The notes under the pieces: model-generated
The model's input: only the letters and a program-made list of their open reading frames with translations
Told to the model about the DNA's origin: nothing
Databases searched by the model: none
Assembly: GCA_017460025.1 (NCBI GenBank)
Contig: JAFUBV010000001.1
Span: 1-39,443, forward strand
From: Methanobrevibacter sp.
Lineage (GTDB): Archaea; Methanobacteriota; Methanobacteria; Methanobacteriales; Methanobacteriaceae
Direction of reading: 5' to 3'
DNA length: 39,443 nucleotides
Made by a program: the position numbers and the translations under genes
Part shown: positions 1-39,443 of the stretch, one piece after another
Position numbering within the stretch: position 1 is the stretch's first letter
Layout: each line of letters starts with the position of its first letter

Positions 1-550
1 TTTGGATTAAGAATTCTTCATCTTCCACTTTCTCATTGATTTTATCCATAATGGATTGGTACATTTTAGTTTCTTCAGGAGATAATGGTTGTTTAGCTTC
101 TGCTTTTCCCATTACTTTTCTTTCAGTTTTACTTAAATCATCGAAGATACCAAATTGATTTTCCTGTGCTTCCAAGTATTGTTTATCGGTGAATGGTTTG
201 ATACGCATTTGTAACAGATATTTCTCACCGTTAATCCAGTAATTCATATCTATACGATAGCAGTTTTTATCATGTATTAATGCTAATAATTGTGATTGTG
301 TTTTAACAATGTTTTCGGATTTTTCCATTGTTTTTTCAATTTTATCAGCATCGTATTCATCGAAAAAGCCCCTGTAATCTTTTAATAATCCAAGAATACT
401 TTTTCTTTCTTCTTCTGTTAAATCTTCTTTATCTATACATTTATCCACTAATTGTTTTTCGTCGTCTTCTAAATATTCGTAGGGTAATTTTTTACATTCT
501 CGTGGATATTTGGTGTCCCATAAAAATTTTTCTGTTTTTTCACTAACCAT
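1..550 (-). CDS. Probable tail assembly chaperone (3' end cut by window)
   Basis: I read this frame directly from the minus strand: it is open from an ATG at 550 to the window edge, at least 183 codons, with a strong Shine-Dalgarno (GGAGAGAGG) just upstream. The protein is charged, Lys/Glu-rich and soluble, with no membrane segment. It follows the tail tube gene, which is where tailed viruses place their tail assembly chaperone before the tape measure. The assignment rests on position and composition, not on a recognised motif. Confidence 0.55.
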   Translation of the reverse strand, partial: MVSEKTEKFLWDTKYPRECKKLPYEYLEDDEKQLVDKCIDKEDLTEEERKSILGLLKDYRGFFDEYDADKIEKTMEKSENIVKTQSQLLALIHDKNCYRIDMNYWINGEKYLLQMRIKPFTDKQYLEAQENQFGIFDDLSKTERKVMGKAEAKQPLSPEETKMYQSIMDKINEKVEDEEFLIQ

Positions 551-571
551 AATTTCCTCTCTCCAAAAAAA

Positions 572-622
572 AATTTTAAAAAAAAAATACACTAAAAGAA
601 AAATTAAATCCCTGTAGTGTAT
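572..622 (-). terminator. Hairpin plus U-tract after tail tube gene
   Basis: An 8-bp inverted repeat (tagtgtat 615-622 with atacacta 587-594, 20-nt loop) lies just downstream of the tail tube stop codon. In the minus-strand transcript it is followed immediately by a run of about nine U. It may attenuate transcription between tail tube and chaperone genes, keeping tube mRNA abundant. Archaeal termination depends mostly on the U-tract itself. Confidence 0.5.
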
Positions 623-635
623 CATTTTTTTTAGT

Positions 636-1040
636 TTATCTAGGGTCTTTGAAACCTAAAGCAATGAATTCTAAATCAAAACTTAAACCTTCATCTTCCA
701 TTGATGGACTAATAGATTCAATCCTACAATGTAAGAGAGTACCAACTTCCTTATAATCTCCATCATCACCATAAGCAAAAACACTTATAGGGAAATTAGC
801 ACGTTTGGCTTGGTATTGTCTGCATAATTTTAAGTATTCTGGACTGATTCCGTTAGCACTACCACTATATTCGTTTTTACCTCCAGCATATCTGTAAGGG
901 TCACGGCTATTAGTGGCAGTTTTAGTATTGTTTTCAGTAGATATTTCGAAATCAAAATCTTCACAGATGATGACTTCATTATCTAATCTTAATTCAGCTA
1001 AGTCGTAGCTGTTGTCATCTGGATCTACAGTGATGGCCAT
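636..1040 (-). CDS. Tail tube protein
   Basis: 134 aa, soluble, with a beta-rich pattern. It lies two bases downstream of the tail sheath gene, the standard sheath-tube order of contractile-tailed viruses, and its length matches the family (about 130-170 aa). It ends in a hydrophobic beta-strand followed by FKDPR. It has a good ribosome site (AGGAGGT, 8 nt before ATG). It would polymerise inside the sheath to form the rigid tube. The call combines size, order and sequence character. Confidence 0.75.
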   Translation of the reverse strand: MAITVDPDDNSYDLAELRLDNEVIICEDFDFEISTENNTKTATNSRDPYRYAGGKNEYSGSANGISPEYLKLCRQYQAKRANFPISVFAYGDDGDYKEVGTLLHCRIESISPSMEDEGLSFDLEFIALGFKDPR

Positions 1041-1042
1041 AT

Positions 1043-2203
1043 TTAATTACCTCCTGTGGTTGCGTTTGGTGCTTCAACAAACATGCTGAAACCGATGAAT
1101 AAGGTTGAGTTAACTGGTACTGATACTCCTTCTGCGATTAACCTGTAAGGGTTTGCATTGGATTCAACAACATTAACTGCGGTTCCATCCATCATGTGTC
1201 CTGCGTCTAAAAATCTGTTGACGATTACATCAACGTCAGTTTGGCAGTAGATGATATTGGTTTCAGTTTCGTTTCTTTTGATTTGTTTGTATAATGCAGT
1301 GTAGACTTCTCTGATTAATTGGTCTACGTTTCTTCTAGCATGTAATAAACAATCATTAGGTCTTGCGTCTTGACCTGCAGCGAATGCGGTTGATACTGCA
1401 AGATTGATTCTTGGGTGGATTTCAGGTCCTGCTAATTCATCTTTGATGAAAATAATACCTGCGTCTTGCATGTTGTTTTCAATTGTTGGTGTACGGTTAT
1501 TGAATTCTCCAGGAGCAATACTTCTGAAGTCAGTGTATCCTGGTTCTTCATAATATGGTGTAGTCATGATTTTAGCAAGTATACGGCCAAAGTATTTTGG
1601 TTCGCATAATCCAAGACGGGTGTTTTGAATGTAGTTGTCTTGTTCATCATCAGTGTATAACATTAATTGAGCATCAGTAGCACCAATAAAAGTAGTGTAA
1701 GCTATTCTTGGGTTACCGTATTCATTGTCTTGTTTAATGCAGTTTAATGCACTGTTTAATATGCTGATTACTTTGACTTTATCATCAGTTGCTTTGAAAC
1801 CAACGTAAACTTCTGCACTGATTTCTCTTTTAGTTTTAGCAATTTCCATTGCATCTGTCCATTTTTTAACATCAGCTGCTTCGGATATACCTATTGCACC
1901 TAAATCAATAACATAAACATATGGGATTCCAATGTCTTCTGCTTCATTTTTTCTTCCTTCAGTGAAGTAATCTTTTAAAACAGCTAATAATGGGTTAGTT
2001 GCTGGGTTGGTTCCTATCCCACCATTTGCAATTGTTCTTTCAGCTGCTTGATATGATTTAAATTTTTGTATACCTGCAGTTGGTGAAGTATTTCCGGATA
2101 ATCCAATGAAAATAGGGATTTGTGCTCCTTCACCTGATAAACCAGGATTACTATCTGATTCATAATATCTTACTTTAGGTGTTTCAGTTATGGTGATAGT
2201 CAT
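1043..2203 (-). CDS. Contractile tail sheath protein
   Basis: 386 aa. The N-terminal region has the sheath-like pattern PIFIGLSG followed by a strand-rich segment and YVYVIDLG around residues 100. The C-terminal half (about 285-380) has a long helix with RNVDQLIREVY, an NRFLDAG motif and closing strands, as in XkdK/gp18-type sheath C-terminal domains. Ribosome site AGGAG precedes the ATG. It forms the contractile outer tail and places the virus among myovirus-like archaeal viruses. It is shorter than many phage sheaths, typical of minimal sheaths lacking surface insertions. Confidence 0.85.
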   Translation of the reverse strand: MTITITETPKVRYYESDSNPGLSGEGAQIPIFIGLSGNTSPTAGIQKFKSYQAAERTIANGGIGTNPATNPLLAVLKDYFTEGRKNEAEDIGIPYVYVIDLGAIGISEAADVKKWTDAMEIAKTKREISAEVYVGFKATDDKVKVISILNSALNCIKQDNEYGNPRIAYTTFIGATDAQLMLYTDDEQDNYIQNTRLGLCEPKYFGRILAKIMTTPYYEEPGYTDFRSIAPGEFNNRTPTIENNMQDAGIIFIKDELAGPEIHPRINLAVSTAFAAGQDARPNDCLLHARRNVDQLIREVYTALYKQIKRNETETNIIYCQTDVDVIVNRFLDAGHMMDGTAVNVVESNANPYRLIAEGVSVPVNSTLFIGFSMFVEAPNATTGGN

Positions 2204-2210
2204 GGTATCT

Positions 2211-2462
2211 TTATTCTCCTATGAAATTTTTAATTATTTTATTTAATTCATCAATGGTAATGGATGGTTTAATGTCTTCTTTACCGTAGATGACTTCTTC
2301 TTCACGGTATTGTTTTATTAAACCTGCATTGGTTAATGCTCCAATTATGATGTATTCTCGTTCAGGATGTTCCTGTACAGCTTCGAATAAAATTAATTTT
2401 TTTGAAGTAGTGGTGTCATCTTTTTTTGGAGCTTTATCTGTTTTAGTTTCTTTTTTAGTCAT
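2211..2462 (-). CDS. Small protein between neck and sheath genes
   Basis: 83 aa. A Lys/Thr/Asp-rich disordered N-terminus (1-25) is followed by a compact acidic domain. Its start overlaps the end of the upstream gene by 4 bp (ATGA), so translation is coupled. Small proteins in this slot just before sheath genes are common in contractile-tailed phages, but I do not recognise the family. Confidence 0.65.
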   Translation of the reverse strand: MTKKETKTDKAPKKDDTTTSKKLILFEAVQEHPEREYIIIGALTNAGLIKQYREEEVIYGKEDIKPSITIDELNKIIKNFIGE

Positions 2463-3094
2463 ATTTTAGTCTCCAATTCAAATTCATCGAAGGGTTTTCC
2501 TCCGATTTTATGGTAATGGTAATAATCCATTTCTAATTTGAAAATAGTTCGTAGTATTTGACCTGTGGGGTCTAATTCATCTAGATCTGTTACACTATCT
2601 ATTCTGAAAGTGTTTTTGATGATATGATGTTTTTGGAAGAATGATTGGTAATCATTGATGCGTGGGCATTGTGATTTGTTTGTTCTTCCTGTATTGTGAG
2701 TTAACGCTTCACATCTGCTTTCCAGTAATTTGCAAGAATCATCTTCATAATATTTACAAGTAGTGTAATGATTGGTTTCGGCTTGTAGGATACGATGGTC
2801 GATTTGTTTCGTTAATGTGTGGCGTTCTTTTTCAGTGTTACACCAAATATTAATCCAGATGGTTGCATTATATCTTTTTCGAAGATATTCTGCTCCATCG
2901 ATTTGGACATATCTTCTTCTGATAAATCGTTCGTCGGCTTGGTTAATTGTGAAGCATGGTGAGCGATCTATTTCAGCATAATTTTTCACAAAAGGAATTA
3001 TCGTATTTTCATAAACTATTTGATTCTTTAGTAAGTCTAGAAAAGCAGTTTCCATTGGATGCATTCTTTTGTTTTTATAATAATCCGTTTTCAC
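2459..3094 (-). CDS. Putative tail completion/terminator protein
   Basis: 211 aa from a GTG at 3094, which overlaps the upstream gene by 20 bp. An ATG at 3064 would start 10 nt after that gene's stop and is an equally good choice, as no start has a clear ribosome site. Between residues about 110 and 145 it has four cysteines (CKYYEDDSC, SRC, SQC) that could bind a metal. It sits between the gp10-like neck gene and the sheath operon segment, the usual place of the tail terminator. That role is inferred from order only. Confidence 0.55.
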   Translation of the reverse strand: MKTDYYKNKRMHPMETAFLDLLKNQIVYENTIIPFVKNYAEIDRSPCFTINQADERFIRRRYVQIDGAEYLRKRYNATIWINIWCNTEKERHTLTKQIDHRILQAETNHYTTCKYYEDDSCKLLESRCEALTHNTGRTNKSQCPRINDYQSFFQKHHIIKNTFRIDSVTDLDELDPTGQILRTIFKLEMDYYHYHKIGGKPFDEFELETKI

Positions 3095-3536
3095 TTAAGA
3101 CTTGATGGTAATACTCTTTGAATTTAGGTATTGATTTGTGCAATGTACGTGTGACAAATGGGTTAGGTGCTGTTCCAGGATGATTAACTTTCCTGGCAAA
3201 CACTTTTTTACCATTTACTTCGAAAGCAAGGAATTTCCCGTTTTTAGGAGTTATTGTATGTGCTGCTGTACCGTATTGTACATCTTGCCAATATGTACGA
3301 CCATTGCTTCTTGCGTTACTATGTAACTCACCAATTAAAGGTGATGGTTTTCTTTTAGTAATACTACGACGTAAGTTTCCTGTTAATATTGGTGCTTCAC
3401 GTCTAGCTATATTATTAGCTTCGTTCAATCCATAATCTAATGTTTCACTTATCATGTCTTCGAATCTTTTCTTTTTCAATCCGAGTTTACGATAATATGA
3501 GTCATTGAATTTCACATCTAAACTTAAGCTAATCAT
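3075..3536 (-). CDS. HK97 gp10-like neck/tail-completion protein
   Basis: 153 aa, usual size for the family. Family hallmarks are visible: ARREAPILTGNLRRSI around residues 44-60, the QYGTAAHTITPK segment near 90, the strand KFLAFEVNGK, and the NHPGTAPNPF turn near 120 followed by a C-terminal helix. Proteins of this family sit at the head-tail interface and seal or nucleate the tail. It is flanked by other connector genes in canonical order. Confidence 0.85.
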   Translation of the reverse strand: MISLSLDVKFNDSYYRKLGLKKKRFEDMISETLDYGLNEANNIARREAPILTGNLRRSITKRKPSPLIGELHSNARSNGRTYWQDVQYGTAAHTITPKNGKFLAFEVNGKKVFARKVNHPGTAPNPFVTRTLHKSIPKFKEYYHQVLSENGLL

Positions 3537-3543
3537 AATTGGA

Positions 3544-3879
3544 TCATTGTTTTCTTTGCTTTTGAATTGTCATTCTTTTATGATGTATTATATGATTCCA
3601 TACTTCAATTGAACCAATAACACTATATTTAACTCCATCAATCACAATAAGGTCAGTGTCATAGATTTCTGTATCAATACTCATGTATACAACATATGTA
3701 TCTTGCAATATCTTACCAAATTCCTCCATCGAAGATTTAGCGGATATTGGTTGGAAATCAACTTCAACTTCATCTCTTAAAGTATATTCTGGTAATGGTT
3801 CACCCCATTCAGTATATTCTCCAGTAGATTGATTATAAGAGTATAATTCCATCATTGCATTTGGGAAAAAAGGAGGCAT
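3544..3879 (-). CDS. Head closure / head-tail adaptor protein
   Basis: 111 aa, beta-strand rich with a central acidic helix (SMEEFGKILQD) and a C-terminal ITIQ-type strand, resembling the SPP1 gp16-type head closure family. It sits exactly between the connector (gp15-like) and gp10-like genes. The ribosome site GAGGT lies 10 nt before the ATG. The role is supported by size, fold pattern and order, not by a diagnostic motif. Confidence 0.6.
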   Translation of the reverse strand: MPPFFPNAMMELYSYNQSTGEYTEWGEPLPEYTLRDEVEVDFQPISAKSSMEEFGKILQDTYVVYMSIDTEIYDTDLIVIDGVKYSVIGSIEVWNHIIHHKRMTIQKQRKQ

Positions 3880-3880
3880 A

Positions 3881-4378
3881 TTATATCAACCTCGCAGTTG
3901 CATTATATTGATTTTTCAAACTAGTAATCAATGAATTAATAACACCCCATTGACCGCCACTAGTGTCAAGTGAAACAGTAACTCCACCTTCACTAATACT
4001 GGCTGCTCTTTTATCCCATCCAGGATTATTCTCATAATCCACCATCAAATCAATTATATGTGAATACGCTGCTTCAGGAATACAATAAATGTATTGGATG
4101 TATAACCGACCAGTATAAGATTGGTCCAGATATATTAAACCAGATTCTTCATCGATTATACAATCATTTATGCAAATACATTTTTTATCAATCATGATCT
4201 TGTTGATTGATTGTATTGGATAATGATCAACAATTATTACATCATCATCAAAATCAGGAACTATTTGTTTGGCAGGTGTAGGTGATAATGGTAGACCAGT
4301 TTCTACTGCTAATTGTTTTATTAGTAATTCTCTTTGTTTTGAATTAGTAATTTCTTCAGTATTTTCTTCATTAGTCAT
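3881..4378 (-). CDS. Head-tail connector (gp15/gp6-like adaptor)
   Basis: 165 aa. The first 45 residues are acidic and probably flexible. The C-terminal 80 residues carry helices ending in a pattern seen in SPP1 gp15-like adaptors: ISEGGVTVSLDTSG followed by a helix (INSLITSLKNQYNA) reaching the C-terminus. It immediately follows the capsid module, where the adaptor that docks under the portal is expected. Ribosome site AGGTGAG precedes the ATG. Confidence 0.65.
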   Translation of the reverse strand: MTNEENTEEITNSKQRELLIKQLAVETGLPLSPTPAKQIVPDFDDDVIIVDHYPIQSINKIMIDKKCICINDCIIDEESGLIYLDQSYTGRLYIQYIYCIPEAAYSHIIDLMVDYENNPGWDKRAASISEGGVTVSLDTSGGQWGVINSLITSLKNQYNATARLI

Positions 4379-4411
4379 ATTTTCTCACCTAAAAAAAAAT
4401 TTGATTTAAAT

Positions 4412-4741
4412 TTAAAAATCGTCATCTACTTCTTCTGCCATGATAATATTGGCAGTGTTAGCTCCTGCAACAATGGTTATGTTTCCATAATATTGGTCAT
4501 AACCTTCCTTAATAGCGAGTAACTCATAAGTTCCTACAGGTACATTATTAATGTTGCAGCCTCCTGCAGAACCTGTTGTGCCTTCGTATTCATCACCAGT
4601 GTTACCATCGCCAATGATGACATCTACACCTTGTAATGGGTTACCATCACTATCTTTAACACTTACACTAACATTACCTGTTTGTGGAGCATTATTTGTT
4701 TGGTTGTTTTCAGGATTCTCCTCAGTCACTGGGATCTGCAA
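4412..4741 (-). CDS. Ig-like (carboxypeptidase-regulatory-like) extension of the capsid protein
   Basis: This open frame encodes about 105 aa: a linker rich in Asn/Pro/Gln, then a beta-sandwich with SVKDSDGNPLQGVDV, a T-x-G turn and NVPVGTYELLAIKEGY, typical of CarboxypepD_reg/Big-type surface domains. There is no ATG before its last residues; the first possible starts are TTG (4741) and GTG (4729), neither with a ribosome site. The frame is +1 relative to the major capsid gene and overlaps its last codons at a CCC-A sequence. The domain is therefore best read as a C-terminal decoration made by ribosomal frameshift on capsid mRNA (fusion about 422 aa from the capsid start at 5681). Confidence 0.75.
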   Translation of the reverse strand: MQIPVTEENPENNQTNNAPQTGNVSVSVKDSDGNPLQGVDVIIGDGNTGDEYEGTTGSAGGCNINNVPVGTYELLAIKEGYDQYYGNITIVAGANTANIIMAEEVDDDF

Positions 4742-5681
4742 TACCAGTGATTAAACCATTTTTGTATTCTGCTACGTTTTGAGCAGTGACAAATGATACA
4801 ATAGCATCACGGGTACCTAATTTGTTAGTTGGTAAATCAGTTAACAAAGTAGGTGCGAGTAATCTTTTAACTTCAATGGTAGCGGAGTCAACGAATAACA
4901 TTGCATCGGATTCAAGGTTGGAATCAATTAAGATTGGTATTTCTGCACCGTTTGGAGCTTCGTAAGCAACAACTCTGTGTCCTAAGCCAATATCGATTTT
5001 GTCGTTGTATCTTCTGTAAGGTGCAACGATTTTTTTAAGTTGTTTAGCAACAAGGTTAGTGGTTACAATAACATCTGGAGTACCGTTGTTTTGGTCGATG
5101 ATGTCAGTTAACATGTCATCGATTAAATCTTCGGTGACTGGTTCGTTAGTTAAAGTTTCTTTGTTAGTGGTAACTTGGTTTACGAAACCTTTGAAGTCTT
5201 TATCAGCAGCATTACCAGTTCCTTGGAGTAAAGTGTTATCTAAATCGTTAGTGACTTTGATAAATCCATCTTGGATTTCAGATTGTAATAAGTCAACTAC
5301 ATTATTACCCATTTGAGATAATAAGGAAACATCAATTGGGTAGATTAATGTTTTCATTTTCTCCATTTTTTCATCGTAGGATGAAGCTACTGCTTGAGGA
5401 ATGTCATCGTTTTCATTGATGAACTGGGATACACCAGAACTGTTTTTAAGGTAGAATGCAGCGTAGGTGCTGTTGAAGTTATCATCCACTCTTCCTTTTG
5501 ATTCAAGGAATCTGAAGTATGGTGCTTTTTCAAATACACGTGATTGTAATTCAGGACTGTATGCGATTTGCATACTGGTTGGTGCTGCATCAGTTAATTG
5601 CATAGCTTTTTGTAAATCAGCAATTTGTTTGTTGTTTTTTTCGATTTTTGCTTCTAAATCTTTCATAGTAAGTTCGGTCAT
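4722..5681 (-). CDS. Major capsid protein (HK97 fold)
   Basis: 319 aa. The N-terminus is a charged coiled coil (residues 1-30) resembling the delta domain of HK97-type capsid proteins. The E-loop/P-domain region follows (SPELQSRVFEKAPYFRFLES near 45), then a helix with DLLQSEIQDGFI, and an A-domain with DVIVTTNLVAKQL and the closing RDAIVSFVTAQNVAEYKNGL. I chose the ATG at 5681 because GGAGA sits 8-9 nt upstream, whereas the upstream ATG at 5696 has no ribosome site. It follows the protease-scaffold gene. Its 3' end overlaps the Ig-like frame, suggesting a long minor form. Confidence 0.88.
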   Translation of the reverse strand: MTELTMKDLEAKIEKNNKQIADLQKAMQLTDAAPTSMQIAYSPELQSRVFEKAPYFRFLESKGRVDDNFNSTYAAFYLKNSSGVSQFINENDDIPQAVASSYDEKMEKMKTLIYPIDVSLLSQMGNNVVDLLQSEIQDGFIKVTNDLDNTLLQGTGNAADKDFKGFVNQVTTNKETLTNEPVTEDLIDDMLTDIIDQNNGTPDVIVTTNLVAKQLKKIVAPYRRYNDKIDIGLGHRVVAYEAPNGAEIPILIDSNLESDAMLFVDSATIEVKRLLAPTLLTDLPTNKLGTRDAIVSFVTAQNVAEYKNGLITGIADPSD

Positions 5682-5752
5682 GGTTAATTTCTCCATTTGA
5701 AAGTTTTTTTTAATTTAAATTAGAATATAAAAAAATTATTAATTTTAGTTTT

Positions 5753-6316
5753 TTATAATAATGATTTAAGGAAATCTTCTTTAGTTTGTTTAGCAACTAA
5801 CATTTCAGCTGCTTCACGACTGGTGAATTCAGTTTTTTCCGCATCATTATCTTCATCGTTTTTATCGATTTCTTCTTCATTGTATTGGAAATCTGGTTGA
5901 CGATTTTTATTTAAATCTTTGAATAATTTATCCATTTGTTCAGATACAGCTTTATCCACAGTATCTTTAACTGTTTCAGTTACATCAGTTTCAGAAATAG
6001 ATTTAATTTCAGATTTCACAGATTCTAATTCTGTGTGGAATAAACCTTTGATATCTTCAAGGGTTAAGGATTTTTCTTCCTCTTCTTCCTCTTCTTCTTC
6101 GTTGGTTTCGGCAGGTTTGCCTTCACCTTCATCTTCATCGTCTTCTTCGGATGCGGATTTAATAGCATCTTTAACAATTTTCTCTAATTGTTTAGATACT
6201 GCTTGAACAGTATCATTTAATAATTCTTCTTTCAAAGAAACTGAATTTTCATTAATTAAATCAATTACATCTTGTTTAGTTAATGTTTCTACTTCTTCGT
6301 TATTTTTTTGAGTCAT
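5753..6316 (-). CDS. Scaffolding protein from internal in-frame start
   Basis: Within the protease-scaffold gene an ATG at 6316 (codon 192) has a strong ribosome site, GAGGTG at 6328-6323, six bases upstream. Translation there would give a 187-aa acidic, coiled-coil protein matching the scaffold half. Nested in-frame scaffolds are known (lambda C/Nu3). The site falls precisely at the domain boundary, which supports real use, but expression is inferred. Confidence 0.6.
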   Translation of the reverse strand: MTQKNNEEVETLTKQDVIDLINENSVSLKEELLNDTVQAVSKQLEKIVKDAIKSASEEDDEDEGEGKPAETNEEEEEEEEEKSLTLEDIKGLFHTELESVKSEIKSISETDVTETVKDTVDKAVSEQMDKLFKDLNKNRQPDFQYNEEEIDKNDEDNDAEKTEFTSREAAEMLVAKQTKEDFLKSLL

Positions 6317-6889
6317 ATTTTGCACCTCATTTTTCATAATAGTATAACATGCACCAGTTAAGCAAGTGGATTTCACTAATCCTTTACTGGTAGTGATGGT
6401 TCCGTAAGTATCCCAATTTGCAGGCATACTTGTTAAGCTTATTTCTCTTAAGGTGATGTCTTTTATCTCCCACCCACCATCTTCTAATTGGGTGTGTTCA
6501 GTTACTCTCCCTCCAATTGACAATCCTAGTTTAACACCGATGTCTAACATTTCTTTGATGTCTTGAGCATATTTTGGTAAGATTGTAGCTTTGATACGTA
6601 AACTGTACGCATCTGTATCTACTACATGTGTGATTGCTCCAATGACACCATCGAATAATCCATACCAGTGATCACCATGCAAGTTTAAACCTGCTTGTAA
6701 TTGTCTTTTCATGGATTCAATACATGTTGGTGTTACAATGTCTAATTGAAGGTCTTTGTTGGTTGTTGAAGCTATTCCTTCTATGGTTAATGAACCGTCC
6801 TCATTGAGAGTATAACTTTTTGTGGTTTCTGGATAGATTTGAGGACGTGCGTAGAGTTGGAATTGCTTTTCTAATACTTCAGTTGACAT
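5753..6889 (-). CDS. Prohead serine protease fused to scaffolding domain
   Basis: 378 aa. Residues 1-170 look like an HK97/U35-type prohead protease: GIASTTNKDLQLD near 39-50, catalytic His candidates in NLHGDHW (H71/H74), the nucleophile in LGLSIGG (S124), and the family's SLTSMPANW near 152. From about residue 192 the protein becomes Glu-rich and coiled-coil (an EEEEEEEEE run near 268), as in scaffolding domains. The gene precedes the major capsid gene. An internal start probably also gives free scaffold (separate entry). It would cut scaffold and capsid delta domain during maturation. Confidence 0.85.
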   Translation of the reverse strand: MSTEVLEKQFQLYARPQIYPETTKSYTLNEDGSLTIEGIASTTNKDLQLDIVTPTCIESMKRQLQAGLNLHGDHWYGLFDGVIGAITHVVDTDAYSLRIKATILPKYAQDIKEMLDIGVKLGLSIGGRVTEHTQLEDGGWEIKDITLREISLTSMPANWDTYGTITTSKGLVKSTCLTGACYTIMKNEVQNMTQKNNEEVETLTKQDVIDLINENSVSLKEELLNDTVQAVSKQLEKIVKDAIKSASEEDDEDEGEGKPAETNEEEEEEEEEKSLTLEDIKGLFHTELESVKSEIKSISETDVTETVKDTVDKAVSEQMDKLFKDLNKNRQPDFQYNEEEIDKNDEDNDAEKTEFTSREAAEMLVAKQTKEDFLKSLL

Positions 6890-6957
6890 GAATATTTATT
6901 CCACAATCTATTTTTTTTGAATTATTTTTACATACTATAAAATTTTTTTTTTTAGAA

Positions 6958-7014
6958 GTGGGTTTCAGGATTTAAACCTGACTATTATGTAAAAAATGAT
7001 TCTTTTTAACCCAC
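6958..7014 (-). ncRNA. tRNA-like element 1 (acceptor + T arm, shortened middle)
   Basis: On the minus strand GTGGGTT (7014-7008) pairs perfectly with AACCCAC (6964-6958), forming a 7-bp acceptor-like stem. Directly abutting it is a 5-bp stem, TCAGG/CCTGA, with a 7-nt loop TTTAAAT, the geometry of a tRNA T arm with G53-C61 and A58 kept. Only 26 nt lie between, too few for both D and anticodon arms; they can form a weak A5/T5 hairpin. No encoded CCA. It could be an armless tRNA or a processing signal. Confidence 0.55.
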
Positions 7015-7043
7015 ATTTTTTCAAATTAATCCTTATTTTTTTT

Positions 7044-7083
7044 TAGTTTTTACATGGGAGGACCACCTCTCCATGAAAAACTA
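7044..7083 (-). other. Long stable hairpin upstream of tRNA-like element 1
   Basis: Left arm 7044-7061 and right arm 7066-7083 pair over 17 bp with one single-base bulge on each side and a 4-nt loop. The flanking T-run before and A-run after extend the stem further. Neither strand has a U-tract right after the stem, so it is not an ordinary terminator. It lies 30 nt 5' of tRNA-like element 1 in the late transcript. Confidence 0.55.
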
Positions 7084-7513
7084 AAAAGAAAGAGAGTACA
7101 TTTAAGGGTAAAAAAATGTGAAATGAATTATGTTACCCCTTTATGTAAATGAGAGAAAAAAAAATAAATTAGGAAATTTTTTTTTGAATGTTTTGTCATT
7201 ATTTTTGAACAATGGTGATTTAAAAAAAAATAAAAGAAGTTACGGCTGGCTGAATTTTAATTATATTTTTTTTTAAACATTATTTTTTTTTCTCTCAATG
7301 ATTTTTACATTATCTAAAGATTCATTTCATTACCCTTTTTCTTTTGTCGACGTGTTTTTATTGTATTTTTTCCCCTGAAAATGGAAAAAAAATACTGGCC
7401 TAATATTTTTTTTTTAAACAAAGGTGAAATATAGGTGTTTTTTTTTTAGAGACGAACGCATATTTTTTCCCTATTTTTTTTGGAGCGAAAAAATGTTTTT
7501 TTTGAGAACTGTA

Positions 7514-7553
7514 GGTGGAACAGGGAATCGAACCCTGCAAAGATTATTCCACC
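7514..7553 (-). ncRNA. tRNA-like element 2 (40-nt acceptor/T-arm minihelix)
   Basis: On the minus strand GGTGGAA (7553-7547) pairs perfectly with TTCCACC (7520-7514). The T-arm-like hairpin CAGGG-TTCGATT-CCCTG (7537-7521) abuts the 3' acceptor strand with no gap. The loop has the canonical T54 T55 C56 R57 A58 pattern and a G53-C61 pair. Only nine bases (TAATCTTTG) replace the D arm, anticodon arm and variable loop. It is the top half of a tRNA and nothing else. On the plus strand the loop would not match the T-loop consensus, which fixes the orientation. Confidence 0.65.
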
Positions 7554-7561
7554 ATCCATTT

Positions 7562-7705
7562 AAAATAAGAATAAAAAAAATATGAGAGGAATATGAAAAA
7601 TAAAAATTGGAAATTTAGAAACGTGAGGATAAAAAAAATTTCCTAATTATTTTTAGATCATCCAATAGCTACTCTCCCATATTTTAATTTTTTTATTCTT
7701 ATTTT
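7562..7705 (-). ncRNA. Nested inverted repeat just 5' of tRNA-like element 2
   Basis: An 18-bp perfect A/U-rich inverted repeat (7562-7579 with 7688-7705) is extended inward by imperfect pairing of atatgagag (about 7580-7588) with ctctcccatat (about 7671-7682). It encloses a second stem, ggaaattt with aaatttcc. In the late transcript this 144-nt fold ends nine bases before the acceptor stem of tRNA-like element 2. The two may be parts of one RNA. Confidence 0.5.
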
Positions 7706-7868
7706 CTTTTAACCAAAATAAAGGAAGTTATTTACTTTTCGTTGTTTTTTTTTAGAACCAGAGCAAAGTAGTTATATATTTTTTTTTCTTTGTTTTTGAT
7801 AAGGGAGAAAAAGAATTTGAGTGTATGTTTAAAAAAAAAATAAGCTAGAAAAAACTCCCAAGAAAAAA

Positions 7869-8813
7869 TTAGCTTTCAGGTATGTTGGGATTGAATGCTT
7901 GTGCCCAATCTTCCAAAGGTGTTAAATTAACAACATAATGCACCTCATCCTCAGGCTTAACCTTAGACTCCCAAACAGACAAATAAGTACATCTACAATT
8001 CGGATGAAACGGTGGATACTTCCCACCTTTAATCAAATCTTGGATATTATGAACAAGTTCTTCACCACGATTCTCAAAGGTAATCTTATCATTTTTATTG
8101 AATTCATAAGCATATTGCAAACAAGTAGTGCAGACATGTTCATCTTCAGCAGTTAACAACTTAACCTGAGTGTAGCCTTCATTCACATAAGACTGTAAAA
8201 TACCAGTATTTTGAATACGTGAAGTTTCAGTCCTGGCAATCATAGTTGCCCTTTGACGTGGAGTGAAAGTACTTCCAGGCAACTGGGTTATACCTAACTC
8301 TAACAGTTTAGGTGCAAGGCTTAAAGGGTTTTCACCTTCAATGGCTGCACGAGTCATACGATTTTTAACAGCACCACGCAAATCATCATTAAGGTTTTGT
8401 ATTAAACCATAATTATAATTCCTTGCGAAAGCGAAAGCTAATCTGTCAGTGTCAGTGTATCGTAAGTGTTCAGCTATGTTACTGTATCCTTTGCTTTTAC
8501 CATAACTGTAGATTTCATTTAACAATCCATCTACTGTATCGTAAGTACCTGCAAGGATAGTATCCCAATCATTCTCCAATGACTCCCATATCTCCTGTTG
8601 ATAATAAGCTTCATTGAAAAAGAATTCTTTAGCTTCATCACTATCAATCCAGTTAATACTGGCCTGTAAAACATCATCGATTTGTTTGGATAGTAATTTA
8701 TAATATTTCATTACTTGGATATTATCACGTAGACTTTTTTCTGTGAACTCTTCTTCGAGTCCTAAGTCTTCAATTAATAATTGATTTGTTAATATCCTTT
8801 CAGCTGATATCAT
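7869..8813 (-). CDS. Mu F-like minor head protein / head morphogenesis protein
   Basis: 314 aa. The C-terminal half has the Phage Mu F-like domain: RATMIARTETSRIQNTG (residues about 195-211), then CTTC near 230, and KYPPFHPNCRCTYL near 270, the Cys/His pattern typical of this family. The N-terminal 180 residues are helical. Its ATG overlaps the portal stop codon (ATGA), the classical portal/minor head pair. Such proteins line or plug the portal and may help DNA entry. Confidence 0.85.
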   Translation of the reverse strand: MISAERILTNQLLIEDLGLEEEFTEKSLRDNIQVMKYYKLLSKQIDDVLQASINWIDSDEAKEFFFNEAYYQQEIWESLENDWDTILAGTYDTVDGLLNEIYSYGKSKGYSNIAEHLRYTDTDRLAFAFARNYNYGLIQNLNDDLRGAVKNRMTRAAIEGENPLSLAPKLLELGITQLPGSTFTPRQRATMIARTETSRIQNTGILQSYVNEGYTQVKLLTAEDEHVCTTCLQYAYEFNKNDKITFENRGEELVHNIQDLIKGGKYPPFHPNCRCTYLSVWESKVKPEDEVHYVVNLTPLEDWAQAFNPNIPES

Positions 8814-10135
8814 AAATTATACTCCTTACCAAGACGCTCCATGAGTAATGCTTTCTTTAAAGCTTTAGCTTCTAAATCCACTTTGGGATTGATTAGTTTT
8901 GCATCTTCAACATTATCAATTGTTGGTGCTAATGCAAATTGTGAATAGTTCATGGGTACATTTCCCCAATCAACTGGATCTAAACCATAATTTGACCTGA
9001 CTTCATTGATGTATGTTGAGCCGTTACGTAATTGTTTGTCTTCAATTTCTGCACGGTTTAATTTGTTCTCTGCATCCTCACGATTAAATGTGAATACTTC
9101 ACTGAAACCAGAACGACCAAGTGATTTGTTGAATTGGTCCTCTATCACACGGGCTGTACCATTTAATACTTTTTGGAAATCTTTATTCTGTGATTCACCC
9201 GTACCTGAACCGAGACTGGCGGTTTCAATAATATCCACTTTGTGTGGTGGAACACCGAAGTTAACAAGAATCACGTCACGACTATATTTCATTAAGTCCA
9301 GGAATTCCATATCCCTGTTACTGTTGGATGTTCTTAGGTAGTTGGCTGCTTGTAGGATTAATGTTCCTTTTTTGTTTTTTTCTTCACGTAATCTTTTACG
9401 GTTTGCTTCAACAGCTACTTGTCCTAAGTCTTTGTCGAATGTGATTATTCCTCTCGGGTCTAATCCACTGTTTTTGAATATATCTTTATTGTGGTCTTTA
9501 CCGAGAATTTCTAATGTAATATCCGCAGATATGGAATCAATTAAACTTGTACCCCATCTACTACCTTTTAATTCAATCTTCGGTTCATAAATATGAATTA
9601 ACTGTTCAGGTTCATAACGGATTTTTGTATTACGTATACCCCATTGACTAGTCTCTTGATCCCAACCAATCAACTCAGTAGGTATAAACTTAAACCCGTT
9701 AGGCACACGATTAAAAACTCTGTCATGATTAACTTCAATGAAAGCATCACCAGTAATCTTCCATGATGGCAATATCTGCTTGACTAGGCTACTGAATGTA
9801 GCTTCATCATATAATCCTCCAGGATGTCTGAAGAGATTATTCAAATAATTAACACGACCAAAATTAACATAATCATTGTATGGATTGTTAATATTGAATC
9901 CATTGTTTAATAATTCATCACAGTAGACTCCGCAGCATCTGCGAACCCATACATTGTAATGGTATGCGTCGTAGTATGTTTGGAGTAAGCTTATGCTTTT
10001 ATCATGATCTGGTAATGCCCATTTGTATTCTCTGAAGTACTGCTCTAGTAAGCTACTGTATTCAGGTTTTCTTAGTGATGGTATAATATTTGTGAATGAG
10101 CTTATTGTTGATTTTACACGGTTAGTTATATTCAT
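8810..10135 (-). CDS. Portal protein
   Basis: 441 aa, typical portal length. Portal-like features include DAFIEVNHDR near residue 123, YEPEQLIHIYEPK near 175, GTSLIDSI near 195, a central long helix region, VPPHKVDI near 297, and a C-terminal NREDAENKLNRAEI helix followed by TYINEVRSNYGLDPVDWG, a strongly conserved portal clip-to-tail motif. It lies between the terminase and Mu F-like genes. Ribosome site AGGATGG. It forms the dodecameric vertex for DNA packaging and tail docking. Confidence 0.9.
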   Translation of the reverse strand: MNITNRVKSTISSFTNIIPSLRKPEYSSLLEQYFREYKWALPDHDKSISLLQTYYDAYHYNVWVRRCCGVYCDELLNNGFNINNPYNDYVNFGRVNYLNNLFRHPGGLYDEATFSSLVKQILPSWKITGDAFIEVNHDRVFNRVPNGFKFIPTELIGWDQETSQWGIRNTKIRYEPEQLIHIYEPKIELKGSRWGTSLIDSISADITLEILGKDHNKDIFKNSGLDPRGIITFDKDLGQVAVEANRKRLREEKNKKGTLILQAANYLRTSNSNRDMEFLDLMKYSRDVILVNFGVPPHKVDIIETASLGSGTGESQNKDFQKVLNGTARVIEDQFNKSLGRSGFSEVFTFNREDAENKLNRAEIEDKQLRNGSTYINEVRSNYGLDPVDWGNVPMNYSQFALAPTIDNVEDAKLINPKVDLEAKALKKALLMERLGKEYNL

Positions 10136-10183
10136 TATTTATTACCATCCTATCTAAATTTTTAATTTTTTAATTTTATTTTT

Positions 10184-11593
10184 TTATAAGTCTATAATCT
10201 CGAAAACAACTTCTCCAATATAATTTTTCTTCAAATAATTGAATGCATGAGCTGTAGCATCGACAATATCATCATGTTGCCCGTTTGGAAATGCTTTGAA
10301 TTCGTTGATGAATATTTGTCTTAATTTATCATCAACAATATCAACATAGACATGTCCATCATAAATATAATTCTTTAATGGTGTTGCACGGTCAGCTTTA
10401 CTATTGTTTGGTACAGCTACACCTCGTTCAACAAAGTAACCCATTAAATCTTCTTCCCAGGTATCGTATAATATTTTTCCTGCTGCGGCCACACCAGTTT
10501 CAATGATACTGATGTTATCATGACCGTCACGTATTACTGTGTCTTTAACGATGTGTGCGGTGTCTTTTCCGAATTGGCCGTATAGGAAATCTGTTATTAG
10601 GATGCTTTTACCATCTTCTAATAAGTATACGGGTACTCCTGCGGTGGAGTCGTTTTTACCTGGGTCTGATGATGCTATATCGTATCCTCTTACTTGTTGT
10701 AGTGTTCCCATTTCTGGACGGTACCAATGAATATTTTTCAATTCGAAGAAGTCCGAGGTGTCATCTATAGGTTTTTGCTGATATATTGATTGGAACACTC
10801 TTTCTCCAACAGATTCTCTTTTCTTTTCTAATTTTTCTATTGGATATCTTTCAGGCCATAATGGTGTTCCATCTTCTTTTATGGCTGAAAATTCTATGAA
10901 GTAATAATCTTCTTTTCGTTCTCTTTTGAATACTCCTTGCAGGTCTCCACTTGACCAGCGGGTATGGAGTAAAACAAGTTTGGTTTGTGGTTCGATACGT
11001 TGTTCGATGATTGTGTCAAACCAGTCTACTTTTTTCTGTAGTAAAGTTGGTGTTATATCATCAAAGCCTTTGTAAGGGTCGTCTATGATGATGTAGTCTG
11101 CATCTTGACCAGTGATAGATCCACTTGCACCAACTAATCTGATACTCCCTTGATATAATGTACCTTCACGGTCACAGAACATTAAATGGTCTTTAGCATG
11201 TTTAACATCTGATAAATAAACATTGAAGTATTCACCATAACGGCCAACAGCTTCTTTTAATTGTATACCAAATTTTTCAGATAATGTGGCTGCATTGTTA
11301 ACAATTAAAATGTTTAAATCAGGGTCTTGGAATATTAACCATAATGGGAACGTTAAAGTCACCATTGAAGACTTTGAATGTCTTGGTGGCATTGCAACAC
11401 ATAAACGCTCAATATCACCTAAAAACACCATCGTCAATAATTCAGATAACTCATTAATATGATCAGCATCAACAATATCTTTATATCTTGATGCAACAAA
11501 AGTCATGTAGAATTCATAGAGATCATTTAATATTTCCTCCCATTCTTCAATGGTCAGATTTGGATTTAGATTTTCTAAATTTTCGCTTTGCAT
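10184..11593 (-). CDS. terL: Terminase large subunit
   Basis: 469 aa. The ATPase domain carries a Walker A variant AMPPRHSKSS (residues about 67-76), a Walker B YIIIDDPYKG near 165-174, and the coupling segment LLHTRWS near 208. The C-terminal RNase H-like nuclease domain (Terminase_6C type) shows GYDIASSDPGK near 304 and NGQHDDIVDATAHAF near 440, with the expected acidic residues. It overlaps the small-subunit gene by 47 bp. It would translocate DNA through the portal and cut concatemers. Confidence 0.93.
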   Translation of the reverse strand: MQSENLENLNPNLTIEEWEEILNDLYEFYMTFVASRYKDIVDADHINELSELLTMVFLGDIERLCVAMPPRHSKSSMVTLTFPLWLIFQDPDLNILIVNNAATLSEKFGIQLKEAVGRYGEYFNVYLSDVKHAKDHLMFCDREGTLYQGSIRLVGASGSITGQDADYIIIDDPYKGFDDITPTLLQKKVDWFDTIIEQRIEPQTKLVLLHTRWSSGDLQGVFKRERKEDYYFIEFSAIKEDGTPLWPERYPIEKLEKKRESVGERVFQSIYQQKPIDDTSDFFELKNIHWYRPEMGTLQQVRGYDIASSDPGKNDSTAGVPVYLLEDGKSILITDFLYGQFGKDTAHIVKDTVIRDGHDNISIIETGVAAAGKILYDTWEEDLMGYFVERGVAVPNNSKADRATPLKNYIYDGHVYVDIVDDKLRQIFINEFKAFPNGQHDDIVDATAHAFNYLKKNYIGEVVFEIIDL

Positions 11594-12170
11594 TTAATCT
11601 CTCACGAATCCTATTTGTATCAAATAATTGGCCAAGGTCATTCATATTATTCTCAACATTAACTTCCACATTAGACTCATTCTTCTTGAAATAATCATTA
11701 TACAATTTATTCGCATCTAATGCTAAACGTGCAACATCTTTAGATGTCACATTACTATCTTCATCTTCAGCATCACGGCATGCTTGCTCGAACTTTTCAG
11801 GAAATTGACTTGCAACTTTAGCAACACCTTCCATGTTTTCAGCTATAGTTCCCGCAACAATATTCGGAATATTATTAATAGCTTCAATTTTATCCGCTTG
11901 TGCTTGAACTTTCTGTTTAACTTCAGGAGGGTCCTCTTTCGGTTTTCGTCTTTCCGCTCTCCTATTTAATTCGGCTTCGACTTTACTTTCCATGGATATT
12001 TTATCATTATAATATCTGGCTATGGCTGCATGTGAAATCTTTTCATTAAATTCATTTTCCAACCATCTAGAAATACTTCTTGCACTTTGGCCTTCAGATA
12101 ATCGAAGCACTATTTCTTCAAAATGAGGAGACTTTTCAACTTTGCTTTTCCTGACCAAGTTCATCACCAT
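11547..12170 (-). CDS. Terminase small subunit
   Basis: 207 aa. Residues 15-55 form a helix-turn-helix (EGQSARSISRWLENEF...ISHAAIARYY), the usual DNA-recognition domain of small terminases. A basic, Ala/Glu-rich helical middle and a basic C-terminal tail (RKFRKSKSKSDH) follow, suited to oligomerisation and TerL contact. It is directly upstream of and overlaps terL. Three palindromic repeats lie 35-72 bp before its start codon and are natural candidates for its binding site or its operator. Confidence 0.8.
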   Translation of the reverse strand: MVMNLVRKSKVEKSPHFEEIVLRLSEGQSARSISRWLENEFNEKISHAAIARYYNDKISMESKVEAELNRRAERRKPKEDPPEVKQKVQAQADKIEAINNIPNIVAGTIAENMEGVAKVASQFPEKFEQACRDAEDEDSNVTSKDVARLALDANKLYNDYFKKNESNVEVNVENNMNDLGQLFDTNRIRERLNAKRKFRKSKSKSDH

Positions 12171-12204
12171 GTGATAGTTAATATTTCAGATTTTTTGTAA
12201 TTCT

Positions 12205-12242
12205 TGTAATATTACATTGTAACGTTACACTGTAATGTTACA
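12205..12242. repeat. Three tandem TGTAA-N2-TTACA palindromes before terS
   Basis: Units 12205-12216 (TGTAATATTACA) and 12218-12229 (TGTAACGTTACA) are perfect 12-bp palindromes; 12231-12242 (TGTAATGTTACA) differs only at the centre. They repeat with an exact 13-bp period. The array lies between the XhlA-like gene stop and the terS start, the only spacer over 50 bp in this part of the operon. It fits either a protein-bound operator or a packaging (pac) recognition site for the small terminase. Confidence 0.75.
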
Positions 12243-12252
12243 CCATAATGTG

Positions 12253-12627
12253 TTAATGTACCATGTTGAAAAATACATTCACAATAATTGTAATAGCAGT
12301 CAATACTGCACCAATAATTAGTATTTGATTATTAAATCTTCTTTGTTCATCAGCTTCTTTTTCTTTAATACTATCCTTTAAATTCTGATAATCAGTTTCA
12401 ATTGCTTTTAATCGTAATTCTAACTCCACATCTCCTTTCTGTGAATCTATTTTGAAATCATTGAAACCTTGAATTAATATGTCAAGTTTATTATCCATGC
12501 TATTGATTTTATCATTCAATTCATCAATCCTTTTTTCTTTATAATCTGCACGGGCTTCTAATTCGGCGGTTTTCCGACTGATGCCTTGTATTTGTTCTTC
12601 ATGTATACAATTATGTTCAATTGACAT
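12253..12627 (-). CDS. XhlA-like membrane-anchored coiled-coil protein
   Basis: 124 aa from the ATG at 12627, chosen because GGTGA lies five bases upstream, the commonest spacing here. An ATG at 12648 would lengthen it by seven residues but has no ribosome site. A long coiled coil (residues about 10-95) is followed by one C-terminal transmembrane segment (IIGAVLTAITIIVNVFF). This is the architecture of XhlA (haemolysin-like) proteins, which pair with holins in Gram-positive phages. It overlaps the holin-like gene just upstream. Confidence 0.6.
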   Translation of the reverse strand: MSIEHNCIHEEQIQGISRKTAELEARADYKEKRIDELNDKINSMDNKLDILIQGFNDFKIDSQKGDVELELRLKAIETDYQNLKDSIKEKEADEQRRFNNQILIIGAVLTAITIIVNVFFNMVH

Positions 12628-12925
12628 CATCTTCACCCACTGCATCATTTGTATTTAATGAAGAATATTCTGCAGCAGGATCAATGGTTTGATTATTTTC
12701 AGCTTCATAGTTTATTACAGCTAATTTTTCTGCTCTTTCAACACGTGTGTTTTCTGTTGATTGAACAACTACATAACCTGCGATTAAAACTATTATTGGT
12801 GAAAGATAAGCTAATTCTTTAGGTAATATTTCTACTAAAGCATCTTTTCCAATATATGTTATTAGTCCTGCTAGGAACACTATTGCGTTGGCTGCTTTGG
12901 ATTTGATTTTATATGATTGTACCAT
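12617..12925 (-). CDS. Holin-like membrane protein
   Basis: 102 aa with two hydrophobic segments (about 13-35 and 43-60) separated by a short polar turn, and a hydrophilic acidic C-terminal tail (62-102), the usual class II holin layout. It is translationally coupled to the XhlA-like gene. In methanogens the partner lysin would be a pseudomurein endopeptidase; none lies in this window. The call rests on topology and neighbourhood, so other membrane roles are possible. Confidence 0.55.
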   Translation of the reverse strand: MVQSYKIKSKAANAIVFLAGLITYIGKDALVEILPKELAYLSPIIVLIAGYVVVQSTENTRVERAEKLAVINYEAENNQTIDPAAEYSSLNTNDAVGEDDVN

Positions 12926-12973
12926 TTAATTAGTCTCCAAATTATTTTTTTTATACTTTTAAAAAGAATTATT

Positions 12974-13217
12974 GGTGATGTCCGGATTTGCACCGGAGAA
13001 TAATATTTTCAAAAAAAAATATATTATAAAAAAAAATTTTTTATTATTCCTTTTTTTATTACCCTTTATGAAAAGAATTACACACCATTTTTTTTGTTTT
13101 TAAATTATTTTTTTGAAAATTAACAAATGTCTGAAAAATATTAAAATTTAAACAAGAACCAAGAAAATAAAATAAAAATATATTTTTTTTATGTTTTTTA
13201 ATTTTTTTTACATCACC
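12974..13217 (-). ncRNA. tRNA-like element 3 (T arm and acceptor with long insert)
   Basis: The 3' part on the minus strand is TCCGG-TGCAAAT-CCGGA (12997-12981) directly abutting CATCACC (12980-12974), with G53-C61 and A58 present. The perfect partner of the acceptor strand, GGTGATG, is found at 13217-13211, two bases after the zinc-ribbon stop codon. That leaves an AU-rich insert of about 210 nt, ending in a hairpin (ataatatatttt/aaaatattat). The 3' half is convincing; the pairing over the long insert is less certain. Confidence 0.4.
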
Positions 13218-13219
13218 AT

Positions 13220-13444
13220 TCAGATTAGGATGTGATAGGGATATTTTGCTTTTCGTAATCCTGTGTATTCTAATGATGCTCTTGTCACTAATCCACATAC
13301 CGTACAGTAGTCTAGGCAGTGTTCTTCATCATATGTTACAGTATTGGTTTTGCATTCTGGACATTTGTTGAAGTTGATTTTTGCTTTTTTTATTTTCGCC
13401 CTTTTCCTGGGCTTGTAGGTTAATGGTTTTTTATCGTGACACAT
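13220..13444 (-). CDS. Zinc-ribbon protein, possible transcription factor
   Basis: 74 aa. A basic N-terminus (KPRKRAKIKKAK) precedes a zinc ribbon, CPEC (residues 28-31) and CTVC (47-50) followed by GLV, the spacing and GLV tail seen in TFB/TFIIB-type N-terminal ribbons. There is no cyclin-fold part. It is the first gene of the late-strand block, downstream of a TATA-like promoter. It could recruit RNA polymerase to late promoters, but that is inference. ATG 13444 has only a weak ribosome site. Confidence 0.65.
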   Translation of the reverse strand: MCHDKKPLTYKPRKRAKIKKAKINFNKCPECKTNTVTYDEEHCLDYCTVCGLVTRASLEYTGLRKAKYPYHILI

Positions 13445-13509
13445 TGATATTCCAGGATTAATTTTTTTTAATATTTCCCTTCATTATACTATAGGACATA
13501 GTCACAACA

Positions 13510-13524
13510 TTTTATAATTTTTTC
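13510..13524 (-). promoter_or_regulatory. Candidate archaeal promoter for the late-strand block
   Basis: On the minus strand GAAAAA (BRE-like) is followed by ATTATAAAA (TATA-like) at 13524-13510. The expected start, about 25 nt downstream near 13490, would give a leader of about 45 nt before the zinc-ribbon ATG at 13444. It is predicted from consensus only. Confidence 0.4.
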
Positions 13525-13543
13525 ATTTATGATGATTTTAAAA

Positions 13544-13560
13544 CCGAAAAGTATTTAATA
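13544..13560 (+). promoter_or_regulatory. BRE/TATA promoter of a plus-strand RNA
   Basis: CCGAAAA (13544-13550) followed by TATTTAATA (13552-13560) is close to the methanobacterial BRE+TATA consensus. It points to the plus strand, although every gene nearby is on the minus strand. Transcription would begin near 13580-13585. Confidence 0.5.
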
Positions 13561-13581
13561 GAAACTTTTTACTATATATTT

Positions 13582-13784
13582 TTGTGAAGAGATTTTATTT
13601 GTTAGAGTGAATTTTTTCATTTCATTTAAATAAAATTTTTTCCATTGGTATATACTCAATTGTTAAACACTTTTAGTCAATTGTTTAGACATTGTAAATT
13701 TATATTCAATAGGAATGGTAAATGGGAGAAAAAAAAGATAAGGATTATTTAAATTTTTTTTTTTAAATGTTTATCCTTTTTTTT
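13582..13784 (+). ncRNA. Predicted plus-strand small RNA
   Basis: A promoter at 13544-13560 and a terminator-like structure define a transcript of about 200 nt. The terminator has arms aaggat (13740-13745) with atcctt (about 13773-13778) and inner atttaaa/tttaaat, followed by eight T. It contains two 15-bp direct repeats, TCAATTGTTAAACAC (13656-13670) and TCAATTGTTTAGACA (13677-13691), 21 bp apart. I find no convincing ORF. It runs against the direction of its neighbours. Start and end are estimates. Confidence 0.4.
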
Positions 13785-14009
13785 AAAGATTCAATTTCGT
13801 AACCTTAAAAACATTTGTCTTAAAAAAAAAGAATTTATACATACTCTATAATTATCTAAAACATACAAATTTTCTTCTAACGAAAAAAAATGGTGATCCT
13901 TTCATTTTTTTTCTCTCTTTTTAATCATTCGTATAATATAAAAAAAATAGCTGGATTTTATTTTACCATTTTTTTAATAATGAAAAAGAAGAATTAATGG
14001 GATTTTATA

Positions 14010-14714
14010 TTATTTTTTTGTTTTTTTTTTGAGTAATTTACGTGCTGCTTTTAAATCAGTGTAATATATATGTCCTGATGTTGAATGATAATGTATTCCG
14101 CCAAAACTAATTTTAGTATTTATCAAGTCTTTATTTAATTCTTCAGTCATTTTTAATCCAATATATGTTATGAAATACATATTGGAGTAGAATGCTCCGT
14201 AGATATCATTGCTTCTGAAGATACAATGTATTGTTAGTTCATTGTTTCTGATTATTACTTGTATGAATTGTAGGCAGGGTATGTCTTCTCTATCAGCATC
14301 TAGTGGTGGGTCATATGTTACTGCTACTGCACGGTTGCTTCCAGGATTATGTTGTAATCTTTTTTTCATTACGTTGAATTGGTTTATATTGAAATGTGCT
14401 AATATCCTATTTGGATAGGAGTAGACGAATCCTTGGTCGGATTCATCTTCAAATGATTTTACATATTCATATAATGCATCACTTTTAATAGGGCTTCCTG
14501 GCAGATCATATTCTCCATTTTTGATATCTGTTAGCATTCGGGTTGTTGTGTAGTGTTGGTAATTTATCCTGTATTTTAGGTTTAATGGGTCCTCTATTAG
14601 ATAGTAGTTACCTAATTTTTCTATTAGGTGATGGTTGCTGTCTTTATATGTTTCTTTCCCGTTTTTAATTATTTCTTTTATGAATTGTATGTAGCATTGG
14701 TTAATCGTCATCAT
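14010..14714 (-). CDS. Thymidylate synthase-like protein (archaeal ThyA type)
   Basis: 234 aa, short as in methanogen ThyA proteins. The active-site Cys is in DIPCLQF (C147). Twenty residues on comes RSND (R167-S168, D170), and N178 aligns with E. coli N177, the residue that selects dUMP over dCMP. HIYY (215-218) matches the nucleotide-sugar motif. It should methylate dUMP to dTMP with methylene-tetrahydrofolate or tetrahydromethanopterin; a dUMP hydroxymethylase is an alternative. Ribosome site GGTGAT. It is the last gene of the early operon. Confidence 0.8.
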   Translation of the reverse strand: MMTINQCYIQFIKEIIKNGKETYKDSNHHLIEKLGNYYLIEDPLNLKYRINYQHYTTTRMLTDIKNGEYDLPGSPIKSDALYEYVKSFEDESDQGFVYSYPNRILAHFNINQFNVMKKRLQHNPGSNRAVAVTYDPPLDADREDIPCLQFIQVIIRNNELTIHCIFRSNDIYGAFYSNMYFITYIGLKMTEELNKDLINTKISFGGIHYHSTSGHIYYTDLKAARKLLKKKTKK

Positions 14715-15000
14715 TGTTTATCACCATCACTTCTTTTGTGGTTATTTCATGTATGATTATTTCAAGTACTTTATGTAATTCTTCGTTTCTGGCTTTTAGA
14801 TTAGTATTATAATTCATTATTCTTGTTAACTCATCATTACGTTTTTTATCTTTTTTGTCTAATTCTTTATTTAGTTCTTTTAAATTGGTTATTGTTTTTT
14901 CTAATGTTTCGATTTTTTTGTTTTTAGCTATGATTAATTTTTCTAGTTTTTCTTCTTTTGTAAATGTTGGTGCTGGTTCTACTTCTGCTATTTTTGTCAT
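14701..15000 (-). CDS. Coiled-coil protein of unknown function
   Basis: 99 aa. Residues 15-80 form a continuous Lys/Glu/Leu/Asn coiled coil, and the tail is acidic (NNDDD). It overlaps the thymidylate synthase start, indicating coupled translation. No family recognised. Confidence 0.7.
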   Translation of the reverse strand: MTKIAEVEPAPTFTKEEKLEKLIIAKNKKIETLEKTITNLKELNKELDKKDKKRNDELTRIMNYNTNLKARNEELHKVLEIIIHEITTKEVMVINNDDD

Positions 15001-15188
15001 TATGAAGTCCTCCTTGTTTCGCTGGTTAATGTTATTGTTCCGTCAGGTTCTATTATTATACTTCTCAATAATTTTCCACTGGACATATTTTGTGTAGATA
15101 TGTATATGTCTGTGTCTTCAGGATATTTGGATAATGTTTTAATTAATTCTCCTAAAGCTATAGGTGTAGTTGGGTTTCCTTTAACCAT
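15000..15188 (-). CDS. Small early protein (LxELxKYPxDxxIxI motif)
   Basis: 62 aa from ATG 15188, preceded by AGGTGA at eight bases; an upstream GTG at 15200 lies inside that ribosome site and is unlikely. The segment ALGELIKTLSKYPEDTDIYI resembles the starts of two other small proteins here (20321-20503 and 38255-38848), so a small motif family is repeated in this virus. Function unknown. Confidence 0.65.
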   Translation of the reverse strand: MVKGNPTTPIALGELIKTLSKYPEDTDIYISTQNMSSGKLLRSIIIEPDGTITLTSETRRTS

Positions 15189-15196
15189 TTTTAGAG

Positions 15197-15346
15197 TCAC
15201 CTTTCCATTCTATATTTAAATCCTATCTTATCACTAGTTGTATCTGCTTGACGGTTAATTTTATCATGCCTTTTACATGAACTGTTTAATGGGTTTGCAT
15301 TAAAATATTGGTGATATGTTGCATCACAGAATAATCTTTTTTTCAT
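15197..15346 (-). CDS. Small Cys/His protein (49 aa)
   Basis: I read this gene by eye. ATG 15346 has GGAGTGG upstream. It encodes 49 aa starting MKKRLFCDATYH and ends at a TGA overlapping the next gene's ribosome site. A C-x4-H pair and a C-x2-H pair (SSCKRH) could bind zinc. The tight overlap with the flanking genes supports it. Confidence 0.6.
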   Translation of the reverse strand: MKKRLFCDATYHQYFNANPLNSSCKRHDKINRQADTTSDKIGFKYRMER

Positions 15347-15657
15347 AATTCCACTCCTTTTTCATATTCACTGTATAATTCATTTAGTTCATCTAATAAA
15401 CTTATTATTTTAGAATCATCTTTATATTTCTTATATAATGTTTCTATTGCTTGTTCATAGCAGTTACTGTATGCTAGGTTGGTGAATGCTCTTTTTCTCC
15501 ATTTGTCACGTGATTCTAGTAAATAGTTGTTGGATGTGATGTTGTGTATTTTGCCGGCGAATTTTTCATTTGCTTGTTGATCCATATCTTGGATGAATCG
15601 TGTTAATGTTTTTTCACTTGCATTATGGTAGTTTAGTTCGATTAGTAAGGTTTTCAT
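15343..15657 (-). CDS. Hypothetical early protein
   Basis: 104 aa, helical and soluble, with an acidic C-terminal helix (LLDELNELYSEYEKG). Its TGA overlaps the next gene's start. No family recognised. Confidence 0.65.
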   Translation of the reverse strand: MKTLLIELNYHNASEKTLTRFIQDMDQQANEKFAGKIHNITSNNYLLESRDKWRKRAFTNLAYSNCYEQAIETLYKKYKDDSKIISLLDELNELYSEYEKGVEL

Positions 15658-15659
15658 TT

Positions 15660-16205
15660 TTATTCTCCATATTTTATGTCGTATCTGTCAAGTATTCTTT
15701 TTAACTCTTTATTTTCTTGTTTTAATTCTTTGTTTTCTTTTTTTAATTCTCGTAATCTATCTGACACATCATATTCTTTTACTTCGGAATAAAATAATTC
15801 TTTAAGTGCTTTTTTTATTTCACCATCAGTATTATCAATAAATTCTTTTATTGTAAGAATACGATTATTAATTTCTTTTTCTCTTATTTCAGATAATTGT
15901 TTATACCGTTCTGAACTTTTTTTTAACTGCTCATTTTCTTTTTCTAATTCTTTAATTCTTTCACTTGCTTTATCAGACCAATATTTGCACCCATCATATA
16001 AATCAACAATGGCTTGATTTTGGTCATTAAGAAATACTACTAATTGTGCTACAAATTGTTGAGCATTCAAATCATTATGTTTCAATACAATCACATCACC
16101 ACTACGATTCTCTTTCACACCGATTTCATCATCATAATCCAATATTATTGTAAATCTGTCTTCTACTTTTTTTCTACCAACAAACAATCGTTTATTTTCA
16201 GTCAT
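15660..16205 (-). CDS. Two-part protein with C-terminal coiled coil
   Basis: 181 aa. Residues 1-70 form a mixed domain (RFTIILDYDDEIGV...DVIVLKHNDLNAQQFVAQLVVFLND). From 75 to the end it is a Glu/Lys coiled coil with a break near 120-150. Its ATG overlaps the stop of the 50-aa gene before it. Similar small-domain-plus-coiled-coil proteins recur in methanobacterial genomes, but I know no function. Confidence 0.7.
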   Translation of the reverse strand: MTENKRLFVGRKKVEDRFTIILDYDDEIGVKENRSGDVIVLKHNDLNAQQFVAQLVVFLNDQNQAIVDLYDGCKYWSDKASERIKELEKENEQLKKSSERYKQLSEIREKEINNRILTIKEFIDNTDGEIKKALKELFYSEVKEYDVSDRLRELKKENKELKQENKELKRILDRYDIKYGE

Positions 16206-16354
16206 TCCACATCACCCTTTAACTGTTTAATTTTTTTATCTTGAAAATTGAGTAATATTGCTATTTGTTCAAATGTAACTGGCATTACTACTTCCTTATC
16301 ATCATCAAATAACATAATTGCTTCTTTTGTAACTTCAAATGAATATCTACTCAT
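16202..16354 (-). CDS. Small protein (50 aa)
   Basis: ATG 16354 overlaps the upstream stop (ATGA) and its own TGA overlaps the next ATG. It encodes a 50-aa soluble protein beginning MSRYSFEVTKEA with VMPVTFEQIAILLNFQDKK in the second half. Double ATGA coupling is the main support. Confidence 0.6.
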   Translation of the reverse strand: MSRYSFEVTKEAIMLFDDDKEVVMPVTFEQIAILLNFQDKKIKQLKGDVE

Positions 16355-16503
16355 TCAGAATCACCTTTTTCTTCAAAAACACTATTAACAAAAGCATTAT
16401 ATTCCTCAGGCAACCTACCTGCAATCAATTCACCTTTTCGTTGAGCGATGAATAAATCAGGAGCATCTACTTCAATATGAATCGTAATATGATATTTACT
16501 CAT
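16351..16503 (-). CDS. Small protein (50 aa)
   Basis: ATG 16503 overlaps the stop of the gene before it, and its TGA overlaps the next gene's ATG. It encodes 50 aa starting MSKYHITIHIEVDAPDLF with a second half rich in Glu. The first residues resemble those of the neighbouring 50-aa gene (MSRYSFEV), so the two may be diverged duplicates. Confidence 0.6.
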   Translation of the reverse strand: MSKYHITIHIEVDAPDLFIAQRKGELIAGRLPEEYNAFVNSVFEEKGDSE

Positions 16504-16829
16504 TCTGAATCACCATATTCTCTTTTTAACTCTTCCATTCTCATCAAATCACATTTATTGATTGCTTTTATGCAATCGTGAATGAATGATAAGTCTTTAT
16601 TGTCCAATTCATTTAATAATCTACAATAATCTACTTTTGATTCTGCACCTGCGAAATCAACACTTAATAATTTGTATGTTAATTCTTGTATGGTCATTAA
16701 TGTGTCATCACAAGCAGTACAACACTTGTTTAATTCATTAATTGTTTCATTTTGTTCATTTAACAGATTAGTTATTTGTAGTACAGTCATTTCCCGTACA
16801 TTATCCGTCCTATATAGTTTTTTAGTCAT
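16500..16829 (-). CDS. Hypothetical early protein with Cys cluster
   Basis: 109 aa, helical. CCTACDDTL (36-44) plus C69 and C92 may bind metal or form disulfides. Ribosome site GGAGG precedes ATG 16829. Coupled by 4-bp overlaps to both neighbours. No family recognised. Confidence 0.65.
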   Translation of the reverse strand: MTKKLYRTDNVREMTVLQITNLLNEQNETINELNKCCTACDDTLMTIQELTYKLLSVDFAGAESKVDYCRLLNELDNKDLSFIHDCIKAINKCDLMRMEELKREYGDSE

Positions 16830-17116
16830 TCAGAATCCTCCCCACATTTTCCAAAATATTTGATAAACATTTTTTCTATTTTTTCAAAATCATCTTCAGA
16901 AATATGTGTATTTAACATTAAGGGTCTTGTTCTAAGTTGTTCTTCATATAATTTATTGGATAAGTCGTTTAATTCATCAACTATCCTTTCGCCAATACTT
17001 TTATGGTCTAAACTTAATGCTCCAAGTTTCCTGTCTCTTGTTTTCTCACGGATTACTAAACAATCGCCTTCTTGACACTTATAAAGCCTTATTTCGTATT
17101 CTTGTTTTTCAGTCAT
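16826..17116 (-). CDS. Hypothetical early protein
   Basis: 96 aa. An N-terminal strand region (EIRLYKCQEGDCLVIRE) is followed by helices. Ribosome site GAGGTGA. 4-bp overlaps on both sides. Unknown function. Confidence 0.65.
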   Translation of the reverse strand: MTEKQEYEIRLYKCQEGDCLVIREKTRDRKLGALSLDHKSIGERIVDELNDLSNKLYEEQLRTRPLMLNTHISEDDFEKIEKMFIKYFGKCGEDSE

Positions 17117-17640
17117 TTTCTTTTCACCTCTTCAAAACATTCACAAGCTTCACCTAAAGGATTAATATTCATATACCTTAAATCAGCCATACCTCTGCCA
17201 TGACAACCTCCAGGATACTTTTTATTATTCACAGTCCAAGAATACCATTCACAATTACCATGAATCCTTAATAAACCATCAGATTTTTTATTAAAATCAA
17301 GATTATCGTCTTTAAGATATTTATCATTTAACTCTTCCTCATCAACAAGAATAACTTCATGCAACATACCATCATGCTCAAAAAAATCAACTAAACCAAC
17401 ATTTTTAACCTTTAATAATTTAGCTATTAATGTATGGCTTGTTTTCTCATGATTCCATTCATCTTTTTTTAAATTGAAATCTAAAGCATAATATTCTTTT
17501 TCACCAATATTTACTCTTGAAACTTCATCTACACAGAATCCATTTTTTATTAAATGTTCTCGTAATTGTCCCGTTAATCTATAATTAATATTATATTCAG
17601 GGTCGGTTGGATAGATGATTGCAGTATTATCAAATAACAT
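17113..17640 (-). CDS. Hypothetical early protein
   Basis: 175 aa, mixed alpha/beta, soluble. The C-terminal part has a Cys/His/Gly-rich stretch (HGNCEW, PGGCHGRGMADLRYM, CECF) that could be a metal site. Ribosome site GGAGG. Not recognised. Confidence 0.65.
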   Translation of the reverse strand: MLFDNTAIIYPTDPEYNINYRLTGQLREHLIKNGFCVDEVSRVNIGEKEYYALDFNLKKDEWNHEKTSHTLIAKLLKVKNVGLVDFFEHDGMLHEVILVDEEELNDKYLKDDNLDFNKKSDGLLRIHGNCEWYSWTVNNKKYPGGCHGRGMADLRYMNINPLGEACECFEEVKRK

Positions 17641-17643
17641 TTT

Positions 17644-18006
17644 CTAATCCTCCACATATGCAGTAAATGGTATGTAAATCATGAAATATTCCACACCATC
17701 CTCAAAATGATTAAAATGAAGTTTTATTTTCTCATCCCCATTTATCATAGCTGCATCAACAACACTATGAACAATACTTAAAACATCAACTACTTGGTTT
17801 TTTGGTGGACGATATGGTAATTCAACTGACTCAACCATTTTAAATTTCAAATAAACCCCATGTATATCATAATAGCTACCATAGATTGTATAATATGGTC
17901 CTATTTTACGATTTATTTTTCTGGTTAACCATTTCACTTTTTTATCTAGTTCCTCGGATAGTTCATTGCATTTTTTCCCGATGAATCTTGCGGATTTACG
18001 AGTCAT
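17644..18006 (-). CDS. Hypothetical early protein
   Basis: 120 aa. A basic helical N-terminus (1-35) precedes a beta-rich region, and aromatic residues are frequent (YYTIYGSYYDIHGVY). Ribosome site GGAGGTGGG, and its ATG overlaps the stop of the Cys-rich gene upstream. Unknown. Confidence 0.65.
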   Translation of the reverse strand: MTRKSARFIGKKCNELSEELDKKVKWLTRKINRKIGPYYTIYGSYYDIHGVYLKFKMVESVELPYRPPKNQVVDVLSIVHSVVDAAMINGDEKIKLHFNHFEDGVEYFMIYIPFTAYVED

Positions 18007-18290
18007 TTTACTTTCCCACCTCCTTCCTCAGGACAACTTTTTTTAGGGAAATTATTAAAACCTACTTTTTCTAAGTATTCTAATGCTTTCTTGTCTGCAC
18101 ATTCCCAACTTTCACAGTAATGTTCATGTTTTAAGAAATATGATAATATACTCATTGGTCTTAAAACAATATCCTGGCAATGTGGTGCGTAACCTCTAGT
18201 GATTTTTTCTTGTTTCAATAAACAAGTACCTTCAGGTTTTGATGGATCATCATACTTGAAGTAAACACAATGTAAATGTCTATCAGTCAT
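18003..18290 (-). CDS. Cys/His-rich small protein
   Basis: 95 aa from ATG 18290, which has GAGGA eight bases upstream; a TTG at 18305 is less likely. Cysteines and histidines are spread through it (HLHCVYF, GTCLL, HCQD, HEHYCESWEC, SCPEEGGG), suggesting a zinc-binding fold. Its ribosome site lies inside the end of the DUF4406-like gene. Function unknown. Confidence 0.65.
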   Translation of the reverse strand: MTDRHLHCVYFKYDDPSKPEGTCLLKQEKITRGYAPHCQDIVLRPMSILSYFLKHEHYCESWECADKKALEYLEKVGFNNFPKKSCPEEGGGKVK

Positions 18291-18291
18291 A

Positions 18292-18720
18292 TTAATATTC
18301 CTCAAAATCTTTACAATTTTTAACTGGTTCTTTATGTCCTTCCAGGCATCCGAAGGATAATCCTTTTTCCCAATCTATTTTGTCATTATTGTGGATGCAG
18401 AATTTACAATCGGATTCCAAATATGTGACAGGTACATGGTATGCTTTGGCTATTGCATGTTCTAATCTGCAGCCCCTGGCATGTTGCCACCCATAACCCA
18501 TTGCAAGAACATCCGCCATACTCATGAATAATATTGATTCAGCGAAGCATTCTAGGTCAGATTTATTCTCATGATCTTCAATTACTGTAGCCATTATCTC
18601 ACAATTATCATTGAATTTATCAAATAATTGGTTGGCCATTTCATTTCTTTCTTTATCAATTTCTTCTTTTGTTTTACCATTCATTGGTGAGCTTAACATT
18701 ATTTTTAATTTCTCAGCCAT
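18292..18720 (-). CDS. DUF4406-like protein (nucleoside deoxyribosyltransferase fold)
   Basis: 142 aa from ATG 18720, which overlaps the stop of the 42-aa gene before it. Residues 5-95 match the DUF4406 pattern: KIMLSSPMNGKTKEEI, then SILFMSMADVLAMGYGW, ARGCRLEHAIAKAYHVPVTYLE. This fold is related to nucleoside 2-deoxyribosyltransferases, with a conserved acidic residue in the RGCxxEHA segment. The C-terminal 40 residues add a Cys/His unit (CKFC...CLEGH...NCKDF). It may act on nucleotides or ADP-ribose-like signals; the substrate is not known. Confidence 0.7.
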   Translation of the reverse strand: MAEKLKIMLSSPMNGKTKEEIDKERNEMANQLFDKFNDNCEIMATVIEDHENKSDLECFAESILFMSMADVLAMGYGWQHARGCRLEHAIAKAYHVPVTYLESDCKFCIHNNDKIDWEKGLSFGCLEGHKEPVKNCKDFEEY

Positions 18721-18841
18721 CCATATCACCACTAATTTTATCAACTACTTCTTTTAATCTTGTAAAATTGCTTTTCAACCTTTTCTTTTCATATTCCATT
18801 ATTCTTTTCATTTCATCTTCATCAGGAGGATAATATTTCAT
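18713..18841 (-). CDS. Small basic coiled-coil protein (42 aa)
   Basis: ATG 18841 lies just after the stop of the 28-aa gene, with no clear ribosome site of its own. It encodes 42 aa starting MKYYPPDEDEMK with a charged helix. Its TGA overlaps the ATG of the DUF4406-like gene. Coupling on both sides is the evidence. Confidence 0.5.
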   Translation of the reverse strand: MKYYPPDEDEMKRIMEYEKKRLKSNFTRLKEVVDKISGDMDG

Positions 18842-18928
18842 TCAAATGTTAATCTCTTCTTTTCTACAGAAAAAATGAAATAATCCTGTGCACATATTCA
18901 TACAAGCACGATATAATTCCCAATCCAT
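18842..18928 (-). CDS. Micro-protein (28 aa)
   Basis: ATG 18928 has a strong ribosome site (GGGAGG, 7 nt away). It encodes 28 aa with three Cys and an aromatic cluster (GLFHFFC). It lies three bases after the upstream gene and ends next to the following start. It could be a leader that couples translation rather than a functional protein. Confidence 0.45.
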   Translation of the reverse strand: MDWELYRACMNMCTGLFHFFCRKEEINI

Positions 18929-18930
18929 TT

Positions 18931-19173
18931 TTATTCCTCCCAATGATTTAAAACTTCATTTAAATTTAAAATCATCTTACCCTCGATAATTTTAGGATTA
19001 TACCCTGCTAATCTACGAAGTAACACTTGTACTTGTTCTTCTGAAGCATTACTAATATCTAATTCTGCGAATTCACCAACCCACCAATCAATATCATCAT
19101 CTTTTAATGTGAATTGTGCTGTTTTTGATAGGAATGTTAATTCATCGCAGAATAATATAACACTACAAGCCAT
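18931..19173 (-). CDS. Hypothetical early protein
   Basis: 80 aa. A hydrophobic N-terminus (MACSVILFCDELTFL) precedes an acidic soluble domain with DDIDWWVGEF. Its ATG overlaps the preceding stop by one base. Not recognised. Confidence 0.6.
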   Translation of the reverse strand: MACSVILFCDELTFLSKTAQFTLKDDDIDWWVGEFAELDISNASEEQVQVLLRRLAGYNPKIIEGKMILNLNEVLNHWEE

Positions 19174-19496
19174 TATTTTATTCCCCCTATTTTGTTTTTA
19201 TAATCTACTTTCTCCAAGATAATATCCAAAGTAATAAACATCACATCAAAATCAATATTACCTGAATTCAATGCAGAATCACATAACCTATAAATTTCTG
19301 CTTGTAAGTTATTGTCTTTGATTATTGCATTGATTAAATCCCCAATTTCTTCTTCATATTCAGTTAATTTATTGTCTTGTTGGTTTAATATATCGCAGAC
19401 TTCATCAACACTTAGATAGTTATTGTCTTCATCCGCAATTTGACCTAGTTCCTCTGTTTCCCATTCCACATGATATTTATCAGTCATTTTTATCAT
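19173..19496 (-). CDS. Hypothetical acidic protein
   Basis: 107 aa from ATG 19496 or 104 aa from ATG 19487; neither has a strong ribosome site, and both lie inside the end of the gene before it. The middle is Glu/Asp/Asn-rich and helical (VDEVCDILNQQDNKLTEYEEE), similar in style to the 16500-16829 protein. Unknown. Confidence 0.6.
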   Translation of the reverse strand: MIKMTDKYHVEWETEELGQIADEDNNYLSVDEVCDILNQQDNKLTEYEEEIGDLINAIIKDNNLQAEIYRLCDSALNSGNIDFDVMFITLDIILEKVDYKNKIGGIK

Positions 19497-19797
19497 TCTC
19501 GGAATCTTTTTTTAGTAATTCTTTGAAATCTAATCTCCAACTGTTTTTAAACTCAGGATTATCTGCAACATATAAACCATCAATACTGGTTAATTCATGT
19601 TCATATGATTTATTACGTTTCTCAAGAGTGTGAGAATAATAGGCTAATTTAATAATGATTTTGCCCGTAATCTCATTACTTTCTAATAAAGATTTAATCA
19701 TTTTACTGTTTAGTTTATCGGATATTATGAATCCTAAGCTTATTCCACATATGAATATTAACATGAAACTTATTCCTTGCATTATTGGTTCAATCAT
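19480..19797 (-). CDS. Membrane-anchored protein with one N-terminal TM segment
   Basis: 105 aa. Residues 7-26 form a hydrophobic membrane anchor (GISFMLIFICGISLGFIIS), followed by a soluble charged region. Ribosome site AGAGGTG. This topology would place the domain on the inner face of the membrane, as in some superinfection-exclusion proteins, but no family is recognised. Confidence 0.6.
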   Translation of the reverse strand: MIEPIMQGISFMLIFICGISLGFIISDKLNSKMIKSLLESNEITGKIIIKLAYYSHTLEKRNKSYEHELTSIDGLYVADNPEFKNSWRLDFKELLKKDSENDKND

Positions 19798-19844
19798 AAT
19801 TTTACACCTCTCCTTTAAAAAAATAATAAATAATGGAATTTTTT

Positions 19845-20099
19845 TTATAAGTAAACTCCATTAATTATAACAAATAACTTACCAGGACCACTAAACACAC
19901 CATCATCATAATTTTTGAATTGTACTTTAATCTGATCCAAAGGCACATCTAAAACATTACCCAGTAACCATTTTGATGGTACAAAATTATGTTCTTCTGC
20001 TTTGAAATGTGCTCTAAGATTATTATTTTTTTTAGTTACGTGTACTGTGATATTTGGAAAAATATCTAATAATTTCATTGCTAATTCGCCTTCATTCAT
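19845..20099 (-). CDS. Hypothetical early protein
   Basis: 84 aa, beta-rich and soluble (NITVHVTKKNNNLRAHF). Ribosome site GGAGGTAG. A 47-bp gap follows it, large for this operon. Unknown function. Confidence 0.6.
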   Translation of the reverse strand: MNEGELAMKLLDIFPNITVHVTKKNNNLRAHFKAEEHNFVPSKWLLGNVLDVPLDQIKVQFKNYDDGVFSGPGKLFVIINGVYL

Positions 20100-20106
20100 A
20101 AATATT

Positions 20107-20316
20107 CTACCTCCATTTCATTAATATTTCATCTACTAATTCGCTGAATTTTTTATCTGGATTTTCTTCTATTTTTGTTAACATTTTAACTACTTCATCT
20201 CTTGTGAATGCTCGCATTGTTAATTTTAATATTGTTAACATGTTTTGTATGCGTAGTTCCTGCTTAACTTCTTGTAGTTCTTTTTTAATTTGATTTAAGT
20301 TATAGGATTCTTTCAT
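20107..20316 (-). CDS. Small helical protein
   Basis: 69 aa, almost entirely helical: residues 1-35 look like a coiled coil, followed by RAFTRDEVVKMLTKIEENPDKKFSEL. Ribosome site GGAGG lies in the spacer from the preceding gene. Unknown. Confidence 0.6.
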   Translation of the reverse strand: MKESYNLNQIKKELQEVKQELRIQNMLTILKLTMRAFTRDEVVKMLTKIEENPDKKFSELVDEILMKWR

Positions 20317-20320
20317 TATT

Positions 20321-20503
20321 TTATTCCTCCATGCAGTCTTCTAAGTAGGTATGGTCTACTAATATTATTTTTTCATTGTTTAGTGGGCTTTTTAGTATGT
20401 CCACTAGTTTGGATTCATATTGTTTTATGCCGATTTTTACTTGGGCATTATCTGGGCATTGTTCCAGATATTTTTTTAGTTGTTTTACTGTTAGTGGTTT
20501 CAT
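20321..20503 (-). CDS. Small early protein (VKQLKKYLEQCPDNAQVKI motif)
   Basis: 60 aa. Its start, L-x2-L-x2-Y-L-E-x-C-P-D-N-A-x-V-x-I, matches a common small phage protein pattern and resembles the N-termini of the 15000-15188 and 38255-38848 proteins. Its ATG overlaps the stop of the 58-aa gene, with GGGAGG upstream. Function unknown. Confidence 0.65.
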   Translation of the reverse strand: MKPLTVKQLKKYLEQCPDNAQVKIGIKQYESKLVDILKSPLNNEKIILVDHTYLEDCMEE

Positions 20504-20676
20504 TGCATCCTCCCTGTGCTGATTTGGATTATTGGATATCCATCAACAACTCCATCATCATTATTATTTTTTTGTTTAGGTCTTGGCAGATGTAAATCTG
20601 CTACGTTTATATAGAATGGATTCCTTGTTAAAGGACCATTTCTATTATAATTTCTTCTAATTTTATAAGCCACCAT
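20500..20676 (-). CDS. Small basic protein (58 aa)
   Basis: ATG 20676 follows the RHH gene's stop by five bases. It encodes a 58-aa basic, Asn/Arg-rich protein (YKIRRNYNRNGPLTRNPF) and ends on a TGA overlapping the next ATG. No family recognised. Confidence 0.55.
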   Translation of the reverse strand: MVAYKIRRNYNRNGPLTRNPFYINVADLHLPRPKQKNNNDDGVVDGYPIIQISTGRMQ

Positions 20677-20681
20677 AAAAG

Positions 20682-20837
20682 TTATTCTCCATTATATTTT
20701 TTTATATAATCAGTCATTGCTTCAGTTATGGCTTCTTTAAACCATCCACGATTGAAGCTTTTGCTGCATGCTATTGTTCTGAATTCAACATATGTTTCTG
20801 TGGGTACTCCTACAGTAAACCTGATATCATCAGACAT
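20682..20837 (-). CDS. Ribbon-helix-helix-like protein (51 aa)
   Basis: ATG 20837 has GGGAGG eight bases upstream. The 51-aa protein begins with a beta strand (DIRFTVGVP) and then two helices (ETYVEFRTIACSKSF, RGWFKEAITEAMTDYIKKY), the layout of RHH/CopG DNA-binding proteins that dimerise through the strand. It may regulate the early operon. The fold is inferred from pattern. Confidence 0.6.
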   Translation of the reverse strand: MSDDIRFTVGVPTETYVEFRTIACSKSFNRGWFKEAITEAMTDYIKKYNGE

Positions 20838-20838
20838 T

Positions 20839-21168
20839 TTATTTCCTCCCAAATTCTTTTAATATTCCATTAAAAACATCTTCATCATTTGGACCATATT
20901 TTTCACGATATTCGATATCATAAAAACTATTGAGTTCTTTTAAACTCATTCCGCTTCTGTAAACATTTCTCATAATTTTTTCGATAGTGTTTATTATTTG
21001 AAGATCATTTTTATTTCTTAGATAATTTTTATAATATTCCGTTTGTTTTAATGAAGTAGGGATAGATGGATTTTCAGATTCAAATTTGTCAACACCAAAT
21101 ATTGCTGATTCTTTTAATTCAGCTAATTCTTTTTTCATTGTTTCATAAAATTGTTCACTAGAAATCAT
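20839..21168 (-). CDS. Hypothetical early protein
   Basis: 109 aa, helical and charged. It ends one base before the RHH-like gene's start. Segments such as MSLKELNSFYDIEYREKYG suggest a soluble helical bundle. Unknown. Confidence 0.65.
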   Translation of the reverse strand: MISSEQFYETMKKELAELKESAIFGVDKFESENPSIPTSLKQTEYYKNYLRNKNDLQIINTIEKIMRNVYRSGMSLKELNSFYDIEYREKYGPNDEDVFNGILKEFGRK

Positions 21169-21176
21169 AAAATCGC

Positions 21177-22202
21177 CTATTTCATTATTTTATCACCAAT
21201 TAATTCATCAAGAGTAGATTGAGTATTCTTTAAAGAATAAGAATTATAATCTCGTATAAATTTAGCAAAAGTAAATGGGGTAACATCATTTTTACCATAA
21301 ATACTATGATATTTTTTATGACAATCATTACAAAGAGTTACACAATTACTATCTTCAATACGATAATCTAAATGGTCTTTATATCCATAGATATGATGGA
21401 CTTCTAACCCATGATTAATCTTTTCAGTATTATGATACCCACAACATTGGCAAGTAAAATTATCTCTTTCACGAACTCTCATTTTCATAGCCCTATATTC
21501 CGGATCATTTCTTGTTGGAGCAGTAACCTCTTTTTTCCATTCTTTAAGATTATCATATAATTCAAAACCAATTTTTCCTTTTTGTTTATATAAAGGTTCA
21601 TCACTCCATTGTAGAATATGTAATCCATCATATGAAGACTCTCCACCCACCATATCCTGTAATTCTATAATTCCTTCTTCTGAAAAGAAAAAATATATAT
21701 AATAATTGCATTTTTGAATCCCATAATTTAATAAAAATAATTGGAAATAAGGATTCATATTTTTAATAAACACAATATCATATTTTTTAACTTCATCAAA
21801 TATCTTAAAAATATCAAATTTACTATTAAAATACTCTTTTGCATCTATAAATAATGGATTAACATCAATATCTTCAAGAAAATGCTGAGTGGTATACCAT
21901 AATTCTTTACCTCTATGTTCATCACCTACAAAAGTATAAACTACATCCTTTTCCATTATTTCATTGTTTGATTCAGCATACATTAATCCATTAGTGTGTT
22001 TAAACCATTTTTCGTTATCAGGATTCCAATTATTCAATTTTCTATTAATTGCACCATTTATTCCTCCAAAGTATATCCCATAACTTTCTTTTTTAGATGA
22101 AGATTGAAAGAAATTATATAACCACTTTTCAAAAGGTCCTGGAAAATATACATCTATGAAATTTAATTTTCGTAATTTTTTATGTTTTTCTGCACTAACC
22201 AT
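21177..22202 (-). CDS. HNH endonuclease with large N-terminal domain
   Basis: 341 aa from ATG 22202, chosen because GGTGA lies five bases upstream. The C-terminal 100 residues form an HNH domain: RERDNFTCQCCG, GLEVHHIYGY (HH), NCVTLCNDCHKKYHSIYG, with two CxxC zinc pairs. The N-terminal 230 residues are a mixed alpha/beta domain I do not recognise, with an IVFIKNMNPYF strand-loop near 147. It could be a homing endonuclease, or a nuclease with a sensing domain. A second HNH gene lies 480 bp upstream. Confidence 0.75.
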   Translation of the reverse strand: MVSAEKHKKLRKLNFIDVYFPGPFEKWLYNFFQSSSKKESYGIYFGGINGAINRKLNNWNPDNEKWFKHTNGLMYAESNNEIMEKDVVYTFVGDEHRGKELWYTTQHFLEDIDVNPLFIDAKEYFNSKFDIFKIFDEVKKYDIVFIKNMNPYFQLFLLNYGIQKCNYYIYFFFSEEGIIELQDMVGGESSYDGLHILQWSDEPLYKQKGKIGFELYDNLKEWKKEVTAPTRNDPEYRAMKMRVRERDNFTCQCCGYHNTEKINHGLEVHHIYGYKDHLDYRIEDSNCVTLCNDCHKKYHSIYGKNDVTPFTFAKFIRDYNSYSLKNTQSTLDELIGDKIMK

Positions 22203-22226
22203 TTTTTTCACCAGCCCATTGAATGT

Positions 22227-22508
22227 TTACCATAAGTGATCCCAAGCTTTAGTCTTCACAACACCAACCTTCTCAGGATGAATATAACAATACTCACCAA
22301 AAGGATAACCCTGACTAGCACCATACTCAGTCAAAGCCTTATACCAGCCATGAAAACGGTCTAAATTAACAGACTTACTAATATAACCAATCATAATTAA
22401 CGCATTACGATAACTATGACCTTCATCCAAATGTGGTTTAATACGTTCAAATAATTCTTTCGTTTCTTGTTTTCTTTCGCTTGTAGATTGCTCTACTATT
22501 GTTATCAT
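22227..22508 (-). CDS. Small putative HTH protein
   Basis: 93 aa. It begins ITIVEQSTSERKQE, close to the start of the plus-strand protein at 36609-36845 (IKIITQSTKERNEE), and both continue into a short helical region with a possible HTH. So two copies of one family lie in opposite modules of the genome. Its ATG overlaps the upstream stop. Confidence 0.6.
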   Translation of the reverse strand: MITIVEQSTSERKQETKELFERIKPHLDEGHSYRNALIMIGYISKSVNLDRFHGWYKALTEYGASQGYPFGEYCYIHPEKVGVVKTKAWDHLW

Positions 22509-22687
22509 ACATTCACTCTCCTAGGTCTTCTTAATTTAATATCCTCATTTTTTCTAGCTTCCTGGAATAATCGGTAATATTTTGTTGATCCGATTCCAAG
22601 GAGTTTTTTTATTTTGTTTACACTGTAGCCTTTGTTGTAGTATTCAACAAAACGTGGATACAATTCATTAAAATAATCAGGAATCAT
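22505..22687 (-). CDS. Small HTH protein
   Basis: 60 aa. Residues 17-40 form a helix-turn-helix of resolvase/Sigma-like type (YSVNKIKKLLGIGSTKYYRLFQEA), with a basic tail (KLRRPRRVNV). 4-bp overlaps with both neighbours. Likely DNA-binding, perhaps for the HNH proteins around it. Confidence 0.65.
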   Translation of the reverse strand: MIPDYFNELYPRFVEYYNKGYSVNKIKKLLGIGSTKYYRLFQEARKNEDIKLRRPRRVNV

Positions 22688-23577
22688 CTTTTCACTCCAA
22701 ATCTTTTAATAAAATCAATAAAATCAACTGGATTAATATTTTTCAAACCATAAACACTGTGATATTTATCATGACAGAATTTACATAATGTAACACCATT
22801 ATTTTCATTGACGGCTAGTTCAGGGTTTTCTTTGTATCCAAATAGGTGGTGTACTTCCAAGTGTTTGTCTAATCCGCAGCAGACACATTGTTGATTGTCT
22901 CTTGATAACACTTGTTTTTTCCAGTTATCATATCCAGGTATTTCATCTTCACGAGTTATGGTGATTGGTTCATCAGATTCTTCAAGTTTATTAACAAAAT
23001 TAACATCTAATGATATTTTAGCTGATGGATGATAATATCCTATTAATTGTATATGATCTCCATTTTTCCATTTATCAAATTCTGCACAGGAATTTCCAAA
23101 GGTAGCAGTAATTGTTTTTTCAGTGTCATTGTCATAAATTGTGACTCCTTGATAATATCCTTTGTAATTGACATGAGGTTTTAATACATTCTTAATTTTA
23201 CAATCCAAACACACATATCCTTTTTCTCTTAAATTAAAATCCTTTAATTTAGTATAAAATAATTCACCATTAGAAAATGATTTTATCACATTAATCAAAT
23301 CATCGTCAGATAATCTTAGGCTTAATCCATAATTTCGTCCAACATTTAATGCTTTGATTATATCATTTCCTGTAGTAATTGGATAATTAATTATGTAACG
23401 TTTCAATCCTTCATCCCAGAATATATGCTTAACATCTTCTTCATAAAATGCAGAATCAACTACAGCTCTTAACTCTCGTTGTTCACCAGAACGTTTTGGA
23501 ATTATGGATAAACTATCCACATCCTTTTTAAATGAATACGCATTTAAATTAATTTCCATTTTTATCAATGCCTCCAT
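22684..23577 (-). CDS. HNH protein with OB-like middle domain
   Basis: 297 aa. An HNH domain occupies the C-terminus: SRDNQQCVCCG, HLEVHHLFGY, NGVTLCKFCHDKYHSVYG, closely similar to the HNH part of the 21177-22202 protein. The middle (about 120-200) is strand-rich, with a CLDC pair and YYQGVTIYDNDTEKTITATF, resembling an OB fold. An ATG at 23559 has GGAGG 11 nt upstream and may be the real start. Nicking or repair next to the helicase is a plausible role. Confidence 0.7.
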   Translation of the reverse strand: MEALIKMEINLNAYSFKKDVDSLSIIPKRSGEQRELRAVVDSAFYEEDVKHIFWDEGLKRYIINYPITTGNDIIKALNVGRNYGLSLRLSDDDLINVIKSFSNGELFYTKLKDFNLREKGYVCLDCKIKNVLKPHVNYKGYYQGVTIYDNDTEKTITATFGNSCAEFDKWKNGDHIQLIGYYHPSAKISLDVNFVNKLEESDEPITITREDEIPGYDNWKKQVLSRDNQQCVCCGLDKHLEVHHLFGYKENPELAVNENNGVTLCKFCHDKYHSVYGLKNINPVDFIDFIKRFGVKR

Positions 23578-23584
23578 CCTTTTT

Positions 23585-25300
23585 TTATTTTCCTATTGGA
23601 ACTTTCACTTTTCTACGTTTACGAGTAACACTTAAACCATCAATAGCTTCCAAGAAATACTCATTAAACAAATACCTATAATTAGATAACAAACCTTCAA
23701 AATCAGCATCCAAAACATAAGTAACACAATAATCATCCATATCCCGGATACCTCTACCATAAGCCTGCATCAAAGGCATTATAGTCTGATACATATACCA
23801 GGACAAATCATATCTTTTACGAATGTTAATCTGTTTTCCTGCAAGACTTGGGAATGGCATTTTATAAATTATCTGAAAACGACATTTATCTCCTTTAAAA
23901 TCCACTCCATCTTTAACTCCAGCACCTATAAGTATTGTTGGTTTGTGTGATTTTTCGAATTGTTCTATGAATTTGTTACGGTCTTTTCCTCCAGCTATCA
24001 TTATTTTATGTGATGTGGATAATTCTTGTTTTAACCACCAGGCTTGTTGGTTACTAGATACATGGATTACTCCTTTTTCATTTTTGTGTTTGTGGAGTAT
24101 TTCTTCGATTTTGTATAATCCATTAACGTTTTTCCAGTTTCCTCTTTTCATGTTCCCCACATAATCTCTGATGATTGGTCTGTTCTTTTTGGGGAATGGT
24201 GATTTTACATATATGTAATATGTTTCATCGGGATTGATTCCTATCCAGTAGCAGAATTTGTCTTTGTTTCCTAATGTTCCTGTCATGAATAGTCTTGTTT
24301 CTCCGAATTGTAAGAGATTTTCACTATGGTTTTTAATCATTAATGGTTTGAATTCTGCTTTTAATCCAGTATGATAATCATCTTGTTGGATCTCTTTTTT
24401 AGTTGGTATTTCGATGATTAATTCACCATCTTTTAATTGTTTCCTTAATTCTTCAAATTGGTTAATTTTTCTTTCATAATGATTTAATGTATCATCATTG
24501 AAAGTATCTGATATACTTATGTTTTCACGACCACCATAAGTTTCATTAATATATCTGATGAATTGGATTTTTGTTTCATTTATTAATTTATCACATACTC
24601 CAATCCAATATATTGGACCTTCCATTTTCTTCAAAGTCAAACCATGTTCCAAACCATCAAAAATATCAAAATCATAATCTTTCTTAATAGTTTTACGATT
24701 CAAAGTAGTAGTTACTAATTGCATTACTTTTTTCTCAAAATTATGGGTTTCATCCAATATTAATAAATCTCTTTCAGGCAATACTTGAGCGAATCTTCCA
24801 GCGAAATATAAATAATCATAATTAGTTATAATTGTTGGAGAAGCTAATGCTTCCTGCACTGCCTTATTGTATCTGCAATCTTTACATTTTTTAGATTTTT
24901 TAGGTTTTTCAGGTTTAGCATATTTATTAGGATTATTTTTATGTTGTTGTAATGCTACACGATAACTTTCCAACATTTTAGCATATTGTTGATTAATAGT
25001 GCATGGTTCACAGGAACCTTCAAGAAGACATTCATAATTACTTCTTCCTTTGATTTCTTTTAACATATAATCGAAATCCTGTAAGTATTGTTCCTGAAGT
25101 TGATTTGTCATTGTGCAGATATATGATGTGACGAAGTAGTTTGCTATTGTTGTTGCAATAGCTGATTTACCAGTTCCAGTTCCTGCTTCTAATATAATGT
25201 TTTTATATCCTTCATCGATTGCAGTTAATATTTCATCAATGATTTTTCTTTGTTCTGGTCTTGGATTGTATCCTTTTAAACTCCATTTTTCCATATCCAT
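23585..25300 (-). CDS. DinG/XPD-type Fe-S DNA helicase
   Basis: 571 aa. Walker A GTGTGKS (40-46) is followed by the Fe-S region with C91, C97, C100, C139 and C142 and a DETH box (183-186). The C-terminal motor has the RGIRDMDD arginine motif near 533. The spacing matches XPD/DinG superfamily 2 helicases, 5'-to-3' on DNA. Five cysteines are present where four ligands are needed. Ribosome site GGAGGTGA gives ATG 25300. It probably supports viral replication or recombination together with MCM. Confidence 0.88.
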   Translation of the reverse strand: MDMEKWSLKGYNPRPEQRKIIDEILTAIDEGYKNIILEAGTGTGKSAIATTIANYFVTSYICTMTNQLQEQYLQDFDYMLKEIKGRSNYECLLEGSCEPCTINQQYAKMLESYRVALQQHKNNPNKYAKPEKPKKSKKCKDCRYNKAVQEALASPTIITNYDYLYFAGRFAQVLPERDLLILDETHNFEKKVMQLVTTTLNRKTIKKDYDFDIFDGLEHGLTLKKMEGPIYWIGVCDKLINETKIQFIRYINETYGGRENISISDTFNDDTLNHYERKINQFEELRKQLKDGELIIEIPTKKEIQQDDYHTGLKAEFKPLMIKNHSENLLQFGETRLFMTGTLGNKDKFCYWIGINPDETYYIYVKSPFPKKNRPIIRDYVGNMKRGNWKNVNGLYKIEEILHKHKNEKGVIHVSSNQQAWWLKQELSTSHKIMIAGGKDRNKFIEQFEKSHKPTILIGAGVKDGVDFKGDKCRFQIIYKMPFPSLAGKQINIRKRYDLSWYMYQTIMPLMQAYGRGIRDMDDYCVTYVLDADFEGLLSNYRYLFNEYFLEAIDGLSVTRKRRKVKVPIGK

Positions 25301-25307
25301 GTTTTTT

Positions 25308-25787
25308 TCACCTCCATTTTGGGTAGTGTTCTTTGACGTATTTCCATTCGTCTAGTAGGTCTGCTTGGTATTTTAGTTCGTGTGTGAAGTCTTCGTATGC
25401 GTCCCACATTATGTCTTCTAGTTCTTCTTCAGTTAGTTCTAGGATTTTTGTTGCTTCTGTCATGGCTTTTGGTTGGTATGTTGTTGTTCTTCTGTAGTCT
25501 TTCCAGATGTTTAGCCATGCTCTGGTTTTTTTCTCGTTTTCGATTTTTTCTTCTATGTTTTCTTCGTAGTAGCTTGATTCTAGTAGTAGGCAGATTTTCA
25601 TTTTTGCCATGTTCATTGTTTCGAATTGTTGTCTTAGTTCTGCTCCTCTTTCGTCTCCGTTTTTGTCTTGGTATTCTAGCCATGCTTCTAGGCATTGTGT
25701 GAAGAATTTGCTTAAGTTTGGTATGTTCTTTTTTGCGATTTTTAGTAAGTTTTCATCTATGCTTACATGTATTGTTTCTTTTCCCAT
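25308..25787 (-). CDS. RHH-like N-terminal protein, possible autoregulator
   Basis: 159 aa from ATG 25787, which has GGTGAG upstream; a GTG at 25796 sits inside that site. Residues 1-45 (ETIHVSIDENLLKIAKKNIPNLSKFFTQCLEAWLEY) match a ribbon-helix-helix/antitoxin-type start. The rest is a charged helical region. It follows a palindrome-rich promoter (25864-25912) it may bind. First gene of a helicase sub-operon. Confidence 0.6.
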   Translation of the reverse strand: MGKETIHVSIDENLLKIAKKNIPNLSKFFTQCLEAWLEYQDKNGDERGAELRQQFETMNMAKMKICLLLESSYYEENIEEKIENEKKTRAWLNIWKDYRRTTTYQPKAMTEATKILELTEEELEDIMWDAYEDFTHELKYQADLLDEWKYVKEHYPKWR

Positions 25788-25863
25788 TTTTCTCACCGTC
25801 CAGTAATACTTTTTTTATTATATTGTAATACACTAAAAATAGGTGTCACCCCCCTAAAACCAA

Positions 25864-25912
25864 ATATGGCCATATGGATATTATGGCCATACGGCCATAA
25901 TCGGGTATACCC
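25864..25912. repeat. Cluster of GGCCAT palindromes and GGGTATACCC upstream of helicase sub-operon
   Basis: ATATGGCCATAT (25864-25875) is a perfect 12-bp palindrome. ATTATGGCC (25880-25888) and GGCCATAAT (25893-25901) form a 9+9 bp inverted repeat with a 4-bp spacer. GGGTATACCC (25903-25912) is a perfect 10-bp palindrome. On the minus strand AAAAAGG followed by TATATA (about 25915-25929) may be the promoter. GC-rich repeats in this very AT-rich DNA stand out. Operator or replication origin. Confidence 0.65.
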
Positions 25913-25943
25913 CCTATATACCTTTTTCAGAGTAAAAAAAACA

Positions 25944-27917
25944 TTACACTTTATTACTCCTAACATTATCAACAGCCTCCTCAAAAATCAGATCCAACTC
26001 ACAACCAACTTCCTTACAACGAGGACCCAACTCAAAACGAACCTCAGACAAAACATTATCATCCAAAACACCATCATTCATACTAATACGAGTACGCAAC
26101 ATACTCTCTGCCTCATTAACAAGCTTAACCTCCTCATTAGACCAAACCTGCTCCAAAACACCAGCACTCTCAGGAGACAAACCAATACTCTCCAAAGCCT
26201 TACTATAAATAAGAATAGCTTCACGAGCATCATCAACAGTAACAACATCACGCAACTCAGTTTTAGCACGAGCAATACTTAAACGAGAAATAGCCTTCAA
26301 ATCCCTAGCAGTAATAGGTTTCGCAGAATCATCCCTTTGAGCAACACTACGAGTATCAACATAAAAATCAGTTAACAAATTAGCAGCCTCTTTACTCAAA
26401 GTAGGGAAACATTCCATTTTAGCATAAGTAATATACTTCTTAAACAAATCAGTATCAATTACTTCAACATCACCAACAAATTTCTCATTATTCAACAAAT
26501 TAATAGCTAACTCACGGTCTTTCTTCTCATCAATAATATCCTCTAAAGCAAAAACCAAATCAAACCTAGATAAATTACTATCCGGAATATCAATCTGCTC
26601 TTTCACAGATTTATAACGATTAAATTTACTATACTTAGGATTAGCACAAGCAAGAACACTAGTACGAGCAGACATACTTTGAACCAACCCTGCTTTTGCT
26701 GAGCTAACACTTAATTGTTCCATAGGTTCGTTCAAACTTTTCTGAGTTTTAGCAGATAACTTATCATACTCATCAATACATAGTAAACCAGTATCTGCTA
26801 AAACCACAGCTCCCGCTTCCATTGCCCAAGTACCTGTTAATTCATCTTTAACAGCACTTACAGTTAAACCTGCTTGACTTGTACTTGTACCTGCAATACT
26901 TATGATTTTAGGTGCTCTTTTGTTAATAGCTGAAATCAATTGACTTTTACCAATACCCGGATCACCTATTAATAATACGTGAATTGTCCATCTATCCATA
27001 CCATCATTTTTGAAAGTATCATTAACTGGACGATTCCCTTCAAATAATTGCAACAATAATCCTTTCTTAACAGTATCATAACCATAAATTTCAGGAGCTA
27101 AAGTAGCAACTAATCTTTCATAAATATCTTCCTGATGAGATAGTTCACGTATCATTTTTTTATCAGAATCAGTAATCCGATAATCTTCAAAAGCATCATC
27201 AACAGGAGCAATATTATGCAAGTTGATCATAAATTCAAACTCTGCTTTATTCGGTTCTATCTGCTCAATATTAAATTTACCAAGAATATCACAAACATCA
27301 CCTGCCTTCAAATTATGTGATGGACAAGCAAGATAATCCTGCATATAACCTTTAAACTCACGACTAACACCACCTTGACGGAATTCTAAAGGTTCTTCCA
27401 ATTTAACATAACGAGTATTACGATATTCACTAGATTCAGATGCTAACCTAAAACTCCTACCACCACAACTAGGACATAAATTAGGCATTAACACATTCTT
27501 ACTAGATTCCACATCAACAAAATACATACGAGCACAACCCCTGCACTCATAAGCAGCTTTCTTCAATTGAACATTAATTGGTGTAATATTCTTAATCATA
27601 GCTTTAGAGGAAATTAACTCCCCATTGTAAGTTGTATCAAGGTCATGTAGTAGAACATTCGGAGGCACATCAACTAGTTTAACACTAATATAATTTTTAG
27701 CAGTTCTTTTTTTGTTAATACGTTTTTCAGCATAACTTATAATCTGCTCCCAAGTTAAATCAAAGAAATTTTTCTCAATTTCATCATTGAAGAAATTATT
27801 AAGTAATGTGTAATCCACATTAACTTTCTCTTGCTTATTTGATTCTTTAGCAAGAGTTATTTCTTCTTTATAATTCTCAGATAAAAATTTGAGAAATAAT
27901 TTCTTAGGATCTGACAT
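25944..27917 (-). CDS. mcm: MCM replicative helicase
   Basis: 657 aa, normal length for archaeal MCM. The N-terminal zinc motif is C125-x2-C128 and C148-x2-C151. Walker A is GDPGIGKS (318-325), Walker B LLCIDE (377-382), followed by the sensor-1 region LACANPK and the arginine finger in LSRFD (R450), then a C-terminal winged-helix-like region. It unwinds DNA 3'-to-5' as a hexamer. No primase or polymerase is visible, so the host's are presumably recruited. Ribosome site GGAGGATG. Confidence 0.95.
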   Translation of the reverse strand: MSDPKKLFLKFLSENYKEEITLAKESNKQEKVNVDYTLLNNFFNDEIEKNFFDLTWEQIISYAEKRINKKRTAKNYISVKLVDVPPNVLLHDLDTTYNGELISSKAMIKNITPINVQLKKAAYECRGCARMYFVDVESSKNVLMPNLCPSCGGRSFRLASESSEYRNTRYVKLEEPLEFRQGGVSREFKGYMQDYLACPSHNLKAGDVCDILGKFNIEQIEPNKAEFEFMINLHNIAPVDDAFEDYRITDSDKKMIRELSHQEDIYERLVATLAPEIYGYDTVKKGLLLQLFEGNRPVNDTFKNDGMDRWTIHVLLIGDPGIGKSQLISAINKRAPKIISIAGTSTSQAGLTVSAVKDELTGTWAMEAGAVVLADTGLLCIDEYDKLSAKTQKSLNEPMEQLSVSSAKAGLVQSMSARTSVLACANPKYSKFNRYKSVKEQIDIPDSNLSRFDLVFALEDIIDEKKDRELAINLLNNEKFVGDVEVIDTDLFKKYITYAKMECFPTLSKEAANLLTDFYVDTRSVAQRDDSAKPITARDLKAISRLSIARAKTELRDVVTVDDAREAILIYSKALESIGLSPESAGVLEQVWSNEEVKLVNEAESMLRTRISMNDGVLDDNVLSEVRFELGPRCKEVGCELDLIFEEAVDNVRSNKV

Positions 27918-27951
27918 GATTCATCCTCCAAATTTTTCCACATTCAATCTT

Positions 27952-28827
27952 TTATTCGATTAATTCTTTTTTTGCTATTTGATATTCATCCAAAGTAATT
28001 TCCCCATCTTCATGCATCTGCAGCAATTCACTAACAATAGTTTCACGAGTAGCACGAGTTTTTTTAGCTTTTAAATTAGCAACTGCAGTTTCAATCTGAG
28101 AATATTCTCCGATTAATGTTTTAATGTTTTTACGTTTTGGTTCTTCGTTTTGTACGAGTTCTGCTTCAACTACTTCTGCTTTAGCAGGAATAGTCTCTTT
28201 TTCAACGGTTTTTGGTTTGCTTGGCCTATCAGGAACACTTTTCTTAACTTTCTTAGTTTTTTTAGTTTTCCTAGCTGATTTTTTTTCTCCAGTCATTTCT
28301 TCAGCAGATACTTCACCTGCACCTATTAAGTCTGCGATTGCACGTGATTTTGCACGTGTATGTGCAGTTGATGGCACATCATGTTCAGCATTACTGAATC
28401 TTCCTCGAAGTTCAAAGTTAGCTGGTTGTGTTTTGTCCCTTTTGTCTCCATGGTAACGGATTTTATCGTAGATGCTGCAGACACCGACAGCTGTAGCAGT
28501 TCTTCCGTTTGGTAGTGTTGCTTGAACATAGAATTTTGATGTAACTATTTGGCCGGTTTCATCACGGGTTTCTTCTTCATGGACAATTTTATCACTTATG
28601 TTGAAAGCTGTTGCCAGTTTTCTCCAAGCTGATTTTTTCTTAGCGTTTTTGTCTCCGATTTGTTGGTAATCGGATTCGTCTAGTAGTATTTCCACTAGTT
28701 CTTGGTAGTTGTCCATGAATTCTTTTGCTGCACTAACATCAACGATGTCAAATTGGTTTGCAAGTGGTGTTGGTGTTGGAACAATAGGTTCCACTACCGC
28801 TACATCACCAGTTATTTCTTCACTCAT
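27952..28827 (-). CDS. Putative annealing/recombination-mediator protein with SHOCT-like tail
   Basis: 291 aa. The central region, with KKSAWRKLATAFNIS, ATLPNGRTATAVGVCS and the strongly conserved STAHTRAKSRAIADLIGAGEVSAEEM, matches a phage and haloarchaeal family of unassigned function whose layout resembles Rad52-like annealing proteins. A basic linker (KKSARKTKKTKKVKK) may bind DNA. The last 30 residues (LLQMHEDGEITLDEYQIAKKELIE) match a SHOCT-type oligomerisation motif. Position next to the SSB-like and MCM genes fits a role in recombination-dependent replication. Confidence 0.6.
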   Translation of the reverse strand: MSEEITGDVAVVEPIVPTPTPLANQFDIVDVSAAKEFMDNYQELVEILLDESDYQQIGDKNAKKKSAWRKLATAFNISDKIVHEEETRDETGQIVTSKFYVQATLPNGRTATAVGVCSIYDKIRYHGDKRDKTQPANFELRGRFSNAEHDVPSTAHTRAKSRAIADLIGAGEVSAEEMTGEKKSARKTKKTKKVKKSVPDRPSKPKTVEKETIPAKAEVVEAELVQNEEPKRKNIKTLIGEYSQIETAVANLKAKKTRATRETIVSELLQMHEDGEITLDEYQIAKKELIE

Positions 28828-28852
28828 TATTATTCACGTCCTTAATTTTTTT

Positions 28853-29233
28853 TTATTCATCGAAGAAGTCGTCTTCATCTTCTTCTTCATATCTTACACT
28901 GCGGTCTGGATCAACTTGTACCTTGTATTTTCTTACAGGGTATTGGTTGTCATCATCTTCGTCAGGTTCTATTAATTTCACTAATTCTACACGTAAAAAG
29001 TCACCTATTGCTACTTTTTTGTAGAATCTTTGTAGATGTGCGTGTGATGGTAGATAACTGTATAATGGTTCTCCATCTTCATCTTCACCTACTTCTAGGA
29101 CCATTCTTTTGTTGCCGTATCCGTCTGTTTCGAATTCGTAGAGGTTTCCTTCTACGAAATCACCTACTTTTTCAAATTTCGGATATTTAGTGTATCCGGT
29201 TTCTTCTTCGGGTTCGATTTCTTCCCATGCCAT
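28853..29233 (-). CDS. Possible ssDNA-binding protein (OB-like with acidic tail)
   Basis: 126 aa. The core is strand-rich with alternating aromatic and basic residues (FVEGNLYEF, GNKRMVLEVG, FLRVELVKLIE). The last 18 residues are very acidic, ending DEDDFFDE, as in SSB tails that dock other replication proteins. It is upstream of the annealing-like and MCM genes. No diagnostic motif; based on architecture and context. Ribosome site GGAGGAATAATAAA. Confidence 0.5.
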   Translation of the reverse strand: MAWEEIEPEEETGYTKYPKFEKVGDFVEGNLYEFETDGYGNKRMVLEVGEDEDGEPLYSYLPSHAHLQRFYKKVAIGDFLRVELVKLIEPDEDDDNQYPVRKYKVQVDPDRSVRYEEEDEDDFFDE

Positions 29234-29260
29234 TTTATTATTCCTCCAAAATTATTTTTT

Positions 29261-29572
29261 TTAGTTTTTTATTATTTTTTTACAAATAAATTTTAGTTCA
29301 ATCCAATCAGGGATATCTTTCCATGATTTTATTGTTTTTGGGAGTTTTCCTCCTTTACTGACAATTTCGATGTATATATCATCAGGATTTACAGTTATGA
29401 CTCCGGGATTATATTCCAGGTTTAATAGTTTAGCCAAATCTTCATGGCCAATGACACTTTTTGCAGTGTATGATTCTGCACAAAAGCGTTCATAACTGAT
29501 TTCTTTTTGCACGATGATCACATCGAATTCGCTCAGCATTGCCGAGCTGAAACCATTCCCAACATATTTCAT
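29261..29572 (-). CDS. AcrIII-1-like (DUF1874) viral ring nuclease
   Basis: 103 aa, family-sized. The N-terminus (YVGNGFSSAML) matches the NxFSxxML start of the DUF1874 family. It has the key motif SVIGHEDLAKLLN, with H43 corresponding to the catalytic His47 of SIRV1 gp29, and then the acidic strand region VNPDDIYIEI. That family cleaves cyclic tetra-adenylate and so disables type III CRISPR signalling. It lies near the front of the early operon, where early anti-defence genes are expected. Motif match by eye. Confidence 0.75.
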   Translation of the reverse strand: MKYVGNGFSSAMLSEFDVIIVQKEISYERFCAESYTAKSVIGHEDLAKLLNLEYNPGVITVNPDDIYIEIVSKGGKLPKTIKSWKDIPDWIELKFICKKIIKN

Positions 29573-29715
29573 AAATTTCCTCCTTCATTGTTTTGTTTGA
29601 TTAAGCAATTTTTTTGATTGAAAAAATTATCAAAGCATTCACAATTGTTTATGCATTGGCTGCAGGTGCTGTGTTCTGCATCAAAGTTTATTATGTATTT
29701 TTTGATGTAGATCAT
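29569..29715 (-). CDS. Small Cys-rich protein (48 aa)
   Basis: ATG 29715 overlaps the stop of the membrane protein before it, with GGAGAG upstream. The 48 residues include CSQCINNCEC and another Cys, a likely zinc cluster. Its TGA overlaps the ATG of the AcrIII-1-like gene, so the two are co-translated and may act together. Confidence 0.6.
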   Translation of the reverse strand: MIYIKKYIINFDAEHSTCSQCINNCECFDNFFNQKNCLIKQNNEGGNL

Positions 29716-29957
29716 CAAGCCCACTCTCCATTATAGAAATGGTTGGCTTCGGTTCCGAACCATCCTGCACCGTATTTAATGAAAATCACTAATAACAAGA
29801 TGGTTATAGTGAGTATTGCTGTGAATATTACGTATGGTGCGATTTTATTGCACCATTTATCAAATCTACTCCGAGTATCTGGATGTAGACTTTTTGGAGT
29901 GTTGAAATTGTATCCAAAAAGAACTAAGATATATTGTACGATTAATGGTATATTCAT
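29715..29957 (-). CDS. Small membrane protein
   Basis: 80 aa. A short hydrophobic N-terminus (IPLIVQYILVLFGY) and a strong transmembrane segment (residues about 40-61, APYVIFTAILTITILLLVIF) flank a charged loop. It could act at the host membrane early in infection. No family recognised. Confidence 0.6.
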   Translation of the reverse strand: MNIPLIVQYILVLFGYNFNTPKSLHPDTRSRFDKWCNKIAPYVIFTAILTITILLLVIFIKYGAGWFGTEANHFYNGEWA

Positions 29958-30250
29958 AGTTTCACCTCCTGTATGTGGCTAGCTATTTTAAGCACATCCT
30001 CTGGTTTTTTAAGGATGATGCATTTTAAAAATGCATTGTCTTTCCAAATTTTATGTGGAATTCCGAGTGTTTCCACTAGTTTTACCATACTTTGGAAGCA
30101 TCCATCACGAGTACTTAACTGTAATGCGTACTCTTGAGATATTTTTCTGGGATGATAATCCCATTGTCTGCATACAAAATTGCATGGTGTGTTGTAATTT
30201 TCATATAAGTATCTGCTGATGTCTGCTTCTGCCTGTAAGATTTGATTCAT
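29954..30250 (-). CDS. Hypothetical early protein
   Basis: 98 aa, soluble, mixed alpha/beta, with Cys and Trp residues (CNFVCRQWDYHPRK). 4-bp overlaps with both neighbours. Position near the operon front suggests early host interaction. Unknown. Confidence 0.6.
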   Translation of the reverse strand: MNQILQAEADISRYLYENYNTPCNFVCRQWDYHPRKISQEYALQLSTRDGCFQSMVKLVETLGIPHKIWKDNAFLKCIILKKPEDVLKIASHIQEVKL

Positions 30251-30558
30251 TGTGAATCACCTCTTATTGCAAGGTCATTGAGCATTCCTTTGCAGAAATT
30301 GATTTTGTCTATGATGATTGGTTTAGTGTATCTTATGTAGCTGAATTCTTTTCCTGTGAGGATTGCTTCAGTCATTTTGATTTCTCGGTATTTTTCCCAT
30401 TTTTTTATGGAAATGAGATAATATTCTTTATCTCCGAGTGTTGCAGAGGTGATGTTTTTCTCAGCAATATGATCTGCTAACTCTTTTTTGAGTTGTTCGT
30501 ACTCTTTGTTGAGTACTTGGAGATGTTTTTTAAAAAAAGTTTTTGAGGTAGCATTCAT
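30247..30558 (-). CDS. Hypothetical helical protein
   Basis: 103 aa, with a coiled-coil-like N-terminus (KKHLQVLNKEYEQLKKELADHI) and a basic middle. Coupled by 4-bp overlaps. Unknown. Confidence 0.6.
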   Translation of the reverse strand: MNATSKTFFKKHLQVLNKEYEQLKKELADHIAEKNITSATLGDKEYYLISIKKWEKYREIKMTEAILTGKEFSYIRYTKPIIIDKINFCKGMLNDLAIRGDSQ

Positions 30559-30839
30559 TCTTCCACCTCAATTAAATCGTCAATATCCTTGCCATGGATA
30601 ACTTCGATTACTTTCCAGTAATCGTACCCGTAGCATCCACCATTTGTGGATTTTTCGGCTACATATTCGCTGTAGTCTTCAGCGATATGTTCTGCGATTA
30701 CTTCTACAGGTATAGTTGCTTCTTTGTCGAAGCTACCTGTTAAGCAATCATAATTAAATTCACTAGTGGTGGTTGTGATTTCGTCACCAGGTCTGATTTC
30801 ATTTCCTGGAGTGACCCACACTATGATGTTACTATTCAT
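30555..30839 (-). CDS. Hypothetical early protein
   Basis: 94 aa from ATG 30839, which overlaps the end of the gene before it and has GGTG at six bases. Acidic C-terminus (DDLIEVEE) and a strand-rich start (NIIVWVTPGNEI). No family recognised. An in-frame upstream ATG at 30854 lacks a ribosome site. Confidence 0.6.
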   Translation of the reverse strand: MNSNIIVWVTPGNEIRPGDEITTTTSEFNYDCLTGSFDKEATIPVEVIAEHIAEDYSEYVAEKSTNGGCYGYDYWKVIEVIHGKDIDDLIEVEE

Positions 30840-31005
30840 TTGTAACACCATCATTAAAATTAGTGTTTTCGTCGTGGATTAGTTCCACAAGTTCGTCGTA
30901 TCCTTCACTTTTTCTTAAGTGATTTAGGATTTCTTTTTCGGTGCCTATGATTGCACCGTTGATTGAGAGGGTGGGTTGCCCATTTACATATTCTATATCT
31001 AACAT
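30832..31005 (-). CDS. First gene of the early operon (57 aa)
   Basis: ATG 31005; the 57-aa acidic protein begins MLDIEYVNGQPTLSINGAI. It ends on a TAG overlapping the next gene's start. It is the promoter-proximal gene of the minus-strand early operon, following a leader with a hairpin. Unknown function. Confidence 0.6.
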   Translation of the reverse strand: MLDIEYVNGQPTLSINGAIIGTEKEILNHLRKSEGYDELVELIHDENTNFNDGVTNE

Positions 31006-31014
31006 ATCATCTAC

Positions 31015-31062
31015 CTTTTCGGGTTTTTACTAGAATGAAAATGTGTCATGGTTGCCGCCATG
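31015..31062 (-). promoter_or_regulatory. Leader motif 1: ACCCGAAAAG plus hairpin with CGGCAA loop
   Basis: A 5-6 bp hairpin (31046-31051 with 31058-31063; loop TTGCCG on the plus strand, CGGCAA on the minus) and the 11-mer CTTTTCGGGTT (31015-31025) lie in the leader of the early operon. The same 11-mer and a hairpin with the same 6-nt loop recur at 31585-31657. A duplicated, structured leader element. Confidence 0.45.
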
Positions 31063-31093
31063 AGGTTTTTTCATCTGCATGTTAATATTAGAT

Positions 31094-31230
31094 TTACCTA
31101 ATATATAAAGTTACCTATTTAATATTTTATAAACCTTTTACCTACTACTATTATTAAGTTATTAACAACATATATATAAGACAAATGACAAAATAATTAG
31201 TATAACTTACCTAAAATATAATATAGGTAA
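31094..31230. repeat. TTACCTA operator-like repeats in divergent control region
   Basis: TTACCTA occurs at 31094-31100, 31111-31117, 31138-31144 and 31207-31213, and its reverse complement TAGGTAA at 31224-31230. The last two form a 7+7 bp inverted repeat over a 10-bp spacer just before the AbrB-like gene. TATA-like sequences (about 31100-31110 on the minus strand, 31171-31179 on the plus) lie among them. Natural binding sites for the adjacent regulator, covering both promoters. Confidence 0.6.
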
Positions 31231-31250
31231 AAATAAAGGAGTAAAATACA

Positions 31251-31418
31251 ATGGAAAAATTTATATCAAAAACAAACTATGCTAACCTCCATTCTGATTC
31301 ACTAAGATGCACAATACCAAAAGAAATTGTTAAAGCATTGAACCTTGAAAAAGGAGATAGTATAAAATGGACACTTGATGAAACAGGAAAAGTAACTGTT
31401 GAAAAATTAGATTTATAA
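31251..31418 (+). CDS. AbrB/SpoVT-type transcription regulator (55 aa)
   Basis: I read this gene by eye: ATG 31251 with GGAG eight to nine bases upstream. The 55-aa protein contains the swapped-hairpin pattern SLRCTIPKEIVKALNLEKGDSIKWTL followed by GKVTVEKL, typical of AbrB/MazE-type DNA-binding domains. It is the only plus-strand gene in this region and faces the early operon across the TTACCTA repeats. Likely the master regulator of the virus, repressing itself and the early promoter. Confidence 0.8.
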   Translation: MEKFISKTNYANLHSDSLRCTIPKEIVKALNLEKGDSIKWTLDETGKVTVEKLDL

Positions 31419-31751
31419 AATTGATTTAATTTTTTTTCACTAGCTAAAAATGAATATAATTTGTTGATAGCTCTCGCTAAAACATTAATACTTCCCATTC
31501 GTTTAGGGACTATATAATATTTAGTAAATAAGTTTATATAGCATTTTAACCAATATTTATAATAGGTTACGAAAATCATACTATCTTTTCGGGTTAGTTA
31601 TTTTTTTATGTAACCGTGGTGTGGAGTGAGATGTTGCCGCATCTACGACCTCCACACTTTCACAAATTACACAATATTATTTTGTAAAAAGTTTCTTTTA
31701 AATAATTTACTATTCCTTTTTAATTTGATTATACCTCAGAAAAAAATGATA
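31419..31751. other. Non-coding spacer after the AbrB-like gene
   Basis: 333 bp without a supported gene. T-rich sequence just after the stop (ttaattttttttc) can end AbrB transcription. The second copy of the leader motif (31585-31657) lies here. A minus-strand reading frame across it is antisense to the AbrB gene and is not supported. Confidence 0.5.
31585..31657 (-). promoter_or_regulatory. Leader motif 2: second copy with two-part hairpin
   Basis: CTTTTCGGGTT (31585-31595) is followed by an 8-bp stem (31619-31626 with 31650-31657) that encloses a 5-bp stem (31629-31633 with 31640-31644) and a TTGCCG loop (31634-31639). The 11-mer and loop match the early-operon leader at 31015-31062 in the same orientation, placing one copy on each side of the AbrB-like gene. 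Confidence 0.45.
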
Positions 31752-32312
31752 TTATTTTTTCAACTTTTTTTCAATTATTTCAATTCTCTTATCGTACTTC
31801 TTCATACCAGGTCTTCTCTTATTCAATTCACCATATATTTGAATAGCTTTTTCAGGATTAGTTTTCTCCAAAGATTTAGCTTTTTCTTCTAATTCTTTAG
31901 TTCCCTGCCTGAATAAGAATTCTTTACATCGTTTAAGTTTCTGTTCGGTGAATTGTGGAGCTAATTTTCTACCAGTTTCTAATTCAATTTGATGTAATTC
32001 ATCAGAATATAATTGGAAGTATAACTTGTTGGCTTGATCATATAATGTAACTGCTTTTTTGAAATTATTGTGGTCTTCATTATATTTTGCTTCACCAATT
32101 AATTTTAATAGTTTTCTTTCATTAATTGATGGTGGGGTGTCTAGCCAGAACCATTGGTTATATTCTAGTAATCCTATTGTTTCGTAATCTGTAGGATTTT
32201 CTTTTAGATATTGTTTCCATTGGTTATCTAATTTCCTTTTTTGGTTTTTAGAAAGTTTTCCTTCCATATATTGTTCTTCTAATTGTTTTAGTTCTAGTAG
32301 ATTTTGCGTCAT
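31752..32312 (-). CDS. Helical repeat-like protein of unknown function
   Basis: 186 aa. A SHOCT-like N-terminal helix (LKQLEEQYMEGKLSKNQKRKL) is followed by TPR-like helices (ALYDQANKLYFQLYSDEL style; TNPEKAIQIYGELNKRRPGMKKYDKRIE near the C-terminus). A TATA-like sequence on the minus strand at 32378-32369 could drive it. It stands alone, outside the early operon. It may be a lysogenically expressed protein. Confidence 0.65.
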   Translation of the reverse strand: MTQNLLELKQLEEQYMEGKLSKNQKRKLDNQWKQYLKENPTDYETIGLLEYNQWFWLDTPPSINERKLLKLIGEAKYNEDHNNFKKAVTLYDQANKLYFQLYSDELHQIELETGRKLAPQFTEQKLKRCKEFLFRQGTKELEEKAKSLEKTNPEKAIQIYGELNKRRPGMKKYDKRIEIIEKKLKK

Positions 32313-32567
32313 CTTTTTTCACAACCTTTTTGAGGATTGTGTTGCACTTATTATTTTTGAAGTTTGAGTTATATATAATATTGGATAGAGAGCATTTGAA
32401 CAGTAATACCCCCACCAATAGAAACAATATAATATTAATTATTTTCAACAAATACCCATATATATTCTTTAATTTTTATAATATATCTATTATTTTTAAA
32501 CTAAATATGAAAAAAAGCAACTAATCAATGAAAAAAAGAAAAAAAAGAAAAAAAATATTTTATTCTT

Positions 32568-32969
32568 TTAATAATTTAACTTAATACCACAATGCGGACA
32601 ATTAGCCCTTTGACCTTTAAAAGTCTTACCGCAACCACCACAAGTATAAGTCTTATTTGGATTAGGGAAAGAAGGACCAACACGCACAGCATTACCCTGA
32701 GACCTACCTTTAGCCCAACGATAAAACAAGAAAGTAACAATCAATGTGAGAATAAAACCAAATAATGGTCCAAGAATCAATGTACAAACGAATAATGCTA
32801 TGAAGAATACTATTATTGTTGCTAAGTATCTTCCTACACTACTGGTGTTGTCTCCTCCTCTTCCTACTCTTGCTACTCTCATTTGATTTCCGCAGACTGG
32901 GCATTTGTATACACCTTATTCTTCTTCGCTTGTGAATCCGCAAGCGTCACATATATAATCATAAAGCAT
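32568..32969 (-). pseudogene. Membrane zinc-ribbon protein split by an in-frame TAA
   Basis: From ATG 32969 (ribosome site GGTGA eight bases upstream) the frame reads MLYDYICDACGFTSEEE, then TAA at 32918-32916, then continues in frame with GVYKCPVCGNQ into the 104-aa protein starting at ATG 32882. Together they make one gene: an N-terminal zinc ribbon (CDAC, CPVC), two membrane segments (about 55-100 of the full frame) and a C-terminal ribbon (CGGC, CPHC). The stop falls between the two CxxC pairs. The downstream ATG lacks a clear ribosome site, so the gene is either broken or read through. Confidence 0.7.
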
Positions 32970-32998
32970 ATTATTTTTCACCTTTATTCTATTTTTTT

Positions 32999-33466
32999 TT
33001 AGTTTATGAATTTGAATGTATCAACCATCATACAAGTTAAATTGTAATCAGGACTGCTAATCATAACATATTGGCTTTTATCATTATCTTTTAATATTGA
33101 GAAATATCTTACTTCACCTTTATAATCACCAATATTAGCTGTGTTTTTATAGATTGTATGTCCTGCAGCAGAATCATTAACTCTGTCTGCTTCATCGATT
33201 GTTATTTCAACAATACTGCTGCTTGATATTGTACTTACTTGTGTGATTGTGTCATTTGCTAGGTAGTCTGTTTGGTATGTTTTTTCTGCGTCGAATGTGA
33301 AGTTGGTTACGTTTGTTGTGTTGAAGGTTCCTAGGCCTTCTATTGTGTTAGTGTAGATTGTGGGTTCATTTGTGTTGTTGTTGGTTAGGAATAGTCCTCC
33401 TGCTAGTATTGCTAGTATTATTAGGATGATTGCTAGTATGATGATTATTATATTTTTTTTATCCAT
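32999..33466 (-). CDS. Membrane-anchored surface protein
   Basis: 155 aa from ATG 33466, preceded by AGGTGA; a GTG at 33478 lies inside that site. A strong hydrophobic segment at residues 5-27 is followed by an Asn/Thr-rich, beta-rich outer domain with many N-x-T sequons, common in Methanobrevibacter surface proteins. Probably exposed outside the cell. It may be a moron gene altering the lysogen's surface, or a host gene carried along. Confidence 0.65.
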   Translation of the reverse strand: MDKKNIIIIILAIILIILAILAGGLFLTNNNTNEPTIYTNTIEGLGTFNTTNVTNFTFDAEKTYQTDYLANDTITQVSTISSSSIVEITIDEADRVNDSAAGHTIYKNTANIGDYKGEVRYFSILKDNDKSQYVMISSPDYNLTCMMVDTFKFIN

Positions 33467-33540
33467 TATTTTTTTCACCTCTTTTTTTTATTTTTATGAT
33501 TATATATTTTGTGTTTAAAGAGTTAATAATATTATCGTAA

Positions 33541-33550
33541 ACTATTTAAA
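33541..33550 (+). promoter_or_regulatory. TATA-like promoter of the integration/methylase module
   Basis: TATTTAAAAG near 33546 lies in the divergent spacer, 20 bases before the first ATG of the methyltransferase frame. Transcription would begin near 33570, making the ATG at 33603 with its own ribosome site the natural start. Confidence 0.4.
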
Positions 33551-33602
33551 AGCAACTTCTTACATAATGAAACCAAACAAATCAAATAGGAGTTTAAAAA
33601 AT

Positions 33603-34352
33603 ATGTCAGAATTCGAAAAACTATTCAACGAATTATCCAGAACCAATGACCGAAGCATAATATGGAACAACTGGTTAGACTACTGCATCAACATCAACCT
33701 AATGCAAACAACTAGCAAATATGCTCCACGAGACTTCTACAATAACGAAGAAACATACTTTTTAATGTTTGTGGAATGGATAAATGAATTAAACAATAAA
33801 TTGCAAAATGAATCTTATTATGATTTAATAGGAACATTATATGAAGAGAATGTGCAGAGTAAAGGTAAAGCTAAAGATTTCCAACAATATTTTACTCCAG
33901 CATCAGTCACAGAACTATTATCCGATTTAATAATTGATGAACAAAAAGAATATGATAAACCGTTCATGAGTGATCCTTGTTGTGGTAGTGGCCGTTTCAT
34001 GTTGGCAGCACATACACGAAGTCAGGGAAAACTTATCTGCATCGGTCAGGACTTAGATGAAACAGCATGTAAAATGGCTGTATTGAATCTTTATAGTCAT
34101 GGTGTGCGTGGTAGTGTTTTACATATGAATACTCTTGAAGGGACTTTTTATAAAGGATGGCGTGTTAATCGCTATTTACTTCATGGCATACCAGTACCAC
34201 ACATAGAAGAAATACATAATGTCAGTGAAGCTCACGATTTTTTAGGAGTTAAATATAATGGAAATGAGGATAATGTTCTGGTTGTTGATTCTCCCACTGT
34301 TGATAATAAATCTAAGGTAACCACATCCACTAAACAATCCACATTAATATAG
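33603..34352 (+). CDS. HsdM-like N6-DNA methyltransferase family protein lacking NPPY
   Basis: 249 aa from ATG 33603, which has AGGAG 10 bases upstream; ATG 33567 is possible if the mRNA is leaderless. FQQYFTPASVTELLSDL and the SAM-binding SDPCCGSGRFML, then GQDLDETACKMAVLNLYSHG, are typical of type I (HsdM-like) N6-adenine methylases. I cannot find the catalytic NPP[YFW] motif where it should follow; the protein continues with NTLEGTFYKGWRVNRYLL. It may bind SAM without methylating, or use a variant site. Confidence 0.75.
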   Translation: MSEFEKLFNELSRTNDRSIIWNNWLDYCININLMQTTSKYAPRDFYNNEETYFLMFVEWINELNNKLQNESYYDLIGTLYEENVQSKGKAKDFQQYFTPASVTELLSDLIIDEQKEYDKPFMSDPCCGSGRFMLAAHTRSQGKLICIGQDLDETACKMAVLNLYSHGVRGSVLHMNTLEGTFYKGWRVNRYLLHGIPVPHIEEIHNVSEAHDFLGVKYNGNEDNVLVVDSPTVDNKSKVTTSTKQSTLI

Positions 34353-34371
34353 AAAGGAGGTGTTTTTTGAT

Positions 34372-35463
34372 ATGAATCCTTTAGTTCAACATAACACTGG
34401 TGTGATTAATGAATTGCAGATGAAAGCAAAAATGAATTTAATCAACGATGTGCTGGAAAAATCTAGTGTCTACCTTAAAGGTACACAGTTAATGGAATTA
34501 AATAAAATATTGAATGAAATATTAGATGGTTATGAAATATTTGTTGATAATAAAATGGAATATAATACGAATTATATTGAAGATAATCAGATGATACTTG
34601 AACATTTTGTTAACACTAAAAAAGTTGAAGGAGCATCTCCCAGGACAATAGTATACTATGAAACAACAATCCGGAAATTAATAGAATGGATTGATTGTCC
34701 ATTAGCTGATGTTGAAGCTAATCTTATACGCGAATACTTACAGTATCATCAGAATAGGGGTAAATGTAGTAATACTACGTTAGATAATGTTCGTCGTGTT
34801 TTCAGTACTTTTTTTACTTTTTGTAATGATGAGGGTTTTATTCAGCGTAATCCTATGCGTAAAGTTAAGAAGATTAAATCTACTAAGAAAGTGAAGAAAG
34901 CTTTCACTGATTTTGAAATTGAGGAAATGCGTGAATATTTGAATAAGTTGCCTGAAAGAACAAAATTACAGAAATATTTGAAATTAAGGGATAATGCAAT
35001 ATTTGAATTATTATTGTCTAGTGGTGTTAGGATTAAGGAATGTGTGGCTTTAAATAGGGAAGATATTGATTTGGATAATCGTAGTTTCCTTGTTCTCGGT
35101 AAAGGTGATAAGGAAAGACTTTGTTACTTCAGTGTCAAAGCAGCCCATAAATTGAAGAAACTTTTGGATTTTAATCCACCGAAACAGTTCAGAAGAAGTA
35201 ATGCTTTATTCCAAGGTAAAGGTGGTGTTAGATGGGGTGTTAATGGTGTGGAAAGACGTATTCGTGAAATGGGTCAAGATTTAGGTATTCATGCACATCC
35301 TCATAAATTCAGGAGAACTTTCGCAACTAACCTCATAAGGAAAGAAGTTCCTATTGAGCAGGTACGTGAAATGATGGGTCATAGTAACTTGGATACTACT
35401 TTGATTTATACTGAGATTGATCAAGAGCAAGTTAAGATGAATCATAATAAATACTCAAATTAA
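34372..35463 (+). CDS. int: Tyrosine recombinase / integrase (complete)
   Basis: 363 aa from ATG 34372, which has GGAGGTG nine bases upstream. The core-binding domain covers about 65-165 (TIVYYETTIRKLIEWI). The catalytic set is complete: R220 in SSGVRIKE, K247 in GDKERL, H311-x2-R314 in HPHKFRRTFATN, H337 in MGHSNLDTT, and Y346. It resembles XerC/D-type enzymes. It should catalyse integration of the virus; the attachment site is not identifiable here. It is followed 13 bp later by a related gene. Confidence 0.9.
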   Translation: MNPLVQHNTGVINELQMKAKMNLINDVLEKSSVYLKGTQLMELNKILNEILDGYEIFVDNKMEYNTNYIEDNQMILEHFVNTKKVEGASPRTIVYYETTIRKLIEWIDCPLADVEANLIREYLQYHQNRGKCSNTTLDNVRRVFSTFFTFCNDEGFIQRNPMRKVKKIKSTKKVKKAFTDFEIEEMREYLNKLPERTKLQKYLKLRDNAIFELLLSSGVRIKECVALNREDIDLDNRSFLVLGKGDKERLCYFSVKAAHKLKKLLDFNPPKQFRRSNALFQGKGGVRWGVNGVERRIREMGQDLGIHAHPHKFRRTFATNLIRKEVPIEQVREMMGHSNLDTTLIYTEIDQEQVKMNHNKYSN

Positions 35464-35476
35464 GAGGTTTCATTTT

Positions 35477-36394
35477 ATGGATAATTTGAAAGTAATTACT
35501 AGTGAATACAAAAGACAATTCATTGATGATATTGTTACTGGTATGGAAGGATATTTAGATAATAATCAATTATTAGAATTAAATAAGAGTTTGAATAAAC
35601 ATTCAGCTAATTTAACTATTTCTGAAAATCCTGATAATATTGATTTGAATTATGAGCATACTAATAAGTTATTAATTAAAGATTTCATTAAATCTAAAAA
35701 AATTAAAGGATTATCCAGTAACAGTTTAAAATATTATGAAGGAATATTATCTAAATTATATGATTGGGCCATTAAATCTTTCATTGAATGTAATAGTGAT
35801 GATTTAAAAGAATTTTTGGAATTTTATAAAACTATGAATAGTTGTAGTGCAACTACTTTGAATAATACTCGCCGTATTTTATCTAGTTTTTTCAGATGGT
35901 TGGAAATTGAAGAAAAAATTTTCATGAATCCTATGAAACAAATTCCTTCAATTAAAACACCTAAAAAAGTTCGTAAAGCATTTACTGATGAAGAAGTTGA
36001 AATATTACGTAAACAAATACATAAAAGAAGTAATAATGTTCGTAATGGTGCAATATTCGAATTATTTTTAAGTAGTGGTCGACGTTTTGATAAAGGATAT
36101 AATCATCATTTACTTTTTAAAACTAATCTGGATGCATTCAATGAAGGTTTTCAAGAATTAAATAGGATTATGTGTGCAGGACAAGTTGCTGATATGAATC
36201 GTATACGATCACATATGATGAGAAAATTTCATGCAAGCAGATTATATAATGATGGTTTAAGTATTGATAAAATTGATGCATTACAAGGCCGAGCTAAGGA
36301 TAACACACATAACGCATATTTTAAAGAATCTCCTGAGAAATTAAAAGAAGTATATTTGAATCATATGGATAGTATAATGTTGGTGATGAAATGA
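35477..36394 (+). CDS. Chimeric second tyrosine recombinase
   Basis: 305 aa. Its first 200 residues follow the integrase just upstream closely (SKKIKGLSSNSLKYYEGILSKL, SSFFRWLE...NPMKQI, KKVRKAFTDEE, FELFLSSG). After LFLSSGRRF it changes to an SSV-like archaeal integrase C-terminus: RIRSHMMRKFHAS, QGRAKDNTHNAYF. The catalytic Lys region is missing, H is R in QGRAK, and R and Y are kept. It looks like a duplication whose catalytic domain was partly deleted or swapped. It may be a regulator or an accessory factor. Confidence 0.75.
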   Translation: MDNLKVITSEYKRQFIDDIVTGMEGYLDNNQLLELNKSLNKHSANLTISENPDNIDLNYEHTNKLLIKDFIKSKKIKGLSSNSLKYYEGILSKLYDWAIKSFIECNSDDLKEFLEFYKTMNSCSATTLNNTRRILSSFFRWLEIEEKIFMNPMKQIPSIKTPKKVRKAFTDEEVEILRKQIHKRSNNVRNGAIFELFLSSGRRFDKGYNHHLLFKTNLDAFNEGFQELNRIMCAGQVADMNRIRSHMMRKFHASRLYNDGLSIDKIDALQGRAKDNTHNAYFKESPEKLKEVYLNHMDSIMLVMK

Positions 36395-36603
36395 AAAAAA
36401 ATAATTATAAACCTGCTACTGAGGATGAAGAATTAATTATTGTTTTAGGTATGAGATTATATGATATTATAAACCAGTTAGGTAGTCAAATGATGAAAAA
36501 AAGAGGTAGTGATTGTGAGTATATACAATTCAAAGTTTTAAATGGTTTTGATAATTCAGACAATCTAATTACTGTATCTTTACAAAAAATTATGGAGGAA
36601 TAA
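36391..36603 (+). CDS. Hypothetical small protein
   Basis: 70 aa, coupled by a 4-bp overlap to the second recombinase. A helical region (DEELIIVLGMRLYDIINQLG) is followed by strands. Unknown; possibly an accessory to recombination. Confidence 0.6.
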   Translation: MKKNNYKPATEDEELIIVLGMRLYDIINQLGSQMMKKRGSDCEYIQFKVLNGFDNSDNLITVSLQKIMEE

Positions 36604-36608
36604 AAATT

Positions 36609-36845
36609 ATGATTAAAATCATAACACAATCAACTAAAGAACGAAATGAAGAATTTGAAGAAAAATATGAAAAATACAAAAAATTATTCTACAATACTAA
36701 TCTATCAATACCTGAGATTCGTAAGGAATTACAGTTAAGTGAAAGTAATCGGATTGTAAAAGATATTAATCGTCGATGGAAACAGTGTGAGATGGTTTCG
36801 TCTCATAAGAGGGCTAGGTTAATTGGTCGTGGTGAATGGATTTAA
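36609..36845 (+). CDS. Small HTH protein, paralogue of 22227-22508
   Basis: 78 aa. The start IKIITQSTKERNEEFEE matches the start of the minus-strand protein at 22227-22508. Then TNLSIPEIRKELQLSESNRIVKDINRRW forms a likely helix-turn-helix. Basic C-terminus. Probably a DNA-binding regulator of this module. Ribosome site GGAGGAAT. Confidence 0.65.
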   Translation: MIKIITQSTKERNEEFEEKYEKYKKLFYNTNLSIPEIRKELQLSESNRIVKDINRRWKQCEMVSSHKRARLIGRGEWI

Positions 36846-36895
36846 CTAAGATAAAATTCATTTTTTTTAGAAAATTAGGTGGTGAAAATTTCATT

Positions 36896-37705
36896 ATGTT
36901 TAAACTGATTCATGGTGACTGTACAAAAGAACTTGAAAAACTAATCAAAAACAACATAAAAGTAGACTTAACAATAACAAGCCCACCATACGACAACCTA
37001 CGCAACTATAACAACAACCTAAAATGGGATTTCCCAACTTTCAAAAAAATAGCTGACCAATTATATGAAATCACAATAAATGGTGGTGTAGTTGTTTGGA
37101 TAGTGAATGATGCAGTAATCAACGGCAGCGAAACAGGAACAAGTTTCAAACAAGCATTATACTTCAAAGAAATAGGTTTTAATTTACATGATACAATGAT
37201 TTATGCTAAAAACAATCCAGTTCCTAATGCTAAAACAAGATATCAACAAGGATTTGAATATATGTTTGTTTTCAGTAAAGGAAAACCAAAAACAACTAAT
37301 ATTCTATATGAACCTAGACATAATAAATATGATGATAAAAGAACTTTTAGACAAGATAAACAGTTTAATAGGACTTTTAAAGGTGAGCATTTACGAAGGA
37401 ATTATAAATATAAAGAAAATGTTCCTAAACGCAATATCTGGTATTATAGTTTAGGTTTGAATGGTACTACAAGGTATAAAGATGCTTTTAATCATCCTGC
37501 AATATTTCCTGAAAAATTAGCTAAGGACCATATTTTGTCCTGGAGTAATCCTGGAGATTTGGTTTTAGATCCGTTCATGGGTTCAGGTACTGTTGGGGTG
37601 ATGTGTTTGGAGAATAATAGAGAATTCATAGGTGTTGAAATTGTTGAGGAATATTATAATATTGCTTTAAAAAGGTGTAAAGAGTACCAGAGTAAGTTAA
37701 TCTAG
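36896..37705 (+). CDS. DNA methyltransferase (beta-class, TSPPY)
   Basis: 269 aa from ATG 36896, since the family usually starts just before LIHGDCTKEL, and GGTGGTGA lies 10 bases upstream. An in-frame ATG at 36836 would add 20 unconserved residues. Motif IV TSPPYDNL comes first (around residue 30) and motif I DPFMGSGTVGVM near the end (around 225), the beta-class order, indicating an N6-adenine or N4-cytosine methylase. No restriction partner is seen, so it is an orphan that may protect viral DNA. Confidence 0.88.
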   Translation: MFKLIHGDCTKELEKLIKNNIKVDLTITSPPYDNLRNYNNNLKWDFPTFKKIADQLYEITINGGVVVWIVNDAVINGSETGTSFKQALYFKEIGFNLHDTMIYAKNNPVPNAKTRYQQGFEYMFVFSKGKPKTTNILYEPRHNKYDDKRTFRQDKQFNRTFKGEHLRRNYKYKENVPKRNIWYYSLGLNGTTRYKDAFNHPAIFPEKLAKDHILSWSNPGDLVLDPFMGSGTVGVMCLENNREFIGVEIVEEYYNIALKRCKEYQSKLI

Positions 37706-37730
37706 AAAATAATATTGGAGAATATAAAAA

Positions 37731-38213
37731 ATGAAATGGATTACTAAGAATCATAATACATTGAGACCAGCAATAATAGATTATTATGAAACACATAAAA
37801 CCGACCCTTTAAATGATATTTGGAATGCTCTTGCACAAATCATTAAAGATGATAGAATTATTAATCGAAAATATCATTATAATCGTAAAAAAGGAGAGTT
37901 TGAACAGATTGATAAGACTCTTGAAAAAATAAGGTATTCCCAGTATAATATTCGTAAAAATTGTATTTTACTTGAGTTAAGTATAAATGATTATTTCGGA
38001 TTGGATTATAATAATTTTTTCAAGCGTGTCCGTGTTGAATATGTTGAAAGATATGGTAATCTTCATGTTAAGCAACCATTGTGGGGTAAGATTGATAAGA
38101 CTGATGCTTTGTTCAGAGTATTAAAAGATATGATATATGAGTGTCAGTGGGATAATGATAGTGGTTTTAGCTGTTTGGCGTATGCTACTAATTTGTTAGA
38201 TTTATCATTATGA
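37731..38213 (+). CDS. Hypothetical protein
   Basis: 160 aa, soluble, rich in Tyr, Asn and charged residues; a basic middle (NRKKGEFEQIDKTLEKIR). Ribosome site GGAG precedes ATG 37731. No family recognised. Confidence 0.6.
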   Translation: MKWITKNHNTLRPAIIDYYETHKTDPLNDIWNALAQIIKDDRIINRKYHYNRKKGEFEQIDKTLEKIRYSQYNIRKNCILLELSINDYFGLDYNNFFKRVRVEYVERYGNLHVKQPLWGKIDKTDALFRVLKDMIYECQWDNDSGFSCLAYATNLLDLSL

Positions 38214-38254
38214 ATTGGTAATGTTATAAAACAATAAATTTAAATGGAGGTTAT

Positions 38255-38848
38255 ATGATGAAAGGCGATGATAATAGTAAATATACAACAACTAGTTTAA
38301 TAAAAGAACTAGAAAAATTCCCTAAAGATTTACCTATTGAAACAGATTTAGCTTTTGCATATGATGATGATTTTTATTCTGAAGGAGAATATGATTCTGA
38401 AGAGGATCTGTATGATGCATTTAAGGCTCATGCAATAAGACTAGCTATATTTGAGGGTTCATGGGAGGAAGATAATATTAGTGATTTGAATAATATCCTA
38501 CCTGAATTTATTCCTGGTTGGGATGTTGATGATCATTGTGGGTCTAATGCTATTTTGAAAAAAGATATTATAAGTTGTCTTTTTAATTTATACAGTTACG
38601 ATGATATATTATCTGGTGGAACAAGGGAATTTGTTGAATTATTGGGTTTGGCTGAAGAGATTAGTGAGATTGATTGTAAAGTTAAAGCTCAGGAAAAATA
38701 TGCTAAAGATAATAATTTGCCATTATTCGCTCCAAGGGATGGTTTATGTATTTGTGGTAAACAGATTTATAATGAAATTTCCTTAGAAAAAGCAGGTAGT
38801 GAGTTGATTACTTATTGTCCTTATTGCAGTTTTGCATATGATGATTAG
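38255..38848 (+). CDS. Zinc-ribbon protein with N-terminal small-protein motif
   Basis: 197 aa. The start (TTSLIKELEKFPKDLPIETDL) shares the motif of the small proteins at 15000-15188 and 20321-20503. The middle is acidic. The C-terminus has a zinc ribbon, CICGKQ and CPYCSF. Ribosome site GGAGG. It appears to fuse a viral small domain with a metal-binding end. Function unknown. Confidence 0.65.
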   Translation: MMKGDDNSKYTTTSLIKELEKFPKDLPIETDLAFAYDDDFYSEGEYDSEEDLYDAFKAHAIRLAIFEGSWEEDNISDLNNILPEFIPGWDVDDHCGSNAILKKDIISCLFNLYSYDDILSGGTREFVELLGLAEEISEIDCKVKAQEKYAKDNNLPLFAPRDGLCICGKQIYNEISLEKAGSELITYCPYCSFAYDD

Positions 38849-38859
38849 GCGGTTTTTTT

Positions 38860-39234
38860 ATGAGAAAAAGAGATAATCCTAAATATATTAGTTCAGCGAA
38901 ATTTATTAACTATTGTAACGAAAAAAACATTGCAATATCAAGAATAGATCATAGTAAAAAGAAAGTGATTAATTTAAGTGCAGAGGAGTTAATTGAAGAG
39001 TATGATTGTTTTTTAACTATGAATGATTGTCTAGATAGTTTGCGTCATAGAATATGTAATGTTCTAACATCACACGTCCCTTTTGATAAGGACACTGGAG
39101 AATTGTATCCTGATACGAGATTTGTTTCTCCAGAACGTTTAGCGGATGAACTTATAAAATTATTGGATGATGAGAATGTTTCTCGTATTTTAGAATTATA
39201 TTATAAGTCAAGATGTGGTGATGGTGAATTATGA
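38860..39234 (+). CDS. Hypothetical protein
   Basis: 124 aa, mixed, mainly helical, with scattered Cys (NYCNEK, DYDCFLTMNDC, HRICNV). Follows the zinc-ribbon gene by 11 bp. Its TGA overlaps the next start. Unknown. Confidence 0.6.
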   Translation: MRKRDNPKYISSAKFINYCNEKNIAISRIDHSKKKVINLSAEELIEEYDCFLTMNDCLDSLRHRICNVLTSHVPFDKDTGELYPDTRFVSPERLADELIKLLDDENVSRILELYYKSRCGDGEL

Positions 39235-39443
39235 TGGATAAAATTGATATTTTTTATATTAGTATGATTATTTTTGCAGTAATTTTCTCTACACCAGTTT
39301 TTGCAGGAGCATTAGACGGAATAATGGATATAGAAGAGCATACTAAAACTTGTATTGTCTTGGATAACTATGAAGATGAATACACTCAATTACAACCTAT
39401 GCCTACAGGAAAAACAATGATACTATTACCCGTAACTCAACAT
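39231..39443 (+). CDS. Secreted or surface protein (3' end cut by window)
   Basis: Open from ATG 39231 (GGTGA upstream; ATG 39234 also possible) to the window edge, 71 codons. It starts with a typical signal peptide (IFYISMIIFAVIFSTPVFAGA), with cleavage likely after FAGA. The visible mature part is mixed and polar. It is the only signal-bearing gene in the right-hand module; a role in surface or superinfection control is possible. Confidence 0.6.
   Translation, partial: MMDKIDIFYISMIIFAVIFSTPVFAGALDGIMDIEEHTKTCIVLDNYEDEYTQLQPMPTGKTMILLPVTQH

Follow-up and report, generated by a model that had tools for sequence, protein, structure and literature searches.

Paired tRNA-like minihelices between head genes of a probable Methanobrevibacter virus: candidate RNA-processing elements conserved in related viruses

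Main finding

Between two head genes of a tailed archaeal virus, we found a pair of small tRNA-like elements, TLS1 and TLS2, that recur at the same place in related viruses. We consider it probable, at roughly 0.6, that these are viral t-elements at which host RNase P and tRNase Z cut, separating the portal and MuF message from the protease and capsid message. For this we infer transcription through the gap between the genes, cleavage by both enzymes, and a benefit to the virus. Judged by its sequence and pairing, the structure itself is a t-element, or minimal pre-tRNA mimic.

The viral genome and the gap between two head genes

The window (the whole stretch of DNA that was analysed, 39,443 nucleotides) covers bases 1-39443 of a contig of 130,604 bases from a metagenome-assembled genome (G000:C273). 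This contig is a concatemer in which bases 1-53505 are identical to bases 77100-130604, an exact repeat that sets the viral genome unit at 77,099 bp; the contig is a complete circular or permuted viral genome that was assembled 1.7 times. The unit encodes a terminase, a portal, a MuF head protein, an S78 protease, and a major head protein, as well as an MCM helicase, an XPD-like helicase, two tyrosine recombinases, and DNA methylases. The closest named record is Methanobacteriales virus vir080, with 52% identity in MuF, and Methanobrevibacter MAGs, two of goat origin, contain the named relatives of the protease. Because of this gene content, the match to vir080, and the protease relatives, the source of the window is a tailed virus, most likely one that infects Methanobrevibacter of the rumen or gut. 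The MAG that contains the window also has another, diverged protease locus (G000:C230, L075), with about 39% identity, one internal stop, and no TLS elements.

The genes around TLS1 are arranged in the order terminase, portal, MuF, protease, and major head protein, and the 979-base gap between MuF and the protease contains no ORF of 60 aa. The original prediction had placed a minihelix between two head genes, and this was right: MuF lies upstream and the S78 protease downstream. The features of the gap and its flanking genes are as follows.

7869-8813, minus strand: MuF-type head protein, upstream gene (Pfam PF04233, phrog_115)
7514-7553, minus strand: TLS1, tRNA-like minihelix (sequence, fold, null model, covariation, covariance model)
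7547-7553, 7538-7546, 7521-7537, and 7514-7520, minus strand: TLS1 acceptor strand, linker, T arm (loop 7526-7532), and acceptor strand
7513, minus strand: TLS1 discriminator-like base
7015-7513, minus strand: AU-rich stretch between TLS2 and TLS1, candidate excised RNA (no ORF of 60 aa)
7053-7075, minus strand: UGGU-loop hairpin (loop 7062-7065), core of a longer stem (recurrence; independent single-sequence folds)
6958-7014, minus strand: TLS2, second tRNA-like element (sequence; covariation in 14 loci)
7008-7014, 6982-7007, 6965-6981, and 6958-6964, minus strand: TLS2 acceptor strand, 26-nt linker, T arm (loop 6970-6976), and acceptor strand
6957, minus strand: TLS2 discriminator-like base
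5753-6889, minus strand: S78 capsid maturation protease, downstream gene (Pfam PF04586, phrog_80)

Structure of the two elements

Read on the minus strand from 7553 to 7514, TLS1 is GGTGGAA-TAATCTTTG-CAGGG-TTCGATT-CCCTG-TTCCACC. The geometry that had been predicted at 7514-7553 was confirmed in full: a 7-bp acceptor-like stem, a 9-nt linker or bulge, and a T arm with a 5-bp stem, a 7-nt loop, and the G53-C61 pair. RNAfold returned the same 12 stacked pairs with one junction pair shifted (drawn as 6+6 bp), at a minimum free energy of -16.4 kcal/mol (z = -3.05), and 2 of 200 shuffles folded equally well. A strict descriptor (7+5 bp without mismatch, the T-loop motif, and a linker of up to 12) matched the 77-kb viral genome once, at TLS1, and had no match in 60 shuffled genomes (4.6 Mb). 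A tRNA gene would have a cloverleaf with D and anticodon arms; here the 9-nt linker replaces the arms, and ARAGORN found no tRNA in the window. No known RNA family was found there by Rfam at the gathering threshold. The variable arm of tRNA-Ser was considered as an origin, and GTGGGGTAATCTCCGC looked alike, yet the resemblance was no better than that of shuffled queries (P 0.82).

When linkers of up to 40 were allowed, the descriptor found two copies, TLS1 and TLS2, and none in shuffled genomes; the 77-kb unit holds no third copy. TLS2 consists of GTGGGTT, the 26-nt linker, TCAGG-TTTAAAT-CCTGA, and AACCCAC. The proposed acceptor/T-arm minihelix in the head operon of a Methanobacteriales virus stands, but it is not a lone element; the original prediction had overlooked TLS2. 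The two elements bracket a stretch of about 500 nt without an ORF of 60 aa, one at each end of the gap, and the protease start codon lies 68 nt after TLS2 in the window.

Distribution in related viruses

Relatives were gathered through MuF, the protease, DNA patterns, and whole genomes. Six related viruses or proviruses have TLS1 at this place, and thirteen have TLS2, the more widespread element; most of these are linked to rumen or gut Methanobrevibacter. Both are present in L010, L012, and L041 from IMG/VR and in the genomes G035 (L013/L046), G002 (L044), and G032 (L045). TLS2 without TLS1 was found in L066 (G062), L067 (G088), L070 (G027), L068 (G068), L069 (G002:C108), L081, and L087; L125 is a repeat of L066. 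Where both elements are present (seven loci), TLS2 ends 29-68 nt upstream of the protease start, and 314 to 499 nt separate it from TLS1. TLS1 lies 15-40 nt after the MuF gene in L041, L044, and L045, and in L010, L012, and L013 it is found downstream of cargo genes that follow or extend MuF.

With a TLS1 covariance model under strict filters, 4 of 151 genomes of the order were matched, all at this locus, and no copy was found outside the MuF-protease locus. Exact-match scans of the genome and viral contigs with the long 3' end of TLS1 found nothing, because the relatives differ in sequence. Across the whole order, the true TLS2s picked up by a TLS2 pattern lie at this locus, and the other inspected matches are ordinary tRNA genes or unpaired chance matches. 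A widened TLS2 pattern (GTTCTTT...GGTTYGAATCC) was over-broad in viral contigs; among the matches listed for 80 loci, four were strict; a single one of these overlaps an ARAGORN tRNA, and not one of them resembles the TLS locus. In the protease tree, in which several deep joins are uncertain, TLS2 occurs to either side of the deepest split shown, and TLS1 is limited to two clades. Several related viruses lack TLS1 or both elements; psiM2 has no TLS, and none was seen in the gap upstream of the vir080 protease.

Outside this group, an unrelated 155-kb viral contig (L178) carries a minihelix-like element without an ARAGORN tRNA, just after a stop codon (7952-7992, minus strand; TCCCGGA-10 nt-AAAGG-TTCGATT-CCTTT-TCCGGGA), possibly an independent case. 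Dense tRNA arrays were also seen in Methanobrevibacter-type assemblies, with 20 tRNA genes in 3 kb in L105 (G020) and nine in L101 (G061); these are perhaps viral or contaminating.

Covariation and fixed geometry

Pair counts were taken from alignments (A5, A8, A9) in which the linkers had been trimmed by the analyst to a common length and the paired columns left untouched; MAFFT alignments (A1, A3, A4) misplace the acceptor strand. In the 21 pooled elements, 97.6% of the pairs are standard and both sides have changed in nine of the 12 pairs. When the 3' partner was slid by 1-3 columns as a control, 40-60% were paired, and the observed pairing score was reached by 0 of 500 shuffles. As pooling raises the covariation figure, TLS1 and TLS2 were also scored apart: the six TLS1 sequences, a set that omits L010 with its 6-bp T stem, are 100% paired with double changes at four pairs, and the 14 TLS2 sequences are 96.4% paired with double changes at seven. 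All six unpaired cells belong to the inner T-stem pair of TLS2, which is mismatched in 6 of 14, and TLS2 often has U56 in place of C56. The 12-bp distance from the T arm to the end (7+5) is kept in 20 of the 21 elements, the exception being TLS1 of L010 with 13 bp. G1-C72, G52-C62, G53-C61, U54, U55, and A58 are invariant, and the discriminator position is variable. L068 and L069 have an entirely different acceptor stem that is still 7 bp long.

Uncompensated breaks in the stems had been named beforehand as the outcome that would speak against a minihelix; in related viruses, compensatory changes preserve the stems. Because the elements recur at the same place with paired changes and a fixed 12 bp, and because no TLS1 copy occurs elsewhere, we conclude from these comparisons of sequences that they are RNA structure under selection, with the geometry that is gauged by tRNA end-processing enzymes. 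The six G.U cells in the stems of the 21 elements likewise suggest RNA. The acceptor/T-arm fold expected of a t-element is thus kept by selection in both TLS1 and TLS2, as covariation indicates, and as for the position at the border of an RNA, both occupy fixed places at the borders of the gap, where they would set predicted RNA ends. We find it barely credible that the elements are functionless remnants of decayed viral tRNA genes: other phages do carry tRNA-like pieces without ARAGORN calls (e.g., L178), but decay would not keep 12 pairs through two-sided changes at the same place over deep divergence.

An element acting at the DNA level, whether an attachment site derived from a host tRNA 3' end, a recombination site, or a transcription terminator, is also very improbable. 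The virus does have two tyrosine recombinases, tRNA 3' ends are common attP sites, and the hairpins lie in an AT-rich gap. However, an attP site is unlikely because searches of the virus's own assembly and of related genomes gave no host tRNA with the TLS1 sequence: a TLS1 18-mer occurs only in the viral contig of its own assembly (86% complete, so this is not absolute), and a 22-mer with one mismatch allowed hit only viral loci in 61 genomes. The acceptor 5' strand is also present, which attP would not need. An intrinsic terminator, a hairpin followed immediately by a T-tract, is unlikely because A-runs rather than T-runs follow both elements, in the window and in relatives. The T-loop identity and the G.U pairs, which indicate RNA, make a plain DNA hairpin unlikely.

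Predicted processing of the head transcript

As minimal tRNA mimics (12 stacked acceptor and T-stem pairs and a T loop, without D or anticodon arm), TLS1 and TLS2 could serve the head operon as inbuilt signals for RNA processing. In each element, the acceptor stem would be cut at its 5' end by host RNase P, and the host's tRNase Z would cut 3' of the discriminator. The predicted products of the transcript are a message for terminase, portal, and MuF; two small RNAs, each a minihelix; the intervening RNA, whose ends would be defined; and a protease/major-capsid message that would be left with a short 5' leader of 29-68 nt. The most direct benefit would be independent stability and dosage for two messages, the low-copy one for portal/MuF and the high-copy one for protease/capsid. 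The original prediction had also named the CCA-adding enzyme as recognising this part of a tRNA, and had suggested mRNA cutting, stabilisation of 3' ends, or a viral RNA that ends like a tRNA; these are possible roles, the last being one of several candidate readings.

There are published precedents. In haloarchaea, RNase P and tRNase Z cut t-elements, and an RNA placed between two of them is released in vivo (PMC4326828). Two methanogen RNase Zs cut pre-tRNAs that lack single arms, such as the D or anticodon arm, and their cleavage of truncated substrates requires a mature 5' end, with cobalt required for full efficiency (PMC7479834). Aab9T, a designed minimal substrate of RNase P, consists of an acceptor stem, a 9-nt bulge, and a T arm, and archaeal RNase P likewise contacts its substrate mainly at the acceptor stem and T domain (PMC12630138). 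Human mtRNase P cleaved Aab9T more slowly than full pre-tRNA, by a factor of about 3000 as the holoenzyme and of about 5 as PRORP alone (PMC12630138).

Some points weigh against processing. The gap is rich in T-tracts, which can terminate archaeal transcription, and minimal substrates such as Aab9T can be poor ones; how archaeal RNase Z acts on truncated substrates also varies with the conditions. The related viruses without TLS1 or without both elements also count against it, as do the 13 bp of TLS1 in L010 and the inner T-stem mismatch of TLS2, often accompanied by U56. The elements might otherwise form an uncut leader structure of the protease/capsid message, in which TLS2 (and TLS1) would control translation or stability as a binding site for a tRNA-binding protein. 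This would suit the wider distribution of TLS2 and its constant closeness to the protease start, and for TLS2 an uncut protein site in the 5' UTR is possible. Nevertheless, we regard the leader reading as unlikely, as the 12-bp rule and the open single-stranded flanks suit processing enzymes better, and the position of TLS1 directly after MuF would be left unexplained.

The RNA between the elements

Processing at both elements overlaps in part with another reading, that the main product is the bracketed RNA itself: a late, AU-rich viral ncRNA of about 310-500 nt, released and capped by the two elements in the manner of GOLLD or ROOL. We regard this as a real but less likely possibility. In each of the seven loci that carry TLS1 and TLS2, the stretch is kept, is AU-rich, and contains no ORFs, and the fold z-scores in these loci are -2.2 to -5.9 for the whole region and -1.1 to -6.2 for the inner part (-6.2 in the window); these scores are only suggestive of a structured body because control windows from the same genome overlap them, at +0.3 to -6.2. 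In an RNAalifold consensus of the whole gap in four loci, there are a few covarying pairs outside the TLS elements; their small number reflects how poorly the gap aligns, which leaves most body helices in these loci beyond covariation testing. The lack of an Rfam match also weighs against the ncRNA reading.

The body contains a recurrent hairpin whose UGGU loop is constant while its stems differ. In the window, L010, and L012, it reads GGAGAGG-UGGU-CCUCC with different outer stems; the stems are GUUUUAAGAC/GUCUAAAAC in L044, UUUUAAGGC/GUCUAAAA in L045, and GUAAAGAG/CUCUUAC in L013, and the L041 hairpin has a broken closing pair and was missed by the descriptor. It was not found in loci without TLS1, where a short match in L066 belongs to another motif. 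This co-occurrence with TLS1 favors the ncRNA reading, but it rests on two clades only. As UGGU is complementary to ACCA, a tRNA 3' end, the loop may recognise the CCA end of either a tRNA or TLS1; the UGGU-NCCA pairing shows no covariation because the discriminator is variable, which weakens the case. A new class of archaeal-virus RNA, that is, a late structured ncRNA of about 310-500 nt excised by host tRNA end-processing enzymes from between natural acceptor/T-arm minihelices, with a UGGU loop recognising CCA ends, is a slightly more doubtful proposal still.

Other elements and genes at the related loci

A second conserved non-coding element, TCATTTCGCTACYTT, lies in the MuF-protease gap of L066, L067, L070, L072, L073, L075, L079, L082, L068, and L069, and it is also present in L115, L117, L120, and L123. 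It occurs in loci without TLS as well, sometimes in two copies (L072, L073), and beside MuF-cargo-like genes without a protease. It is often followed by a pseudoknot-like motif, (CC)ACC-[S2]-GU(GG)-NUAAAC-[S2'], whose S2 strands vary and remain complementary (62 of 63 pairs, read by eye). Upstream of TLS2 in L067 and L070, there is a conserved small antisense ORF with a strong ribosome-binding site (about MILKVHIYDDDED...), and L013 and L066 are similar.

Some related MuF proteins carry C-terminal extra domains (L010 5001-6839, L012 4852-6690, L067 2231-3733, and L087 3117-4691), among them a metallopeptidase-like region in L010, below the cut-off, and an ADP-ribosyltransferase in L087. These extended genes are followed by small ORFs, like MuF polymorphic toxin cassettes; the MuF of the window has no extra domain. 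The MuF gene of L068 (1640-3604, 654 aa) has an insert between two cysteine/histidine-rich parts that reads by eye like an intein or homing endonuclease.

Comparison with known systems

Processing elements that resemble tRNA are known from eukaryotic nuclear RNAs and eukaryotic viruses. They are also known from haloarchaea (PMC4326828). In the literature searched, which covered few subscription journals, we found none described in an archaeal virus. The locus presented here is a natural, paired, and minimal version within a virion operon, and compensatory changes have conserved it across deep divergence. With it, one can test whether archaeal viruses have their operons cut by host RNase P and tRNase Z. 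The locus also offers candidate natural minimal substrates for both enzymes and hints at a possible new viral RNA in methanogens of the gut, whose virus biology is little known.

The eukaryotic mascRNA and menRNA are cut by RNase P and tRNase Z. They (RF01684) are likewise tRNA-like RNAs at a long RNA; they differ in lying singly at its end, whereas the TLS elements come as a pair, and the best RF01684 score, 24.3 bits for TLS1 of L013, lies below the gathering cut-off of 42.5. GOLLD and ROOL are large structured phage RNAs that often lie near tRNA islands, and GOLLD may carry tRNAs in its linker (PMC12286853). Those RNAs belong to bacterial phages and involve real tRNAs, whereas the body between the TLS elements is shorter and its expression only predicted; the GOLLD and ROOL Rfam models had no match in the window (gathering threshold) or in five relatives (E<=1).

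TLS1 shares the layout of Aab9T, with a 7-bp acceptor stem, an 8-10 nt bulge on the 5' side, and a T arm (PMC12630138). Aab9T was designed from Thermus tRNA-Gly and assayed with human enzymes, whereas TLS1 is a natural, predicted substrate. The t-elements of Haloferax volcanii, a tRNA-like structure before 5S rRNA and an engineered icrRNA flanked by t-elements (PMC4326828), resemble the TLS elements in that a tRNA-like structure adjoins an RNA whose end it would set. The TLS pair differs in being viral, in lying between head genes without D or anticodon arms, and in that its cleavage is predicted. In the engineered Haloferax case, two t-elements bracket an RNA, just as TLS1 and TLS2 would (PMC4326828).
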